A stretch of DNA of 64,000 nt, taken from positions 1,922,001-1,986,000 of the forward strand of contig NZ_CCBB010000001.1 in the NCBI RefSeq assembly GCF_000613185.1, written 5' to 3'. This document shows, piece after piece, positions 1 through 64,000 of the stretch. Numbering within the stretch: the stretch's first letter is position 1; the number at the start of each line of letters is the position of its first letter. The translations under genes were made by a program, and so were the position numbers. The DNA is from Mycolicibacterium cosmeticum. Lineage in GTDB: Bacteria > Actinomycetota > Actinomycetes > Mycobacteriales > Mycobacteriaceae. The notes under the pieces were generated by a model. It saw only the letters and a program-made list of their open reading frames with translations. It made no database searches and was not told the origin of the DNA.

Positions 1-418
1 GCACCTTGGCCAGGCGCTCGGGCTTGGTGGCGGCCACCTCTTCGATCTCCATGCCGCCCTCGACCGAGCACATGGCCAGGTAGGTGCGGTTGGAGCGGTC
101 CAGCAGGAAGGAGATGTAGTACTCCTCGGCGATGTCACTGGCCTCGGCGACGAGCAGCTTCTTGACGATGTGACCCTTGATGTCCAGACCGAGGATGTTC
201 TGCGCGTGGGTGAAGGCGTCCTCCGGGGTGGCCGCGTACTTCACGCCGCCGGCCTTGCCGCGGCCACCGACCTTGACCTGAGCCTTCACCATGACCGGCT
301 TACCGATCTCCTCGGCGATCGCCTTGGCGTCCTCGGGCGAGTCGGTGACCCGGCCGGGCGTGGTGGGGACGTTGTGCTTGGCGAACAGCTCTTTCGCCTG
401 ATATTCGAAGAGATCCAT
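1..418 (-). CDS. sucC: Succinyl-CoA synthetase beta subunit, partial (C-terminal part lies outside the window)
   Basis: ADP-forming succinyl-CoA ligase beta subunit of the TCA cycle, which makes succinate, ATP and CoA from succinyl-CoA together with SucD. Only about 139 N-terminal codons are present. They start [12 protein letters not shown] and run through the ATP-grasp N-domain, including [16 protein letters not shown], the classic SucC nucleotide-binding stretch. The start is the ATG whose complement lies at 416-418. It is divergent from the M23 peptidase gene, the same arrangement as Rv0951/Rv0950c in M. tuberculosis. A CRP-type box lies about 150 bp upstream. Confidence 0.96.
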
Positions 419-567
419 GAGCTCGGAGAAATCCCTGTCTGTCTGCGTTGACGTTTGAATTCACTTCAGCGTTTGGGCCTGACTGGCTCGCTGGGCACTT
501 TATCGACCCGCGGGACGACCTCCCCCATCGCCCACCTGACTTGTGCTAAATCTCACCGACCCCCCGC

Positions 568-583
568 AGTGATACAAGTCACA
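568..583. promoter_or_regulatory. CRP/Cmr-type cAMP receptor protein box between sucC and the M23 gene
   Basis: AGTGA-N6-TCACA fits the mycobacterial CRP consensus TGTGA-N6-TCACA at nine of ten fixed positions. It lies in the 270-bp divergent intergenic region, about 150 bp from the sucC start and 106 bp from the M23 start, so it could act on either gene. The match is seen directly; binding is inference. Confidence 0.55.
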
Positions 584-688
584 ATCCCGGGTGGAATACC
601 CGCTTGGGTTGCCACTCACATTCGCGTTTCGTTACCGTGCCTACTGGTCCAGATCACGGCAAGGTCACGAAAAGAAGGACATCGCAGG

Positions 689-1759
689 TTGCTTGAGCAC
701 AGTTCGCCCCGCTCCCCGAAGGGAACCGCGACGAGCGCTCGCAAGCCGATCAGTCCTCCCTCTGCCGCCGAAGTGACCGACATCATCCCGTTCAACGAGT
801 TCGGTGACCTGCCCGAACTCGATTTCCGGGACAGCTCGGCGTTCGACAAGGAGCAGCGCGTCATCGCCGCCCCGGAACTCGACGACCTGAACGACACCGA
901 CGATCTGGTCCCACTGCGGCTGGCCGTGCCGAGTGAGTTCGCATCCGACCAGCCCGCACCGTCAGCCCGCGGTTACCGGGACAGCCACACCGACCTGAGC
1001 GACGGTCTGGCCAAGACCGACATCATCGACATCCGCGGCCAGCGTGCCGGTGGCGCGCACCGCAAGCAGACCGTCGGCGCCGTCAAGAGCCGCCTGCTGA
1101 TCGCCGCCATGGCCGCCGGTGCCACCGCCTCGGGCGCGTACACGCTGAGCACCGCCGACTCGGCCAAGCCCACCTCGGACACCATCCTCACCGGCGCGCA
1201 GGCCGGCATCAGCGGCGGTGTCATCACCGGGTCGACCGATGGCATGCAGATCGTCACAGTCGAGCCCGCCGCCAGCTCCGCGGTGCACGCCGAGGAGATC
1301 ACCAAGGCCGCCGCCTTCGCCCAGGAGCGCGCCGAGCGGGAGGCCCGGCTGGCTCGGCCGCTGTTCGTGATGCCCACCAAGGGCGTGTGGACGTCGGGCT
1401 TCGGGTACCGGTGGGGCGTGCTGCACGCCGGTATCGACATCGCCGGACCGATCGGCACGCCCATCGTGGCCGTGGCCGACGGCACCGTCATCGACGCAGG
1501 GCCGACCGCCGGCTACGGGGCGTGGGTCAAGATCCGCCACAACGACGGCACCGTCACGCTGTACGGCCACGTCAACACCTGGCTGGTGTCGGTCGGTCAG
1601 CGCGTGATGGCCGGCGACCAGATCGCCACCATCGGCAACCGCGGCAACTCGACCGGCCCGCACTGCCACTTCGAGGTCTTGCTCAACGGCAGCAACCGCA
1701 TCGACCCGGTGCCGTGGCTCGCTCAGCGGGGGCTTAGCCCCGGCACCTACGTTGGATGA
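689..1759 (+). CDS. M23 family metallopeptidase (LytM-type), membrane-anchored
   Basis: Predicted cell-wall peptidase that cleaves peptidoglycan peptides outside the membrane. It has 356 residues from TTG 689. AAGGAC eight bases upstream favours this start, although the frame stays open upstream to 455. The N-terminal ~130 residues are acidic and low-complexity. One hydrophobic segment lies at about 133-152, and the M23 domain follows from about 232. Zinc ligands are visible as HxxxD in HAGID (His246, Asp250) and as H-C-H (325-327), where HLH is more usual. The fold-typical YGH is also present. The position opposite sucC matches Rv0950c. Its stop overlaps the start of the next gene. Confidence 0.88.
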   Translation: MLEHSSPRSPKGTATSARKPISPPSAAEVTDIIPFNEFGDLPELDFRDSSAFDKEQRVIAAPELDDLNDTDDLVPLRLAVPSEFASDQPAPSARGYRDSHTDLSDGLAKTDIIDIRGQRAGGAHRKQTVGAVKSRLLIAAMAAGATASGAYTLSTADSAKPTSDTILTGAQAGISGGVITGSTDGMQIVTVEPAASSAVHAEEITKAAAFAQERAEREARLARPLFVMPTKGVWTSGFGYRWGVLHAGIDIAGPIGTPIVAVADGTVIDAGPTAGYGAWVKIRHNDGTVTLYGHVNTWLVSVGQRVMAGDQIATIGNRGNSTGPHCHFEVLLNGSNRIDPVPWLAQRGLSPGTYVG

Positions 1760-2315
1760 TGTGAGTTCCGACCCGTCCGACGAACCCCGCACGAACATCA
1801 TCCGCCGGAGCCCCACCGGTTCGTTCCCGGCTCTCGGCGATGACCGCACCACCTTCGTGCGTGGCCCGGCCGAGCCCGACCAGACCAGCTACATCCCCAG
1901 CTACACCCCGCGGCCCAAACCGCAGGCCGTGTCGGCGCGGCCTGAACCCGGCGCCGCGGCGGCCATCGCCGCGGCGGTGTTCAGCATCCTGACCGGCTGG
2001 GCCACCGCCGTCATCGCCACCGACCTGATCGCCGGCTGGTGGCGCACCGACCGGCTGTTCTGCGTGGCCATCGGGTTCCTCACCGCGATCTCGGCGGCGG
2101 CCGGGATCGGCGGCCTGATCGCGCTGCTGCTGCGCCGCCGGCTGGGCCGGCTGCTGATCGTCATCGGCGCGGCGATCGGGCTGATGATCTTCGGCTGTCT
2201 GTTCCTGGCCGGCGCGCGGCTGCACCCCGTCGTCTACGCCATGCCGGTGTTGCCGGTCGCCGCGATCGTGCTGGCCCTGCTGCCCGCGACGGGCCGTTGG
2301 GCACGCACCGACTGA
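1752..2315 (+). CDS. Multi-pass membrane protein, unknown function
   Basis: A 187-residue protein with an acidic, Pro-rich cytosolic N-terminus of about 70 residues, then four hydrophobic segments (about 75-95, 100-120, 130-150 and 155-175). An arginine cluster (LLRRRLGRLL) lies between the second and third. I do not recognise a catalytic family. The start is TTG 1752, overlapping the M23 stop by 8 bp; GTG 1761 is an alternative. The overlap suggests co-translation with the M23 peptidase and perhaps a role in envelope maintenance, which is inference. Confidence 0.75.
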   Translation: MDDVSSDPSDEPRTNIIRRSPTGSFPALGDDRTTFVRGPAEPDQTSYIPSYTPRPKPQAVSARPEPGAAAAIAAAVFSILTGWATAVIATDLIAGWWRTDRLFCVAIGFLTAISAAAGIGGLIALLLRRRLGRLLIVIGAAIGLMIFGCLFLAGARLHPVVYAMPVLPVAAIVLALLPATGRWARTD

Positions 2316-2445
2316 CCCGGCGATCCACAGCGTTCTTCCAGTCAGCTTGAGCCAAACGGTCGCTCGAGCCGCAATGCCGACGTCTACTGGGACTGATTCG
2401 CGTGCCCGTCACGCCAGCCAACACCGTTCCGGAGGCCCGACTCCC

Positions 2446-3405
2446 ATGTTCAGCCGGTTGTTTCACATCGTCGTTGTCGCGGTGCTGACGGTCTCGGCCG
2501 TCGCGTGCAGCAAGGCCGATGCCCCGTCCGGCGGATTCACGTTGCGCATCGGCGCGACATCGGTGACCGGCACCCCGGCCGGCTCGCTGGGCTGGGGGGA
2601 CCGCCAAGGCATCCTGTCCGACAAGCTCAAGGCCGCCGGCGTCGACAAGATCGAATACTCGTTCTTCCAGTCGGGCAGCGATGTGGTCTCGGCGTTGTTC
2701 GCCGGTGCCGTCGACGTCGCCGCGGTCGGCGACAATCCCGCCCTGCGGGCCCGCAGTCGCGACCCGAAAGTCGTCCTGCTGTCCCTTGATTCGGTGAACG
2801 GCGACGCGTGGCTGGTCGGCGCCAAGGGCGGCCCCACCGATATCCGTGGGCTGGTCGACAAGTCCGTCACCGCGCCGCAGGGCACCATCCGGGACCGGGC
2901 CGCCCGCCAGCTGATCGACGCGGCCGGCCTGACCGGCAAGATCCAGGTGCGCGACGTCCCGACCCCCGAATCGATCGCCGGGCTGAGCTCCGGCCAGATC
3001 GACGCCACCATCCTCACCGGCGCCAGCGCGATCGAGTTGCAGGAGAAGGGCTTCCCGATCATCGACAGCCTGTCCAGGCACGGTTTCGGCAGCACCGGCA
3101 CCAATATCGCGCTGTCGTCGTTCACCGACGCGCACCCCGGTTTCCGTGAGGCATGGCAGCAGGCCGTCACCGCGGTCAACGGCGATATCAACGCGCACTT
3201 CGACGACTACCTGGCCTGGGTCGCCAAGACCGACGACACCGACCTGAACTACGTCAAGAAGTCCACCAGCGCAGACGAATTCAACACCGAGCCGTTCCCG
3301 CAGGTCGGCATCGACCAATTGGCCGCGGCCTACACGTTCCTCAACGCCGACGGTTCGTTCGACCACGACTACTCCGTCCGGGAATGGGCTGGGGCGAAGT
3401 CATGA
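2446..3405 (+). CDS. ABC transporter substrate-binding lipoprotein, SsuA/TauA-like
   Basis: Extracytoplasmic binding protein of the nitrate/sulfonate/taurine class, 319 residues. The start at ATG 2446 is favoured by GGAGG eleven bases upstream and by a signal peptide (hydrophobic 6-20, lipobox-like AVAC). The mature part begins TLRIGATSVTGTPAG and has the family pattern of periplasmic fold, two lobes and a VAAVGDNPALRA segment. It overlaps the permease start (ATGA). It is the first gene of a five-gene operon with permease, ATPase, flavoprotein and ferredoxin. The sulfonate-type ligand is inferred from family; other small organic anions are possible. Confidence 0.88.
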   Translation: MFSRLFHIVVVAVLTVSAVACSKADAPSGGFTLRIGATSVTGTPAGSLGWGDRQGILSDKLKAAGVDKIEYSFFQSGSDVVSALFAGAVDVAAVGDNPALRARSRDPKVVLLSLDSVNGDAWLVGAKGGPTDIRGLVDKSVTAPQGTIRDRAARQLIDAAGLTGKIQVRDVPTPESIAGLSSGQIDATILTGASAIELQEKGFPIIDSLSRHGFGSTGTNIALSSFTDAHPGFREAWQQAVTAVNGDINAHFDDYLAWVAKTDDTDLNYVKKSTSADEFNTEPFPQVGIDQLAAAYTFLNADGSFDHDYSVREWAGAKS

Positions 3406-4256
3406 CGGTTGCCGCCACCACCGCCAGGGCGACCGGACCGGATCTGGTCGACGTCGTCGCCGGGCGCGGTGGTCGAAAAGGTGTGTGGGGGCGCCTGCCT
3501 CGGCCGCTGCGCCGGTTGATCGGACCGCTGGCGATCCTGACGGTGTGGGCCGTCGGCTCGGCCACCGAACTGCTCGACCGCAACCTGTTCCCGCCACCCA
3601 CCGAGGTGGCGGCCACCGCGTGGCGGCTGCTCGGCGACGGGCAACTGGCGCTGCACGTCGGCACCTCCGCCACCCGGGTGGTCACCGGCACGGTACTGGG
3701 CATCCTGATCGGCGTGGTGCTGGCGGTGGCGGCCGGGCTGACCCGCACCGGTGAGGACCTGCTCGACTGGACCATGCAGATCCTCAAGGCGGTACCGAAT
3801 TTCGCGCTCACCCCGCTGTTGATCATCTGGATGGGCATCGGCGAGGGCCCGAAGATCGTGCTGATCACCACCGGCGTCGCCATCGCGATCTACATCAACA
3901 CCTATTCGGGAATCCGCGGGGTCGATCGTCAGCTCGTGGAGATGGCGCACACCCTGGAGGCCTCCCGGCGCGCCCTGGTCACCCAGGTGATCCTGCCCGG
4001 CGCGATGCCGAATTTCCTTGTCGGACTTCGTCTCGGGCTGTCCAGCGCATGGCTGAGCCTGATCTTCGCCGAGATGATCAACACCACCGAGGGCATCGGC
4101 TTCCTGATGTCGCGAGCGCAGACCAACCTGCAGTTCGACGTGTCGCTGTTGGTGATCGTGATCTACGCGGTCGCGGGCCTGCTGTCCTATGCGTTGGTAC
4201 GACTGCTGGAGCGGCTGCTGTTGTCGTGGCGCAACGGGTTCGACGGGGTCTCGTGA
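3402..4256 (+). CDS. ABC transporter permease, SsuC/TauC-like
   Basis: Inner-membrane permease of 284 residues with about six transmembrane helices. The binding-protein-dependent EAA-type loop reads EMAHTLEASRRALVTQVILPGAMPN (about 182-206), the contact site for the ATPase. An unusually long N-terminal tail (about 35 residues) precedes the first helix. The start overlaps the binding-protein stop (ATGA), so the genes are translationally coupled. It forms an importer with its two neighbours. Confidence 0.9.
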   Translation: MTVAATTARATGPDLVDVVAGRGGRKGVWGRLPRPLRRLIGPLAILTVWAVGSATELLDRNLFPPPTEVAATAWRLLGDGQLALHVGTSATRVVTGTVLGILIGVVLAVAAGLTRTGEDLLDWTMQILKAVPNFALTPLLIIWMGIGEGPKIVLITTGVAIAIYINTYSGIRGVDRQLVEMAHTLEASRRALVTQVILPGAMPNFLVGLRLGLSSAWLSLIFAEMINTTEGIGFLMSRAQTNLQFDVSLLVIVIYAVAGLLSYALVRLLERLLLSWRNGFDGVS

Positions 4257-4269
4257 GGCCGATCATCGC

Positions 4270-5004
4270 ATGAGTACCGCCGTGCAGATCCGCGGGCTGA
4301 GCCGCGCTTTCGGCCCGCAGCAGGTGCTCGACGAGCTGGAGCTGGAGATCGCCGACGGTGAGTTCGTCGCGATGCTGGGCCGATCCGGCTCGGGGAAGAG
4401 CACCCTGCTGCGCGCCATGGCCGGCCTCGACGACGGCGTCACCGGATCGCTGGTCGTGCCGCGCTCGCGGGCGGTGGTGTTCCAGAATCCGCGGCTGCTG
4501 CCATGGCGGCGTGCACTGGCCAATGTCACCTTCGCCCTGCGCGACTCCGGCCCGGACACCCCGAGCCGCACTGCCCGCGGGCATGCCGCCCTGGCCGAGG
4601 TCGGCCTGACCGACAAGGCCAAGGCGTGGCCGCTCTCGCTGTCCGGCGGTGAAGCGCAACGAGTGGCGCTGGCCCGGGCGCTGGTCCGCGAACCCGATCT
4701 GCTGCTGCTCGACGAACCGTTCGGCGCTCTCGACGCGCTGACCCGGCTGCGCATGTACCGGCTGCTGCACGAGCTGTGGGCCCGGCGCAATATGGCCGTC
4801 CTGCACGTCACCCACGATGTGGACGAGGCCATCCTGCTCGCCGACCGTGTCGTCGTGCTCTCCGGCGGCCGCGTGTCCCTGGACCGCAAGGTCGGCCTCC
4901 CGTTCCCCCGCACCCGCGGCTCCGATGGTTTCGACGGGCTGCGGCGGGCGCTGCTCGACGAGCTCGGGGTCAAGGAGGAAGTCGGTCATGACCGAAGCCG
5001 ATGA
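4270..5004 (+). CDS. ABC transporter ATP-binding protein, SsuB/TauB-like
   Basis: ATPase of 244 residues powering the importer. Walker A is GRSGSGKST, the signature is LSGGEAQR, Walker B is LLLLDEPFGALD and the switch is the His in HVTHDVDEA. The C-terminal extension after about 200 is short, as in SsuB. It starts 13 bases after the permease stop, and its last 17 bases overlap the flavoprotein gene. Confidence 0.92.
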   Translation: MSTAVQIRGLSRAFGPQQVLDELELEIADGEFVAMLGRSGSGKSTLLRAMAGLDDGVTGSLVVPRSRAVVFQNPRLLPWRRALANVTFALRDSGPDTPSRTARGHAALAEVGLTDKAKAWPLSLSGGEAQRVALARALVREPDLLLLDEPFGALDALTRLRMYRLLHELWARRNMAVLHVTHDVDEAILLADRVVVLSGGRVSLDRKVGLPFPRTRGSDGFDGLRRALLDELGVKEEVGHDRSR

Positions 5005-6568
5005 GCACACCACCGATGTGCTGGTGATCGGCGGCGGCCCGGCGGCCACCTGGGCGGCCATCACCGCGGCGGAAACCGGTGCCCGGGTCACCCTGGTGGA
5101 CAAGGGATATTGCGGTACCAGCGGCGCCACCGCCGCGGGCGGCAACAATCTGTGGCTGGTGGGCCCCGGCCCGCGCCGCGAGGAATCGATCCGGGATCGC
5201 GAGCGGGCCGCCGGCGGGCTCACCGACTCCGACTGGATGGCCCGCGTGGTGGAAACGACGTGGGAGCGGATCGGGCAGCTGGCCGACTGGGGTTACCCGT
5301 TTCCGGCCGGCCCGGACGGCAGGCCGCTGCGCAGCAGCCTGCAGGGCCCCGAGTACATGCGCCGGATGCGGCGCAGGGCGCACCGGCGCGGGGTGCGCAT
5401 CCTGGACCATCACCCGGCGCTGCGCCTGCTCGCCGATCCCGACGGGGTGGTCAGCGGGGCGGCCGGGATCGCCCGCCAGGACGGCGGCCGGCCCTGGCGG
5501 ATCACCGCCGCCGCGGTGGTGCTGGCCACCGGTGGCACGGCGTTCCTGTCCGGCGCGTTCGGTACGAACGTGAACACCGGGGACGGACTGCTGATGGCCG
5601 CCGAGCACGGCGCCGAACTGTCCGGGATGGAGTTCTGCACCGCGTACGCGCTGGCCCCCGAATGGGGCACCCACACCAAGGGCCGGATGCTGCAGTGGGG
5701 CACCTTCTACGACGACCGTGGTCGCCCGCTGACCACGGCTCCGGGACTGAACGGCCGCCAGGACGCGCAGCGCGAACTGGCCAAGGGGAACCGGGTGTTC
5801 GCCCGCCTGGACCGCGCGCCGCTGCACGCCCGCCAGGCCATGCGCGACGCCCAGCCCAACTACTTTCTGCCCCTGGACAAGGCCGGCATCGACCCGTTCA
5901 CCACCGCCTATCCGCTGCGGATGGTCTACGAGGGGTCGGTGCGCGGCACCGGCGGCCTGCGACTGACCGGGCCCGACTGTGCGACAACGGTTCCCGGGCT
6001 GTACGCGGCCGGTGACGCCGCGACGCGGGAACTGATCACCGGGGCGATCAGCGGCGGTGGCAGCCACAACGGGGCGTGGGCGATCGCGTCGGGGACGTTC
6101 GCCGGTCGGGCGGCCGCCGAGTTCAGCAGAGGCCGTCGCGCGCACCCGACACCCGGGCCACCGGTTGCCGGTGCCGTCCGGGGCGCGCCGACGGTCGACG
6201 ACGTGGTGCGCGCGGTGCAGGCGCATATCCTGCCGCCGGCCCGCAGTTACCGGAAGTCCGGTGCCCGGCTGACCGAATCGGCCGCCGCCCTCGAGAGTGT
6301 GTGGCGTCAACTGTCCGATGGTCTGGCCCCGGTGCCGGCGCGGGACGCCTACAAACCGCGCCAGGCCGTGGCGCTGGCGGCCGCGGCGCGCTGGATGACG
6401 GCCGCATCGCTGGCCCGCGCGGAGACCCGGGGTCTGCACCGGCGCGAGGACCAGCCCGGGACCGACGGCCGGTGCGGGCACCGCATCCTGGTGGGTGGCC
6501 TGGACACGGTGTGGACCGCCCCCGACCCGGTGACACCCCGACTGCTCACCTCGGACGCCGTGGCGTGA
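4988..6568 (+). CDS. FAD-dependent oxidoreductase of the fumarate reductase / APS reductase alpha (AprA-like) family
   Basis: Flavoprotein of 526 residues. The Rossmann FAD motif DVLVIGGGPAATWAA is at 10-24 and an acidic ribose-binding residue is in VTLVDKG. The isoalloxazine region is near SGATAAGG, and the family segments NTGDGLLMAAEHGAELSGMEF (about 197-217) and GLYAAGD are present, followed by a helical C-terminal domain. It is linked by overlap to an SsuB-like ATPase upstream and to a 2[4Fe-4S] ferredoxin downstream, the AprAB arrangement. It may carry out a reductive or oxidative step on the imported compound, with the ferredoxin as electron partner. The substrate cannot be read from the sequence, and no SsuD/TauD-type desulfonase is nearby. 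Confidence 0.85.
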   Translation: MTEADEHTTDVLVIGGGPAATWAAITAAETGARVTLVDKGYCGTSGATAAGGNNLWLVGPGPRREESIRDRERAAGGLTDSDWMARVVETTWERIGQLADWGYPFPAGPDGRPLRSSLQGPEYMRRMRRRAHRRGVRILDHHPALRLLADPDGVVSGAAGIARQDGGRPWRITAAAVVLATGGTAFLSGAFGTNVNTGDGLLMAAEHGAELSGMEFCTAYALAPEWGTHTKGRMLQWGTFYDDRGRPLTTAPGLNGRQDAQRELAKGNRVFARLDRAPLHARQAMRDAQPNYFLPLDKAGIDPFTTAYPLRMVYEGSVRGTGGLRLTGPDCATTVPGLYAAGDAATRELITGAISGGGSHNGAWAIASGTFAGRAAAEFSRGRRAHPTPGPPVAGAVRGAPTVDDVVRAVQAHILPPARSYRKSGARLTESAAALESVWRQLSDGLAPVPARDAYKPRQAVALAAAARWMTAASLARAETRGLHRREDQPGTDGRCGHRILVGGLDTVWTAPDPVTPRLLTSDAVA

Positions 6569-6969
6569 TCGAAATCGTCAGTACCGCAGCGTGTATCGGA
6601 TGTGACGTCTGCGTAAAGGTCTGCCCGACCGACGTTTTCGACCGCGGGCCGGACGGTATTCCGGTGATCGCGCGGCAGGCCGACTGCCAGACCTGTTTCA
6701 TGTGCGAGGCGTACTGCCCCACCGACGCGCTCTACGTGTCGCCGGTGTCGGGCCCCGTCGGTGCGACCAGCCCGCACGCCGACGAGTCCGCCGTCGCGGC
6801 CGCCGGACTGTTGGGCGGGTACCGGGAACTGGTCGGCTGGGGCAAGGGCCGCACACCCGGTGCGCGACTCGACCAGAACGCGGCACTGTTCGCGGTGCCG
6901 CCGCTGCCCGAGCCAGGGCTACCGGCGCCGGCCGAGCTCGCCGAGCAGCCGTGGAATCACCCGACCTAG
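6565..6969 (+). CDS. 2[4Fe-4S] ferredoxin, AprB-like partner of the flavoprotein
   Basis: A 134-residue iron-sulfur protein. Two clusters are bound by CIGCDVCVKVCP (about 8-19) and CQTCFMCEAYCP (about 39-50), a bacterial-type double-cluster domain. It is followed by about 80 residues without cysteine, an extension reminiscent of the AprB tail that wraps around AprA. The GTG start overlaps the flavoprotein stop (GTGA), so the two are almost certainly subunits or direct partners. Its stop overlaps the convergent uvrD1 stop by two bases. Confidence 0.9.
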   Translation: MIEIVSTAACIGCDVCVKVCPTDVFDRGPDGIPVIARQADCQTCFMCEAYCPTDALYVSPVSGPVGATSPHADESAVAAAGLLGGYRELVGWGKGRTPGARLDQNAALFAVPPLPEPGLPAPAELAEQPWNHPT

Positions 6970-9275
6970 AGTTTGGTGACCGGCGCGTGGTTGTGCATCA
7001 GCTTGACCCGGCCCGCGCTACCGAAGTCGATGAGCGACATGGCCGATTCGCCCATCCCGGACACCTCTTCCACCCGGCCCAGCCCGTACTTGTCGTGGGT
7101 GACCCGATCGCCGGGCTCGAGCACCAGCAGCGTCCGGTTGCGCGGCGCCGAGGACCGAGCCGGGGCCGGGCGGGCGCTGTCGGCGAACCGGCCCACGCTG
7201 CGCGGCGCGCTGAGCACCGATGCCGGCGTCTCGACGCGGCGCCAGTTGATCAGTTCCTCGGGGATCTCGCGCAGGAACCGGGACTCCGGGTTGAGCATCG
7301 GCTGTCCCCACGACGACCGCACCTTGGCCCGGCTGAGATAGAGCCGCTGCCGGGCCCGGGTGATCCCCACGTAAGCCAGGCGGCGTTCCTCGGACAGCTC
7401 CGTCGGGTCGCCGAGGGCCCGCATGTGCGGGAACATGCCGTCCTCCCAGCCGGTCACGAACACCACCGGGAATTCCAGCCCCTTGGCGGTATGCAGGGTC
7501 ATCATGGTGACCACACCGGAGCCGTGCTCGGGGATCTCGTCGGTGTCGGCGACCAGTGACACCCGCTCCAGGAACTGCGCCAGTACCCCGGTTTCGGGGA
7601 TGTCTTCGTCGAGCTCCTCCTCCTCGCGAAGAGCCTGCGCATTGGCCAGGTCGATGCTGAATTCGTGTGCGACGCTGACCAATTCGTTGAGGTTGTCCAG
7701 GCGCGCCAGGTCCTGCGGGTCGTTGGACGCCTCGAGCTCGCGACGGTAGCCGGTGCGGTCGAGCACCGACTCGACCAGGTCGCCGAGCTCGCCGTCGAGG
7801 CCGCCGCGCAACTCGTCGAGCAACGCCACGAACGAGGCGATGGCCTTCTCCGAGCGGGTGTTGAGCATCGGGACCTTGCCCTCGGCGGCGGCCTGCAGGG
7901 CGTCGTTGAAGCTGGCGCCGGTGTTCTCGGCGTACACCGCCACACACGCCTCGGCGCGGTCCCCGATACCGCGGCGCGGGGTGTTCAGGATGCGCCGCAT
8001 GCTCACCGAGTCGCCGGGGTTGTCCAGCACCCGCAGGTAGGCGACGATATCGCGAATTTCCTTGCGCTCGTAGAACCGAACGCCGCCGACGACCTTGTAC
8101 GGGATGCCCGAACGGATGAACACCTCCTCCAGCGCGCGGGAGGAGTTGTTGGTCCGGTAGAACACCGCCACGTCGTTGTAGTTGATCTGATTCTGGTCGG
8201 CCAGCGCGTCGATCTCACCGGCGACGAACCGCGCCTCGTCGTGCTCGTTGTCGGCGACGTACCCGACGATCAGCTCACCGTCACCGGAGTCGGTCCACAA
8301 CCGCTTCTCCCGGCGCCCCGCGTTGCGGGAGATGACGGCGTTCGCGGCGTTCAGGATGGTCTGGGTGGAACGGTAATTCTGTTCCAGCAGAATGGTTGTC
8401 GCGTTCGGGTAGTCGCGCTCGAAGTCCTCGATGTTGCGGATGGTGGCACCGCGGAACGCGTAGATGGACTGATCGGCGTCACCCACCACGCACAGTTCCG
8501 CGGGCGGCACCTCACCGGTGTCCTCGGGGCCGCCGCCCACCAGTTCCCGCACCAGCACGTACTGGGCGTGGTTGGTGTCCTGGTACTCGTCGACCAGGAT
8601 GTGCCGGAACCGGCGCCGGTAGTACTGCGCCACCTGTGGAAACGCCTGCAACACACCGACCGTCTCGCCGATCAGGTCGTCGAAGTCCAGCGCGTTGGCG
8701 GCGCGCAGCCGGCGTTGGTATTCACCGAACACCGACGCCACGGTCTTGGACATGTCGTCGGAGGAGTCGGTGAGTTCGGCGACGGCCCGCTCCGGATCGA
8801 CGAGTTCGTTCTTCAGGTTGGAGATCCCGTTGGACAGCACCCGCGGCGAGTACCGCTTGGTGTCCAGCCCCATGTCCTTGGCGATCATCATCAGCAGGCG
8901 CCGGGAGTCGTCGGCGTCGTAGATGGAGAAGTTGGAGTTGAGGCCGGGCAGCAGCGAGGCCTGGTTGCGCAGGATGCGCACACACGTCGAGTGGAACGTC
9001 GACACCCACATGTTGCGGGCCCGGGGCCCGACCAGTTGGACCACGCGCTCACGCATCTCGGCGGCGGCCTTGTTGGTGAAGGTGATGGCCAGGATCTGCC
9101 CGACGCCGACATCCCGGGCGGCCAGCAGATAGGCCACCCTCCTGGTCAGCACCGCCGTCTTGCCCGACCCGGCGCCGGCCACGATGAGCAGCGGCGACCC
9201 CTCGTGCAGCACCGCCTGGCGTTGCTGCGGGTTGAGTCCGTCGAGAAGGTGATCGGTTTCGCTGATGACGCTCAT
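6966..9275 (-). CDS. uvrD1: ATP-dependent DNA helicase UvrD1/PcrA
   Basis: SF1A 3'-5' helicase in nucleotide excision repair and restart; mycobacterial UvrD1 also partners Ku. It has 769 residues, close to the 771 of M. tuberculosis UvrD1. Motif Q/I region: LNPQQRQAV then GAGSGKTAVL. Motif II is DEYQDTN, motif III is GDADQSIYAFRGA, motif IV is NYRST, motif V is TAKGLEFP and motif VI is GITRARQ. The C-terminal Tudor-like tail ends DRVTHDKYGLGRVEEV. Start ATG 9275 (MSVISETDHLLDG) is chosen over the upstream GTG-type start. An AACCTA complement (TAGGTT) at 9286-9291 could be its -10. Confidence 0.97.
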   Translation of the reverse strand: MSVISETDHLLDGLNPQQRQAVLHEGSPLLIVAGAGSGKTAVLTRRVAYLLAARDVGVGQILAITFTNKAAAEMRERVVQLVGPRARNMWVSTFHSTCVRILRNQASLLPGLNSNFSIYDADDSRRLLMMIAKDMGLDTKRYSPRVLSNGISNLKNELVDPERAVAELTDSSDDMSKTVASVFGEYQRRLRAANALDFDDLIGETVGVLQAFPQVAQYYRRRFRHILVDEYQDTNHAQYVLVRELVGGGPEDTGEVPPAELCVVGDADQSIYAFRGATIRNIEDFERDYPNATTILLEQNYRSTQTILNAANAVISRNAGRREKRLWTDSGDGELIVGYVADNEHDEARFVAGEIDALADQNQINYNDVAVFYRTNNSSRALEEVFIRSGIPYKVVGGVRFYERKEIRDIVAYLRVLDNPGDSVSMRRILNTPRRGIGDRAEACVAVYAENTGASFNDALQAAAEGKVPMLNTRSEKAIASFVALLDELRGGLDGELGDLVESVLDRTGYRRELEASNDPQDLARLDNLNELVSVAHEFSIDLANAQALREEEELDEDIPETGVLAQFLERVSLVADTDEIPEHGSGVVTMMTLHTAKGLEFPVVFVTGWEDGMFPHMRALGDPTELSEERRLAYVGITRARQRLYLSRAKVRSSWGQPMLNPESRFLREIPEELINWRRVETPASVLSAPRSVGRFADSARPAPARSSAPRNRTLLVLEPGDRVTHDKYGLGRVEEVSGMGESAMSLIDFGSAGRVKLMHNHAPVTKL

Positions 9276-9347
9276 ATCGGTGTCAAACCTACCGCTGCAC
9301 GGGGACACTTTTTGCGTCGACGGCTTGCTTGGTGGCACACTCGAAAC

Positions 9348-9407
9348 GTGCTCCAGCAGCAGGGACGATTTTTTTACGGGTACCGATCCGCGGTGCCCGT
9401 GGTCTAG
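9348..9407 (+). CDS. Predicted Phe/Tyr leader peptide of the chorismate mutase gene
   Basis: A 19-residue reading frame, GTG to TAG, just before the chorismate mutase gene. It holds consecutive codons for Phe-Phe-Tyr-Gly-Tyr (9369-9383), the end products of the pathway. Its stop at 9405 lies just before the hairpin at 9418-9450. This is the arrangement of amino-acid attenuation leaders. The ribosome-binding site is weak (GGTGG 12 bases upstream), and the frame is open further upstream, so the exact start is uncertain. The composition and position are seen; function is inferred. Confidence 0.6.
   Translation: MLQQQGRFFYGYRSAVPVV
9376..9400 (+). promoter_or_regulatory. Leader hairpin overlapping the Tyr codons (pause or pre-emptor structure)
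   Basis: ACGGGTACC (9376-9384) can pair with GGTGCCCGT (9392-9400) around a 7-nt loop, with one T.G wobble. A stalled ribosome on the FFYGY codons would prevent it. CCGCGG at 9388-9393 can instead pair with CCGCGG at 9423-9428, which would break the downstream terminator hairpin; this is a plausible antiterminator. Confidence 0.45.
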
Positions 9408-9417
9408 CTGCTTCCCA

Positions 9418-9450
9418 GAGCCCCGCGGTCCGCATCCGGATCCGGGGCTC
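9418..9450 (+). terminator. Predicted attenuator terminator before chorismate mutase
   Basis: GAGCCCCG (9418-9425) and CGGGGCTC (9443-9450) form a perfect 8-bp GC-rich stem. A moderately T-rich stretch (GTCTGTTGTG) follows, 63 bases before the aroQ start. It begins 11 bases after the leader-peptide stop codon. Mycobacterial terminators often lack a strong U tail. Confidence 0.5.
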
Positions 9451-9512
9451 GTCTGTTGTGTGAGGCCCGAAACCGGATGAAACCAGAACCCACCAACAGT
9501 GAGGAGTCATCC

Positions 9513-9773
9513 ATGAGTCTCGAAACCGACGCCCCCAGCATCGACGACCTGCGCCTGGAGATCGACCGGCTGGATGCCGAGATCCTGGCCGCCATCAAGC
9601 GGCGCAAAGAGGTCTCCCAGACCATCGGCAAGATCCGGATGGCCTCCGGCGGCACCCGGCTGGTGCACAGCCGGGAGATGAAGGTGATCGAGCGCTACAG
9701 CGAGCTCGGCCCCGAGGGCAAGGACCTGGCGATGCTGCTGCTGCAGATGGGTCGCGGCCGGCTCGGCCACTAA
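9513..9773 (+). CDS. Chorismate mutase, AroQ-delta type (intracellular)
   Basis: Converts chorismate to prephenate, the branch point to Phe and Tyr. It has 86 residues from ATG 9513, supported by GAGGAG six bases upstream; ATG 9477 would add 12 residues. It closely resembles Rv0948c, including RLEIDRLDAEI, MASGGTRLVHSREMKVIERY and the C-terminal GRGRLGH. That tail, in the M. tuberculosis enzyme, takes part in activation by the DAHP synthase complex. The length is typical of the family. It is preceded by the predicted Phe/Tyr attenuator. Confidence 0.95.
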   Translation: MSLETDAPSIDDLRLEIDRLDAEILAAIKRRKEVSQTIGKIRMASGGTRLVHSREMKVIERYSELGPEGKDLAMLLLQMGRGRLGH

Positions 9774-10519
9774 GGCTTCGCGAAGCCGGCCTGGGCCAGC
9801 ACCTGCTGACCGGCCGGCCCGGTGACCAGTTCGACGAACTTCTGCGCGAGGTCCGGATCGGCGGCGCCCTTCAGCGTGGCGATCGGATAGGTGTTCACGG
9901 CGCCGGTCGACTCCGGGAATGTGACACCGTCGACCTTGCCGCCCGACCCCGCGACGTCGGTGACGTACACCAGCCCGGCGTCGGCCTGACCGGTCGACAC
10001 CTTGCCCAGCACGTCGGTGACCGCCGACTCCTCACTGACCGGGGCCAGTATCACCTTGGTGGCGTCCTCGATCTTCTTGGTGGCGGCCCCGCAGGGCACC
10101 TGCGGCGCGCACACCACGACGGCCAGGCCGGGCCGGGCCAGGTCGCGGAAGGTTCTGATGCCCTTGGGGTTGCCCGGCGCCACCGCGATGGTCAGGGTGT
10201 TGGTGGCGAAGTTCACCGGATTCCCGGCCAGCAGCCCGGCCTGGGCCGCCTTGTCCATGTTCTTGGTATCCGCTGCGGCGAACACGTCGGCCTTGGCGCC
10301 CTGGGTCAGCTGGGTCACCAGGTCCGAGGAGCCGGCGAAGGAGAACTCCACCGTCGCGCCGGGGTTGTCGGTCTTGAACTGTTCGCCGATCTGGGTGAAG
10401 GTCTGCTTGAGCGAGGCCGCCGCGAACACCACCAGGTGCTGACCGGGCCCCGACTGATCCGAACTGCATCCGGCGGCCAGCATGGCGGCGGCGAACAGCA
10501 GCGCGGCCAAGCGTTTCAT
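9770..10519 (-). CDS. modA: Molybdate ABC transporter substrate-binding lipoprotein
   Basis: Binds molybdate or tungstate outside the membrane. It has 249 residues, a signal peptide and lipobox LAAGC, and the mature part opens VVFAAASLKQTFTQIGEQF, the ModA hallmark. SFAGSSDLVTQL and GQADAGLVYVTDV are further family segments. The start is ATG 10519, overlapping the upstream regulator stop. The gene is convergent with chorismate mutase (4-bp overlap). No modB or modC follows, which is unusual for this transporter. Confidence 0.93.
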   Translation of the reverse strand: MKRLAALLFAAAMLAAGCSSDQSGPGQHLVVFAAASLKQTFTQIGEQFKTDNPGATVEFSFAGSSDLVTQLTQGAKADVFAAADTKNMDKAAQAGLLAGNPVNFATNTLTIAVAPGNPKGIRTFRDLARPGLAVVVCAPQVPCGAATKKIEDATKVILAPVSEESAVTDVLGKVSTGQADAGLVYVTDVAGSGGKVDGVTFPESTGAVNTYPIATLKGAADPDLAQKFVELVTGPAGQQVLAQAGFAKP

Positions 10520-10923
10520 CTGCGGTCTCCCGGGGTCTCGACGATGACGGTGGTGGCCTTGACGACGGCCACGGCCACGCTGCCCGGCTCCAGCTGCAGT
10601 TCGCGCACCGCATCGGTGCTCATCAGGGAGACGACGGTGAACGGGCCGCACTGCATCTCGACCTGGGCCATCACCGTGTCGGTGACGACCTTGGTGACCA
10701 GACCGGCGAACCGGTTGCGCGCCGAACTGCCGATCCCGACCGGGTCCTGCGGCGCCCGGCCGGCGTGCCCGCGCACGAAGGCCGCCAACTCCGCGCCGTC
10801 GAGCACCTTGCGGCCGGACTCGTCGGCGCTCGCGGTGAGGCTGCCGTCGTCGACCCAGCGCCGCACGGTGTCGTCACTGACGCCGAGCAGCTCGGCGGCC
10901 TCGCGGATCCGGATCGTCGGCAC
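10516..10923 (-). CDS. Helix-turn-helix protein with molybdopterin-binding (Mop/TOBE) domain
   Basis: A 135-residue likely molybdate-sensing regulator. The N-terminal excisionase/MerR-like HTH (about 1-55) reads IREAAELLGVSDDTVRRWVDDG. The C-terminal Mop domain (about 68-132) begins RNRFAGLVTKV, with VVKATTVIVE at the end. GTG start at 10923. It is coupled by ATGA to modA, so it probably controls its own operon in response to molybdate, a ModE-like role by different architecture. Confidence 0.85.
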   Translation of the reverse strand: MPTIRIREAAELLGVSDDTVRRWVDDGSLTASADESGRKVLDGAELAAFVRGHAGRAPQDPVGIGSSARNRFAGLVTKVVTDTVMAQVEMQCGPFTVVSLMSTDAVRELQLEPGSVAVAVVKATTVIVETPGDRR

Positions 10924-11061
10924 CGCGGCATCGTATCCGCATTTTCGGTGGAATGTGACGCGTACATCCGCTTATGCGGAAGACCCCGCCCGCCGAATTC
11001 GACTTTCTGGCGAGGTCCTCTCGCACTTTCGCGCCCGTTTGATCAATTGGGCGAGAAGAAG

Positions 11062-12519
11062 TCAGGGGGTGAAGGCGATGTACTTGGTCTCGAGGTACTC
11101 CTCGATCCCCTCGGTGCCGCCCTCACGGCCGAAGCCGGACTGCTTCACCCCGCCGAACGGCGCGGCCGGGTCCGAGATCACCCCGCGGTTCACGCCGACC
11201 ATGCCGGCGTCCACGGCTTCGGCCACCCGCAGCGCCCGGTCCAGCGACTGCGTGTAGATGTAGGACGCCAATCCGTACTCGGTGTTGTTGGCCGCGGCGA
11301 TGCCCTCTTCCTCGGTGTCGAACCCGATGATCGGCGCGACCGGGCCGAACACCTCCTCCTTGAGGATGCGTGCGTCGGCGGGCACGCCGTCGAGCACCGT
11401 GGCGGGGAAGAAGTTGCCCGGTCCGGCGGGCGCCTCGCCGCCGACGGCCACCTCCGCGCCGCGGTGCACCGCGTCCGTCACCAGCTCGTTGACGATGCCC
11501 AGCTGCTTGGGCGAGATCAGCGGACCCAGCGTCGAGGAATCGTCCAGGCCGTTGCCCAGCTGGTACTCGCTCATCCGCTTGACCAGCTTCTCGGTGAACT
11601 CCGCGCGCACCGCGTTGGCGACGTGGAACCGGTTGGCGGCCGTGCAGGCCTCGCCACCGTTGCGCATCTTGGCCAGCAGGGCGCCCTCGACAGCGGCGTC
11701 GATATCCGCGTCGTCGAACACCACGAACGGCGCGTTGCCGCCGAGCTCCATCGACGTGCGCAGCAGCTTGTCCGACGACTGTTTCACCAGGGCCTTACCG
11801 ACGCCGGTGGAGCCGGTGAACGTCAGCTTGCGCAGCCGGCCGTCGTCGATCAGCGCGGTGGTCAGCTCTCCGGGTTTGGAGGTCGGCAGCACCGACAGCA
11901 CGCCCTTGGGCAGGCCGGCCTCGTCGATCAGCTTGGCCAGCAGCAGCATGGTCAGCGGGGTTTCCTGTGCGGGCTTGACGATCATGGTGCAACCGGCGGC
12001 CAGCGCCGGGCCGATCTTGCGGGTGCCCATCGCCAGCGGGAAGTTCCACGGCGTGATCGCGTAACACGGCCCGACGGGCATCTTGGTCACCAGGATGCGG
12101 CCGGTGCCGGCCGGGCTGTGGGTGTAGCGGCCTTCGATGCGCACCGCCTCCTCGGAGAACCAGCGGAAGAACTCGGCGCCGTACTTGACCTCGCCGCGAC
12201 TCTCGGCGATGACCTTGCCCATCTCCAGGGTCATCAGCGTGGCGACGTCTTCGGCACGCGCCGTGATGGTTTCGAACACCGAGCGCAGGATCTCACCGCG
12301 TTCCCGCGCCGGGGTGGCGGCCCAGTCGGCCTGCACGGCCGCCGCGGCGTCGAGTGCGGCGATACCGTCTTCCGGTGTCGCGTCGGCCACCGAGGTGATC
12401 ACCTCGTCGGTCGCCGGGTTGTGCACCTCGAAGGTCGACGAGCCGGCGCGCTCCTCACCGCCGATCCACAGTCCGGTGGGCACGGAGGAAATCAGCTCTG
12501 CCAAGTGTTCGGTGCGCAT
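11062..12519 (-). CDS. NAD(P)-dependent aldehyde dehydrogenase, succinate-semialdehyde dehydrogenase-like
   Basis: Oxidises an aldehyde to the acid; succinate semialdehyde is the likeliest substrate by family. It has 485 residues from ATG 12519 (MRTEHLAEL). Seen: substrate/NAD region PWNFPLAMGTRKIGPALAAG, Rossmann FTGSTGVGK, general base Glu in MELGGNAP, catalytic Cys in GGEACTAANR, and the C-terminal PFGGVKQSGFGREGG. The length fits GabD (about 480). It is transcribed divergently from pgi, 50 bp apart. GabD2-type enzymes in mycobacteria are similar; exact orthology is not established. Confidence 0.9.
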   Translation of the reverse strand: MRTEHLAELISSVPTGLWIGGEERAGSSTFEVHNPATDEVITSVADATPEDGIAALDAAAAVQADWAATPARERGEILRSVFETITARAEDVATLMTLEMGKVIAESRGEVKYGAEFFRWFSEEAVRIEGRYTHSPAGTGRILVTKMPVGPCYAITPWNFPLAMGTRKIGPALAAGCTMIVKPAQETPLTMLLLAKLIDEAGLPKGVLSVLPTSKPGELTTALIDDGRLRKLTFTGSTGVGKALVKQSSDKLLRTSMELGGNAPFVVFDDADIDAAVEGALLAKMRNGGEACTAANRFHVANAVRAEFTEKLVKRMSEYQLGNGLDDSSTLGPLISPKQLGIVNELVTDAVHRGAEVAVGGEAPAGPGNFFPATVLDGVPADARILKEEVFGPVAPIIGFDTEEEGIAAANNTEYGLASYIYTQSLDRALRVAEAVDAGMVGVNRGVISDPAAPFGGVKQSGFGREGGTEGIEEYLETKYIAFTP

Positions 12520-12569
12520 ACATCCATCATGTACACCCTCGACACGCACGCCGCACTAAGGTCTGAAGA

Positions 12570-14219
12570 ATGAGCGCTGACATCACCGCAACGGCCGCAT
12601 GGCATTCGCTGACCCGTCACCATGACGAGCTCGCGTCGAAGAATCTTCGGGAGATCTTCGCCGAGGATCCGGCCCGTGGAACCGACCTCACGCTGACCGT
12701 CGGCGATCTCTACATCGACTACAGCAAGCACCGCGTCACCCGCGAAACCCTCGATTTGCTGGTCGATCTGGCCAAGGCCGCTGACCTGGAGGGCCGCCGG
12801 GACGCGATGTTCTCCGGCGTGCACATCAACACCTCGGAGGACCGGGCGGTGCTGCACACGGCGCTGCGGTTGCCGCGCGGGGCGCAGTTGACCGTCGACG
12901 GTCAGGACGTCGTCGCCGATGTGCACGAGGTGCTCGACGCGATGGGCGCGTTCACCGATCGACTGCGCTCCGGTGAGTGGACCGGCGCCACCGGACAGCG
13001 CATCACGACCGTCGTCAACATCGGCATCGGCGGCTCGGACCTCGGACCGGTGATGGTGTACGACGCGCTGCGCCACTACGCCGACGCCGGCATCTCGGCG
13101 CGCTTCGTGTCCAACGTCGACCCGGCCGACCTGGTGGCCAAACTCGACGGACTCGACCCCGCCACAACGCTTTTCATCGTCGCATCGAAGACGTTCTCCA
13201 CCCTGGAGACGCTGACCAACGCGACCGCCGCGCGGCGCTGGCTCACCGACGCCCTCGGCGATGCCGCGGTGTCCAAGCATTTCGTGGCGGTCTCCACCAA
13301 CAAGCGCCTGGTCGACGAGTTCGGCATCGACACCGCCAACATGTTCGGGTTCTGGGACTGGGTGGGCGGCCGGTACTCGGTGGATTCGGCGATCGGGCTG
13401 AGCGTGATGGCCGTCATCGGCAAGGAACGTTTCGCCGAGTTCCTGGCCGGTTTCCACCTGGTCGACGAGCACTTCCGTACCGCGCCGCTGGCCGAGAACG
13501 CGCCGGCACTGCTCGGCCTGATCGGGCTCTGGTACAACAACTTCTTCGGCGCCCAGTCCCGGGCCGTGCTGCCGTACTCCAATGACTTGTCCCGTTTTGC
13601 CGCCTATCTGCAACAGCTCACCATGGAGTCCAACGGCAAGTCGGTACAGGCCGACGGCACCGCGGTGACCACGAGCACCGGCGAAATCTATTGGGGCGAA
13701 CCGGGAACCAACGGTCAGCACGCCTTCTACCAGTTGCTGCACCAAGGCACGCGGCTGATCCCGGCCGACTTCATCGGGTTCAGCCAGCCCACCGACGATC
13801 TGCCCACCGCGGACGGCACCGGCAGCATGCACGACCTGTTGATGAGCAATTTCTTCGCCCAGACCCAGGTGTTGGCGTTCGGCAAGACGGCCGAGGAGAT
13901 CGCCGCCGAAGGAACGCCGGCAGACGTCGTCCCGCACAAGGTGATGCCAGGTAACCGGCCCACCACCTCGATCCTGGCGACCAAACTGACCCCGTCGGTG
14001 GTCGGCCAGTTGATCGCGTTGTACGAGCACCAGGTCTTCACCGAAGGGGTCGTCTGGGGTATCGACTCGTTCGACCAGTGGGGTGTCGAGCTGGGCAAGA
14101 CCCAAGCCAAGGCGCTGCTGCCGGTGCTCACCAGCGACGCGTCACCGGCGCCGCAGAGCGACACCTCGACCGACGCCCTGGTGCGTCGCTACCGCGTCGA
14201 AAGAGGCCGCAGCGCTTAG
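12570..14219 (+). CDS. pgi: Glucose-6-phosphate isomerase
   Basis: Interconverts glucose 6-phosphate and fructose 6-phosphate. It has 549 residues and is near-identical in layout to M. tuberculosis Pgi (553). Signature segments include [22 protein letters not shown], the PGI signature around [12 protein letters not shown], and the catalytic Glu and His in MESNGKS and [10 protein letters not shown]. Start ATG 12570 with an AAGGTCTGAAG ribosome site. It ends at a strong nested hairpin. Confidence 0.98.
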
Positions 14220-14220
14220 C

Positions 14221-14269
14221 GATTTCGGCGCGCCTACCCGCGGTGACCGCGGGCGGGCGCGCCGAAATC
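14221..14269. terminator. Nested double-palindrome terminator between pgi and the convergent secreted-protein gene
   Basis: Outer arms GATTTCGGCGCGCC (14221-14234) and GGCGCGCCGAAATC (14256-14269) are a perfect 14-bp inverted repeat. Inside it CCCGCGG (14237-14243) pairs with CCGCGGG (14247-14253) around TGA. It starts one base after the pgi stop and ends 8 bp from the stop of the opposite gene, so it can serve both directions. Confidence 0.75.
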
Positions 14270-14276
14270 ACATGGG

Positions 14277-14609
14277 TCAGCCGGGCAGGTCGATGGTCCG
14301 GCATGGGCCGCCGGGCACACAGGCGATCCCGCCGCCGGGGCCGGCCTCGGCCCACGGGCCGCCGGGCACACCGGCCGAGACGTGCCCGTCGGCGCCGGCC
14401 TGGGCACCCGGACCACCCGGGACCTCGGCGCCGGCACCCTGCGGACCCGCCGACGGCGTACACGGGGTGCCGTCCGGGTTGTAACAGCCGGGGGCCGGCG
14501 GCGCCGGCGGCATCGGCTCGGCCATCGCGGCCGGGGCAAGCGCGATGGCTCCGGCAGCGGCCGCACCTGTGAACAGTAGGGGCGTCATCTTCATCAGTTT
14601 CACCATCAT
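14277..14609 (-). CDS. Small secreted Gly/Pro-rich protein, unknown function
   Basis: A 110-residue protein. A Sec signal peptide (hydrophobic 9-26, cleavage around AMA-EP) is followed by a Pro/Gly/Ala-rich mature chain with four cysteines (CYNPDGTPC and CVPGGPC). PGGP occurs three times. ATG 14609; ATG 14591 (MKMTPLLF) is an alternative. Small exported proteins of this composition are common in mycobacteria and I cannot name a function. Confidence 0.7.
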   Translation of the reverse strand: MMVKLMKMTPLLFTGAAAAGAIALAPAAMAEPMPPAPPAPGCYNPDGTPCTPSAGPQGAGAEVPGGPGAQAGADGHVSAGVPGGPWAEAGPGGGIACVPGGPCRTIDLPG

Positions 14610-14663
14610 GTGGTGTCGACTACCCGGTGGTCACGACCGACTAAACGTGACGGTCGGCAAAAT

Positions 14664-15413
14664 TCAGGCGAACCGCTTGGTGTACTTCGGCGGCAGCAAC
14701 CGCATGATCTGCGTCAGCGGCGCCCATGGCCAACTCGGGACCACCGCGCGGCCCTTCTCCTTCTCGATGGCGTCGACCATGGCGCGCACGCCGGTCTCGT
14801 TGTCGACCATCAGCATGGTGGTGGCGGATTTGGCCGTCATCTCCGACTCGATATAGCCGGGCTCGACGACGGTGATTCGGATGGGGCCCTTGTCGTATTC
14901 GGCGCGCAGCGACTCGCCCAGTGAGGTCATCCCGGCCTTGCTGGCGCAGTAAGCGGCCTTACCGCCGGGCACACCGGTGTTCCCGAGCACCGAGGAGATG
15001 AGCACCAGGTGCCCGCCGCCGGTCTTCTTGAACATCTCCAGCGCGGTCTCGATCTGCGCCATCCCGGCAATCAGGTTGGTCTCGATGGTGGCCTTGTTGG
15101 CCCACGGCTTACCCTCGCCCAGCGGCCAGCCCTTGCCGATGCCTGCGTTGACGATGACGCGGTCGATACCGCCCAGTTCGTCGGACAGCGCCCCGAACAC
15201 CCGCGGAATGGCCTCGTGGTCGTTGACGTCGAGGGCGGCGACCGCCACCTTGACGTAGGGGTGCCTGTCGGCGATCTCGGCCTTGAGTTCGTCCAGCCGG
15301 TCGGTGCGGCGTGCGCACAGGGCCAGGTCACGCCCCTTCGCGGCGAAGGCGCGCGCCATGCCGGCGCCCAGCCCGGAACTGGCACCGGTGATGAGGATTC
15401 TCTGGCGAGTCAT
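14664..15413 (-). CDS. SDR family oxidoreductase (Rv0945-like)
   Basis: Short-chain dehydrogenase of 249 residues. NADP(H) motif TGASSGLGAGMA (about 9-20), with ARRTDR suggesting NADP preference. The NAG motif is in VIVNAGIGKG, and the active site is Ser in ISSVLG with Y-x3-K (YCASK). The substrate is unknown; the C-terminus ends in a basic segment. The neighbourhood (pgi on one side, a MutM/Nei-like gene on the other) is that of Rv0945. A palindrome lies just upstream of the start. Confidence 0.92.
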   Translation of the reverse strand: MTRQRILITGASSGLGAGMARAFAAKGRDLALCARRTDRLDELKAEIADRHPYVKVAVAALDVNDHEAIPRVFGALSDELGGIDRVIVNAGIGKGWPLGEGKPWANKATIETNLIAGMAQIETALEMFKKTGGGHLVLISSVLGNTGVPGGKAAYCASKAGMTSLGESLRAEYDKGPIRITVVEPGYIESEMTAKSATTMLMVDNETGVRAMVDAIEKEKGRAVVPSWPWAPLTQIMRLLPPKYTKRFA

Positions 15414-15427
15414 GGCAGCAGAATAAC

Positions 15428-15443
15428 CGAGTTAGATAACTCG
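15428..15443. promoter_or_regulatory. Palindromic operator-like site before the SDR gene
   Basis: CGAGTTA-GA-TAACTCG is a perfect 7+7 inverted repeat 15 bp upstream of the SDR start, where RNA polymerase or ribosomes would bind. The size and spacing fit a TetR-type dimer. No regulator gene for it is adjacent. Confidence 0.4.
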
Positions 15444-15460
15444 TCCAGCGCGCGCTCGGC

Positions 15461-16369
15461 CTACTTCAACAGCCGGGACATCCGGCGGTCGGCCAGTTTC
15501 TTGCCGCCGGTCTGGCACGTCGGGCAGTACTGGAAGGACTTGTCGGCGAAGGACACCTCGGCCACGGTGTCCCCGCACACCGGGCACGGCAGTCCGGTGC
15601 GGGCGTGCACCCGCAGCCCGGAACGCTTCTCACCTTTGAGCGTGGCGGCACCCTGGCCCACCGACCGGGTGACGGCGTCGGTCAGCACCGTCACCATCGC
15701 GTCGTGCAGCGCGCCGAGCTGGTCGGCCGTCAGCTTTCCGGCGGTGGCGAACGGGGAAAGCTTTGCCACGTGCAGGATTTCGTCGCTGTAGGCGTTGCCG
15801 ATGCCGGCGATGATTTTCTGGTCGGTGATCACGGTCTTGATGCGGCCGCTCTGCCCGGCCAGCACCTCGGCAAGGTCGGCCGGTCCCAGCGACAGCGCAT
15901 CGGGTCCGAGTGCGGCGATCTGCGGGACGGCCATCGGATCGGTGACCACCCACACCGCGAGGCGTTTCTGGGTCCCGGCCTCGGTCAGGTCGAAACCGAC
16001 GCCGCCGCCCGATGTCGCCGCCGGGGCGGCTCCCAGGTCCGATGTCGCCGCCGGGGCGGCTCCGAGGTGCACCCGCAGGGCGATCGGTCCCTTGCCCGGC
16101 TTCAACGGCGTCGGGGCCAATTTGTCGGACCAGCGCAGCCAGCCGGCCCGGGACAGATGGGTGATCAGGTACAGCTCCCCGGCCTGCAGACCGAGATACT
16201 TGCCCCAGCGCGCGGCGCCGATCACGGTCTGGCCGTGCAGGGCGGTGACCGGTGGGTCGAAGGTCTTGAGCACCGACAGGGCCGCCACGTCCACGCGCGT
16301 GATCGACCGTCCGACGGCGTGCCGACGGAGATGATCGGCGAGCGCCTCGACTTCGGGCAGTTCGGGCAT
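15461..16369 (-). CDS. Formamidopyrimidine-DNA glycosylase (MutM/Nei) family protein, Rv0944-like
   Basis: Base-excision-repair glycosylase family, 302 residues. It starts PELPEVE after Met, with the catalytic Pro2 and Glu3. The helix-two-turn-helix region reads KTVITDQKIIAGIGNAYSDE. The C-terminal zinc finger has the spacing C-X2-C-X16-C-X2-C (CPVC...CPTC). A 10-residue duplication (GAAPAATS repeated) lies mid-protein and looks like a local insertion. The M. tuberculosis counterpart is shorter, so activity should not be assumed. It is divergent from the FUSC gene, with 34 bp between. Confidence 0.88.
   Translation of the reverse strand: MPELPEVEALADHLRRHAVGRSITRVDVAALSVLKTFDPPVTALHGQTVIGAARWGKYLGLQAGELYLITHLSRAGWLRWSDKLAPTPLKPGKGPIALRVHLGAAPAATSDLGAAPAATSGGGVGFDLTEAGTQKRLAVWVVTDPMAVPQIAALGPDALSLGPADLAEVLAGQSGRIKTVITDQKIIAGIGNAYSDEILHVAKLSPFATAGKLTADQLGALHDAMVTVLTDAVTRSVGQGAATLKGEKRSGLRVHARTGLPCPVCGDTVAEVSFADKSFQYCPTCQTGGKKLADRRMSRLLK
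16011..16070. repeat. In-frame 30-bp tandem duplication inside the Nei-like gene
   Basis: Two adjacent 30-bp copies (16011-16040 and 16041-16070) differ at two bases. They add ten residues rich in Ala to the glycosylase-like protein. Near-identity points to a recent duplication, probably by replication slippage. Confidence 0.9.
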
Positions 16370-16403
16370 GGGTCCAGTGTGACACCCCCGATAGGGTCGG
16401 CAG

Positions 16404-17975
16404 GTGCCGTCGATCCTGCGTCGCCTGCTGGTCCTGAATCCGGCACCGCGGCGTTGGCCGTTCGCGTTGCGGGCCGGCGTCTGCATGGCCGTGCCGGTGT
16501 TGGTCGGCTGGCTGCTCGGCGACGCGGCGGCCGGGCTCATCGCCACCATCGGTGGATTCACCGCGTTGTACGGCAGCGGCCGCCCGTACCTCAACCGCGC
16601 GGGCTACCTGGCGGTCATCGCGCTGAGCTTCGCCGTCGCGGTGGCACTCGGCGATTGGGCGGCCCAGGTTCCCGCGCTCGGGCTGGTGACCATCACGGTC
16701 ATCGCCATGGTGGCGGTGCTGGTGTGCCATGCCCTCAGCGTGGGGCCGCCGGGGGCGTACATGTTCATGCTCGGCTGCGCGGCGGGCACCGCGACGGCCG
16801 CCGCCCACCTGACCCCGTGGCGGATCGGCGCCCTGGTGCTCGCCGGCGGAGCCTTCGCCTGGCTGGCGCACATGGTGGGGGCGCTGTGGCGGCCACGCGG
16901 CCCGGAGCACGCGGTGGTGGAGGCCGCGCGCGCCGCCGTGGGGCGCTACCTCGAATCGGGCGACGGCACCGACCGCCACCTGGCCGCCCGCGCCCTGCAT
17001 CACGCCTGGGTGACGTTGGTGAATTTCGAGCCCGCCCAACCTCGCCCAGACGGCACGCTACAGCGGCTGCGCGCGGAGAATCACCGGCTGCACCGGGTCT
17101 TCGCGGCGGCGATGGGTGCAGTGGACCGCGGCGAGCCGGTACCGGCGCTCGACGACGCGGCATTCGCCGACACCGCGCCCGAACTGCCGCTGGGCCGGCC
17201 GGGCAATCTCACCTTGCTGCGCCGCGCTGTCACGCCGGGCTCGGAATCCCTGCGGTTGGCGGGGCGGGTCGGGGCCGCGGTCGCGCTGGCCGGCACGGTC
17301 GCCTCGGCGCTGTCCATCGATCACGCCTACTGGGCGATGGCCGCGGCGGTGCTGATGCTGCATCAGGGGTTCGACTGGCTGCGCACCGTGCAGCGCGGGG
17401 TCGAGCGGTTGGCCGGGACCTGGTTGGGCCTGGGCCTGGCGGGGCTGATCCTGGCCTGGCATCCGCAGGGGCTGTGGCTGGTCGCGGTGATCGCGGCGCT
17501 CCAGTTCACCATCGAGATGTTCGTGGTGCGCAACTACGCGATCGCCGTCGTGTTCATCACCCCGATCGCATTGACCATCGCAGCGGGCGGACACCCCGTC
17601 GCCGATGTCGGGCAGCTACTCCTGGCGCGCGGCCTGGATACGGTGATCGGCTGTGCAGCAGCGCTTTTCATCTACCGCGTGGCGATACATCGACGCGGTC
17701 CGGCCCCGATCACCGAGGCCATCGCGGCCACCACCGCGGCGCTCGCGGCCACCACCGCGCACCTGGCCGCCGGGGCCGTCAGCACCGCGCAGGCCCGCGC
17801 CGACCGCCGTGATCTGCAGTTGCGCGCCATGGCGATGCTCGACGCGTACCAGGGCGCGGTGGGCGGCTCGGCCGCCCAGCGGGAGGCCGCCGAGCGGCTG
17901 TGGCCGACGGTCGCCGCCGCCGAGCACGACGCCTACCGCGCGCTGGCCGCCTGCTGGCAGCTCGAACACGGCTGA
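16404..17975 (+). CDS. FUSC-family (aromatic acid exporter-like) membrane protein
   Basis: A 523-residue integral membrane protein with two similar sets of transmembrane helices (about 20-160 and 285-415) separated by a cytosolic domain, and a helical C-terminus. This is the fusaric-acid-resistance/AaeB-type layout. The second half carries AYWAMAAAVLMLHQG and RGVERLAGTWLGLGLAGL, typical of FUSC. The GTG start at 16404 is 34 bp from the divergent glycosylase gene. The transported compound is unknown. Confidence 0.8.
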   Translation: MPSILRRLLVLNPAPRRWPFALRAGVCMAVPVLVGWLLGDAAAGLIATIGGFTALYGSGRPYLNRAGYLAVIALSFAVAVALGDWAAQVPALGLVTITVIAMVAVLVCHALSVGPPGAYMFMLGCAAGTATAAAHLTPWRIGALVLAGGAFAWLAHMVGALWRPRGPEHAVVEAARAAVGRYLESGDGTDRHLAARALHHAWVTLVNFEPAQPRPDGTLQRLRAENHRLHRVFAAAMGAVDRGEPVPALDDAAFADTAPELPLGRPGNLTLLRRAVTPGSESLRLAGRVGAAVALAGTVASALSIDHAYWAMAAAVLMLHQGFDWLRTVQRGVERLAGTWLGLGLAGLILAWHPQGLWLVAVIAALQFTIEMFVVRNYAIAVVFITPIALTIAAGGHPVADVGQLLLARGLDTVIGCAAALFIYRVAIHRRGPAPITEAIAATTAALAATTAHLAAGAVSTAQARADRRDLQLRAMAMLDAYQGAVGGSAAQREAAERLWPTVAAAEHDAYRALAACWQLEHG

Positions 17976-17988
17976 GGCACAGCGCGTC

Positions 17989-18369
17989 TCACGTACGGAT
18001 CAGCAGCGACAGCAGCCAGCTGACGATGGACAGCACGATGGCCGCCCAGATCGCGGTCCACCAGAAATCGTCGATGAACAGACCCCAGTGCGTGGTGTGC
18101 TCGGTGATCCACGACGTGATCCACAGCATCAACGCGTTGACCACGACGTGGAACAGCCCGAGGGTCACGATGTAGAGCGGTATCGAGATGATCTGCACGA
18201 TCGGCTTGATGACCGCGTTGACCACACCGAAGATGACGGCGACGACGAAGATGATGCCGACCCGCTGCAGTGTGGTGTCACCGCCGACGAAGCGGATGCC
18301 CGACACGAACAGCGTCACGACCCACAGCGCCAGCCCGGTCAGAGCGGCGCGCAGCAGAAAAGACGTCAT
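17989..18369 (-). CDS. Phage-holin-family (PF04020-like) small membrane protein
   Basis: A 126-residue protein with four hydrophobic helices and the family segments FGVVNAVIKPIVQIISIPLYIVTLGLF. Such chromosomal proteins are of unknown function despite the name, and there is no prophage here. The start at 18369 overlaps the stop of cobF by 4 bp, so the two genes are co-transcribed. Confidence 0.85.
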   Translation of the reverse strand: MTSFLLRAALTGLALWVVTLFVSGIRFVGGDTTLQRVGIIFVVAVIFGVVNAVIKPIVQIISIPLYIVTLGLFHVVVNALMLWITSWITEHTTHWGLFIDDFWWTAIWAAIVLSIVSWLLSLLIRT

Positions 18370-19109
18370 CGACCTGCTCCTCGCAGTAGGTAGATATCCA
18401 TGATCCAGCCGTGCCGTGCTCTGGCCTCGGCGCGGCGCGCCGCGATCCGCTCCCCCACCTCGCCCACGGTGCCGGACTCCAGCAACTCGTCCGGGGTGCC
18501 CAGGTAGGCACCCCACCAGATCTGAGTGTCCGGCGGGCAGGTCAAGAACGAGCATTCGCCGTCGAGCATCACCACCGCGTCCTCGGCCAGCCCGTGGTCG
18601 CGGAGCCGACGCCCGGTGGTGATCAGCACCGGTGCGCCGATTTCGTTGAGTGCGATGCGATGTCGCGCGGTGAGCGCCTGGATGGCGGTAATGCCCGGGA
18701 TGACGTCGAAGTCGAACGCGACGTGTTCGGCCACCCGCTCCAGGATGCGCAGCGTGCTGTCGTACAGCGAGGGATCGCCCCAGGCCAGAAAGGCCCCGAC
18801 ACCGTCGGGCCCGAGCTCCGTGTCGATGGCCCGCGCCCACAGCCGGGCCCGGGCGGCATGCCACTCGTCGACGTTGTCGCGGTAGTGACCGTCGGTGGCC
18901 CGTTTCGGGTCGGGCAGTTCGACGAACCGGTAGCCGGGTTCGGTGATGAACCGGTCGCAGATCAGCCGGCGCAGCGCGACCAGATCGTCCTTCGTCTCGC
19001 CCTTGTCCATCGCGAAGAACACCTGCGTGTCGTTGAGCGCCGAGATCGCCTGTGTTGTCACGTAGTCGGGGTCACCCGCGCCGATACCGATGACATGGAT
19101 GGTGCGCAC
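18366..19109 (-). CDS. cobF: Precorrin-6A synthase (deacetylating), CobF
   Basis: SAM-dependent methyltransferase of aerobic cobalamin synthesis. It methylates C-1 of precorrin-5 with release of acetate. It has 247 residues. The tetrapyrrole methylase motif HVIGIGAGDPDYVT is at 5-18, and AFLAWGDPSLYDST and FDVIPGITAIQALTA follow. The length and the long segment after the N-terminus match CobF rather than other Cob methyltransferases. No other cob genes are nearby. CobF is the step known to be missing from the M. tuberculosis lineage. Confidence 0.9.
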   Translation of the reverse strand: MRTIHVIGIGAGDPDYVTTQAISALNDTQVFFAMDKGETKDDLVALRRLICDRFITEPGYRFVELPDPKRATDGHYRDNVDEWHAARARLWARAIDTELGPDGVGAFLAWGDPSLYDSTLRILERVAEHVAFDFDVIPGITAIQALTARHRIALNEIGAPVLITTGRRLRDHGLAEDAVVMLDGECSFLTCPPDTQIWWGAYLGTPDELLESGTVGEVGERIAARRAEARARHGWIMDIYLLRGAGR

Positions 19110-19217
19110 CCAGGAAGGCTAGCCGACCGCCCAGTTGCGCAAACGGGCGGCAAAGTACGAGTAGGTGCGGACATTTCGTCGATTTCGGCGAACCGCAAGT
19201 ATCCGGTACCTCGGGTA

Positions 19218-19247
19218 TTGACTACCCGCCCGGGGCGGACGTAGCGT
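19218..19247 (+). promoter_or_regulatory. Predicted SigA-type promoter of the diiron oxygenase gene
   Basis: TTGACT (19218-19223), an 18-bp spacer and TAGCGT (19242-19247) lie 31 bp upstream of ATG 19279. A GAAAGGA ribosome site lies in between. Predicted by eye. Confidence 0.5.
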
Positions 19248-19278
19248 CGATTCACGGGATTCGAAAGGAACGTCACCG

Positions 19279-20490
19279 ATGACGGCTTCGCTGAGGACTC
19301 AGACCACGCGCGCGGAATTCGCCGAGCGGCTGCTCAAGGGATCGGTGCGCAAGTCGTACGCCCCGATCGTCGACATCGACTGGGACGCGCCGCTGGACCC
19401 GGACAAGTTCTTCCTGCCGCCCAAGGTGGTCTCGCTGTACGGCACCCCGTTGTGGGAGGCGATGAGCCGGGCCGAACAGATCGAGTTGTCCCGCCAGGAG
19501 CTGGTGAACACCCTGTCGGCCGGTATCTGGTTCGAGAACATCCTGAACCAGGCGTTGCTGCGCAAGATGATGCACCAGGATCCGACGGCCAGCACCACGC
19601 ATTACGAACTGACCGAACTGGGCGACGAGACCCGGCACATGGTGATGTTCGGGAAGGCGATCGCCAAGGTGGGGGCCGAACCGGTGCGGCCTCGGCTGTA
19701 CCAGCGCATCATCATCAACGGCCTGCCGTTCATCTTCCGCGGCTCGGTGCTGTGGGTCGCCGCACTGATCGGTGAGGAGATCTTCGACTCGCTGCAGCGG
19801 CAGATGATGGACGACCCCGAACTACAGCCGATGGTCCAGCGGCTCATGCGGATTCACGTCACCGAGGAGGCTCGGCACATCCAGTTCGCCCGCGACGGAC
19901 TGCGTAAGCGCACACAGTCGATGTCGCGGTGGAAGCGGTTCTGGATCGGCAACCTCAACGGTGCAGGCGGCCTGTTCTTCCGCTTCCTGTTCACCAACAA
20001 GGTGCAGTACGCCAGGGTGGGCCTGGACGCCCGCGCCGCCCGCCGGATGGCGCGTAATTCCGCGCACCGCAAGCAGACCCAGATCTCCGGTTTCGCCCCG
20101 CTGGCGGCGTTCCTCCAAGAGGTCGGCCTGCTCGGCCCGATCGCACGGCGGGTCTGGCGGCGTTCCGGATTCCTGCCCGCGACGGTTCCGGCGGCCCAGC
20201 GGCTCGACGAGGGCGACGGCGAATTCGGGACCTTCATCGAGGACGTCTACGACGGCCCCGCCACGGTGAACGGGCGGGCGGTTCGCGTCCGGCTCACCGG
20301 CCACCTCGACCCGATCGACGGGAAATACCACTGGCAGGGCACGGTATTCGACGAGCTCACCGAGACCCCGCGCGGTGCCGTCACCGTCACGATCGACGGG
20401 AATTCGGTGCAGGGCAAGTACGCCGAACGCTCCCAGCAGGGCGGCTATCAGATCGCCGGCGCGGGCTCGCCGCCCTTCCGCTTCGCGTAA
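19279..20490 (+). CDS. AurF-type diiron oxygenase with C-terminal DUF4873-like domain
   Basis: A 403-residue protein. The N-terminal part (about 30-290) is a ferritin-like diiron enzyme of the p-aminobenzoate N-oxygenase family. Candidate iron ligands are Glu in WFENIL, Glu and His in GDETRHMVMF, Glu in GEEIFD, and Glu and His in TEEARHIQFAR. The C-terminal ~100 residues (from about FIEDVYDGPATVNG) look like a DUF4873 domain, often appended to oxidoreductases. The gene is convergent with, and overlaps by 43 bp, the next gene. The substrate is unknown; N- or C-hydroxylation is possible. Confidence 0.85.
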   Translation: MTASLRTQTTRAEFAERLLKGSVRKSYAPIVDIDWDAPLDPDKFFLPPKVVSLYGTPLWEAMSRAEQIELSRQELVNTLSAGIWFENILNQALLRKMMHQDPTASTTHYELTELGDETRHMVMFGKAIAKVGAEPVRPRLYQRIIINGLPFIFRGSVLWVAALIGEEIFDSLQRQMMDDPELQPMVQRLMRIHVTEEARHIQFARDGLRKRTQSMSRWKRFWIGNLNGAGGLFFRFLFTNKVQYARVGLDARAARRMARNSAHRKQTQISGFAPLAAFLQEVGLLGPIARRVWRRSGFLPATVPAAQRLDEGDGEFGTFIEDVYDGPATVNGRAVRVRLTGHLDPIDGKYHWQGTVFDELTETPRGAVTVTIDGNSVQGKYAERSQQGGYQIAGAGSPPFRFA

Positions 20491-21647
20491 CCGAACACCA
20501 GCACCGCGATCGCGAACACGGCGCCGACACCGCCGGAGATCAGCAGCGGTACGGTGCCCCGGCCGTCACCGGCACCCCAGGCCAGCCCGGCCCACACCCC
20601 GGCGAACAGGATGGCGAATCCGCTCGCGCCCTGGAAGACGCCCTGCGCGCTGGCCTGCGTTTCCGGGCCGACCAACGACGAGATCCATGCCTTGCCCACC
20701 CCGTCGGTGCAGCCGGTGAACAGTCCGTACACACCGATCAGCAGCCAGGCCGCCACCGGATCGTCGGTCAGGCCCAACCCGGCGTAACCGATCGCAAAGA
20801 ACACCAGGCCGATGCCGAACACCTGGATCCGGCCGATCCGGTCGGCCAGCACCCCGGCCGGATAGCTGCTCAGCGCGTAGACGGCGTTGTAACCGACGTA
20901 AGCCAGGATCACCTCGACGACCGAGAAACCGATCTCGTTGAGCCGCAGCAACAACAGTGCGTCGGGAAAGTTGATGATTCCGAACGCAACGAGCACACTC
21001 GCGGTTCGCCAGTACCGACCCGGCAGATCTTTCACGTGCGCGAAGATCGGCGGCCGCGCCGCGCGCGCCGGGCGCTTGCGCTCCCGAGACAGGAACACCA
21101 GCGCCACGCTGAGGATGGCCGGCACCGCGGCCACCCACAGCAACGGCGCGATCTGATGGTCCAACAGCTCGTAACCCGCCAGCCCGATCAGCGGTCCGAT
21201 GACCGCCCCGAAGGTGTCCATGGCGCGGTGGAAACCGAACACCCGGCCGCGGTGCGCGTCGTCGACGTCGACCACCAGCAGCGCGTCACGCGGTGCGCCG
21301 CGCAGCCCCTTACCCAGCCGGTCGACGACCCGACCTGCGAGGACACCCTGCCAGGACGCGAACGCCGCCACCATGATCTTGCCGAGGGCCGCCATGCCGT
21401 ACCCGGTGGCGATCAGCGGGCGGCGGGCGAACCGGTCCCCCAGTGGGCCGCTGGCCAGCTTGGTCAGCGACGCCGCGCCTTCGGCCGCGCCCTCGATCGC
21501 ACCGACCACCGCGGGCGGCGCGCCCAGCACGGTGGTCAGGTAGATGGGCAGCAACGGATACAGCAACTCGCTGGCGGTGTCCTGCAGGAAGGACACCGCG
21601 GACAGCACGCGGACGTTGCGAGTGAGCCAAGCGGCGGGCACGCGCAC
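20448..21647 (-). CDS. MFS transporter
   Basis: About 399 residues with 12 predicted transmembrane helices. The MFS loop-2 motif GPLGDRFARRP and a matching loop in the second half (GVLADRIGRIQ) are visible. The start GTG 21647 (VRVPAAWLTRN) gives a 56-bp divergent gap; an alternative start at 21674 adds nine residues. The KstR-like operator at 21680-21693 lies in that gap, so this gene might share control with the F420 oxidoreductase. The substrate is unknown. The gene overlaps the diiron oxygenase gene at its 3' end. Confidence 0.87.
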   Translation of the reverse strand: MRVPAAWLTRNVRVLSAVSFLQDTASELLYPLLPIYLTTVLGAPPAVVGAIEGAAEGAASLTKLASGPLGDRFARRPLIATGYGMAALGKIMVAAFASWQGVLAGRVVDRLGKGLRGAPRDALLVVDVDDAHRGRVFGFHRAMDTFGAVIGPLIGLAGYELLDHQIAPLLWVAAVPAILSVALVFLSRERKRPARAARPPIFAHVKDLPGRYWRTASVLVAFGIINFPDALLLLRLNEIGFSVVEVILAYVGYNAVYALSSYPAGVLADRIGRIQVFGIGLVFFAIGYAGLGLTDDPVAAWLLIGVYGLFTGCTDGVGKAWISSLVGPETQASAQGVFQGASGFAILFAGVWAGLAWGAGDGRGTVPLLISGGVGAVFAIAVLVFGYAKRKGGEPAPAI

Positions 21648-21679
21648 ATCATGCCCTGCCCCAATCCGACCCACAGAAC

Positions 21680-21693
21680 TAGAACACGTTCTA
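21680..21693. promoter_or_regulatory. KstR-type operator before the F420 oxidoreductase gene
   Basis: TAGAACACGTTCTA is a perfect 14-bp palindrome and fits TnnAACnnGTTnnA, the motif of KstR, the TetR repressor of cholesterol catabolism genes in mycobacteria. It ends 11 bp before ATG 21704. Confidence 0.65.
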
Positions 21694-21703
21694 ATATCAG
21701 CTC

Positions 21704-22585
21704 ATGCGGTTCACATATGCGGAAGCCATGACCGACCCGAGCTACTACATCCCGCTCGCCAAAGCCGCCGATGCGGCCGGCTATCACGCCATGACCATTC
21801 CGGACAGCATCGCCTACCCCGAGGTGTCGGACTCCAAGTATCTGTACACCGCGGACGGCAACCGCGAATTCCTGGACGGCAAGTCCTTCATCGAGTCGTT
21901 CGCACTCATCGGCGCACTATCGGCCGTCACCACCAACCTGCACTTCAACATCTTCGTGCTGAAGCTGCCGATCCGGCCGCCGGCGCTGGTCGCCAAGCAG
22001 GCCGGGTCCCTGGCCGCACTGTTCGGCAATCGGCTGGGCCTGGGCGTCGGCACCAGCCCGTGGCCCGAGGACTACGAGATCATGGGTGTGCCGTTCGCCA
22101 AGCGCGGCAAGCGGATGGACGAGTGCATCGACGTCATCCGCGGCCTCACCTCGGGTGACTACTTCGAATACCACGGCGAGTTCTACGACATCCCCAGCAT
22201 CAAGATGACGCCCGCACCCACCAAGCCGGTGCCCATCCTGGTCGGCGGGCATGCCGACGCCGCCCTCAGGCGCGCCGCGCGCAACGACGGCTGGATGCAC
22301 GGTGGCGGCGACCCAGAGGAGCTCGACCCGCTGCTGGCGAAGCTGCAGCAGTACCGCGAAACCGAGGAGCGCATCGGGCAGGCCGACGAGTTCCAGATCC
22401 ACGTCATCTCGATCGACGGATTCTCCCTGGACGGCATCAAGCGCCTCGAGGACAAGGGCGTGACCGACGTGATCGTCGGCTTCCGGGTGCCCTACATCAT
22501 GGGCGAGGACACCGAGCCGCTGGACGACAAGATCCGCAACCTGGAGTGGTTCGCCGAGAACGTCATCGCGAAGGCCAACGGCTGA
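21704..22585 (+). CDS. LLM-class F420-dependent oxidoreductase (Rv0940c-like)
   Basis: TIM-barrel flavin/F420 oxidoreductase of the luciferase-like class, 293 residues. It starts MRFTYAEAMTDPSYYIPLAKAAD. Family segments include RLGLGVGTSPWPEDYEIMGV, the DECIDVIRGLTSGDYFEYHGEFY block and PVPILVGGHADAALRRAARNDGW. By position and length it corresponds to Rv0940c. The KstR-type operator at its start suggests a role in sterol or lipid breakdown, which is inference. Confidence 0.88.
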   Translation: MRFTYAEAMTDPSYYIPLAKAADAAGYHAMTIPDSIAYPEVSDSKYLYTADGNREFLDGKSFIESFALIGALSAVTTNLHFNIFVLKLPIRPPALVAKQAGSLAALFGNRLGLGVGTSPWPEDYEIMGVPFAKRGKRMDECIDVIRGLTSGDYFEYHGEFYDIPSIKMTPAPTKPVPILVGGHADAALRRAARNDGWMHGGGDPEELDPLLAKLQQYRETEERIGQADEFQIHVISIDGFSLDGIKRLEDKGVTDVIVGFRVPYIMGEDTEPLDDKIRNLEWFAENVIAKANG

Positions 22586-22603
22586 TCGGGGTATCCCCAC
22601 GGC

Positions 22604-22978
22604 ATGACGGACGAGTTGAGGAACCGGCTGCTCGAACTGGAACGCAGCGGCTGGGAATCCCTGTGCAATGCCACGGGTTCTGATTTCTACGGGGCGATCA
22701 TGCTGCCCGATGCGGTCATGGTGCTGGCCAACGGCATGGTGATGGACCGCGACACGGTGGTGGCCGCCCTGTCCGAATCGCCACCGTGGCGGGCGTACGA
22801 CATCAGCGACGTACGTTGTATCGCGATCGACGCCGACAATGCCGCCCTGGTCTACACCGGCACCGGCTATCGCGACGGTCCCGAGCCCGCGTTCGTGGGA
22901 GCGATGTCGAGCGTCTATCACCGCACCGAGGCGGGCTGGAAACTCGCGCTGTACCAACAGACGCAGCTGCCGGGCTGA
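22604..22978 (+). CDS. NTF2-like (DUF4440/SnoaL-type) protein
   Basis: A 124-residue cone-shaped NTF2-like fold, inferred from the pattern LLELERSGWESLCNATGSDFYGAIM at the start and a C-terminal YHRTEAGWKLALYQQTQL strand. Such domains act as small enzymes or binding proteins. It starts 18 bp after the oxidoreductase and is probably in the same transcript. It ends one base before the convergent ROK regulator. Confidence 0.75.
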   Translation: MTDELRNRLLELERSGWESLCNATGSDFYGAIMLPDAVMVLANGMVMDRDTVVAALSESPPWRAYDISDVRCIAIDADNAALVYTGTGYRDGPEPAFVGAMSSVYHRTEAGWKLALYQQTQLPG

Positions 22979-22979
22979 G

Positions 22980-24167
22980 TCAGCGGGCGACGAGCGCGTC
23001 GACGGCGCGCGCGCTGAGCACCTCGTCGAGCGCCATGGCGGCACTGCCAACCGGCGCCGCCGTGCCGCCGTACGCGGAGGCCACCACTTCGAGTTCCCGG
23101 GTGGCCATCGTGGTTGCGTTGCCGTACAACGCTTCTCGCAAGCCCGCGACGAAGATGTCGTAGGCGCCGGCCATATCGCCGGTGATGACGAGCACCTTGG
23201 GGTTGAGCAGGTTCACCGCCGGGGCGATGCCCTCGCCCACGTACCGCCCGCTGTCGCGGATCATCCGGCGGGCTTCGGGGTCGCCGCCGATGGCCAGCTC
23301 GATCACGTCGCGCAGGTGCCGGACGGTGTAACCGCGCTGCTGCAACTCGTGCACGATGGCCCAGCCACCCGCGACGGTCTCCAGACATCCGGTGTCGCCG
23401 CACCGGCAGGGACGCCCCTTGGCCGCGGCGATCTTGTTGTGCCCGAATTCACCTGCGGCGCCGGAGGCACCGCGCTGCAGGGCACCGCCGGCGATGATGC
23501 CGGCACCGAGCCCGGTCGAAGCCTTGAGCACCAGCAGGTCGCTGTGGCCTTCGAGTTCGCCGCCCCGCTCGGCGAGCGCGATCGCGTTGGCGTCGTTGCC
23601 CAGGATCACCGGGATCGCGTCGAACCGCTCGGCGAAGTACGGCCGCAGGGCCACCCGGTCCCAGCCCGGCAGGATCGGTGAATCCCGACTGCAGCCGCGC
23701 TCGCGGTCGACCGGGCCGGGCAGACTCAGCCCGATCCCGTACACCGTCGCCGACGGGTGGTCCTCGAGCAGCACATCGAGACCCTTGACCACGTCGGGCA
23801 TCAGATCGTCGGGGCCCAGGGCCACCTCCTGATCGATATCCGACAGCCGCAGGATCGTTCCGGCCAGGTCGCACACCGCCAGCCGGGTCCGGCTGATCCC
23901 GACGGCCACCGACAGCACGACGCCGGCGTGGGTGTTGAAGCTGACCGGGATGGCCGGCCGGCCACCGGTCGACGGTGCCTGCTCGCCTTCGAGCACCAGC
24001 CCGGCGTCGATGAGGGCCGCGAGGCGGGCGGCCACCGCGGTCCGGGACAGTCCCGTGACGGCGGTGATGTCGGCGCGCGTGGTTTCACCCCGCTCCCTGA
24101 TCAGGGTGAAGACGTCGCCGGCGGTGGCCATGACCCGATTGAACACCGAAAACGTAAGTTGCGCCAC
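22980..24167 (-). CDS. ROK-family transcriptional regulator
   Basis: 395 residues. The N-terminal winged HTH (about 15-65) reads TTRADITAVTGLSRTAVAARLAALIDAGLV. The ROK sugar-kinase-like domain contains the zinc motif CRCGDTGCLE and the phosphate loop around STGLGAGIIAGG. Kinase-type Asp residues are present, but the DNA-binding domain marks it as a regulator. GTG start at 24167. It is divergent from the MFS exporter gene, which it may control. The effector is probably a sugar or sugar phosphate. Confidence 0.88.
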   Translation of the reverse strand: MAQLTFSVFNRVMATAGDVFTLIRERGETTRADITAVTGLSRTAVAARLAALIDAGLVLEGEQAPSTGGRPAIPVSFNTHAGVVLSVAVGISRTRLAVCDLAGTILRLSDIDQEVALGPDDLMPDVVKGLDVLLEDHPSATVYGIGLSLPGPVDRERGCSRDSPILPGWDRVALRPYFAERFDAIPVILGNDANAIALAERGGELEGHSDLLVLKASTGLGAGIIAGGALQRGASGAAGEFGHNKIAAAKGRPCRCGDTGCLETVAGGWAIVHELQQRGYTVRHLRDVIELAIGGDPEARRMIRDSGRYVGEGIAPAVNLLNPKVLVITGDMAGAYDIFVAGLREALYGNATTMATRELEVVASAYGGTAAPVGSAAMALDEVLSARAVDALVAR

Positions 24168-24229
24168 TTTGACCCGATATAGACAAAAGTCAGTTGGCTG
24201 CGCGGCCTAAGTGGCCCTACGCTGGTCAC

Positions 24230-25465
24230 GTGACCCGATCCATCGCCCGGCCGCACCGGCCACCGTCCGTCGTCGCACCCGATCCGACCGTGCGCTGGCT
24301 GGCCGTCTTCGCGCTGGCGCTGGGCGGTTTCGGCATCGGCACCACGGAGTTCGTGGCCATGGGCCTGCTGCCCGATATCGCCGCGAGCTTGCACGTCTCC
24401 GAGCCGACCGCCGGGCATGTCATCTCCGCGTACGCCCTCGGCGTGGTGATCGGCGCCCCGCTCATCGCGGCGCTGACGGCCCGGGTGAACCGCAAGACGC
24501 TGGTACTGGCCTTGATGACGCTCTTCACGCTGGGCAACTTGGCCAGCGTGTTCGCCCCGAGCTACGGCACGCTGGTGGCCGCCCGGTTCGTGGCGGGCAT
24601 CCCGCACGGCGCCTTCTTCGGCATCGCCGCACTCGTGGCCGCGCACCTGATGGGCCCGCAGAACCGGGCCAAGGCCGTCGCCCACGTGCTGACCGGTCTG
24701 ACCGTGGCGACCGTGGTGGGCGTGCCCGTCGCGTCGGCCCTCGGGCAGCACTTCGGCTGGCGCAGCGCCTTCGGCCTGGTGGTGGCCATCGGGCTGGTGA
24801 CCCTGACCGCCATCTGGTTCTGGGTGCCCAACCTGCGCTCCATGCACGTGACCAGCCCGCTCACCGAGCTGGGCGCGCTGCGCCGGGTTCAGGTGTGGCT
24901 GGCTTTGCTGGTCGGGATGGTGGGCTTCGGCGGCATGTTCGCCGTGTACACCTACGTCGCCACCACCATGACCGACGTCGCCGGGCTGCCGCGCGCCCTG
25001 GTCCCGCTGGCGCTGATGGCCTTCGGGCTCGGGATGGTGATCGGCAACCTGGCCGGCGGCCGGATGGCCGATATCTCGGTGGTCCGCGGGCTGTACCTGT
25101 CCATCAGCGCGCTCGGCGTGGTGCTGGCCCTGTTCGTGCTGGCCGCTAACAACCCGTGGACCGCACTGGTGGGTCTGTTCCTCATCGGCGCCGCGGGATC
25201 GGCGATCGGGCCCGCCCTGCAGACCCGGCTGATGGACGTGGCGCACGACGCCCAGACGCTGGCCGCCGCGCTCAACCACTCGGCGCTCAACATCGCCAAC
25301 GCCACCGGTGCGTGGATCGGCGGTGTGGTGATCGCCGCGGGTTACGGCTACACCGCTCCCGCGGCGGCGGGCGCCCTGCTGACGCTGGCCGGCTTGGCGG
25401 TGCTGACGCTCTCCGTCGCCCTGCAGCGCACCACTCGTCGCCGAGCGGCCCTGTCTGCACAGTGA
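24230..25465 (+). CDS. MFS transporter, DHA1/AraJ-like
   Basis: 411 residues, 12 predicted transmembrane helices. The second helix contains GIGTTEFVAMGLLP, and the motif FVAGIPHGAFFGIAALVAA is seen in arabinose-efflux/drug-exporter type MFS proteins. Start GTG 24230; TACGCT at 24218-24223 lies six bases before it, as expected for a leaderless transcript. The divergent ROK gene is the likely regulator. Confidence 0.85.
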   Translation: MTRSIARPHRPPSVVAPDPTVRWLAVFALALGGFGIGTTEFVAMGLLPDIAASLHVSEPTAGHVISAYALGVVIGAPLIAALTARVNRKTLVLALMTLFTLGNLASVFAPSYGTLVAARFVAGIPHGAFFGIAALVAAHLMGPQNRAKAVAHVLTGLTVATVVGVPVASALGQHFGWRSAFGLVVAIGLVTLTAIWFWVPNLRSMHVTSPLTELGALRRVQVWLALLVGMVGFGGMFAVYTYVATTMTDVAGLPRALVPLALMAFGLGMVIGNLAGGRMADISVVRGLYLSISALGVVLALFVLAANNPWTALVGLFLIGAAGSAIGPALQTRLMDVAHDAQTLAAALNHSALNIANATGAWIGGVVIAAGYGYTAPAAAGALLTLAGLAVLTLSVALQRTTRRRAALSAQ

Positions 25466-25475
25466 CGCGCCGCGA

Positions 25476-25493
25476 TCCCCGGCATTTCGGGGA
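25476..25493. terminator. Weak hairpin between convergent MFS and DUF5709 genes
   Basis: TCCCCG (25476-25481) pairs with CGGGGA (25488-25493) across a 6-nt loop, 12 bp from each stop. The stem is only 6 bp. Confidence 0.35.
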
Positions 25494-25504
25494 CGCTCGC
25501 GCCG

Positions 25505-25906
25505 TCAGTCGTCGATGACGTGCACGGCGGCTTCCTCCGCGGAGGCCGCCCCACCGTCGATCCCGACGTCGGTGCCGATCAGATCCTTCTCGTCGTCGAC
25601 ACCGAATCCTTCGTCGGGGGCCACCAGCCGACCGGAGCGCACGTCGCCCACCTCGTCGTCGCCGGCCTGCTCGTCGGGGACGTAGTCGTCGTCCAGCACC
25701 ATCGCCGGGTCGGGCACCTCGGCGGCCAGGAACTCGTCGAGCGTGTCGTGATCGCGGGGCTCCTGCCACTTCTCCGGCGGCGAGTAGCCCTCGTCGAGCA
25801 GATCGTCGACACCGCGATCGAGCAGGGTGTCCTCCTGGGGCAGCTGATCGTCGTCGTCCACGCTGTACAGGCCTGCGGTCTCTTCGGGCGAATCTGGACT
25901 ACTCAT
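25505..25906 (-). CDS. Acidic DUF5709-like protein
   Basis: 133 residues, very acidic (about one third Asp/Glu). No signal peptide or membrane helix. It has the repeated short motifs of the actinobacterial DUF5709 family, such as LYSVDDDDQLPQEDTLLDRGVDD and EGYSPPEKW near the N-terminus and RLVAPDEG later. Start ATG 25906 (MSSPDSPEE); an in-frame start at 25915 is less likely. The function is unknown. Confidence 0.7.
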   Translation of the reverse strand: MSSPDSPEETAGLYSVDDDDQLPQEDTLLDRGVDDLLDEGYSPPEKWQEPRDHDTLDEFLAAEVPDPAMVLDDDYVPDEQAGDDEVGDVRSGRLVAPDEGFGVDDEKDLIGTDVGIDGGAASAEEAAVHVIDD

Positions 25907-25951
25907 GGGAACCACGATGGCACCGACGGCGCCGCGCTGCCACTCCCCGGT

Positions 25952-26452
25952 CTACGCGCACAGCGGTGACAGCCCGGAGAAGTGCACGGCCGGCGCCCCG
26001 TCGACGGTGACGAAATCGGTGCCGGCCGACCACTCGGTGCCCGGTGTGATCCACGGCGGCGCCCCTTGCGGATAGGCGATGGTGAGGTCGGTGAAGTACC
26101 GGACATCGGCCGGGCAGGCCGCATCCTTGGCCGGCTGGGGATTCCAGGCATGCACCACAACCGGATTCACCAGCCGGGTGCCCTGCGCGCAGTTGGGCTG
26201 ACATTGCACCGAACTGTCGGTGCCGGCGCCTCGGGCACCGTCCACACCCCAGGAGGTCCACACCATGTCGTGCAGCACGCCGGTGCCATCGCAGTTGTAG
26301 TCGAATGTCGCGGGCTGCTGCAGCACGACCTTTTCCGGGTCGTAGCACTTGCCGAGGGCGACCACCGCGTCGCCCGGTTCCGCGGTGGCAACGGCCGTGG
26401 CACCGAGCAAGGCGAGGACGGCGGCCGCGGGCACCGCGTACAGGCGATTCAC
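25952..26452 (-). CDS. Secreted cysteine-containing protein, unknown function
   Basis: 166 residues, with a Sec signal peptide cleaved around ATA-EP (about 24). The mature chain has six cysteines (KCYDP, YNCDG, QCQPNC, ACPAD and the C-terminal LCA), consistent with disulfides. I do not recognise the family. It is followed on the same strand side by the MPT63-like gene, upstream by 45 bp. Confidence 0.7.
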   Translation of the reverse strand: MNRLYAVPAAAVLALLGATAVATAEPGDAVVALGKCYDPEKVVLQQPATFDYNCDGTGVLHDMVWTSWGVDGARGAGTDSSVQCQPNCAQGTRLVNPVVVHAWNPQPAKDAACPADVRYFTDLTIAYPQGAPPWITPGTEWSAGTDFVTVDGAPAVHFSGLSPLCA

Positions 26453-26497
26453 ACGCGGAGACTAACAACGGGTCCGCGACGGCGCAGGCCCGATGAT

Positions 26498-27166
26498 CTA
26501 GTGATGCCCCGCTTCGGCGTGCGTGCCCTCGTTCGGCCCCTCGATGGCGGTGATCTCGTCCAAACCGTTCTGATCCGGGGCGGTCACACCGGGACTGGTG
26601 AAGTCCGGGCCGGTGGATCCGGGCACGACGCTCTCGGCAGGCGCCGGTACCAGCTCGGACGAGAAATCGCTCCCGGGCGGCGGCGTCATATCCGGGGCCC
26701 CGTCCACCCGGACCCAGCCGAGCAGATCGTGCTCGCCGTTGTTATAGACGACGCTGTTGGGCGCGTCGCCGACGACATCGAAATACAGTTTGCCCGTGGA
26801 GCTTTCGCCCGGAAGCACGGTTCCGCCACTGAGCCCCTGCGGCGTGAAGACGTTGGCCAGCACCCGGTAGCTGGCGCCGTTCTCGGCGCGCGCATTGAAG
26901 AAGGGCACGACGGGACTGACCGCACCCCGCACCGCATCGACGGTGACCGTGGCCTCGTACAACTGCCCGGCAACCGGGTACGGGATCGCGTCCGAACTCG
27001 GCCGCAGACCGGAAACGGTGTAGCCGATCGCCGATCCCCCACTGTCGATGATTTCCTGCTGCCCGAACGGCTTGATGTTGTCGATCGCCGATGCCGTGCC
27101 GGCACCCATGGCGCCCAGCGAGACCGCCAGTGCCACCACCCCTGCCGCGCGATAGGTGAGCTTCAT
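26498..27166 (-). CDS. MPT63-like secreted protein (DUF1942) with extended C-terminus
   Basis: 222 residues. Signal peptide 1-28 ending TASA. The following 120 residues align by eye with the M. tuberculosis secreted antigen MPT63 (IgG-like beta-sandwich): IPYPVAGQLYEATVTVDAVRG, FNARAENGASYRVL and STGKLYFDVVG are the matching blocks. MPT63 ends soon after this; here a Pro/Asp/Glu-rich tail of about 60 residues follows. ATG 27166 with GGGAGGA seven bases upstream. The function of the family is unknown. Confidence 0.85.
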   Translation of the reverse strand: MKLTYRAAGVVALAVSLGAMGAGTASAIDNIKPFGQQEIIDSGGSAIGYTVSGLRPSSDAIPYPVAGQLYEATVTVDAVRGAVSPVVPFFNARAENGASYRVLANVFTPQGLSGGTVLPGESSTGKLYFDVVGDAPNSVVYNNGEHDLLGWVRVDGAPDMTPPPGSDFSSELVPAPAESVVPGSTGPDFTSPGVTAPDQNGLDEITAIEGPNEGTHAEAGHH

Positions 27167-27289
27167 GATCCTCCCTCGGGTCACCCGGATGGATCACCAC
27201 ACGATATCCACGCCAAGACCAGGGAAAACCGGATTCGGCGAATCACACCTGGTGGTCTGTGACTGGGCAATGACCTGCAGAATCGAGAC

Positions 27290-27916
27290 ATGACCGTCGA
27301 CGAAATCGAGGTGGCCGATCCACCGGAGGCGTGGGCCCGATCGGGGTTCAGGGTCGATCCCGGCGACATCAGCCGCGTGGGCGGGGTTCGCATCCGACTG
27401 GCCGGGCGTGACAAGGGCAGCGGCATCCTCGGATGGTCTTTGCGCGGTATCGCAGACGACGGAACCCTCGACGGCATCGCGACCCGACGCTCGGACGCCG
27501 CACCCGCGGATCCGGCCGCACACGCCAACGGCGTCACCGCGATCGACCACATCGTGGTGGCCTCCCCCGATCTGCGGCGGACCGTCGCGGCATTGGCATC
27601 GATCGGGGAGCAGCCGCGCCGCGAACGCGACGGCGAACTCGGTGGCCGGCCGATCCGTCAGATCTTCTTCCGCTTCGGAGCGGTGATCATCGAGGTGGTC
27701 GGCACGCCGGGGGCCGCCGGCGACGGACCGTCATCGCTGTGGGGCATCACCTACGTCGTCGCCGATATCGACGCGACCGCCGCGTTCTTCGGTGAGCGCG
27801 CCACCCCGGTCAAGGACGCGGTGCAGCCGGGACGCCGGATCACCACACTCGATCACCGCGCGCTCGGAATGTCGGTTCGGACGGCGATGATCTCGCGAAT
27901 TAAGCTCGACGGGTGA
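27290..27916 (+). CDS. VOC (glyoxalase/bleomycin-resistance) family protein
   Basis: 208 residues. The C-terminal half has the VOC repeat pattern [36 protein letters not shown] and [12 protein letters not shown], with candidate metal ligands His in DHIV and Glu in IEVV. The first half contains a second, weaker VOC module. The enzyme activity is unassigned. Its stop overlaps the rnhA start (GTGA), so they are co-translated. Confidence 0.8.
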
Positions 27917-28380
27917 CCCACCCCGTGATCATCCACACCGACGGCGGATGCCGGCCGAACCCGGGTCCCGGCGGCTGGGGCGCGGTGCTGCGGCATCGCG
28001 AGCACGTCCGCGAGATGTGCGGCGGCGACGCCGGCCAGACGAGCAACAACCGGATGGAACTGACCGCGCCCATCATGGCGTTGGAGGCGTTGACCCGCCC
28101 CGTGCCGGTGCACCTTTACACCGACAGCACCTACGTGCGCAACGGAATCACCAAGTGGGTGCTGGGCTGGGAGCGCAACGGCTGGCTGACCGCCGCCAAG
28201 GAGCCGGTGAAGAACGTCGATCTGTGGCAGCGGCTGCAGGCGGCGTGCGCACGGCACGAGGTCGAATGGTTCTGGGTGAAAGGCCATTCGGGAGTGGGCG
28301 ACAACGAGTTGGCCGACGCGCTGGCGACCAGGGGCATGCAGGAAGCCATCGAAGCCGGCCGCGCAACGCTGATCCGCTGA
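27913..28380 (+). CDS. rnhA: Ribonuclease HI
   Basis: Cleaves RNA in RNA-DNA hybrids. 155 residues, GTG start. The carboxylates are visible as Asp in [12 protein letters not shown], Glu in NNRMELTAP, Asp in [11 protein letters not shown] and Asp in [10 protein letters not shown], with the active-site His in VKGHSG. The length equals that of E. coli RNase HI. It ends at a strong hairpin. Confidence 0.96.
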
Positions 28381-28385
28381 CGGAA

Positions 28386-28420
28386 CGGACTCGGGCAGCG
28401 CCTTGCGCTGCCCGAGTCCG
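28386..28420. terminator. Perfect 16-bp terminator hairpin after rnhA
   Basis: A 16-bp perfect inverted repeat (28386-28401 with 28405-28420) and a 3-nt CTT loop, GC-rich, six bases after the rnhA stop and eight bases before the stop of the convergent gene. It is suited to end both transcripts. Confidence 0.85.
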
Positions 28421-28428
28421 GAATGCGG

Positions 28429-29373
28429 CTACTTCGAAGAACTTTCGGAGCCGGCGTCTTTCGACCCGGTGTCGGCCTTCGGCGCCGACGATGTGGTGTC
28501 GGTATCCGCCGTGCCGGCGGTGGTGGCCTTCTTGGGAGCCGGCAGTTTGAAGGTCGGCAGTTTGAGGGTCGGCAGCTTGAAGGTGGGCCGCTTCCACGTG
28601 GGCTTCTTGACCGTCGGGGTCTGCGATGCGGAGGATTCGGCTTTCTCGGTGTCGCCCGTTGCCTTCTCGGTGTCCCCCGTCGCCGCGGTCGATGGCTCCG
28701 GCGCCGCATCGGTCGGGGTTGCGGCGCTGTGCTTGGGTGCCGTTTTCGGCGTCACGCCTGCCGACGCGGTGGACAACGTCACCGTCCGGTTGACCTCCGC
28801 GATCGCCGGCGAGGCGACATCCTGGGGTGCCGTCTTGGCCGTCAGGGCCGGCGGGGTGAACAACGCCTTCTCCGCGGCGATGAAGCCGTCGATGGCGGCC
28901 TTGACGGCGTTGGTGAAGAAGTTCAGTGCCTGGGCTGGAGTGAATTTGCCGTAGACGTATGTTCCGTCCAGACCGCTGGCCAGGGCGATCTGTGCTCCGG
29001 TGGCGATCGGGAACACCAGCGAATGTGTCAGCACGACCGGCTGCTGCGCCAGCCGCTTGTCCACATTGAGGTTGGTGAGCAGTTGAGTCGTGCCCTTGAC
29101 GACGTTGTCCACGGCCAAGGTCACGACGTACAGCGGAACCGTGATGGCCGTTCCGGCCGGGCCGGCAGGCATCGCGTAATACGGTGCGAAGAAGTTGACG
29201 GCCGCCAGTTCGACTGGGAGGGACTTCACCTCGCGCACCACCGCGGGGGTGATGTGCTCGGTGGCCCGCAGCGCCGGCGGCGCCGCCACGGCGCCCGCCG
29301 CCGCGATCGCCACGGCGCCGGTCAGCGCCACCATCGGTGTCATCCGGTCACGAACATTGCTCAGAGCGTCCAC
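28429..29373 (-). CDS. Exported protein with Lys/Thr/Pro pentapeptide repeats
   Basis: 314 residues from GTG 29373 (VDALSNVRDRMTPM), supported by GGGGGAG close upstream; TTG 29397 would add eight. It has an N-terminal signal or anchor helix (about 12-36) followed by about 140 residues of soluble sequence with no recognised domain. A low-complexity C-terminus contains two TGDTEKA heptapeptides and about five PT-x-K-x pentapeptides (PTFKLPTLKLPTFKLP). The basic, Pro-rich tail could bind cell-wall or nucleic-acid polyanions; this is a guess. Confidence 0.65.
   Translation of the reverse strand: MDALSNVRDRMTPMVALTGAVAIAAAGAVAAPPALRATEHITPAVVREVKSLPVELAAVNFFAPYYAMPAGPAGTAITVPLYVVTLAVDNVVKGTTQLLTNLNVDKRLAQQPVVLTHSLVFPIATGAQIALASGLDGTYVYGKFTPAQALNFFTNAVKAAIDGFIAAEKALFTPPALTAKTAPQDVASPAIAEVNRTVTLSTASAGVTPKTAPKHSAATPTDAAPEPSTAATGDTEKATGDTEKAESSASQTPTVKKPTWKRPTFKLPTLKLPTFKLPAPKKATTAGTADTDTTSSAPKADTGSKDAGSESSSK
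28541..28615. repeat. 15-bp tandem repeats (about five copies) in the exported protein gene
   Basis: GGCAGTTTGAAGGTC-type units at 28541, 28556, 28571, 28586 and 28601. The first three are nearly identical and the last two divergent. They encode the PT-x-K-x pentapeptides on the minus strand. Confidence 0.85.
28640..28681. repeat. Two tandem 21-bp repeats in the exported protein gene
   Basis: Units 28640-28660 and 28661-28681 differ at three bases and encode TGDTEKA twice on the minus strand. Confidence 0.85.
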
Positions 29374-29409
29374 CGCTCCCCCTTCGGTTGGATTCAATAC
29401 AATGAGGGA

Positions 29410-29459
29410 AGCAAACTAAAGTTTGCTGCACGAGCAGCATACACAGCCCTCAGCAAACT
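29410..29459. promoter_or_regulatory. AGCAAACT inverted and direct repeats before the exported protein gene
   Basis: AGCAAACT-AA-AGTTTGCT (29410-29427) is a perfect inverted repeat with a 2-bp centre. A third AGCAAACT stands at 29452-29459. The surrounding AT-rich stretch (29395-29480) lies 37-86 bp upstream of GTG 29373, where a regulator would act. Confidence 0.4.
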
Positions 29460-29608
29460 TGTGTTGAAATTGTTCGTAGCGATTTGACCCGCTTAATGCG
29501 GCAATTGACCGGCCACTTCGGCGATCTTCGCCGCGCCGCTAACCGATGATCGACAAAACCATGATTCGCGGAGCGCATTCGACCAGACGCTCGTGATGGA
29601 CGGTTTAG

Positions 29609-30070
29609 CTAGCCGCCCGTGCAGTCCAGGGTGACGTCTATGGTCTTGCTGACGACGATGGTGGTTTGGTGCTTGTCACCATGGGAGCCGGGGCCGCCCG
29701 GCGACGTGCCTCCATAGTTCGTCGACGTGACGGTCATCGGATTGTGGACCTCGACCACCTTGCAATCGATCAACGGCGAATTCCCGGACCTATCAACGGT
29801 CACGGAGTAACCGGAAGCTTGCAGATCTGCGATAGTGGAGACCGCATGCGTGTCGGGAAGCCAATGGATCTTGCCTTGGTCGTCGGCCATACAGCGCAGT
29901 GCCGCTCCATCGGGTCCCGTTGCTGCATCACCGATCTGAGCGGATGCACAATCGCTTCCGACCGCCGGGGTATCGGCACCGGCGGGTGCCGATTGGGTGA
30001 GCAGCGCAACCGTCGCGACAGAACCGGCCGCGGTCAGCACCGACAATGCCGTTATGTTGAGAGCCTTCAT
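29609..30070 (-). CDS. Small secreted protein, unknown function
   Basis: 153 residues. The signal peptide ends near GADTPA (about 32). The mature chain has four cysteines (DCASA, RCMADD, IDCKV and the C-terminal LDCTG) and a Gly-rich segment GGTSPGGPGSHGDKH. ATG 30070 is preceded by GGAGGAACG, a good ribosome site. The family is not recognised. Confidence 0.7.
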   Translation of the reverse strand: MKALNITALSVLTAAGSVATVALLTQSAPAGADTPAVGSDCASAQIGDAATGPDGAALRCMADDQGKIHWLPDTHAVSTIADLQASGYSVTVDRSGNSPLIDCKVVEVHNPMTVTSTNYGGTSPGGPGSHGDKHQTTIVVSKTIDVTLDCTGG

Positions 30071-30332
30071 GGTGCCGTTCCTCCGGATCGTATGGCGAGC
30101 TCTGTGCGTCGCCCATCGGATCACCGTAGAAATGCTCATCGCCCCGGGGCAGAGTCATAGGGCCGCCGTATGCGGGCCGACAGACCCCGCTCGGCACCGC
30201 CCGCCCGGGACCTTAGTCCCTAGTCACCGGCGCCGGCCGGTTCGAAACTGAACTGGCCGTCGAAAACCCTGGTGGCGGCAGATGGTCGACGACCACTCAT
30301 GCGAGTCGTGTCGATAGCAGAAGGAGTCAATT

Positions 30333-30632
30333 ATGAACCGCGAAGTCAGCAAGTTCTTGTCGGGATCGTTCGCCGCATTGGCGTACGCGCACGCCGCCTA
30401 CGCCGTGGCCACCCGGCGCGGCATCATCAGCGAACCGGTGTTCTTGGGCAGGCGCTGGGGTGTCGGCTACATGTGGACGGAGGCCGCGGTGTACTCCGCC
30501 ATCAGCGTGGCACTCGGCTACCACGGGTGGTCGGCCCCGTGCCCCCGGCAGCAGGATGTGCAGGCCCCGGCGAATGCCGACCAGAAGACCAGCCCACACC
30601 CCACGAAGGATGTCCAGCCGCAGGGCGTTTGA
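30333..30632 (+). CDS. Small membrane protein, unknown function
   Basis: 99 residues, AAGGAG ribosome site 8 bases before ATG 30333. Two hydrophobic segments (about 9-27 and 46-65), then a polar tail rich in Pro/Gln. No recognised family. Confidence 0.6.
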   Translation: MNREVSKFLSGSFAALAYAHAAYAVATRRGIISEPVFLGRRWGVGYMWTEAAVYSAISVALGYHGWSAPCPRQQDVQAPANADQKTSPHPTKDVQPQGV

Positions 30633-30668
30633 TCCCGGTTCGCCGGTCGCCGCGAGCCTCTCCCAAAG

Positions 30669-32513
30669 TCAGATCTTGACGCTGACCTTGAAAATCAACG
30701 TCCGGAACGCGCCGAACGCACCGCGCGCACCGATATAGAGCCGCTTGGTGTCGTATCCGGCGACATCCTTCATGGTTTCGGCGCCGAATCTGGCGGGGCG
30801 GTGTCCGTCGACCACGGTGACGTCGGCACCGAGAAGAGCGTGCCTGATGCGGTCGCGCTCGGCGCCGGTTGCGGTGGCGACGAGTTCGCCGACGGTGCGC
30901 TCTGCGCCTGCGCGCGGAATCGCGCTACAGGTGATGCCGTGCTCGTCGAGATAGCGGTTCACCGACTCGATCACGGCGTCCGCGCCGAGAACCAGACTGA
31001 GGTTGCCGAGGTTGGCCGTCATGTCGGTGTTGTCACCGGTGGTGAGCGGAGCGTCGGGGTCGGGGACCAGTTCTTTCTTGAGAGCGGCACGGACTGCGGC
31101 GGTGAAGGCAGTGGCGTCGGGGTCGTCAGGAGTACGGTCCGGCAGCATCACCCCGGGATTGAGCAGTCCGGCGGGATCGAACGCAGTCTTGATAGCCCGC
31201 TGCGCGGCGATCTCCACGTCGGTGAAGCGCTTGGTCATGAACGGGATCTTCTCGGTTCCGACACCATGCTCACCGGTGATCGTCCCACCCAATTGCAATG
31301 CAGCTTCGATGATCTCGTTGTTGGCTGCCTCCAGGGCGGACGCAGCCAGCGGGTTGTCCTTGTCATAGAACGTCGTGGGGTGGAGGTCGCCGTCACCGGC
31401 GTGCCCGCACACCGCGATGAACAACAACCCGTCGCGGTGTCGTGCCGCGGTGGTTTGGATGGCTTCCTGCATCTCCGGGATTCGGTCGCGCGGCACCGTG
31501 ACATCACCGATGAAAAAGCCTCTGCCGCTCTGCACCACCGAGTTGGGGGCGTTGAGCCGGCCGTACCACAGCGCGTCGCGGTCCGGCGCACTCTCGGCGA
31601 CCCGCACCTCGGTTGCCCGTGCGCGCAACACCCGTTCCACGACCGCTTGCTCGTGCGCCACCTCCGCTGCGGTCCCGTCGACATCGATGAGCACGATGGA
31701 ATCCGCGTCCAGTGGATAGCCGGTTTCATAGAACTGTTGCAGCCCAGCGATTCCCGCTCTGTCCAACCACTCGACCGCGGCGGGCACCACACCGGTGGCG
31801 ATGATCGCCGCGATGGTATCGGCGGCTTCCCGGGCGCTGGCGAACGCACCCATCAGACTGTGGGTGACCTCGGCGACCGGCCGCAGCGCGACCGTGGCTT
31901 CGGTGATGATCCCCAGGGTTCCTTCCGAGCCGATGAGGACACCGAGCAGATCGGGGCCGTCGTCGTCGGCGCGGAAGGTGACTGCCGAACCGTCCGGCAG
32001 GACGACGTCGACGCTCAGGACGTGGTTGTAGGTGACCCCGTACTTCAACGCGTGCGGTCCACCGGCGTTTTCGATGATGTTGCCGGCCACGCTGGCCAGG
32101 TGCGCCGACACGGGATCGGGCGAGAAGCACAAGCCGTGTGGGGCCAGCGCCGCTTGCAGGTCGGCGTTGATCACACCAGGCTCTACACGGGCACAACGAT
32201 TCTCGATATCGATGTGCAAGATCTGATCGAGACCGGACAGATCGAGCAGTGCCCGCCCCGCGGTCGGCATCATGCCGCCCGAACAGTTCGACGCTCCACC
32301 GCGCGGCACGATCGCGACCGTGTGTCGGGCGGCCAGCCGCATGATCGGTGCGATGGCGTCCCGGCCGTGCGGGCGCAACAGCAGGTCCGCCACTCCCCCG
32401 ACACCCCAGAAGTCGCGGCCGCGTTCGGCGAGCGTGCCCAGGTCGGTGGTCACATCGGCGTGGGCGGCGGCGGCCGCCGCGAACCGTTCGATCTGCACAG
32501 CGGTTCTCGACAT
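30669..32513 (-). CDS. FAD-linked oxidase: GlcD-like protein with a GlcE-like C-terminal extension
   Basis: 614 residues. The FAD-binding type-4 domain (about 35-225) has PRGGASNCSGG, EPGVINADL, and VAGNIIENAGGPHALKYG with GSEGTLGIITEATV. The FAD-oxidase C domain (about 230-460) contains CGHAGDGDLHP and the GlcD-type TGEHGVG. GlcD normally ends near LLNPG (here 450). A further 160 residues follow, and residues 577-610 resemble the GlcE C-terminal block (MKDVAGYDTKRLYIGARGAFG). This looks like a D-2-hydroxyacid dehydrogenase carrying a remnant of its partner. It lies 1 bp from the tautomerase gene. Mandelate or a related 2-hydroxyacid would fit the neighbouring decarboxylase. Confidence 0.82.
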   Translation of the reverse strand: MSRTAVQIERFAAAAAAHADVTTDLGTLAERGRDFWGVGGVADLLLRPHGRDAIAPIMRLAARHTVAIVPRGGASNCSGGMMPTAGRALLDLSGLDQILHIDIENRCARVEPGVINADLQAALAPHGLCFSPDPVSAHLASVAGNIIENAGGPHALKYGVTYNHVLSVDVVLPDGSAVTFRADDDGPDLLGVLIGSEGTLGIITEATVALRPVAEVTHSLMGAFASAREAADTIAAIIATGVVPAAVEWLDRAGIAGLQQFYETGYPLDADSIVLIDVDGTAAEVAHEQAVVERVLRARATEVRVAESAPDRDALWYGRLNAPNSVVQSGRGFFIGDVTVPRDRIPEMQEAIQTTAARHRDGLLFIAVCGHAGDGDLHPTTFYDKDNPLAASALEAANNEIIEAALQLGGTITGEHGVGTEKIPFMTKRFTDVEIAAQRAIKTAFDPAGLLNPGVMLPDRTPDDPDATAFTAAVRAALKKELVPDPDAPLTTGDNTDMTANLGNLSLVLGADAVIESVNRYLDEHGITCSAIPRAGAERTVGELVATATGAERDRIRHALLGADVTVVDGHRPARFGAETMKDVAGYDTKRLYIGARGAFGAFRTLIFKVSVKI

Positions 32514-32514
32514 G

Positions 32515-32922
32515 TCAGTCGGTGTCCTTCTGCTCGCGCAGCCAGGCTTCCTCTTCCCCGGGGGCGGGCAACACCCGGCCGCCTTCGATCGCGAAATGTG
32601 CCGGGCTGTTCTGGATGACCACCAGCACCCGCTCGGCGGGGACGCCGGTGACCCGCGTCGCGGCAGCAGCGATTTCCGCGACCAACTGGCTGCTTTGGGC
32701 TTCGGGATGGCCCGTGCGGACCCATCCGTTGATCAGCAGCGGCTGGGCGGGATGCCCACCGGTATAGACCTCGTCTGGGGCGAGCTCGTGGAAGACGACG
32801 TTGACGTACGTGCCCGGAACGTGATTGATCATCGAATGGATGCGGGTGACTTCCGCCGCGAGGTCGGCTTTGGTGTCCGCGCTCAACGTCGATCGCACTG
32901 TCGTGCAGGTGTAGACCGGCAT
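32515..32922 (-). CDS. Tautomerase-superfamily protein
   Basis: 135 residues, beginning MPVYTCTTVRSTLSADTK. Pro2 becomes the catalytic N-terminal proline, and Arg residues (Arg10 and RTGH later) are where 4-oxalocrotonate/cis-CaaD-type enzymes place substrate-binding arginines. Longer than the 62-residue 4-OT and near the cis-CaaD class in length. It sits between the decarboxylase and the FAD oxidase genes (3 bp from the former's stop), so probably acts on an intermediate of the same pathway. Confidence 0.78.
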   Translation of the reverse strand: MPVYTCTTVRSTLSADTKADLAAEVTRIHSMINHVPGTYVNVVFHELAPDEVYTGGHPAQPLLINGWVRTGHPEAQSSQLVAEIAAAATRVTGVPAERVLVVIQNSPAHFAIEGGRVLPAPGEEEAWLREQKDTD

Positions 32923-32925
32923 CTC

Positions 32926-34536
32926 TCACCCCAAAAATGGCAGTTGCGGCTGGGTCGGCACCACCAGGACCGTGGGCCCGTCGGCCGCCAGGGCGGCCTT
33001 GAACTCGCGGATGAGGCCCTCCGTGCCATCCACTGTCGCCGTTCGGCATCCGAAACCCGTTGCCAAGGCTCCGATATCGAGCCCAGGCAGGTCCAGTCCG
33101 GGGACGCCGGGCGTTTCCTCCAGCAGCGCGAACGACTTGAGGATGGCGTACTCGCCGTTGCGGTGAACCACGAACACCACGGGAAGCTTGTGCTGTGCCG
33201 CCGTCCAGATGGCCTGGATCGAGTACTGGAACGAACCGTCACCGATCGAGGCGACAACAGTCCGCTGCACCCCACGGGCCCGATCCCCGAGGGCGATCCC
33301 CACCGCCGCCGGCACTCCCCAGCCGATGCCACCGCTTCCGGTGGCGAAGAAGCTGCCCGGACGCCGGGTCGGCCACCACGTGAGCAGGTCGGCCAACGTG
33401 GAGGTCGACTCCATGACGACCGCAGCGTCCTCGGGCTTGACCGCGCTGAGCGCCGCGTACACGTCGTTGGACGCCAGTGGCGAGGAGGCCATGGGAAGGT
33501 CGGCACTGGGCGTCCTGGCCGGACTCGCGGGAGGCTCTCGGTCCGCCGGGTCCTGAACCAGGTGCAGTAGCTGTTCGAGCACCACGCGTGGATCGCCGAT
33601 CAGGCTGTCACCCACCGGTGCGGTCGCGGCGAGGTGCGGGTCGGCGGTGACCTGCAGTACGGCCGTGCCTTCGGGCAGGTAGTCCCCGGCGACGTAGGGG
33701 TAGTACCGGAACACCTGCGCACCGATCACGATCACCAGGTCGTACCCGGCGAGGGCGTCGCTGACCCCCGCGATGGTCAGCGGAAGCGGACCGCGGTAGA
33801 GGGGGTGATCTTCCGGGAACGAGCAGCGGTCCGACAGTGCGCTGCCGCGGACCGGGGCGCGCAACTTCTCGGCGAAGGCGACGCCCGCATCCCAGGCACC
33901 CGCTCGGTCCACCTCGGGCCCCAGCACCAGCAAGGGCCGCTTGGCCCGGCTGATCCGGTCGGCGAATTCGGTCAGCCGTTCGGTGTCCGGCTGGACCCGC
34001 CGGCTGACCGTTCTGACCACCGCGGCGCCCAGCGCCGGTTTGTTCCAGTCGTCGAGCGGAATGGACAGGAACACCGGACCGGCCGGCGGTTGGGTGGCCA
34101 CCGCGTAGGCCCTCATGAATGCCGCGGGGACATCCTCGGCGCGCGCGGGCTCATAGGCCCACTTGACCCACGGCTGCGGCATCATCGTGGCGTCGGGATT
34201 GTTCAGATACGGGTCGCACAAAGACATTTCCCGCGTCTGTTGGCCGGCGGTGACGATCAGCGGTGTATTCGCCCGGTACGCCGCGACGAGGCTGCCCATC
34301 GCGTTGCCGGTGCCCGCTGCGGTGTGCAGATTGACCAGGGCGGGTTGCCCGGTCGATTGGGCGAAGCCATCGGCCATCGCCAGCACCGAGGCCTCCTGCA
34401 AGCCGAGCACGTACGTGAAGTCGTCCGGGAAGTCCCGCAGAAAAGTCTGTTCGGTGGAACCGGGGTTGCCGAATACCGTGGTCAAACCCAATGTTCGGAG
34501 CAGGTCGTAGGTGACCTCGTGGACGGTGCTGGCCAT
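32926..34536 (-). CDS. Thiamine-diphosphate enzyme, benzoylformate decarboxylase-like
   Basis: 536 residues, GAAGGGGT ribosome site before ATG 34536. It aligns over its length by eye with Pseudomonas putida benzoylformate decarboxylase. Conserved: Ser26 (GNPGSTE), the ThDP Glu47 (GLQEASV), His70 (NLHTAAGTGNAMG) and the Mg/ThDP motif GDGSFQYSIQAIWTAAQ. The active-site His281 (FRYHQY in P. putida) is Tyr here (FRYYPY). The substrate may therefore be a different 2-oxoacid, or the mechanism is altered. It is the first gene of an operon facing the LuxR-type regulator. Confidence 0.85.
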   Translation of the reverse strand: MASTVHEVTYDLLRTLGLTTVFGNPGSTEQTFLRDFPDDFTYVLGLQEASVLAMADGFAQSTGQPALVNLHTAAGTGNAMGSLVAAYRANTPLIVTAGQQTREMSLCDPYLNNPDATMMPQPWVKWAYEPARAEDVPAAFMRAYAVATQPPAGPVFLSIPLDDWNKPALGAAVVRTVSRRVQPDTERLTEFADRISRAKRPLLVLGPEVDRAGAWDAGVAFAEKLRAPVRGSALSDRCSFPEDHPLYRGPLPLTIAGVSDALAGYDLVIVIGAQVFRYYPYVAGDYLPEGTAVLQVTADPHLAATAPVGDSLIGDPRVVLEQLLHLVQDPADREPPASPARTPSADLPMASSPLASNDVYAALSAVKPEDAAVVMESTSTLADLLTWWPTRRPGSFFATGSGGIGWGVPAAVGIALGDRARGVQRTVVASIGDGSFQYSIQAIWTAAQHKLPVVFVVHRNGEYAILKSFALLEETPGVPGLDLPGLDIGALATGFGCRTATVDGTEGLIREFKAALAADGPTVLVVPTQPQLPFLG

Positions 34537-34707
34537 CGTTTGACCCCTTCGCGTGTGTTGACTCGGTGTAGTGATCACACACTCGGACGAGGCCCTGCCC
34601 ACCCCGTGGAAACCCCGGGGCGGCTGAAAACAGGTGGGCCCCCGGGGGTACCGCCGCGTTTTCGGCTTCTGTCGCTGGAAGCCGGCCGACATGTCAAGAT
34701 CACCGGC

Positions 34708-37446
34708 ATGGGCGGCAGCACACTCGTCGGACGCCACGATGAACAGCGCCGACTCGCCCAGCTGTGCGACCACGTCCGCGCGGGTGAGAGCGGCATCCTC
34801 GTCATCCACGGCGAAGCCGGCATCGGGAAGACTGCGTTGCTCGCCGACGCACTCACCAAGGCCAACGACGTCCGCACCATCCGGATCAGCGGTGCGGAAT
34901 CGGAGATGGAGCTCGCCTACGCAGGCGTGCAGCAGTTGTGCGGCCCGATCCTTGCCCACCTGGACCGGTTACCGGCCCCGCAGAGGAACGCCCTGCGGGT
35001 GGCGCTGGGTCTGCACGACGGCACCGCACCGGACCGGCTGCTGGTGAACCTGGCCGTGCTGACGCTGCTCGGAGAGGCCGGTGCGGAGCGGCCGACCGTT
35101 TGCGTGATCGACGACGCACAGTGGGTGGACCGTGCCTCGCTCCAGGCGTTGAGCTTCGCCGCGCGCCGGCTTCTCGCCGACCCGGTGGTCATGATCTTCG
35201 CAACCCGCACGCCCGGCGCTCCACCGGAGTTGGCGGCCCTACCCGAGCTGAATCTGCGCCGCCTCAGCCACGCCGACGCCAACACGTTGCTCATGGAGGT
35301 CATGCCGGGCCAATTGGACGATTCCGTCCGAGCCAACATCCTGGCCGAGGCCGAGGGAAATCCGTTGGCTCTTCTCGAACTTCGGCATGCCATGGCACCC
35401 GCCGTGCTGGCAGGCGGGTACGGACTGGCGGCTGCGTCGTCGGTCACCAGACGGATCGAGCAGGAATACGACCAGCGTCTGCGCGAGCTGCCGCCGTCGA
35501 CGCGAACCCTGTTGCTCATCGCGGCGGCGGAGCCGACCGGCAACCCGGGATGGCTGTGGGACGCAGCCGCACAGCTCTGCCTCGATGCCGATGCCAGTAC
35601 TCCTGCGGAGCGCAGCGGCCTGATCACCGTCGAACCGCGGTTACGCTTCCGCCATCCGCTGGTCCGCTCAGCCGTTTACCGCCACGCGTCCGTTGCCGAA
35701 CGCAGACGGGTACATGCCGCGTTGGCCGCCGTCATCGCGGGTCCCGCAGCAGCCGAGCACCGCGCCTGGCATCGTGCCCACGCCACGACCGCACCTGACG
35801 AGAGCGTGGCCGTGGAACTCCTGGAGTGCGCCGAGCACGCCCGCCGCCGCGCCGGAGCGGCCGCCGCCGCGGCATTTCTGGCCTATGCCGTCGAGCTGAC
35901 CCCGGACCCCCTTCGGCGGGCCGAGCGGGCACTCGACGCTGCCCTGGCCAAGTTGGACGCCGGTGACGCTGAGGCAGCAACCCGGCTGCTGGCGACCATA
36001 GCGGCCGCTGACGACGAACTCCTCAGCGCGCGAGTCGATCTGCTGCGCGCCAAGATCGCCTTCACCACCCAGCGGGGACGAGACGCACCCCCACTGCTGT
36101 TGGCGGCCGCCGAAAAACTCGGAGCGCTCGATCCGGTGCTCGCGCGCGACACCTACCTCGACGCACTGGTGGCGGCGATGATCGTCGGCCGTCTCGCCAC
36201 CGATGAGCAGTCCTCCGCGGCGGCGATCGCCGCCGCGGCGCGACTGGCTCCGGCACCTTCCGGCCCGCTCAAGGCCGCCGATCTGTTTCTCGACGGACTC
36301 ATCCTGCGCCTCACCGAAGGGCACGCCGCCGCCGCGCCGGTACTGCAACGTGCCATCGACCAGTACCTGAAGGAAGACGAGGCCGGCGTAGCGGATCCGC
36401 GGTCACACGACATCACCCTGCGCGTGCTGCTCGATCTGTTCGATCAGGACATCTACAGCTCGTTGAACGCTCGCCAACTCGAGCTTCTCCGCGCCGCGGG
36501 GGAATTGACCATCTTGCCCGCAGCGCTGACCACCTATGCGGGGGTCTGCGTCACCGCCGGCGATTTCGCACAGGCGGCGGATCTGCTCGAGCAGTCGGAC
36601 GCGATCTCGGCTGCAACCGGGGCGCCGCCACACCGGTCCATCCAGTCCTATCTCGCCGCCTGCCGCGGACAAGAGGAACTCGGCAGAGAACTCGCTCGAA
36701 GCACGATCGAGGACACGACGGCCAGAGGGGAAGGCAGCGAGGTCACCGTCGTCCTCTTCGCGCTGGCCATCCTGCACAACGGGCTCGGTCAATACGAGGA
36801 AGCCCTCGCGGTGTGCACGGCGGCACTGGACTACGACGACGTGGGGATGTACGGCCATCTGCTCACCGAAATGGTCGAGGCCGCCGCCCGGTCCGGCGAC
36901 ATGCGCACCGCGCAAACGGCGGCCGCACAGGTGGCCGAGCGCGCCGAGGCGACCGGAACCGCCACCGCACTGGGATACGCGGCGCGGGCCAGAGCACTGA
37001 CGACCACCGGCCCAGCGGCCGAGCACGAGTTCGACACCGCGATAAGAGAATTGGAGCGGTCACCCCTGGCGGTCATGGCTGCGCGCACGCACCTGATCTA
37101 CGGCGAGTGGCTGCGCCGGGCGAACCGCCGGGCCGACGCGCGCAACGAATTGCGGGTCGCCTACGAGCGGTTCCGCCGCATGGGAGCCGACGGCTTCGCC
37201 GAGCGGGCACGCCGGGAGCTCCGGGCCGCGGGCGAGACCATGCCGAAAGACGACGGCGAGCGTACGACCGCAACGCTGACACGGCAGGAGACCTACATCG
37301 CCCGGCTGGCGGGCGAAGGCTACACGAACTCCGAAATCGCGGGTCATCTCTTCATCAGTCCGCGCACCGTGGAGTGGCACCTCAGTAGGATTTTCGCCAA
37401 ACTCGGCGTGACGTCACGTCGCGAATTGCGCAAGCCGCGCGAGTGA
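34708..37446 (+). CDS. LuxR-family large ATP-binding regulator (LAL/MalT-like)
   Basis: 912 residues. The AAA ATPase-like N-terminus begins LVGRHDEQRRL with Walker A HGEAGIGKTAL and Walker B TVCVIDDAQWVD. A TPR-like helical middle follows. The C-terminal LuxR HTH (about 858-905) includes LTRQETYIARLAGEGYTNSEIAGHL and ISPRTVEWHLSRIFAKLGV. Start ATG 34708 is a guess between it and in-frame codons upstream; the frame is open for another kilobase antisense to the decarboxylase, which is an artefact. It is divergent from the decarboxylase operon, its likely target. Confidence 0.88.
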   Translation: MGGSTLVGRHDEQRRLAQLCDHVRAGESGILVIHGEAGIGKTALLADALTKANDVRTIRISGAESEMELAYAGVQQLCGPILAHLDRLPAPQRNALRVALGLHDGTAPDRLLVNLAVLTLLGEAGAERPTVCVIDDAQWVDRASLQALSFAARRLLADPVVMIFATRTPGAPPELAALPELNLRRLSHADANTLLMEVMPGQLDDSVRANILAEAEGNPLALLELRHAMAPAVLAGGYGLAAASSVTRRIEQEYDQRLRELPPSTRTLLLIAAAEPTGNPGWLWDAAAQLCLDADASTPAERSGLITVEPRLRFRHPLVRSAVYRHASVAERRRVHAALAAVIAGPAAAEHRAWHRAHATTAPDESVAVELLECAEHARRRAGAAAAAAFLAYAVELTPDPLRRAERALDAALAKLDAGDAEAATRLLATIAAADDELLSARVDLLRAKIAFTTQRGRDAPPLLLAAAEKLGALDPVLARDTYLDALVAAMIVGRLATDEQSSAAAIAAAARLAPAPSGPLKAADLFLDGLILRLTEGHAAAAPVLQRAIDQYLKEDEAGVADPRSHDITLRVLLDLFDQDIYSSLNARQLELLRAAGELTILPAALTTYAGVCVTAGDFAQAADLLEQSDAISAATGAPPHRSIQSYLAACRGQEELGRELARSTIEDTTARGEGSEVTVVLFALAILHNGLGQYEEALAVCTAALDYDDVGMYGHLLTEMVEAAARSGDMRTAQTAAAQVAERAEATGTATALGYAARARALTTTGPAAEHEFDTAIRELERSPLAVMAARTHLIYGEWLRRANRRADARNELRVAYERFRRMGADGFAERARRELRAAGETMPKDDGERTTATLTRQETYIARLAGEGYTNSEIAGHLFISPRTVEWHLSRIFAKLGVTSRRELRKPRE

Positions 37447-37466
37447 CATTGGCATCCGCGGCCGTG

Positions 37467-39722
37467 TCACTCCCAGACCACCTCGTCCGGTGTCTTGTCC
37501 GGCCGCAACCCGCGCCAACTCGGCTGGCGCAGGCGGTCGTCGGAGGTGCGTTCGCTGTAGCGCACCTCGCCCACCAGTTCCGGCCGGACGAAGGTCACCC
37601 CGCGCCGGTCGATGGTGGAAAGCGGTGCGTTGAACGGAGATTCGTCGGTCTCCAACGGTTTGAGGGTCGCGCGCAGGTCGCCGAGCATCTTGTCGGTGAA
37701 GCCGGTGCCCACCCGGCCGGCGAAGTGCAGGCCGTCGTCGGCCGGGATACCGACCAGCAGCGCACCGATCCCGCTGGTTCGTCCGCCCTCCCCGGCCCGC
37801 CAACCGCCGATCACCACTTCCTGGGTATTCCAGAATTTGTCCTTGATCCATGCCGACGACCGCCGGCCCGGCTGATAGGTGGAGTCCCACTTCTTGGCCA
37901 CCACCCCCTCCAAGCCGCGCCGCCGGGCGTCCCCGAGCGGGTCGTCCTCAGGCAGCAACGGGGGAACGATCAGTTCTCCGCCGGAAGCCAGTGTTTCCAA
38001 CAACTTTCGGCGATCACGGTACTTGACCCGCAGCAGCGGCCTGCCGTCCAGCGCCAGCAGGTCGAAAGCCCAGAACTCGACATGCCCCTCGCGCCCGCGG
38101 TTCTGCATGGCCCCGAAGCTCGGCACGCCGTGGGCATCGAGCGCCACCACCTCGCCGTCGAGCAGCGCGTGGTGCTCGGCCAGATCGGCGGCCAGCGTCC
38201 GCAGTTGGGGGTACTCGGCGGTGACATCCCGGCCTCGTCGCGAATACAACTGCAGTGCTCCGTGATTCGCGTCCACCAGCAGCCGGTAACCGTCCCACTT
38301 GCCTTCGAAGGCCCACTGCGCCGGCGTGAAGGCCGCCACCGAACCGTGCGTGGCCAGCATCGGCTTGACCTCGACCGCGGTCATCGCGGGTTGTTCCTTC
38401 ATCCGATGGGCGAGCCAATTCTTGCCGTCGGTCTGGATGAGGGCATAGCGGCCGGAGATCCGTTCCCCGCTCAGGGTGACGATCACCTCGCCGCTCTTGC
38501 CGTTCATCGGATCCGGGTCGCGGAATTTCTCTGCCTCATAGGTCCCGGAGTCCCAGATCCGCACCTCACCTCCGCCGTACTCACCCTTGGGTATCGACCC
38601 CTCGAAGGTGGCGTACTCCAGTGGGTGGTCCTCGGTGTGCACGGCCAGGTGGTTTACCGACGATTCGGCGGGCAGGTTTTTCGGCACGGCCCAGCTGACC
38701 AACACCCCGTCGCGTTCCAGCCGGAAGTCGTAGTGCAGCCGGCGGGCATGGTGTTCCTGGATGACGAAGCGGTTGTTCGCACCGGTGACCGGGGTCGCCG
38801 CCGGCACCGGCTCCGGCGTCTTCCCGGCGTCGCGCATGCTGCGGTAGGTGGTGAGCTTGTCCGGCAGCACCACGGCGTCGTCCAGGCCGGCCAGCAGATC
38901 ACCGTCGCGCTCCAGCCGGGTCAGCACCTCGTCGAACCGCAGGTGCCGCAGGTCGGGATCGCCGATCTCGTCCCAGGTCCGCGGAGCCGCCACGGTCGGC
39001 TGGTCGCGACCGCGCAACGAGTACGGGGCGACCGTGGTCTTGGCGGCACTGTTCTGGCTCCAGTCCAGAAACACCTTGCCCGCGCGCAGACTGCGGGTCA
39101 TGGTGGCCGTCACCTGCTGCGGCATCGCCTTCTCCAACTGCTGGGCCACCCGGCGGGCCAGCACCGACGCACCGTGCGAGCTGACCGGCTCGGCCAGCGG
39201 AACGTACAGGTGCACGCCCTTGCTGCCACTGGTCAGTGGGTACGTCGTCAGCCCGATATCGGCCATCAGGTCGCGGACCTCGCGGGCCACCGTGCAGATC
39301 AACGCCATGTCCACCCCCTCGCCGGGGTCCAGGTCGAACACGATCCGGGTGGCCGGTCCCGGCTTGCCGTCGACGAAGCGCCACTGCGGGACGTGCACCT
39401 CCAGCGCCGCCTGTTGGGCGATCCAGGCCAGCCCCTCACGGGTGTCGATGATCGGATAGACGGTGGTCGCCGACTTGTGTTCGATGGCGCACCGGTCCAG
39501 CCAGTCCGGTGCCGACGAGGCCAGTTGCTTCTCGAAGAACGACGGTTCGTCCACGCCGTTGGGCCACCGTTTCCGGGTGACCGCCCGGCCGGCGATATGG
39601 GGCACCATGGCGTCGGCGACGGCCAGGTAGTACTCGAAGACCTCGGCTTTGCTGGTGCCGGTCGCGGGATAGAGCACCTTATCGGGGTTGGTCAATTTCA
39701 CCCGGCCGTAGCGCTCCACCAC
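37467..39722 (-). CDS. ligD: ATP-dependent DNA ligase LigD (Pol-PE-Lig), non-homologous end joining
   Basis: Repairs double-strand breaks with Ku. 751 residues, as in mycobacterial LigD (759), in the order polymerase (1-280), phosphoesterase (about 300-450), ligase (450-751). Polymerase carboxylates are in FDLDPGEG and the PE domain has HHARRLHYDFRLERDG. The ligase nucleotidyl Lys is in FEGKWDGYR, followed by LDGEVVALD, and ligase motif V is EGVVAKKW. GTG start 39722. It is divergent from ku, 31 bp apart, so a very compact promoter region serves both. Confidence 0.97.
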   Translation of the reverse strand: MVERYGRVKLTNPDKVLYPATGTSKAEVFEYYLAVADAMVPHIAGRAVTRKRWPNGVDEPSFFEKQLASSAPDWLDRCAIEHKSATTVYPIIDTREGLAWIAQQAALEVHVPQWRFVDGKPGPATRIVFDLDPGEGVDMALICTVAREVRDLMADIGLTTYPLTSGSKGVHLYVPLAEPVSSHGASVLARRVAQQLEKAMPQQVTATMTRSLRAGKVFLDWSQNSAAKTTVAPYSLRGRDQPTVAAPRTWDEIGDPDLRHLRFDEVLTRLERDGDLLAGLDDAVVLPDKLTTYRSMRDAGKTPEPVPAATPVTGANNRFVIQEHHARRLHYDFRLERDGVLVSWAVPKNLPAESSVNHLAVHTEDHPLEYATFEGSIPKGEYGGGEVRIWDSGTYEAEKFRDPDPMNGKSGEVIVTLSGERISGRYALIQTDGKNWLAHRMKEQPAMTAVEVKPMLATHGSVAAFTPAQWAFEGKWDGYRLLVDANHGALQLYSRRGRDVTAEYPQLRTLAADLAEHHALLDGEVVALDAHGVPSFGAMQNRGREGHVEFWAFDLLALDGRPLLRVKYRDRRKLLETLASGGELIVPPLLPEDDPLGDARRRGLEGVVAKKWDSTYQPGRRSSAWIKDKFWNTQEVVIGGWRAGEGGRTSGIGALLVGIPADDGLHFAGRVGTGFTDKMLGDLRATLKPLETDESPFNAPLSTIDRRGVTFVRPELVGEVRYSERTSDDRLRQPSWRGLRPDKTPDEVVWE

Positions 39723-39753
39723 ATAACGGTATTACCCGCTGTTACGGTTGAGC

Positions 39754-40644
39754 ATGCGGTCTATCTGGAAGGGTTCGGTCGCCTTCGGTCTGGTGAATGT
39801 CCCCGTCAAGGTGTACAGCGCCACCGAAGACCACGACATCAAATTCCATCAGGTGCACGCCAAGGACAACGGCCGGATCCGGTACAAGCGGACCTGCGAG
39901 GTGTGCGGCGAGGTGGTCGAGTACCGCGATATCGCGCGGGCGTACGAATCCGATGACGGGCAGACCGTCGTGATCACCGACGAGGACATCGCGACGCTGC
40001 CCGAGGAGCGCAGCCGCGAGATCGAGGTCGTGGAGTTCATCCCGGCCGACCAACTGGACCCGCTGATGTACGACAAGAGTTACTACCTGGAGCCGGATTC
40101 CAAATCGTCGAAGTCCTATGTGCTGCTGGCCCAGACCCTGGCGTCGACGGACCGGGTGGCCATCGTGCATTTCGCGCTGCGCAACAAGACGCGGCTGGCG
40201 GCCTTGCGGGTGAAGGATTTCAGCAAGCGTCAGGTGATGGTGGTGCACACCCTGCTGTGGCCCGATGAGATCCGCGATCCGGACTTCCCGGTGCTGGACA
40301 AGGAAGTCGAGATCAAGCCGGCCGAGCTGAAGATGGCCGGTCAGGTGGTCGAGTCGATGACCGACGACTTCCATCCGGAGCAGTTCCACGACACCTACCA
40401 GGACGAGCTCCACGAGCTGGTGCAGGCCAAACTCGAAGGTGGCGAGGCCTTCACCACCGAGGAGCAACCGACCAATCTGGACGAGACCGAAGATGTGTCG
40501 GATCTGCTGGCGAAACTGGAAGCGAGCGTGAAGGCCCGGCAGGGCGACAAGCCGCCCGCGAAGAAGGCGGCGGCCAAGAAAGCCCCCGCCAAGAAGGCGG
40601 CGGCGAAGAAAGCTCCGGCCAAGAAGGCCGCCGCGAAGAAGTAG
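39754..40644 (+). CDS. ku: Ku protein with Lys-rich C-terminal tail
   Basis: DNA end-binding protein of non-homologous end joining. 296 residues. Core: MRSIWKGSVAFGLVNVPVKVYSATEDHDIKFHQVH at the start, and CEVCGEV for the zinc-ribbon-like loop. The tail from about 270 is KKAAAKKAPA repeated twice plus KKAAAKK, an H1-like basic extension of about 27 residues. M. tuberculosis Ku lacks such a tail and ends near 273; fast growers such as M. smegmatis have one. TACGGT at 39743-39748, five bases before ATG 39754, suggests a leaderless transcript. Confidence 0.97.
   Translation: MRSIWKGSVAFGLVNVPVKVYSATEDHDIKFHQVHAKDNGRIRYKRTCEVCGEVVEYRDIARAYESDDGQTVVITDEDIATLPEERSREIEVVEFIPADQLDPLMYDKSYYLEPDSKSSKSYVLLAQTLASTDRVAIVHFALRNKTRLAALRVKDFSKRQVMVVHTLLWPDEIRDPDFPVLDKEVEIKPAELKMAGQVVESMTDDFHPEQFHDTYQDELHELVQAKLEGGEAFTTEEQPTNLDETEDVSDLLAKLEASVKARQGDKPPAKKAAAKKAPAKKAAAKKAPAKKAAAKK
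40561..40641. repeat. 30-bp tandem repeats encoding the Ku tail
   Basis: Copies at 40561-40590, 40591-40620 and a partial 40621-40641, encoding KKAAAKKAPA-type decapeptides. They differ only at wobble positions, so copy number could vary by slippage. Confidence 0.85.
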
Positions 40645-40655
40645 AAGCACTGAAA

Positions 40656-40701
40656 CTGAAGCCAGGGACCGCGTCGGCCGAAGGTCTGTCCCTGCCTTCA
40701 G
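40656..40701 (+). terminator. Hairpin after ku
   Basis: CTGAAGCCAGGGAC (40656-40669) pairs with GTCCCTGCCTTCAG (40688-40701): 13 of 14 bp match, with an 18-nt loop, 11 bases after the ku stop. Confidence 0.65.
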
Positions 40702-40724
40702 TCTCGGGCCCGGATCAAGTCAAC

Positions 40725-40738
40725 TAGAACGTGTTCCA
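40725..40738. promoter_or_regulatory. KstR-type operator before the SDR/Rv0926c-like operon
   Basis: TAGAACGTGTTCCA fits TnnAACnnGTTnnA at all fixed positions, 63 bp upstream of ATG 40802. It matches the site at 21680 in its first six bases. Confidence 0.55.
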
Positions 40739-40801
40739 AAAACCCGCCCCGGGCGCACTGCCCCCTTGCTACGGTGACGCGGGACAAGAAATGGAGCACG
40801 C

Positions 40802-41593
40802 ATGATTCTGGACAGATTCCGGCTCGACGATCAGGTCGCGGTGGTCACCGGCGCCGGCCGCGGGCTGGGTGCGGCGATCGCCGTCGCGTTCGCGGAAGCC
40901 GGTGCGGACGTGGTGATCGCGGCACGCACCCAGGCTCAGCTGGAAGAAGTCGCGGCCCAGGTCGCCGACGCCGGGCGCAAGGCGCACATCGTGGTGGCCG
41001 ACCTCGCCCACCCGGAGGCCACCGCCGCGCTCGCCGCCGAGGCGGTCGGCGCATTCGGGAAACTAGACATCGTCGTGAACAACGTCGGCGGCACCATGCC
41101 GAGCCCCTTGCTGAACACCTCCACCAAGGACCTCAAGGACGCGTTCACCTTCAACGTCGGCACGGCGCACGCGCTGACATCGGCAGCGGTCCCGCTGATG
41201 CTGGAACATTCCGGCGGCGGCTCGATCATCAACATCACCTCGACGATGGGCCGGCTGGCCGGACGCGCGTTCGTCGCGTACGGCACGGCCAAGGCGGCGC
41301 TGGCGCACTACACCAGGCTGGCCGCGCTCGACCTGTGCCCACGCATCCGGGTCAACGCCATCGCGCCCGGGTCCATCCTCACCTCGGCGCTGGACGTGGT
41401 GGCCTCCAACGACTCGCTGCGCGAACCCATGGAGAAGGTCACGCCGATGCGCAGACTGGGCGATCCGGCCGATATCGCGGCGGCGGCAGTCTATTTGGCC
41501 TCACCTGCGGGTGGTTATCTGACCGGCAAGACGCTGGAGGTCGACGGCGGCCTCACCTATCCGAACCTCGACCTGCCCATCCCGGATCTGTGA
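40802..41593 (+). CDS. SDR family oxidoreductase (Rv0927c-like)
   Basis: 263 residues, as Rv0927c. NAD(P) motif [13 protein letters not shown] (about 15-27), AARTQ suggesting NADP binding, NNVGG, catalytic Ser in ITSTMG and Y-x3-K in [10 protein letters not shown], and the C-terminal [17 protein letters not shown] KstR-type operator upstream and the neighbouring gene suggest sterol or lipid catabolism, which is inference. Confidence 0.92.
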
Positions 41594-41606
41594 GGAGCAC
41601 CTAGAG

Positions 41607-42683
41607 ATGGCCATCAAAGTCGCCGCGATCGGCACCGGAAACGTCGGACGGCATGCGCTGAGCCAGTTGATCACCGACCCGGCCTATGAGCTCACCTCGG
41701 TCTGGGTGTCGTCGGCGGCCAAGGCCGGTCAGGATGCGGGAACCCTTGCCGGCCTTGACATCAGCACCGGTATCACCGCCACCAACGACCTCGGTGAGGT
41801 ATTGGCGACCCATCCCGACTGCGCCGTCTACACGGCGATGGCCGACAACCGGTTGCCCGAGGCGCTGGAGGATTACCGACGGATCCTGGCCGCCGGCGTG
41901 AACGTGGTGGGCAGCGCGGCGGTGTTCCTGCAGTACCCGTGGCAGGTGCTGCCCGCCGAGTTGGTCTCCCCCATCGAGGACGCGGCGAAAGCCGGCGGCG
42001 CAAGCATTTTCGTCAACGGCATCGACCCCGGCTTCGCCAATGACCTTCTGCCCCTTGCCCTTGCGGGCACGTGCCAGTCCGTCGAACAGATCCGGTGCAT
42101 GGAGATCGTGGACTACGCCACCTACGACAGCGCCACGGTGATGTTCGACGTGATGGGCTTCGGGAAATCACTCGACGAGCTGCCGATGTTGCTGCAGCCG
42201 GGCGTGCTGAGCCTGGCCTGGGGGTCGGTGGTGCGCCAGCTCGCCGCGGGGCTGGGCATCGAACTCGACGAGGTCACCGAAACCCACGTCCGGGTGCCCG
42301 CCCCGGAGGATTTCGACATCGCCTCGGGGCACATCCCCAAGGGCAGCACCGCGGCCATGCGCTTCGAGGTGCGCGGCATGGTCAAGGGCCACCCCGCCGT
42401 CGTGCTCGAGCACGTCACCCGGCTGCGGGCCGACCTGTGCCCGGAGTGGCCGCAGCCGGCGCAGGAGGGCGGTTCCTACCGCGTCGAAGTGACCGGCGAA
42501 CCGTCGTACGCCCTCGATCTGTGCCTCAGCAGTCGCAAGGGCGACCACAACCACGCCGGACTGGTGGCCACCGCGGCACGCGTCGTCAACGCCATCCCGG
42601 CGGTGGTGGCCGCGCAACCGGGCATCGTCACCACCCTGGACCTTCCTCTCATCACCGGGAAAGGGCTGTACGCTGGGGCTTAA
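41607..42683 (+). CDS. NAD(P)-binding dihydrodipicolinate-reductase-like protein (Rv0926c-like)
   Basis: 358 residues, as Rv0926c. Rossmann start VAAIGTGNVGRHALSQL with an N-terminal DapB-like fold and TNDLGEVLATHPDCAVYTAM. The C-terminal half has no recognised catalytic motif. It starts 14 bp after the SDR gene and should be co-transcribed. Real DapB activity is not implied. The true function is unknown. Confidence 0.85.
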   Translation: MAIKVAAIGTGNVGRHALSQLITDPAYELTSVWVSSAAKAGQDAGTLAGLDISTGITATNDLGEVLATHPDCAVYTAMADNRLPEALEDYRRILAAGVNVVGSAAVFLQYPWQVLPAELVSPIEDAAKAGGASIFVNGIDPGFANDLLPLALAGTCQSVEQIRCMEIVDYATYDSATVMFDVMGFGKSLDELPMLLQPGVLSLAWGSVVRQLAAGLGIELDEVTETHVRVPAPEDFDIASGHIPKGSTAAMRFEVRGMVKGHPAVVLEHVTRLRADLCPEWPQPAQEGGSYRVEVTGEPSYALDLCLSSRKGDHNHAGLVATAARVVNAIPAVVAAQPGIVTTLDLPLITGKGLYAGA

Positions 42684-42713
42684 CGCCCAAGTCCGACGTG
42701 AGGGGCCTCGCCT

Positions 42714-43007
42714 ATGCGGTCAATGCTGGTGCTTTCTTCGCTCCTGGCCGCGGCCGCCCTTCAACTGGCACCGACCGCCGCGGCCGACCCGAACTCCAAT
42801 CTGCCGTCGTGCACCAGTGTCGGCGGTACCGAAGCGGGTGGCGCCGCAACCGAATGCGCCTCACCCGGCAACGTTCAGCTCAACGCCTCACCTCCGGCCG
42901 AGCCGACCTACCCCTACCCGTGGGACGACGAGTTCTACGGGCCCGCGCTGATCATCGGCGGCGAGGGCGGCGGCGGCTGGCACGGCGGTGGCGGCGGTCA
43001 CCGCTAG
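42714..43007 (+). CDS. Small secreted protein with Gly-rich tail
   Basis: 97 residues. Signal peptide 1-24 ending TAAADP. The mature chain has two cysteines and a C-terminal His/Gly run (GGEGGGGWHGGGGGHR) that could bind metal, next to a metal transporter gene. It is related to the next gene. No known family. Confidence 0.65.
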   Translation: MRSMLVLSSLLAAAALQLAPTAAADPNSNLPSCTSVGGTEAGGAATECASPGNVQLNASPPAEPTYPYPWDDEFYGPALIIGGEGGGGWHGGGGGHR

Positions 43008-43015
43008 GAGGCCCG

Positions 43016-43240
43016 ATGCGCATCCACCTGATGCCGGCCCTGTTGGCCGCGCCGCTCGCGGCGCTCGTCGCCGCACCCGTCGCGGCGGCTGCACCGGAAT
43101 GCGTGCAGATCGGACCCAACACCACGCAATGTACGTCCGGCGGGCACACCCAGATCGTGACGTCCCCGCCGGCCAACAACAACGGACCCTTCTACGGCTG
43201 GCCCTACGGCGGCGGCGGGATCATCATCGGCCTCGGCTGA
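43016..43240 (+). CDS. Small secreted protein, paralogue of the preceding gene
   Basis: 74 residues, signal peptide ending around AAAAPE. C-V-Q-I-G-P-N-T-T-Q-C, then TSPPANNN and the C-terminal GGGGIIIGLG match the preceding protein's order of features. TAGGAGG ribosome site 6 bases before ATG 43016. Tandem pair just upstream of mntH; function unknown. Confidence 0.65.
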   Translation: MRIHLMPALLAAPLAALVAAPVAAAAPECVQIGPNTTQCTSGGHTQIVTSPPANNNGPFYGWPYGGGGIIIGLG

Positions 43241-43260
43241 GCCCCGCGTGTTGACCATCC

Positions 43261-43281
43261 CGAGTTTTCGGCTACCCTAAC
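43261..43281. promoter_or_regulatory. Candidate DtxR-family (MntR/IdeR) box upstream of mntH
   Basis: GGCTACCCTAA (43270-43280) matches the half-site GGCTAACCTAA of the IdeR-type box at ten of eleven bases; the other half is poor. It lies about 40 bp upstream of the mntH start in an AT-rich stretch. Weak evidence. Confidence 0.3.
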
Positions 43282-43317
43282 TTTTCTATTCGCTACTCCG
43301 GATAGAGAGAGGCCGAG

Positions 43318-44547
43318 TTGCTCGAGGACACGCAGACGCGGGTGCGGCGACCGGGCTGGTCTCTGCTCGGACCCGCGTTCGTCGCCGCCATCGCCTATGT
43401 CGATCCCGGCAATGTCGCGGCCAACGTCAGCGCCGGCGCCCAGTTCGGCTTCCTGCTGGTGTGGGTCATCCTGGTGGCCAACGTGATGGCCGGGCTGGTG
43501 CAGTACCTGTCGGCCAAACTCGGACTGGTCACCGGCCGTTCACTGCCGGAAGCGGTCGCCGACAACACCCGCACGCCCACCCGGATCGCCTACTGGCTGC
43601 AGGCCGAGACGGTCGCGATGGCCACCGACCTCGCCGAGGTCGTCGGCGGCGCCATCGCCCTGCACCTGCTGTTCGACCTGCCGCTGCTGGTCGGCGGCAT
43701 CATCACCGGCATCGTGTCCATGCTCCTGCTCACCGTGCAGAACCGCAGCGGCCAGCAGGTGTTCGAGCGGGTGATCACCGGGCTGCTGCTGATCATCGCG
43801 ATCGGCTTCCTCACCAGTCTGTTCGTCGAAGCACCGGCCGCCGGCGACGTCGTCGAGGGCCTCATTCCGCGGTTCGAGGGCCCGGAAAGCGTGCTACTGG
43901 CCGCCGCCATGCTCGGCGCGACGGTCATGCCACACGCGGTGTACCTGCATTCGGGGTTGGCGCGGGACCGGCACGGCCAACCCGAGGCGGGCGCGGCGCG
44001 GCGGCGCCTGCTCCGGATCACCCGGGTCGACGTCGGCGTCGCCATGCTGGTGGCCGGCGCGGTGAACCTGGCCATGCTGCTGGTCGCCGCGACCAATCTG
44101 CAGGGCATGACCGACACCGACTCGATCGAGGGCGCGCACGCCGCCGTGCGCGACACGCTGGGCCCGGTGGTGGCGCTGTTCTTCGCGATCGGCCTGCTGG
44201 CCTCGGGTCTGGCGTCGACGTCGGTGGGCGCCTACGCCGGGGCGATGATCATGTCCGGTCTGCTGCGCCGCACCTACCCGCTGCTGCTGCGCCGGCTGAT
44301 CACCCTCATCCCGGCACTGGCGATCCTGGCCATCGGGGTCGACCCGAGCCGCGCCCTGGTCATCTCGCAGGTGGTGCTGTCATTCGGCATCCCCTTCGCG
44401 CTGATCCCCCTCGTTCGGCTGACCAGCAACCGGTCGTTGATGGGCGCCGATGTGAACCACCGGCTCACCACCACGCTGGGCTGGCTGGTGGCCGGCGTCA
44501 TCAGCGTGCTCAACGTCGTGCTGATCTACCTGACGGTGCGAGGCTGA
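43318..44547 (+). CDS. mntH: Nramp-family Mn2+/divalent metal transporter
   Basis: Proton-coupled divalent-metal importer. 409 residues, 11 predicted transmembrane helices. The helix-1 metal motif DPGN (YVDPGNVAANVS) and the helix-6 motif MPHAVYLHSGL are both present. The start is TTG 43318 with GAGAGAGG upstream. The gene order matches Rv0924c (mntH) followed by Rv0923c. The next gene starts on the base after the stop. Confidence 0.93.
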   Translation: MLEDTQTRVRRPGWSLLGPAFVAAIAYVDPGNVAANVSAGAQFGFLLVWVILVANVMAGLVQYLSAKLGLVTGRSLPEAVADNTRTPTRIAYWLQAETVAMATDLAEVVGGAIALHLLFDLPLLVGGIITGIVSMLLLTVQNRSGQQVFERVITGLLLIIAIGFLTSLFVEAPAAGDVVEGLIPRFEGPESVLLAAAMLGATVMPHAVYLHSGLARDRHGQPEAGAARRRLLRITRVDVGVAMLVAGAVNLAMLLVAATNLQGMTDTDSIEGAHAAVRDTLGPVVALFFAIGLLASGLASTSVGAYAGAMIMSGLLRRTYPLLLRRLITLIPALAILAIGVDPSRALVISQVVLSFGIPFALIPLVRLTSNRSLMGADVNHRLTTTLGWLVAGVISVLNVVLIYLTVRG

Positions 44548-45606
44548 ATGACGTTGCCGCACATCTATTTCGCGTACGGATCCAATCTGTGCGTGAACCA
44601 GATGGCGCGCCGCTGCCCCGATGCCACCGACCCGCGGCCCGCGACACTCGCCGATCACGACTGGCTGATCAACGAACGCGGGGTGGCGACGGTGGAGCCG
44701 CTGCCCGGTGCCATGGTGCACGGGGTGCTGTGGCAGGTCAGCGGCCATGACCTCAATGCTCTGGACAGCGCCGAGGGTGTCCCGGTGCGGTACCGGCGCG
44801 ACCGGCTGGTGGTGCACACCGCCGACGGCCCGCGCGACGCCTGGGTGTACATCGATCCCCGTGTGGAAGCCGGGGCACCGCGGCCGGGCTATCTGGAGCG
44901 GGTGATCGGCGGGGCACGCCAGCACCGGCTGCCGCAGCGCTGGATCGATTTCCTGCACCGGTGGGATCCGGCGCACTGGCCCAGCGTCGAGCGCGCGGCG
45001 GATTCGGCTGGACCACAGACGCTTTCCGAACTGCTCGGCAACCCCGCGGTCCACGAGACCAGTACCTTGCGGTCCCGGTTCGGATTCCTGGCCATCCACG
45101 GCGGCGGCCTGGAAAGAATGACCGACGTCATCGCCGAGCGCGCCGCCGCGGCGGCCGGAGCGTCGGTCTACGTGCTGCACCACCCACCGCACTACCCGCA
45201 CCACCTGGCCTCGTCGCGCTACCGCTGCGACGAGTCCGCCGTGCTGGCAGCCTTTCTCGAGCACGTCGACGTGGCGATCGCGGTGCACGGTTACGGGCGG
45301 ATCGGCCGCAGCACCCAGTTGCTCGCCGGCGGCCGCAACCGTGACCTTGCCACGCACCTTGCCAGGCATATCGCGGTACCGGGCCACCAGGTGGTCACCG
45401 ACCTCGACGCCATTCCGCGCGAGTTGCGCGGACTGCACCCCGACAACCCGGTGAACGTGCCGCGCGAGGGCGGTGTCCAACTGGAGTTGCCACCACGGGT
45501 GCGCGGTATCAGCCCGCGTAGCGGGCTCCCCGGTGCCGACGGCGTATGCGCCTCGACCGCGGCGCTGATCGACGGATTGGCCGAGGCGGCCCGATCCTGG
45601 TCCTGA
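44548..45606 (+). CDS. Gamma-glutamylcyclotransferase / poly-gamma-glutamate hydrolase-like fusion (Rv0923c-like)
   Basis: 352 residues. The N-terminal domain (1-145) has the GGCT hallmark YGSNL (FAYGSNLCVNQMARR). The C-terminal domain (about 150-352) resembles the poly-gamma-glutamate hydrolase/PF05908 family: FLAIHGGGLERMTDVI, the histidine-rich VLHHPPHYPHH, VAIAVHGY and GVQLELPPRVRG. Both domains act on gamma-glutamyl bonds, so the fusion is functionally coherent. It starts immediately after mntH. The substrate is unknown; length equals Rv0923c. Confidence 0.82.
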   Translation: MTLPHIYFAYGSNLCVNQMARRCPDATDPRPATLADHDWLINERGVATVEPLPGAMVHGVLWQVSGHDLNALDSAEGVPVRYRRDRLVVHTADGPRDAWVYIDPRVEAGAPRPGYLERVIGGARQHRLPQRWIDFLHRWDPAHWPSVERAADSAGPQTLSELLGNPAVHETSTLRSRFGFLAIHGGGLERMTDVIAERAAAAAGASVYVLHHPPHYPHHLASSRYRCDESAVLAAFLEHVDVAIAVHGYGRIGRSTQLLAGGRNRDLATHLARHIAVPGHQVVTDLDAIPRELRGLHPDNPVNVPREGGVQLELPPRVRGISPRSGLPGADGVCASTAALIDGLAEAARSWS

Positions 45607-45646
45607 CACCGGGTCGGCCCGCCGCGGTGGGGCCTACTATCGCACC

Positions 45647-46441
45647 ATGGCCCACGATTTCCGATTCGGTGTCAGCCTGCGCGACACCTCCTCCGCGGCG
45701 AAGGTCCGCGACGCCGCTCAGCTGGCCGAAAAGCTCGGTTACGACGTGCTTTTGGTCCCCGACCACCTGGGTGCGCCGGCGCCGTTCCCGGTCCTGGCGA
45801 CCGCGGCGGCCGCCACCGATGCGCTGCGCCTGGGTACGTTCGTCCTCAACGCCTGCTTCTACAAGCCGGCCCTGTTGGCGCGCGACGTCGCCGCGCTGCA
45901 CGAGCTGTCGGGCGGCCGGTTCGAGGTAGGCCTGGGCGCCGGCTATGTGAAGGAGGAGTTCGACGCCGCCGAACTGCCGTTCCCGTCGGCCCGGCAGCGC
46001 ATCGAATACCTCGAGCACGTGACGGCCTACCTTGCCGAGCACGTGCCAGGGGCACCGATCGTGATCGCCGGCGGCGGCGACCGGCTGCTCACCGTCGCCG
46101 CCAAGTGGGCGGCCACCATCGGGGTCACCGGTGAGCTCGCCGACCGCGTCGAGTTCCTCCGCGGCGTCGCCGGCGATCGTTTCGCCGATCTGGAGCTCAA
46201 CGTGGCCCTCACCGCCGTCCCGCCCGTCGGGTCGCAGCTGCCGGATCTGGCCCTCACCCGGCGGTTCGTCCCGGACGCCACCGATGACGAGCTGCTGGCG
46301 CATCCCGGTGTGTTGTCCGGGACGATCGCCGACCAGGCGGCCAAATTGCGCCGCCTGCGCCAGGAGCACGGCGTGAGTTATTTCGTGGTGCAGGCCGGCC
46401 ACGCCGAGGCGTTCGGCAAGGTCATCGCCGAGCTCAGGTAG
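45647..46441 (+). CDS. LLM-class F420-dependent oxidoreductase
   Basis: 264 residues, TIM-barrel. FGVSLRDTSSAAKVRDAAQLAEKLGYD at the start, LGTFVLNACFYKPALLARD, and GGRFEVGLGAGYVKEEF are family signatures of the TIGR03621-type F420 subfamily. Convergent with araA, 3 bp apart at the stops. Substrate unknown. Confidence 0.85.
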   Translation: MAHDFRFGVSLRDTSSAAKVRDAAQLAEKLGYDVLLVPDHLGAPAPFPVLATAAAATDALRLGTFVLNACFYKPALLARDVAALHELSGGRFEVGLGAGYVKEEFDAAELPFPSARQRIEYLEHVTAYLAEHVPGAPIVIAGGGDRLLTVAAKWAATIGVTGELADRVEFLRGVAGDRFADLELNVALTAVPPVGSQLPDLALTRRFVPDATDDELLAHPGVLSGTIADQAAKLRRLRQEHGVSYFVVQAGHAEAFGKVIAELR

Positions 46442-46444
46442 CCG

Positions 46445-47962
46445 TCACAGACCGTCGGCCAAGTGGTAATACACCGAGTTCCAGCGCAACTCGCGCTCGA
46501 ACTCGTGGGTGACGGTGTCGATGTCGATGGTCACCAGTTCGGTGCCGACGATGGTTGCCAGATCGCGGATGGCCGACACCGGGACCGCGGTGGTCAGCAC
46601 GGTGTGATGCGGCCCGCCCGCCATCAACCAGGTCTCGGTCGAGGTGGACCACGACGGCAACGGTTCCCACACCGCGCATGCCACCGGCAGGCTGGGCAAC
46701 GGGGCCGGCGGTTCGATCACCCGAACCTCGTTGGCCACCAACCGGAATCGATTACCGACATCGCAGATGCCCAACACCACGGCGTCACCGGGTGCCGCGG
46801 TGAAGCGCATCCGCACCGGGTCCTCGCGGCCACCGATGCTCAACGGATGGGCTTCCACCGTGGGGGTCTGCGCTGCGATGCTGGGACACACCTCCAACAT
46901 GTGCGCGCCGAGGATCGTCTCCGCGCCGGGCGTCAGGTCGTAGGTGTAGTCCTCCATGAACGACGTGCCGCCCGGCAGGCCGGTACCCATGGTCTTGACC
47001 GCACGCACCATCGCGGCGGTCTTCCAATCCCCTTCGGCGCCGAACCCGTAGCCGTCGGCCATCAACCGCTGCACGGCGATACCCGGCAATTGACGCAGGC
47101 CGCCGAGATCCTCGAAATTGGTGGTGAAGGCGCTGAATCCGCCCTCTTCGAGGAACTGCCGCAAGCCGATCTCGATGCGGGCGGCCTCCCGCAGCGTGTC
47201 GTGGCGCTCAGCCCCGGTCCGCAGCTCCTCGGCCACGACATACCGGTCCTGGTATTCCTGCACCAGCTTGTCGATATCGGTGTCCGCGGCGGCATCGACC
47301 GAGGCCACCAGCTCGTTGACCGAATAGGAGTTCACCGAAACGCCGAAACGGGATTCGGCCTCCACCTTGTCACCCTCGGTCACCGCGACATCGCGCATGT
47401 TGTCACCGAACCGGGCCAGCCGCAGACCGCGCAGGTCCGCGGCGGCCAGCGCGGCGCGGGCCCACGATCCGATGCGCGCGGTGGTGTCGGGGTTGCCGAC
47501 ATGGCCGGCAACGGTGGTGCGCGGCACCGACAACCGGGTCTGGATGTAGCCGAACTCACGATCCCCGTGCGCCGCCTGGTTGAGGTTCATGAAGTCCATG
47601 TCGATACTGTCCCAAGGGATCTCGACACCGAACTGGGTGTGGAAATGCAACAGCGGCTGACGTAGCGCGTTGAGTCCCCTGATCCACATCTTCGCCGGTG
47701 AGAAGGTGTGCATCCAGGCGATGATGCCGACACAGCGCTCGCTGGTACCCGCCTCGCTGAGCAGGCGATAGATGGCGTCGCTGGTGGTGACGACGGGCTT
47801 CCACACCACCGGCACGGGCAGGTCGGGGCTGGCATCCAGGCGGTCGGCGATCACCCGCGATTGTTCGGCGACCTGGTCCAGGATGTCCTGGCCGTACAGC
47901 GACTGGCTGCCGGTGACGAACCAGATCTCTTTGTTCTCGGGCTTTTCGGTGGCGTTGGACAT
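46445..47962 (-). CDS. araA: L-arabinose isomerase
   Basis: Converts L-arabinose to L-ribulose. 505 residues, close to E. coli AraA (500). Start ATG 47962; its first base overlaps the araD stop (TGATG). [17 protein letters not shown] at the N-terminus, [35 protein letters not shown], and FMEDYTYDL are family blocks, with Mn-binding Glu/His residues in these and nearby ([14 protein letters not shown]). Confidence 0.96.
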
Positions 47963-48645
47963 CAAGCTTCTTTCTGGCCGTAGATGTTCTGGTAGCGCTC
48001 GTACAGGGAGGTGACGGCGTCGGCGGGCAGCTCCGTGGGACTGCCCAGCTGTCTGCTGATGAAGGCGGTGCGAGCCACGTCCTCGAGCATGACCGCGGCC
48101 TTGACCGCCGACCGGGCGTCGGGACCGATGGTGAACGGGCCGTGATTGCGCATCAGCACCGCAGCCGAACGGCTGCCGCGCAGGGTTTCCACGATGCCGC
48201 GCCCGATCGAGTCGTCACCGATCGGCGCGAACGGGCCCACCGGTATCTCACCGCCGAACTCGTCGGCGATCATCGTCAGGATGCACGGGATGGGCTCACC
48301 GCAGGCCGCCCACGCGGTGGCGTAGGTGGAATGGGTGTGCACCACCCCACCGACCTCGGGCATGTGCCGGTACACGTAGGCGTGCGCGGCGGTGTCCGAT
48401 GACGGCGACAGCTCGCCGTCGACGAGTTCGCCGTTCAGGTCGCAGACCACCATCTGTTCCGGTGCCATCGAATCGTAGGAAACCCCAGAGGGTTTGATGA
48501 CCATGAGGTCTCTGCCCGGCACGCGCGCGGAGACGTTGCCTGCGGTCCAGATCACCAACTGGTAGCGGGTGAGTTCGGCGTGCAGATCGCACACCTGCCG
48601 CCGCAGGTCGGTGATCGTCTGGGACACTTCGGAAGTCACGGTCAC
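47962..48645 (-). CDS. araD: L-ribulose-5-phosphate 4-epimerase
   Basis: Zinc-dependent epimerase giving D-xylulose 5-phosphate. 227 residues; class II aldolase/epimerase fold. [47 protein letters not shown] (His-rich zinc site) and [10 protein letters not shown] match. GTG start overlaps the araB stop (GTGA). Confidence 0.95.
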
Positions 48646-50324
48646 GGGGCGGTCCTCACCATGTCGGGTTGGGTTGCGGCGGCGCGGATGGCCCGCAGCC
48701 TGCGCATCATGTGGTTGCCGCGGCCGAACCAGTCGTGCAGTGTGACGTACTCGGCGTACAAGGCGTTGTAGCGCTCGACGTTCTCCGGGATCGGCAGGAA
48801 CGCGCTCCTGGTGCGCCCGCCCATGGTCGCCGATGCGGTCGGCACGTCGGGGTAGGCACCGGCAGCGGTGGCGGCGTGGATGGCGGCACCGAGTGCGGGC
48901 GCCTGGGTGGAGGTCACGCAGGACAGCGGCAAACCGGTGACGTCGGCGTAGATCTGCATCAGCAGCCGGTTCTTGATCAACCCGCCGGCGACCACCAGTT
49001 CATCGACCGGAACACCTGCGTTGTTGAAGGTTTCGACGATCATCCGGGTGCCGTAGGCGGTGGCCTCCAGCAGCGCGCGGTACTGGTCGACACAGGTGGT
49101 GTCCAGGGTCTGCCCGACGATCACGCCGGAGAGGTGATGGTCGACCAGCACCGAGCGGTTACCGCTGTGCCAGTCCAGGGCGACCAGGCCGTGCTGACCG
49201 ATGGCCTGCCGGGCGGCCAGATCGGACAGGTGCTCGTGTACCGACACACCGCGTTGGGCCGCCTCGTGCGCGTACCGTTCGGGCACGCAGTTCTTGATGA
49301 ACCACGCGAAGATGTCACCCACTCCGGACTGGCCGGCCTCATACCCCCACAGCCCGACGGTGATGCCACCCTCGACCACGCCGCACATGCCCGGGACGTC
49401 CTGGGGCTGCCTGCCGTTCATCACGTGACAGGTCGAGGTGCCCATGATGGCGACCAGCCGGCCGGGTTCGGCGGCGTCGGCTGCGGCGACGGTGACGTGC
49501 GCGTCGATATTGCCCACGGCCACCGCGATTCCCGCCGGCAGCCCCGTCCACGCCGCGGCCTGCGCGGTCAACGTGCCTGCCGCGGTCCCGAGCTCGGCGA
49601 TCGGTTGTTCCACCTTGTCGGTGACGAAATCGGTGAAGTCCGGGTTGAGCGCGGCCAGGAACTCTTTCGAGGGATACGCCCCGTCCTGCCGGATGGCCTT
49701 GTAGCCGGCGGTACTGACGTTGCGCACATAGCGGCCGGTGAGCTGCCAGACGATCCAGTCCGCACCCTCCACCCAGCAGTCGATGGCGGCGTAGACCTCG
49801 GGGTCCTCCTCCAGGATCTGCAGACCCTTGGCGAACTCCCACTCACTGGAGATGAACCCGCCGTAGCGGGGCAACCATGATTCACCGCGAACGGCGGCGA
49901 GCGTGTTGATCCGGTCGGCCTGTGGTTGGGCGGCGTGGTGACGCCACAGCTTCGCGTAAGCGTGTGGGCGGTCGGCGAATTCGGGAAGCTCGCACAGCGG
50001 TGTTCCGTCGGCACGGGCCGGCACCATGGTGCAGGCGGTGAAGTCGGTGCCCACGCCGATGACATCGGCCGGATCGATCCCGGCAACGGCCACCGCCTCG
50101 GGCACCGCGAACCGCAGTACGTCGACATAGTCCTCGGGCACCTGCAGTGCGTAGTCCGGTGGCAGCCGAACACCACTGTCTCCGGGCAGCGCCTCGGTGA
50201 GCACACCATGCCGGTAGACGTGTTCGGCCGACGCCATCTCGTGGCCGTCGGCAACCCGGACGACCAGGGCACGCCCGGACAGCGTGCCGAAGTCGATACC
50301 GACCACATACCTGTCGACGCTCAT
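48642..50324 (-). CDS. araB: L-ribulokinase
   Basis: FGGY-family kinase making L-ribulose 5-phosphate. 560 residues, as AraB. GIDFGTLSGRALVV at the N-terminus, VIGVGTDFTACTM for substrate binding, VGNIDAHVTV, IMGTSTCHVMNG and the ATP-binding VAGGLIKNRLLMQIYADV with ACSLGAA-type tail (APALGAAIHA). First gene of the araBDA operon, with its promoter in the 357-bp divergent region. Confidence 0.96.
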   Translation of the reverse strand: MSVDRYVVGIDFGTLSGRALVVRVADGHEMASAEHVYRHGVLTEALPGDSGVRLPPDYALQVPEDYVDVLRFAVPEAVAVAGIDPADVIGVGTDFTACTMVPARADGTPLCELPEFADRPHAYAKLWRHHAAQPQADRINTLAAVRGESWLPRYGGFISSEWEFAKGLQILEEDPEVYAAIDCWVEGADWIVWQLTGRYVRNVSTAGYKAIRQDGAYPSKEFLAALNPDFTDFVTDKVEQPIAELGTAAGTLTAQAAAWTGLPAGIAVAVGNIDAHVTVAAADAAEPGRLVAIMGTSTCHVMNGRQPQDVPGMCGVVEGGITVGLWGYEAGQSGVGDIFAWFIKNCVPERYAHEAAQRGVSVHEHLSDLAARQAIGQHGLVALDWHSGNRSVLVDHHLSGVIVGQTLDTTCVDQYRALLEATAYGTRMIVETFNNAGVPVDELVVAGGLIKNRLLMQIYADVTGLPLSCVTSTQAPALGAAIHAATAAGAYPDVPTASATMGGRTRSAFLPIPENVERYNALYAEYVTLHDWFGRGNHMMRRLRAIRAAATQPDMVRTAP

Positions 50325-50392
50325 CGGCGATCCTCGTCCTGCGCGCCGCCCGTACGGTCCATCACAATCACCCTCCGATACCGGTGCACACC

Positions 50393-50408
50393 TGTGCGCT
50401 GCATCACA
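50393..50408. promoter_or_regulatory. Possible CRP box in the ara control region
   Basis: TGTGC-GCTGCA-TCACA matches TGTGA-N6-TCACA with one mismatch. It lies just downstream of the predicted araB start point, so as an activator site for araB it is poorly placed; for the opposite promoter it is 139 bp upstream. Confidence 0.3.
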
Positions 50409-50413
50409 CCGCT

Positions 50414-50431
50414 GATGTTAACGTGAACATC
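50414..50431. promoter_or_regulatory. LacI-family operator over the araBDA -10
   Basis: GATGTTAACGTGAACATC is an 18-bp inverted repeat with a single mismatched pair. Its core TGTTAACGTGAACA recurs, in slightly altered form, at 50561 and 63518. A repressor here would block the -10 box. Confidence 0.65.
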
Positions 50432-50444
50432 GCCGACGGGTCAA
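50415..50444 (-). promoter_or_regulatory. Predicted araBDA promoter
   Basis: On the minus strand TTGACC (complement of 50439-50444), an 18-bp spacer and TAACAT (complement of 50415-50420). The -10 lies inside the operator at 50414-50431. Start point expected near 50408. Confidence 0.55.
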
Positions 50445-50546
50445 CGGGCCGGCGCGCCCACTCAGGTCGCCCGGTTGTTCCCAGCCCTTCCGGAGTGCGG
50501 GCCGATATCCAGCGGGTACCCGTTCCACCGGAGGCAATGTCGAGGG

Positions 50547-50575
50547 TTGACCACACCGTGGGTGATCGTTAACAT
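50547..50575 (+). promoter_or_regulatory. Predicted promoter of the ytfQ-like operon
   Basis: TTGACC (50547-50552), 17-bp spacer, TAACAT (50570-50575). The same hexamers as the araB promoter, and again an operator overlaps the -10. ATG-equivalent GTG 50682 is 106 bp further on. Confidence 0.55.
50561..50574. promoter_or_regulatory. Operator over the -10 of the ytfQ-like operon
   Basis: GGTGATCGTTAACA matches TGTKAACGTKAACA at 12 of 14 positions, with the right half intact. It overlaps the predicted TAACAT. Confidence 0.45.
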
Positions 50576-50681
50576 CCACAACTGTGACGCGGGCCACTTT
50601 CATGCAGCCCGAGTCACACCGACCACATGTGTCCGGCTGCGCGGTACCGTCCGGCACCCCGGGAACGAACAGGAGTCCGGC

Positions 50682-51689
50682 GTGAAGAAGACCGTCCTGA
50701 CAAGAGCATTGAGCACCGCCATCGGCATCGCCGCCATCGCGGCCACCGTCGCGGCCTGCGGTAGCGGGAAGGCACCGGGCGGCGGCACCGGCAGCCCGGC
50801 CGGCGGCGGCGACACGATCACCCTGGGCTTCGCCCAGGTGGGCGCCGAAAGCGGTTGGCGCACCGCCAACACCGAATCCATCAAGAGCGCCGCCAAGGCC
50901 GCCGGCATCGACCTGAAGTTCGCCGACGCCAACGGTGAACAGGAGAAGCAGATCACCGCGATCCGCTCGTTCATCCAGCAAGGGGTCAATGTCATCGCCT
51001 TCAGCCCCGTGGTGCGTACCGGTTGGGACGCCGTGCTGTTGGAGGCCAAGAACGCCAACATCCCGGTGATCCTGACCGACCGGGCGATCGACACCCAGGA
51101 GAAGGACGTCTACAAGACCTTCATCGGCGCGGATTTCGTCGAAGAGGGCCGTCGCGCCGGACGCTGGGTCGCCGATCAGTACGCCACCACGCCACGCCCG
51201 GTCAACATCGTCCAGCTGGAGGGCACCACCGGCGCCGACCCCGCCATCGACCGCAATACCGGCTTCAAGGAGGGCATTTCGGCGAACCCGAACCTGCACG
51301 TGGTGGCGTCGCAGACCGGTGACTTCACCCGCTCCGGCGGTAAACAGGTGATGGAGGCGCTGCTGAAATCCACCCCGCAGATCGATGTGGTGTTCGCGCA
51401 GAACGACGATATGGGCCTGGGCGCGATGGAGGCCATCGAAGCTGCCGGCAAGGTGCCGGGCAAGGACATCAAGATCGTCGCGATCGACGCCACCCATGAC
51501 GGTATGCAGGCCCTGGCCGACGGCAAGTTCAACTACATCGTCGAATGCAACCCGCTGCTCGGTCCCCAGCTGATGGATCTGGTGAAGAAGGTGGCCGCCG
51601 GCGAGCAGGTCCCCCCGCGGATCGTGACTCCCGACGAGGCCTTCGATCAGCAGCAGGCGATCAAGGCCCTGCCCGCGCGCCAGTACTGA
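50682..51689 (+). CDS. Furanose-type sugar ABC transporter substrate-binding lipoprotein, YtfQ-like
   Basis: 335 residues, signal peptide with lipobox VAAC (about residues 20-25). It resembles E. coli YtfQ (galactofuranose-binding) block by block: ITLGFAQVGAESGWRTANTES, IQQGVNVIAFSPVVRTGWDAVL, ANIPVILTDRAIDTQEKDVY, VQLEGTTGADPAIDRNTGFKEG, GDFTRSGGKQVMEAL. GTG start with AGGAG six bases upstream. In this operon with araBDA next door, arabinofuranose or galactofuranose are the likely ligands. Confidence 0.88.
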   Translation: MKKTVLTRALSTAIGIAAIAATVAACGSGKAPGGGTGSPAGGGDTITLGFAQVGAESGWRTANTESIKSAAKAAGIDLKFADANGEQEKQITAIRSFIQQGVNVIAFSPVVRTGWDAVLLEAKNANIPVILTDRAIDTQEKDVYKTFIGADFVEEGRRAGRWVADQYATTPRPVNIVQLEGTTGADPAIDRNTGFKEGISANPNLHVVASQTGDFTRSGGKQVMEALLKSTPQIDVVFAQNDDMGLGAMEAIEAAGKVPGKDIKIVAIDATHDGMQALADGKFNYIVECNPLLGPQLMDLVKKVAAGEQVPPRIVTPDEAFDQQQAIKALPARQY

Positions 51690-51699
51690 GCGACGACTC

Positions 51700-53211
51700 A
51701 TGGACCAGCTTGGCCCCGTGGTGCAGATGCGGGATATCGGCATCGAGTTCCCTGGTGTGAAAGCGCTTGACGGCGTGGACTTCCGGTTGCTGCCCGGCGA
51801 GGTGCACGCCCTGATGGGTGAGAACGGCGCCGGCAAGTCCACGCTCATCAAGGCACTCACCGGGGTGTACCCGATCGACTCCGGGCAGATCCTGCTCGAC
51901 GGCGTCCCCCGGTCCTTCGGCAGCCCACGACAGTCCCAGGAAGCCGGGATCAGCACCGTCTACCAGGAGGTGAACCTGTGCCCGAATCTGTCGGTGGGCG
52001 AGAACATCCTGTTGGGGCGCGAACCCCGGCGCTGGGGCCGGATCGACTACCGGGCGCTGCACCGCCGGGCCGCCGAGCTGCTCACCGAACTGGAACTGAC
52101 CATCGATCCGCGGTCACGATTGGGTGCCCACCCGATCGCCGTCCAGCAGTTGGTCGCGATCACCCGGGCCACGGCGGCCAAGGCCCGGGTGCTCATCCTG
52201 GACGAACCGACCTCCAGCCTGGACACCGGGGAGGTCGCCGAATTGTTCGGCGTCATCAGGCGGTTACGCGACGCGGGCACCGCAATCCTGTTCGTCTCGC
52301 ACTTCCTCGACCAGATCTACGCGATCGCCGACCGGATCACCGTGTTGCGCAACGGCAAACTCGTCGGCGAATATCCGACCGCCGAGCTGCCCCACGTGCA
52401 GTTGGTCACCGCGATGCTGGGCCACGCGGCGGGTGTCCTCGACGAGGTGGCCGACAACGCGGCCCGCACCACGGTCGACGTGACCACCACACCGGTGGTG
52501 TCGATCGACCGGTTCGGCCGGCCCCCTGCCGTGGCACCGGTCACGCTGGACATCCACCGCGGCGAGATCATCGGCCTGGCCGGCTTGCTGGGGTCCGGAC
52601 GCACCGAGCTGGCCCGGCTGATCTTCGGCGCCGACCGGGCCACCACCGGAGCGCTGGCGGTGCACGGCACCAAGGTGGCCATCCGCACGCCACGCGCCGC
52701 CATCGGTCGCCGCTTCGCCTTCACCTCCGAGAACCGCAAGGATGAGGGTGTTTTCGGCGATCTCACGGTGCGCGACAATCTGGTGCTCGCCCTGCAGGCC
52801 CGGCGCGGGTTCGCCCGTCCCCTGTCGGCCAAGGCCAAGAACGATCTGGTGGACAAGTACATGGAAGCCCTCGACATCCGGCCCCGCCGGCCCGACGCCC
52901 TGATGAAGAACCTCAGCGGCGGCAACCAGCAGAAGGTGTTGCTGGCCCGCTGGCTCATCACCGAACCGGAACTGTTCATCCTGGACGAGCCGACCCGCGG
53001 TATCGACATCGGGGCGAAAGCCCAGATCCAGCAACTCGTCACCAACCTGGCGGCCGATGGTATGGCGGTGTTGTTCATCTCCGCCGAACTCGACGAAGTG
53101 AGCCGGGTATCGCACCGCATCGCGGTGATGCGGGACCGGCACAACGTCGCCCAGGTCGACGCCGACCAGGGCGACAACCTGACCGAACTGATCGCGGCGA
53201 GCCCAGCATGA
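51700..53211 (+). CDS. Sugar ABC transporter ATPase with two nucleotide-binding domains, YtfR/RbsA-like
   Basis: 503 residues. First domain Walker [10 protein letters not shown], Walker B LILDEPTSSLDTGEV. Second domain has a degenerate Walker A (GLLGSGRTEL) and the [27 protein letters not shown] pair, the usual RbsA-type arrangement. It overlaps the permease start by 4 bp (ATGA). Confidence 0.93.
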   Translation: MDQLGPVVQMRDIGIEFPGVKALDGVDFRLLPGEVHALMGENGAGKSTLIKALTGVYPIDSGQILLDGVPRSFGSPRQSQEAGISTVYQEVNLCPNLSVGENILLGREPRRWGRIDYRALHRRAAELLTELELTIDPRSRLGAHPIAVQQLVAITRATAAKARVLILDEPTSSLDTGEVAELFGVIRRLRDAGTAILFVSHFLDQIYAIADRITVLRNGKLVGEYPTAELPHVQLVTAMLGHAAGVLDEVADNAARTTVDVTTTPVVSIDRFGRPPAVAPVTLDIHRGEIIGLAGLLGSGRTELARLIFGADRATTGALAVHGTKVAIRTPRAAIGRRFAFTSENRKDEGVFGDLTVRDNLVLALQARRGFARPLSAKAKNDLVDKYMEALDIRPRRPDALMKNLSGGNQQKVLLARWLITEPELFILDEPTRGIDIGAKAQIQQLVTNLAADGMAVLFISAELDEVSRVSHRIAVMRDRHNVAQVDADQGDNLTELIAASPA

Positions 53212-54266
53212 TCAAGAAATTCGTTGCCCATCAACTGTTCTGGCCGTTGTCGGCACTCGTCGCGCTGCTCGCGGTGAACACCGCGCTGTCCCCCGGGTTT
53301 CTCAGTATCCGCATCCAGAACGGCCATCTGTACGGCAGCCTGATCGACATCCTGCGCAACGGCGCCCCGATCCTGCTGGTGGCCTTGGGTATGACTCTGG
53401 TGATCGCCTCCCGCGGGATCGACCTGTCCGTCGGCGCGGTGGTGGCCATCGCCGGCGCGGTGGCCTGCGCCCACATCGCGGCCTCGACCACCCCGGACAG
53501 CCCGGGTACCGTACTGTCGGCGATGGCCGTCGCGGTGCTGGTGGCCTGCGTACTCGGCCTGTGGAATGCAACCCTGGTGGCGCTGCTCGGCATTCAGCCG
53601 ATCATCGCGACGCTGGTACTGATGACGGCCGGCCGCGGGATCGCACTGTTCGTCACCGAAGGTCAGATCGTCACCGTGACCAGTGCACCGTTCAAAGTGC
53701 TCGGCGCCGGTTACCTTTTCGGCCTGCCCGTGGCCATCCTGGTCAGTCTCGCCATCTTCGTCGTGATCGGCCTGCTCACCCGGCGCACCGCCCTGGGCAT
53801 GCTGCTCGAGGCCGTCGGAATCAACCCCGAGGCCAGCAGGCTGGCCGGAGTCCGCAGCCGCACCATCGTTTTCGCGGTGTACGTGTTCTGCGCGCTGTGC
53901 GCCGGCATCGCCGGATTGATGATCGCGTCGAACATCTCCGCGGCCGATGCCAACAATGCCGGCCTGTGGATCGAGATGGACGCCATCCTGGCCGTCGTGA
54001 TCGGTGGCACCTCGTTGCTCGGCGGCCGCTACAGCCTGACCGGGACCTTGATCGGGGCGCTGATCATCCAAGCCCTGACCACCACGGTGTACACCCTCGG
54101 AATTCGGCCGGAGGTCACCCTGGTATTCAAATCGCTTGTGGTGGTGGCGGTATGCCTGCTGCAGTCGGCTCGGTTCCGGGCGCTGTTCACCCGCCGGCGC
54201 CGGCGTGCCGCACCCGCACCGCCGGCGCCGGTCATCGATCCCGTCGAGACGAAGGTGCACGCATGA
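53208..54266 (+). CDS. Sugar ABC transporter permease, YtfT-like
   Basis: 352 residues, about ten transmembrane helices. BPD-type motif GMTLVIASRGIDLSVGAVVAIAGAVA (about 63-88). It has a matching partner in the next gene; YtfT/YjfF form a heterodimer in E. coli. The C-terminal tail (Pro/Val-rich, about 25 residues) is cytosolic. It overlaps its neighbours by 4 bp on each side. Confidence 0.9.
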   Translation: MIKKFVAHQLFWPLSALVALLAVNTALSPGFLSIRIQNGHLYGSLIDILRNGAPILLVALGMTLVIASRGIDLSVGAVVAIAGAVACAHIAASTTPDSPGTVLSAMAVAVLVACVLGLWNATLVALLGIQPIIATLVLMTAGRGIALFVTEGQIVTVTSAPFKVLGAGYLFGLPVAILVSLAIFVVIGLLTRRTALGMLLEAVGINPEASRLAGVRSRTIVFAVYVFCALCAGIAGLMIASNISAADANNAGLWIEMDAILAVVIGGTSLLGGRYSLTGTLIGALIIQALTTTVYTLGIRPEVTLVFKSLVVVAVCLLQSARFRALFTRRRRRAAPAPPAPVIDPVETKVHA

Positions 54267-55252
54267 CGGCAACGCTGACGGCGCCATCCGCGGGAATCCG
54301 GCGGCTGGCCGCCGGCCGGTTCACCGGGCCGATCGCCACCCTGGTGTTGTTCGTGGTGTTGTTCGCCGGTGTGCTCAACCGCTGCGACTTCGCCAGTCCC
54401 ACCCAGGTTTTCCTCAATCTCTTCGTCGACAACGCCTACCTCATCGTGCTGGCCGTCGGGATGACGTTCGTGATCCTCACCGGCGGCATCGATCTGAGTG
54501 TCGGATCGGTGGTGGCGCTGTCGACGGTGATCCTGGCCAAGACATTGCAACTGGGCTGGCCCACCCCGGTGGCGATGGTCACCGTCATCCTCGTCGGCCC
54601 GGCGCTGGGCCTGATCATGGGCGTGATGATCGAACACTTCGACGTGCAACCGTTCGTGGCGACGCTGGCCGGCATGTTCGCCGCCCGCGGCATGTGTTAC
54701 GTCATCAGCGTCGACTCGGTCCCCATCAAGGATCCCGCGGTCCGCACCCTGGGCCTGCACTACCTGTATCTCTACGACGACAAGTTCATTCGCTGGCCGG
54801 TCGTCATCGCACTGGTCGTGCTGGCGGTGGCCCTGTACGTCTTGCACCTGACCCGGTTCGGCCGCACCGTCTACGCCGTCGGCGGCAACCGGCAGTCGGC
54901 GCAACTGATGGGCCTGGACGCCGGACGCACCCGGGTGTCGGTGTACGTCATCAGCGGGTTCTGCGCGTCGCTGGCCGGCATCCTGCTGGCCGTGCAGAAG
55001 TTGTCCGGCTACAGCCTCAACGGGGTCGGGTTGGAACTCGACACCATCGCTGCCGCGGTGATCGGCGGTGTCGTACTGGCCGGCGGCGTGGGTTACGTGG
55101 CGGGCGCGCTGATCGGGGTGCTGGTGTTGGGCACCATCGAAACCTTCGTCACCGCGGCGAGCCTGGACTCGTACTGGACCAGAATCATGACCGGGGCGTT
55201 GTTGCTGGTCTTCGTGCTGGTTCAGCGTGTCCTGGTGAGGCCGAGTACATGA
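54263..55252 (+). CDS. Sugar ABC transporter permease, YjfF-like
   Basis: 329 residues, about nine to ten transmembrane helices. [26 protein letters not shown] (about 66-91) and DSVPIKDPAVRTLG. Second permease of the furanose importer. It overlaps the regulator start (ATGA at 55249). Confidence 0.9.
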   Translation: MTATLTAPSAGIRRLAAGRFTGPIATLVLFVVLFAGVLNRCDFASPTQVFLNLFVDNAYLIVLAVGMTFVILTGGIDLSVGSVVALSTVILAKTLQLGWPTPVAMVTVILVGPALGLIMGVMIEHFDVQPFVATLAGMFAARGMCYVISVDSVPIKDPAVRTLGLHYLYLYDDKFIRWPVVIALVVLAVALYVLHLTRFGRTVYAVGGNRQSAQLMGLDAGRTRVSVYVISGFCASLAGILLAVQKLSGYSLNGVGLELDTIAAAVIGGVVLAGGVGYVAGALIGVLVLGTIETFVTAASLDSYWTRIMTGALLLVFVLVQRVLVRPST

Positions 55253-56274
55253 GCCGCGGCAATAATAGAGCGATGAGCCGCAAGCCAGTCATGTCCGACG
55301 TTGCCCGGCTCGCCGGTGTGTCACATCAGACGGTGTCACGAGTGATCAACGGGTCCAGCAGTATCCGGCCCGAAACCCGGGAGCGGGTGCAGCACGCCAT
55401 CGCGCAGCTCGGGTACCGGCCCAACAGTGTGGCGCGCGCGCTGGTCACCAGCAAGTCCGGCATCATCGGCATCATCGGCAGCAGCACCGCCCAGTACGGC
55501 CCGTCCAGCATCCAGCGTTCGGTCGAGGAATCGGCCCGCGAAGCGGGCTTCTTCTCCAGCTCGGTGACCCTGGCGGCGGTGACCAGGCAGGAGATCCGGG
55601 GCGCACTGGACCATCTGTCCCGTCTCGCGGTGGAAGCCATCGTGATGATCGCGGCGCAGCAGGATGCCCTCAACGTGGTGTACTCCGAAGACTTCGGTGT
55701 CCCGGTGATCGTCGTGGAGGGTGATCTGTCCGGCTCCGGGTTGTCCGTCGGTGTCGACCAGGTCGGCGCCGCCCGCACCGCGACGCAGCATCTCATCGAC
55801 CTCGGGCACACCGAGATCGCCCATGTCGCCGGCCCGGACGGCTGGCCGGAAGCGGCGGGCCGCACCAAGGGCTACCTCGATGCCATGCTGGCCGCCCGGC
55901 TCGCGCCGCGCCCGGAACACAAGGGTGACTGGAGCGCCGCCCGCGGCTACGCCCTCGGCCGTGAGGTTGCCGCCGACCGGGACCTCACCGCGGTTTTCGT
56001 GGCCAACGACCACATGGCCATCGGGGTGCTGCACGCGCTGGCCGAGGCGGGCCGCCGGGTACCCGAGGACATCAGTGTGGTGGGGTTCGACGACATTCCC
56101 GAGGCCCCGTACCTCATCCCGGCGCTCACCACCATCCGGCAGGACTTCGCGGCCGTCGGGCACCAGGCCATCGCCATGGTGAAGGCCCAACTGACCGATA
56201 CCGAATGCGAAACATCGCTGTTGCCTTCGGATCTGGTGATCCGCGACAGCACCGCACCACCCAGGGCAGGCTAG
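55249..56274 (+). CDS. LacI-family transcriptional regulator of the arabinose/furanose genes
   Basis: 341 residues from ATG 55249 (coupled to the permease stop, GAGG at 55236-55239); ATG 55273 would start at MSRKPVMSDVARLAG. HTH SDVARLAGVSHQTVSRVING, then the hinge helix region NSVARALVTSKS, and a sugar-binding domain with VFVANDHMAIGVLHAL. The most economical hypothesis is that it binds the TGTKAACGTKAACA operators at the three promoters of this island. Confidence 0.9.
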   Translation: MSRGNNRAMSRKPVMSDVARLAGVSHQTVSRVINGSSSIRPETRERVQHAIAQLGYRPNSVARALVTSKSGIIGIIGSSTAQYGPSSIQRSVEESAREAGFFSSSVTLAAVTRQEIRGALDHLSRLAVEAIVMIAAQQDALNVVYSEDFGVPVIVVEGDLSGSGLSVGVDQVGAARTATQHLIDLGHTEIAHVAGPDGWPEAAGRTKGYLDAMLAARLAPRPEHKGDWSAARGYALGREVAADRDLTAVFVANDHMAIGVLHALAEAGRRVPEDISVVGFDDIPEAPYLIPALTTIRQDFAAVGHQAIAMVKAQLTDTECETSLLPSDLVIRDSTAPPRAG

Positions 56275-57206
56275 TGCACACAAGCGAACGTACCGTCCAT
56301 GGCGTCGAATACACCCTGGAAGACGGGCCGGCCCGCGCGGTCGTCACCGGCGTCGGCGCGGCCATCAGGGCGCTGGCGGTCGGCGGCGTCGACCTCACCC
56401 CGGGCTACCCTCCCGATCGGCTGCGGCCGTTCTACTCCGGCACCGTGCTGGCGCCCTGGCCCAACCGGGTTCGCGACGCCCGATGGGTCTACCGCGGCAG
56501 CACCCAGCTCCTCGATGTCACCGAACCGCAGCGCGGCAACGCGCTACACGGACTGCTGTGCTTCACCGACTATCGGCTCGTGGAGCAGACCGGTAACACG
56601 GTAATGCTTGGCGCGCAGGTCTTTCCGCAGCACGGATACCCGTTCCACCTGGACACCACGGTGCACTACCGACTTGCCGAAGACGGGCTGCATGCCACGC
56701 ACACCATCGACAACCTGGGATCGGACCCGGCGCCGGTCGCGCTGGGCACGCACCCGTTCCTATGCATCGGCGATGTCCCGACGGCCGAGCTGACCCTGAC
56801 CGTCTCCGCCGACACCCACATCGACGTCGACGAACGCCTGAACCCGACCGGCACCAGCCCGGTGCAGGGCGGCTACTGGGATCTGCGGGCCGGCCGGCGG
56901 GTGGCCGACCTCGATCTCGACGACGCCTGGACGGGACTGCACATCACCGACGGCGCCAGCGTGCACTCACTGCGGGCACCCGACGGTCGAACCGTATCCC
57001 TCTGGGCGGACGAGGATTTCGGGTATATCCAGGTGTTCACCACCCGCCGGTACCCCGTCGGCGACCGGTTCGTCACCGCGGTGGCCGTCGAGCCGATGAC
57101 CGCCCCCGCGGACGCGCTCAACAGCGGCGAGGGTCTGCGCTGGCTCGATCCCGGCGACCGTTGGTCGGCGTCGTGGTCCATCCGCTACCGCGCCGACGGT
57201 CAGTAG
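56274..57206 (+). CDS. Aldose 1-epimerase family protein, GalM-like
   Basis: 310 residues from GTG 56274, overlapping the regulator stop (TAGTG). SGTVLAPWPNRVRDARW and RGNALHGLLCFTDYRL contain the substrate Arg and the active-site His; GTHPFLCIG the second His; AVAVEPMTAPADALNSGE near the end carries the catalytic Glu. It would convert sugar anomers before araA or galK. It overlaps the galK stop by 7 bp in the opposite direction. Confidence 0.9.
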   Translation: MHTSERTVHGVEYTLEDGPARAVVTGVGAAIRALAVGGVDLTPGYPPDRLRPFYSGTVLAPWPNRVRDARWVYRGSTQLLDVTEPQRGNALHGLLCFTDYRLVEQTGNTVMLGAQVFPQHGYPFHLDTTVHYRLAEDGLHATHTIDNLGSDPAPVALGTHPFLCIGDVPTAELTLTVSADTHIDVDERLNPTGTSPVQGGYWDLRAGRRVADLDLDDAWTGLHITDGASVHSLRAPDGRTVSLWADEDFGYIQVFTTRRYPVGDRFVTAVAVEPMTAPADALNSGEGLRWLDPGDRWSASWSIRYRADGQ

Positions 57207-58429
57207 ACGCGGCGCGCCGCCGCGCTGGGAATCGCGCACAGGAAGTCGGGTTCGGGAAATCCACTGTCCCGGGCGGACCGGCGGGCCGCCTCGATGATGA
57301 AGCCGACCCGGTCGGACCGGATGAGCGCCAACGCCGACCCGCCGAACCCCCCGCCGACCATCCGGGCCCCGAGTGCCCCGGCCTCCAAGGCGGCGTCGAC
57401 CGCCGTGTCGAGTTCCGGCGAGCTGACCACCAGGTCGTCGCGCAGCGATACGTGCGACGCGGTGAGAAGCGGCCCGACGGCGGCGATCTCGCCCGAGCGC
57501 AGGGCGGTGGCGGCGGCGGCAACCCGGCGGATCTCGGTCAGCACATGCCGTAGCACCCGCCGCAGCGCAGGATCGTCGGCGTCGGCGCAGTGCAGCACCG
57601 CCTCCACATCGTCGTTGTCATACAGCGCGCTGCGCGGGATACGCGCACACACCCGTTCCACCCGGGACCGCCGCAGACCGTAGCCGCCGTCGACCAGCCG
57701 GTGCGCGGCATTGGTGTTGATCACCAGCAGCGCCAAACCCGAGGGCCGGCAGTCGAACGGCAGGTACTCGGCCCCAAAGGTACTGCAGTCCAACAGCATC
57801 GCGTGGCCGGGCTTGGCGCGTAAGGCCACCGACTGGTCCATGCCGCCGGTCGCCGCGCCTACCACGACGTTCTCGGCGGTGATGCAGTCCCGGGCCAGGG
57901 TGCGCCGGCCCGCATCGTCGGTCGCCGCGCCGAACAGCTCGGCGATCGCCAGGGCCGTCGCCGACTCCAGCGCGGCCGAGCTGGACAGGCCCGCTCCCTG
58001 GGGCACCGACGAGTGCACGGCGATATCCAGCCCGGGGATGCGGGCGATGGTGTCGTGGTAGGTCATCGCCCACGGCACACCGGCCACGTATCCGGCCCAG
58101 CCGCGGGGTTGGCGCGGCGCGATGTCGACGCCGCTGCCCTCCCAGCCGTCGTCATGACCGGTGGACACCATCCGCAGCCGGTCATGACTGTGCACCCGCA
58201 CCGCGACCGCGGTGGCGTACGGCAGGGCGAAGGGCATGACCTTGGCGCCGATGTAGTCGATGTGCTCGCCGATCAGGTTGACCCGGCCCGGCGCCACCCA
58301 CACCCCGTCGGGCCCGCCGCCGAACCGCGCCTGGAACAGTGCGGCCGCCCGATCGCAGAGCTCTTCGTGGGCAACGGGTTCCACCATGTTCAGCCTGTTC
58401 ACGACGCGATGGACGGTTGACGTTCTCAT
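57200..58429 (-). CDS. galK: Galactokinase
   Basis: GHMP kinase making galactose 1-phosphate. 409 residues. PGRVNLIGEHIDYIG (galactokinase signature, with the substrate Glu), PQGAGLSSSAALESATALAIAEL (phosphate loop), GGMDQSVAL (catalytic Asp), and GARMVGGGFGGSALAL. The start overlaps the galT stop (ATGA). Confidence 0.95.
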   Translation of the reverse strand: MRTSTVHRVVNRLNMVEPVAHEELCDRAAALFQARFGGGPDGVWVAPGRVNLIGEHIDYIGAKVMPFALPYATAVAVRVHSHDRLRMVSTGHDDGWEGSGVDIAPRQPRGWAGYVAGVPWAMTYHDTIARIPGLDIAVHSSVPQGAGLSSSAALESATALAIAELFGAATDDAGRRTLARDCITAENVVVGAATGGMDQSVALRAKPGHAMLLDCSTFGAEYLPFDCRPSGLALLVINTNAAHRLVDGGYGLRRSRVERVCARIPRSALYDNDDVEAVLHCADADDPALRRVLRHVLTEIRRVAAAATALRSGEIAAVGPLLTASHVSLRDDLVVSSPELDTAVDAALEAGALGARMVGGGFGGSALALIRSDRVGFIIEAARRSARDSGFPEPDFLCAIPSAAARRVY

Positions 58430-59565
58430 GCCACCTCCCTCAACCGGTCGGCGATGCGCTCCGGTGTGGTGTCACTGACCCAGGCACCCATGCCGGATTC
58501 CGAGCCGGCCAGGTATTTCATCCGGCCCGGCGAACGCATCAGCGAGAACAGTTGCAGGTGCAACCGCGCGTAGTCGCGGTCCGGACCGACCGGTGCCTGA
58601 TGCCAGGCCGCGATGTAGGGCGTCTGCGCCACGCCGTCGAAGAAGCGGTCCACCCTGGCCAGCAAGTTCAGGTAGACCGCGGCCAACTCCTCGCGTTCGG
58701 CGACCGACAGGGCGGGGAAGTCGGGTACGTCGCGGTGCGGGATCAGGTGTATTTCCAGCGGCCAGCGTGCCGCGGCCGGCACGAAGGCCGTCCAGTGTTC
58801 GCCGGCAATGAGCACTCGGCGTCCGGAATGCTGCTCGGCGGCAAGGACATCGGCCATCAGGTTGCGTCCGGTCGCCGCGGCGTGCCTGCGGGCCTGTTGC
58901 ACCAGGGCGCGGGTTCGCGCCGGCTGGAACGGATAGGCGTAGATCTGGCCGTGCGGATGCGTCAGCGTCACCCCGATCTCGCGGCCGCGGTTCTCGAAGC
59001 AGAACACCTGTTGCACACCGGGTAGCTCGGAGAGTTCGGCGGTGCGGTCGGCCCACGCCTCGATGACGGTCCGGGCCCGCCGTTGCCCCAGCTCGGCGAA
59101 GCTGGCGTGCGGGTCACTGGTGAAGCACACCACCTCACAACTGCCCCGGCCCGGAGCTTGCGGCCACAGCGGCTCCCCGTCGACCAGCGGTGCCGTTGCG
59201 CCCGCGTGTTCGGACAGCGCTGGGAACCGGTTCTCGAACACCACGACGTCGTAGTCGGATGCCGGGATCTCGGTGGGCGGCACGCCGGGCCGGCTGGGCG
59301 CCAGCGGTGAGGCGTCCGCTGCCGGTAGGAACGTCCGGTCCATCCGTTGGGCGGCGATGGTGACCCACTCGCCGGTCAGTACGTCATACCGCAGGTGCGA
59401 ATCGGCCACCAACGGCTCGAGGTGTCTGGTGTCGGTCAGCCCACCCGTGCGCCGCATCCCGCCGTCGGCGTCGAGTTCGTCGAAGTAGATGAGGCGACGC
59501 CCGTCGGCCAGGGCGGTGACGGTCTTGCCGACCATGGCCGATAGCGGAGAAGGCAAGGTGGGCAC
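58426..59565 (-). CDS. galT: Galactose-1-phosphate uridylyltransferase
   Basis: Leloir pathway enzyme. 379 residues. HxH-type nucleophile in LTHPHGQIYAYPF; TGEWVTIAAQRMDR at the N-terminal part. GTG start 59565 (VPTLPSPL). The gene is 5 bp from the permease gene stop and coupled to galK downstream. Confidence 0.94.
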   Translation of the reverse strand: MPTLPSPLSAMVGKTVTALADGRRLIYFDELDADGGMRRTGGLTDTRHLEPLVADSHLRYDVLTGEWVTIAAQRMDRTFLPAADASPLAPSRPGVPPTEIPASDYDVVVFENRFPALSEHAGATAPLVDGEPLWPQAPGRGSCEVVCFTSDPHASFAELGQRRARTVIEAWADRTAELSELPGVQQVFCFENRGREIGVTLTHPHGQIYAYPFQPARTRALVQQARRHAAATGRNLMADVLAAEQHSGRRVLIAGEHWTAFVPAAARWPLEIHLIPHRDVPDFPALSVAEREELAAVYLNLLARVDRFFDGVAQTPYIAAWHQAPVGPDRDYARLHLQLFSLMRSPGRMKYLAGSESGMGAWVSDTTPERIADRLREVA

Positions 59566-59569
59566 CGGG

Positions 59570-60817
59570 TTACCGTCCGCCCCTGCGCTTGTTGTAGATG
59601 TCGAAGCCGACGGCGGCCAGCAGCACCAGGCCCTTGATGACCTGCTGGATATCGCTGCCGATACCGATGATCGACATCCCGTTGTTGAGCACGCCGAGTA
59701 CCAGACCGCCGATGATGGCGCCGAACACGGTGCCGACCCCGCCGCTCGACGACGCCCCGCCGATGAAGGCGGCGGCGATGGCTTCGAGTTCGAAGTTGAT
59801 GCCGGCCTGCGGCGTCGCGGAGTTCAGCCGGGCGGCGAACAACAAGCCGGCGACCGCGGCCAGCATTCCCATGTTGACGAACACCAGCAGGGTGACGCGT
59901 TTGTTGCGGACCCCGGACAGGCTGGCGGCCGCGGCGTTGCCACCCACCGCGTACACCTGGCGCCCGAACACGGTGTTGCGCATCATGAAGGCGTACACCA
60001 GGGTCAGCACCACCAGGATGATGCCGACGATCGGCACACCCCGGTAGCTGGCCAGCAGCAGGGTGACCGCGGCCAACGCCGCGACGATGCCGACGCACTT
60101 GGCGATGAACAGTGTCTTGCTCGAAACCTGTTGCCCGTAGCGCAGTTGTGCGCGGCGCCGGCGGACCTGCTGGACGACGGTGGCCACCATGGCGATACCG
60201 CCCAGGATCACGGTGGGCCAGTGGTACAGCGCGGCGTTGCCGAGTTCGGGCAGGAACCCGCTGCTGATCTGCTCCAGGCCGCGCGGCATCGGCGCGATCG
60301 ACTGCCCCTCAAGCACATACTGGGTGGCGCCGCGGAACACCAGCATGCCACCGAGTGTCACGATGAACGACGGGATGCCGACGTAGGCAATCCAGAAGCC
60401 CTGCCAAGCCCCGATGAGCGCCCCCATGCCGATGCACAGCAGCGTCGCCAACAGCCACGGCATGTCGTTGCGCACCATCAGGACACCGGCCATGGCGCCG
60501 GTGAAGGCGGCCACCGAGCCGACCGACAGGTCGATGTGCCCGTTGATGATCACGATGACCATCCCGATGGCCAGCACCAGGATGTAGCCGTTCTGCTGGA
60601 TGATGTTGGTGACGTTCAGCGGTTTGAGCACGATGCCACCGGTCCAGATCTGGAACAGCAGCAGGATGGCGATGAGCGCCACGACCATGCCCGACTGCCG
60701 CACATGCGACATCAGGAACCGGGACAACGCATTTCCGCCGCGGGCGGGCGCGCTGGTGTCGTCCGGACGCTGCGGTGGGGCGCTGCCCGGTGACGTTTGC
60801 TTGGTGGTGATGGTCAC
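59570..60817 (-). CDS. Sugar ABC transporter permease, GguB/XylH-like
   Basis: 415 residues with the RbsC-type motif [24 protein letters not shown] and about ten to twelve transmembrane helices. The length (above 400) and the basic mid-loop [15 protein letters not shown] are typical of the multiple-sugar (GguB/XylH) subclass. It overlaps the ATPase stop by 4 bp. Confidence 0.9.
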
Positions 60818-62358
60818 GCGGAGCCTTTCATCATGTAGTGCATGAGGTTTTCCTGGGTCGCTTCCGAGCGCGGCACCTCACCGGTCAACCGGCCCTGGCT
60901 GAGGGTGTAGATCCGGTCGCAGAGACCCAGCAACTCGGGAAGTTCGGACGAGATGACGAGCACCGCCTTCCCGCGGGCGGCGAGTTCGTTGATGAGGACG
61001 TAGATCTCGTGCTTGGCGCCGACATCGATACCGCGGGTCGGTTCGTCGAGGATCAGCACATCGGGATCGGTGAACAGCCACTTGCTGAGCACCACCTTCT
61101 GCTGATTGCCGCCGGACAGCTTGCCGGTGGCGGTCTGCACCGAATCGGTCTTGATCCGCATCGAGGCACGGAACTGCTCGCCGATCCGGGTCTCCTCGTG
61201 GTGGTCGATGACCGACCGGTGGCTGACCTTGTCCAGTGACGCCAGGCTGATGCTGGTGGCGATGCTGTCCATCAGATTCAGCCCCAACGTCTTCCGGTCC
61301 TCGGTGGCGTAGGCGATCCCGTTGTCGATCGCGCGCGGCACCGTGCTGGTGTCGATCTCGCGCTCACCCTTGAAAACCTTGCCGCCGACATACCGGCCGT
61401 AGGACCGGCCGAACACGCTCATCGCGAGTTCGGTGCGGCCGGCGCCCATCAGCCCGGCGATGCCGACGATCTCACCGGCGCGGACGTTCAGGGTGACGTC
61501 GTCGACGACCTTGCGTTGCTGGTCGATGGGGTGCAGCACGGTCCAATTCGCCACCGAGAACACCACGTCGCCGATCTCGCAGCCCTCCCGGGAGGGGAAC
61601 CGGTCGACCAGATCGCGCCCGACCATGGCACGGACGATCTTGTCCTCGGTGAGCTGCGCATCGACCGGCACGGTGTCGATGGTGCGGCCGTCCCGCAGTG
61701 TCGTCACGGAGTCGGCCACCTGCATCACCTCATTGAGCTTGTGCGAGATGATGATCGAGGTGATGCCGTGCTCCCGCAGCTCCACGATGAGGTCGAGCAG
61801 GTGCCTGCTGTCGGCATCGTTGAGGGCGGCGGTCGGTTCGTCGAGGATCAGCAGCCGGACATCCTTGGACAGCGCCTTGGCGATCTCGACGAGCTGCTGC
61901 TTGCCGACGCCGATATCGGAAACCCGGGTCTGCGGGCTTTCCCGCAGACCGACGCGGTCCAGCAGGCTCTGCGCCTCATGCAGGGTCCGGTCCCAGTTGA
62001 TCACCCCGCGGCGCGCGATCTCGTTGCCCAAGAACAGGTTCTCGGCGATCGACAGATACGGCACCAACGCGAGTTCCTGATGGATGATCGCGATACCGCA
62101 ACGCTCACTGGAGCGGATGTCCCGGAACTCGCACGGCTTGCCGTCGAAGAAGATCTCGCCGTCGTAGCTGCCGTGCGGGTACACCCCGCTGAGCACCTTC
62201 ATCAGGGTCGACTTGCCCGCACCGTTCTCCCCGCAGATGGCGTGGATGGCTCCGGCCCGCACCGTCAGGTCCACCCCGGACAGTGCCTTCACACCGGGGA
62301 ATTCCTTGGTGATACCGCGCATCTCCAACAGCGGCGGCGCGGTCGGCGGGGCCGTCAC
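60814..62358 (-). CDS. Sugar ABC transporter ATPase, GguA-like
   Basis: 514 residues, two ABC domains. Walker [14 protein letters not shown], Walker [14 protein letters not shown] in the first; [25 protein letters not shown] and [15 protein letters not shown] in the second. Overlaps the binding-protein stop by 4 bp. Confidence 0.94.
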
Positions 62359-63443
62359 TGAATCTGGTCCTTGGTGTAGTAGCCCGAGTCGATCAGCACC
62401 TTCTGGTAGTTGGACTTGTCGACGCTGACCGGGTCCAGCAGGTAGGAGGGCACGATCTTGTTGCCGTTGTTGTAGCTCTTGGTGTCGTTGACCACGGGCG
62501 TGCCTCCGGTCAGCACGGCGTCGGATTCCTGCACCGCCGCCTTGGCGAGTTCGCGGGTGTCCTTGAAGACCGTCTGGGTCTGCTCACCGGAGACGATGGA
62601 CTGCACGGAGGCCAGCTCGGCGTCCTGGCCGGTGACGATCGGCAGCGGCTTGGCGGCATTGCCGTAGCCGGAGCTCTTCAGCGCCGAGATGACGCCGCGC
62701 GAGATGCCGTCGTACGGCGAGAGCACCGCGTCCAGCCGGGCCGTGGTGTAGGCCTGGCTCAGCAGGTTGTCCATGCGCGACTGCGCCAGCCCGCCGTCCC
62801 AGCGCAGGGTGGCAACCTGGTCGAACGAGGTCTGGCCGCTGCGGACCACCAGCTTGCCGCTGTCGATGTACGGCTTGAGCACGCTCATCGCACCGTCGAA
62901 GAAGAAGGTGGCGTTGTTGTCATCGGGTGAGCCGGCGAACAGCTCGATGTTGAAAGGCCCGGCACCGCCGGCCAGGTTGAGCTTGTCGACGATGTACTTG
63001 GCCTGCAGCACACCGACTTTGAAGTTGTCGAAGGTGGCGTAGTAGTTGACGTTCGGGGTGCCCTTGATCAACCGGTCGTAGCTGATCACCGGGATGTGCG
63101 CGTCCGCGGCGCGCTGCAGGGTGTTGGTCAGCGAGGATCCGTCGATCGGCGCGATCACCAGCAGCTGCACACCCTTGGTGATCATGTTCTCGATCTGCGA
63201 CACCTGGTTCTGCACGACGTCGTCGCCGTATTGCAGATCGGTCTGATAACCGAGGGCCTTGAACTGGTCGACCATGTTCTGGCCGTCGGCAACCCAGCGT
63301 TCGGAAGACTTGGTCGGCATGGCGATGCCGATCGTGCCTTTCTGGGACGTGCCTCCCCCGGCGCTCTCGGTGGAGCGGCCGCAACCGACCAATGCCACGG
63401 CGGCGGCCATCAACACGGCCACCCACCAGCTCAGTTTTCGCAT
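62355..63443 (-). CDS. Multiple-sugar-binding lipoprotein, ChvE-like
   Basis: 362 residues from ATG 63443 (AGGAGG ribosome site). Lipobox LVGC at about 20. [80 protein letters not shown] and [17 protein letters not shown] match the ChvE/XylF class, which bind aldoses such as galactose, arabinose or glucose. First gene of the chvE-gguA-gguB-galT-galK operon. Confidence 0.9.
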
Positions 63444-63516
63444 GTTTCCTCCTGCAGACACGTGGACGCGCTCAGCGCGGCGGGCCTGGCCCGCTCATCT
63501 CGGCCGCAACATCCAA

Positions 63517-63533
63517 ATGTGAACGTTAACACT
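63517..63533. promoter_or_regulatory. LacI-family operator at the chvE-like start point
   Basis: TGTGAACGTTAACA (63518-63531) is a 14-bp palindrome with one mismatched pair and the same consensus as the araB site. On the minus strand it falls at about +4 to +17 of the predicted promoter. Confidence 0.65.
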
Positions 63534-63541
63534 CCGCCGTA

Positions 63542-63572
63542 AGAGTATGTGAGCCAACTCACTCGTTGTCAA
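63542..63572 (-). promoter_or_regulatory. Predicted promoter of the chvE-gguAB-galTK operon
   Basis: TTGACA (complement of 63567-63572), 19-bp spacer, TACTCT (complement of 63542-63547). The spacer contains a CRP box. Confidence 0.5.
63548..63563. promoter_or_regulatory. CRP-type box upstream of the chvE-like gene
   Basis: TGTGA-GCCAAC-TCACT: nine of ten fixed bases of TGTGA-N6-TCACA. It sits in the promoter spacer, 105 bp from the gene, so carbon-source control is plausible though its sign is uncertain. Confidence 0.5.
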
Positions 63573-63654
63573 TAATGCCTGTTATATCACCAGGAAAGCA
63601 CTGCAAAAGCTCAGTTCGGCGGTGGTCGCAGAGGCGACCGCGCGCAGCCAACGA

Positions 63655-63668
63655 TGTGAGCTTTAACA
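63655..63668. promoter_or_regulatory. Secondary operator-like site
   Basis: TGTGAGCTTTAACA matches TGTKAACGTKAACA at 12 of 14 bases. It is 137 bp from the operator at 63518 and could support looping; also may be chance. Confidence 0.3.
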
Positions 63669-63815
63669 ACTTTGGGTCGGCCGACTGTCGGTACCGAACC
63701 CATCCGTGCCGGGGCCCGCGCCGAATGCCGATGAGAAACCAATCGAGGGCGGCCACCGATGCACATCCAGGAACCTATGGGTGGACTGAGCGTGCTTGAC
63801 GTTAGGCTACCGCTC

Positions 63816-64000
63816 GTGAGTGCCGACCTCGACGTCTTGCTGCGCGAGGTCGCCCGTGGCGACGCCGAGGCTTTTGCCGAGTTCTACGACCACACCCGAG
63901 CCCGGGTGTACGGACTGGTGGTCCGGGTGTTGCGCGACCCCGGCTACAGCGAAGAAACCACCCAGGAGATCTACCTGCAGGTGTGGCACAACGCCGATTC
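63816..64000 (+). CDS. sigK: ECF sigma factor, SigK-like (truncated by the window end)
   Basis: Only the first 61 codons are seen. EFYDHTRARVYGLVVRVLRDPGYSEETTQEIYLQVW is close to the region 2.1-2.2 of M. tuberculosis SigK (EFYDHTKSRVYGLVMRVLRD with SEETTQEIYLEVW). GTG start at 63816; TAGGCT at 63803-63808 seven bases before it would suit a leaderless transcript. SigK controls secreted antigens mpt70/mpt83 in M. tuberculosis; an anti-sigma gene rskA would be expected beyond the window. Confidence 0.78.
   Translation, partial: MSADLDVLLREVARGDAEAFAEFYDHTRARVYGLVVRVLRDPGYSEETTQEIYLQVWHNAD

Follow-up and report, generated by a model that had tools for sequence, protein, structure and literature searches.

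The window analysed here is a 64,000-nucleotide stretch of the Mycolicibacterium cosmeticum genome, and it contains aroQ, a gene for a stand-alone type II chorismate mutase whose closest solved chain is Rv0948c (2qbv, E = 2e-38). The divergent neighbour across the intergenic region is a Pfam UvrD-helicase gene, which we take to be uvrD1. Between uvrD1 and aroQ there follow, in this order, a promoter-like motif, a short leader ORF starting with GTG, a hairpin designated 1:2, a putative terminator hairpin and an imperfect U-rich tail. The features of the locus, in window positions, are:

9311..9316, + strand: -35-like motif TTTGCG
9333..9341, + strand: extended -10-like motif TGGCACACT (predicted promoter)
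9348..9407, + strand: leader ORF, GTG start at 9348, TAG stop ending at 9407, 19 codons, peptide VLQQQGRFFYGYRSAVPVV*
9369..9374, + strand: regulatory codons Phe8-Phe9, TTT TTT, conserved as Phe in the leader alignment
9375..9401, + strand: hairpin 1:2, arms 9375-9385 and 9391-9401, holding the Tyr codons 9375-9377 and 9381-9383
9384..9402, + strand: arm 2 of the proposed antiterminator, from duplex tests and constrained folds
9418..9433, + strand: arm 3, 5' strand of the terminator and proposed pairing partner of arm 2, from duplex tests and constrained folds
9418..9450, + strand: predicted terminator hairpin 3:4, 8-bp lower stem GAGCCCCG/CGGGGCTC and 6-bp upper stem
9451..9460, + strand: imperfect U-rich tail GTCTGTTGTG, from sequence
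9501..9506, + strand: Shine-Dalgarno-like GAGGAG of the mutase, from sequence
9513..9773, + strand: aroQ, stand-alone type II chorismate mutase, 86 aa (Pfam CM_2, E = 5.9e-11)

The original prediction for this locus was of a 19-codon leader with Phe and Tyr codons ahead of a chorismate mutase, and the translation of 9348-9407, which ends in ...GRFFYGYRSAVPVV*, together with the CM_2 match, bears this out. Its spacings were right to within a base (the terminator hairpin begins 10 nt past the leader stop and ends 62 nt before the ATG at 9513), and the second hairpin that it had drawn over the Tyr codons does contain both of them. Folding of 9348-9512 gave -78.1 kcal/mol (z = -4.7), and none of 200 shuffles was equally stable. 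Among the 693 short ORFs of the window (ATG or GTG start, 8-45 aa), this leader is the one with three consecutive Phe/Tyr residues. A covariance model found a single copy of the element in the 6.46-Mb source genome (E = 6.6e-43), and at the pheA (PF00800), type II DAHP synthase (PF01474) and pheS (PF01409) loci of that genome there is no short upstream ORF with two adjacent and at least three Phe/Tyr codons. Rfam gave no match in the window at or above the gathering score; matches below the cut-off were at chance level, e.g., Trp_leader at E 4.2 and, in locus L194, suhB at E 0.005, and no Phe leader family of Rfam was hit.

Among named species, Mycolicibacterium canariasense comes closest, with an AroQ that is 99% identical. 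A homologous leader, typically reading VLN.Q.RFFYGYR.AVPVV, was found at 101 of 110 mycobacterial-type AroQ loci; the 110 loci come from two overlapping sets, hence the 101 leaders correspond to 83 distinct sequences. The leader is absent at the other nine (L002, L003, L028, L034, L044, L046, L048, L061 and L071), and L012, L030 and L104 keep one Phe codon, in the form [RG]FICGC. At L029, L087, L090, L092, L093, L096, L102, L108 and L110 the leader is some 10 residues longer, the additional codons lying between the start and RFFY. The records behind L035, L044 and L089, titled Acidobacteria or Bifidobacterium breve MAG, have mycobacterial-type aroQ regions and are probably misnamed or contaminated bins.

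A genus covariance model, built on 88 distinct sequences, matched 178 of 198 genomes of the genus at E 0.01, five of them weakly (E > 1e-6) and 173 at E < 1e-10; 25 of the 198, some of them incomplete, are without a strong element. At the family level, strong matches (E < 1e-10) occur in 48 of 221 genomes and in the genera g1, g10, g12, g18, g22 and g24 of 31, and 40 regions sampling other genera are mostly without the leader. A tally at E 0.01, weaker matches included, reaches 104 genomes and 20 genera. Seven of the weaker matches were examined (L153-L158 and L172, E 4.9e-10 to 2.5e-5); none adjoins aroQ or has an FFYG leader, and they were set aside as off-target. L156 and L172 lie near genes that are presumably infC- and rplT-like, and they may mark another leader structure. 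At the order level, a second model at E 1e-7 matched 127 of 249 genomes and 39 of 68 genera; the sole match of genus g9 (G252/L154) falls in a known off-target place, and its removal brings the totals to 126 genomes and 38 of 68 genera. Forty of the 127 matches, from ten families, were examined, and all 40 lie upstream of a chorismate mutase, called by tblastn in 34 cases, by Pfam in five and by tblastn with a closer query in one. Judged by these matches, the element is not a mycobacterial speciality but appears to recur across many actinobacteria.

Phe stands at the first sensor codon of 98 out of 100 family-level leaders (Tyr in the other two) and of 40 out of 40 order-level ones, where Phe or Tyr and then YG mostly follow; six order-level matches whose start is shifted by a base were counted in their true frame. 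The second sensor codon is Phe in 86 of the 100 family-level leaders. In all 81 mycobacterial leaders the first sensor codon is TTT, a rare codon, used for 13 of the 347 Phe residues that 24 long ORFs of the window encode. Of the 100 family-level leaders, 77 have Tyr as the third codon and 90 have it directly after Gly, the two Tyr codons being replaced in 23 and 10. Because the Tyr codons sit in a paired arm, their conservation is partly structural. With ribosome edges assumed to lie at about 12-13 nt, a ribosome at Phe8/Phe9 would cover the 5' arm of hairpin 1:2 and free arm 2, and a stall at the second Tyr codon would leave arm 2 partly covered; this geometry, together with the conservation of the Phe codons, points to Phe as the primary signal. 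Joint sensing of Phe and Tyr, as originally proposed, is thus upheld by the alignment for the near-invariant Phe codons and not for the Tyr codons, which are variable and paired. We suggest that the leader would sense charged tRNA-Phe, with a possible contribution from Tyr.

Upstream of the leader, TTTGCG or TTTTGC occupies the -35-like position in 98 of the 100 loci with enough upstream sequence. The extended -10-like motif is exact in 93 of the 101 leader loci, has one mismatch in seven and is absent, with four mismatches, in one. The start codon, GTG in 100 of the 101 leader loci and ATG in one, lies 6 or 7 nt past the motif (at most one mismatch allowed) in 100 of the 101. A simple consensus scan called no promoter at the locus. 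With a spacing of 6-7 nt, the RNA is predicted to begin right at the start codon, i.e., the leader would itself be leaderless, and in the window the RNA probably starts at or adjoining GTG 9348. Since the conserved promoter-like motif ends 6 nt before 9348, the predicted transcription start falls at the leader and not below 9400. At L002, L034, L118 and L119, an in-frame aroQ start stands 6-7 nt after the motif; the attenuator is missing and aroQ looks leaderless, as if everything between promoter and gene had been deleted.

The two hairpins were assessed in three alignments: A1, of 88 distinct regions; A2, of 45 sequences picked for diversity out of 100; and A3, of 61 picked to span families out of 140. 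Rows in all three are related and not independent, and compensatory cells are not counts of events. In A1, both hairpins together are paired in 95.4% of cells (the terminator helix alone in 94.9%), against at most 49% in slid controls, and six pairs are changed on both sides, a number reached by none of 500 shuffles. In A2, hairpin 1:2 is paired in 94.5% of cells and 5 of its 11 pairs are compensatory (0 of 500 shuffles); the terminator is paired in 93.5%, and 3 of the 8 pairs of its lower stem are compensatory, values as high being found in 8 of 500 shuffles for pairs, 5 for cells and 1 for score. In A3, 7 of 10 pairs of hairpin 1:2 are compensatory, over 32 cells (0 of 500 shuffles). The lower stem of the terminator there has 37 cells changed on both sides, matched by 0 of 500 shuffles for cells and for score; its number of compensatory pairs was reached by 97 of 500. 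Both hairpins therefore covary in the family and order alignments, and the compensatory changes that relatives were expected to display are found.

Hairpin 1:2 lies in coding sequence, and the substitutions within it suggest that base pairing overrides the peptide. Seven mycobacterial rows have GGA instead of GGG as the Gly codon, and six of them have a matching change on the other arm, where Pro CCC becomes Ser TCC in L007, L015, L020, L039 and L081 and Phe TTC in L045; L011, the exception, has no matching change. At the g24 loci L163-L166, the hairpin is re-formed from different bases and the downstream peptide is altered, while the preceding FF or YF is kept. As for the terminator, the simple consensus scan did not call the hairpin at 9418-9450. 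The longest T run after the stem is at most 3 in 78 of 81 mycobacterial sequences and 4-6 in 10 of 19 sister-genus sequences, and the imperfect mycobacterial U-tract is our main doubt about the attenuator reading. The tail GTCTSTTGTGTGAGGCC (window 9451-9470; A1 columns 98-112) recurs in many mycobacterial rows despite the poor U-tract.

An attenuator of this type also calls for an alternative fold, which had been proposed as a pairing between two copies of CCGCGG. The copies are present at 9388-9393 and 9423-9428, as claimed, but the pair is not conserved as written: columns 24/70 are unpaired in 43 of 88 sequences, and no pair is changed on both sides among the 88, so that we rejected it as a conserved antiterminator pair. 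It would instead be the local form, in one of two registers, of a wider pairing between arm 2 and arm 3. Those registers, A and B, overlap, and neither fits all rows: register A alone is paired in 94% of cells in Mycobacterium versus 52% at the order level, and register B alone in 75-90% depending on the group. In A2, both registers are above shuffles by some measures and not by others. Register A is weak in A1 (25 of 500 shuffles) and not above shuffles in pair types in A2 (499 of 500). Register B in A2 is above shuffles in cells and score, and not in pairs changed on both sides (313 of 500) or pair types (358 of 500); its extension CGUGG/CCACG is paired in 85% of cells from sister genera, in 64% of those from Mycobacterium and in 31% across the order, where the alignment is unsure.

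When arm 2 and arm 3 of the window are tested as a duplex, 176 of 2000 shuffles pair equally well. Across the order, in 54 of 61 sequences arm 2 forms a stronger duplex with its own arm 3 than the median one with an arm 3 taken from other groups (the rows being related, the Wilcoxon p of 3e-10 should not be read as an actual probability), and the native duplex is in the best 5% of shuffles in 37 of 61. At the family level, with one row of 100 (L166) left out, the duplex is in the best 5% in 15 of 18 sister-genus sequences versus 15 of 81 in Mycobacterium, whose mean z of -0.83 is hardly above composition. Pairing of arm 2 with arm 3 thus appears supported over the order and weakly so inside Mycobacterium. 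In constrained folds of the window, a ribosome at the stop codon leaves the terminator alone to form, and a stall at codon 8, 10 or 12, with arm 4 not yet made, lets arm 2 pair with arm 3; when relatives were folded at two stall positions, some rows paired elsewhere. Equilibrium folds favour the terminator even when the ribosome is stalled; antitermination would therefore have to be kinetic.

We consider it likely that the region is a ribosome-mediated transcription attenuator of the trp/pheA type that senses charged tRNA-Phe and controls aroQ. Transcription would begin at or adjoining GTG 9348, as the promoter motif suggests, and the leader would be translated from the RNA 5' end. With ample Phe-tRNA, the ribosome would reach the stop codon at 9405-9407 and cover arm 2, the hairpin at 9418-9450 would form and RNA polymerase would stop. 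With Phe-tRNA short, the ribosome would stall at Phe8/Phe9 on the 5' arm of hairpin 1:2, arm 2 (9384-9402), left uncovered, would pair with positions 9418-9433 on the 5' side of the terminator, and the polymerase would enter aroQ. Without translation, hairpins 1:2 and 3:4 would both form and aroQ would be off. The evidence comprises the leader and its conserved Phe codons, the covariation of the hairpins, the tendency, seen across the order, of arm 2 to favour the arm 3 of its own sequence, and the linkage to chorismate mutase, seen as CM_2 in the window and at 40 of 40 order-level loci. The originally proposed logic of trp/pheA attenuation is supported by the leader codons, hairpin 1:2 and the pathway gene, the regulation itself being a prediction. 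We count against it the weak arm 2/arm 3 pairing in Mycobacterium, the competing registers, the imperfect U-tract, and the 9 of 110 loci and 25 of 198 genomes without a strong element.

Several of these points would also suit a mycobacterial attenuator that has partly relaxed, in which the terminator and leader persist, antitermination is weak and aroQ transcription is mainly constant and low. In its favour, the arm 2/arm 3 signal is weak in Mycobacterium, whereas it is strong over much of the order and in the sister genera, where 15 of 18 sequences fall within the best 5%; the imperfect mycobacterial U-tract also fits, as does the repeated absence of the element, including loci with the motif beside a leaderless aroQ start (L002, L034, L118 and L119). 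A relaxed sensor should, however, lose Phe8, and all of the 81 mycobacterial leaders have it, in the form of the rare codon TTT; we regard this explanation as unlikely. The poverty of U runs in the mycobacterial tail would fit with an upstream ORF that acts on aroQ translation or on Rho-dependent termination rather than through an intrinsic terminator, as proposed for mycobacterial cysteine upstream ORFs, and passages of PMC13236596 report translation attenuation for M. smegmatis cysteine genes. Yet the aroQ Shine-Dalgarno sequence lies outside both conserved hairpins, the terminator stem covaries, and a run of 4-6 T follows the stem in 10 of 19 sister-genus sequences, which together make action of this kind quite improbable here.

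The strong conservation of the mycobacterial peptide RFFYGYR.AVPVV could, in turn, mean that the leader encodes a functional small protein and that RNA structure is secondary. This we find very hard to believe, as the leader varies in N-terminus and length and the peptide past the Phe codons is wholly different where the hairpin has been rebuilt (L163-L166). Attenuation of transcription in response to Phe-tRNA remains the reading that we prefer, by a wide margin.

Of the systems described so far, two come nearest, pheL-pheA of E. coli and aroR-aroF of C. glutamicum. As passages of PMC11802643 describe, pheL-pheA likewise has a Phe leader peptide through which Phe-charged tRNA controls chorismate mutase activity. 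The E. coli pheA product is a fused mutase-dehydratase, whereas here the mutase stands alone and the leader is predicted to be leaderless, with two adjacent Phe codons. The C. glutamicum aroR-aroF attenuator is reportedly the work of Neshat et al. in 2014. Passages of PMC4046766 and PMC11802643 describe it as an actinobacterial leader with Phe-Tyr-Phe codons in aromatic synthesis, and by that description it resembles the present element; aroR-aroF controls DAHP synthase, not chorismate mutase. Leaderless polycysteine upstream ORFs of mycobacteria are said to have been reported by Canestrari et al. in 2020. By the title given in the reference list of PMC13236596, they are short leaderless frames whose regulatory codons stand ahead of biosynthetic genes, similar to what is predicted here, but they concern cysteine and are called translation attenuation in passages of PMC13236596, whereas we propose Phe and transcription attenuation. 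The same 2026 paper describes, in passages, ilvB1 attenuation in M. tuberculosis, with an upstream ORF, antiterminator and Rho-independent terminator in a mycobacterium as here; ilvB1 is another gene and senses branched-chain amino acids, in contrast to the predicted sensing of Phe.

The original prediction knew of no attenuator reported for this chorismate mutase, and we found none for it in the literature searched (titles and abstract openings). Passages of a 2005 survey of actinobacteria (PMC1262725) give trp, ilvB, cys and leu elements and ileS T-boxes, and no conserved structures for other amino-acid pathways. Rv0948, chorismate and phenylalanine do not occur in the main text of PMC13236596, nor in the main texts of two papers on the mycobacterial translation landscape (PMC9094748 and PMC4633059). 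As far as this literature goes, the proposed attenuator is new for aroQ, and its kind is already known from trp/pheA. Its unusual traits are the predicted leaderless start, how widely it occurs and an architecture that the aroQ elements apparently share with those before DAHP synthase described below; no new principle is involved. Control of stand-alone AroQ in actinobacteria has been described as allosteric, via a complex with DAHP synthase. C. glutamicum is such a case, with an allosteric AroQ-DAHP synthase complex, in passages of PMC11802643. As stand-alone AroQ sits at the branch point to Phe and Tyr, a conserved Phe switch would add control of gene expression, and it would offer, in mycobacteria, a Phe attenuator that is both simple and testable. 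The element is an RNA family missing from Rfam, and its apparent losses and gene swaps form a comparative set on attenuator evolution and on leaderless coupling of translation to transcription.

At the class level, a third model matched 51 of 296 genomes at E 1e-5. Twenty of the 51 matches were examined, one of which (L238) belongs to the order; ten lie before a chorismate mutase and ten before a DAHP synthase-like gene, nine of the latter in family f31 and one in f41. Pfam confirmed DAHP_synth_1 in 5 of 5 DAHP synthase-like genes tested. At L226, L227, L229-L232, L234 and L236, the leaders, such as FWRFYGYRP or FWYGDGP, add Trp to Phe and Tyr, and the leader, hairpin and terminator lie at about 380-500 (gene orientation), upstream of DAHP synthase. 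The f41 leader (L233) reads SYFSYRHLPG, and L235 is without such a leader at the match. By their codons, the Phe/Trp/Tyr leaders before DAHP synthase are a possible all-aromatic attenuator, and the DAHP synthase loci may be relatives of C. glutamicum aroR-aroF.

With somewhat more doubt than belief, we put forward that all of these descend from a single ancestral leaderless aromatic attenuator that would predate the split of several actinobacterial orders. It would have served as a portable sensor cassette, tuned to Phe before chorismate mutase in most lineages, tuned to Phe, Trp and Tyr before DAHP synthase in another family, and removed where aroQ is translated straight from the same promoter; its response would be set by kinetic folding and by rare-UUU decoding after a leaderless start. 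Most of the leaders before DAHP synthase begin with ATG or GTG 6-7 nt after CATACT, TATAGT or TATATT, and these boxes are nearer to the standard -10 than the mycobacterial form is.
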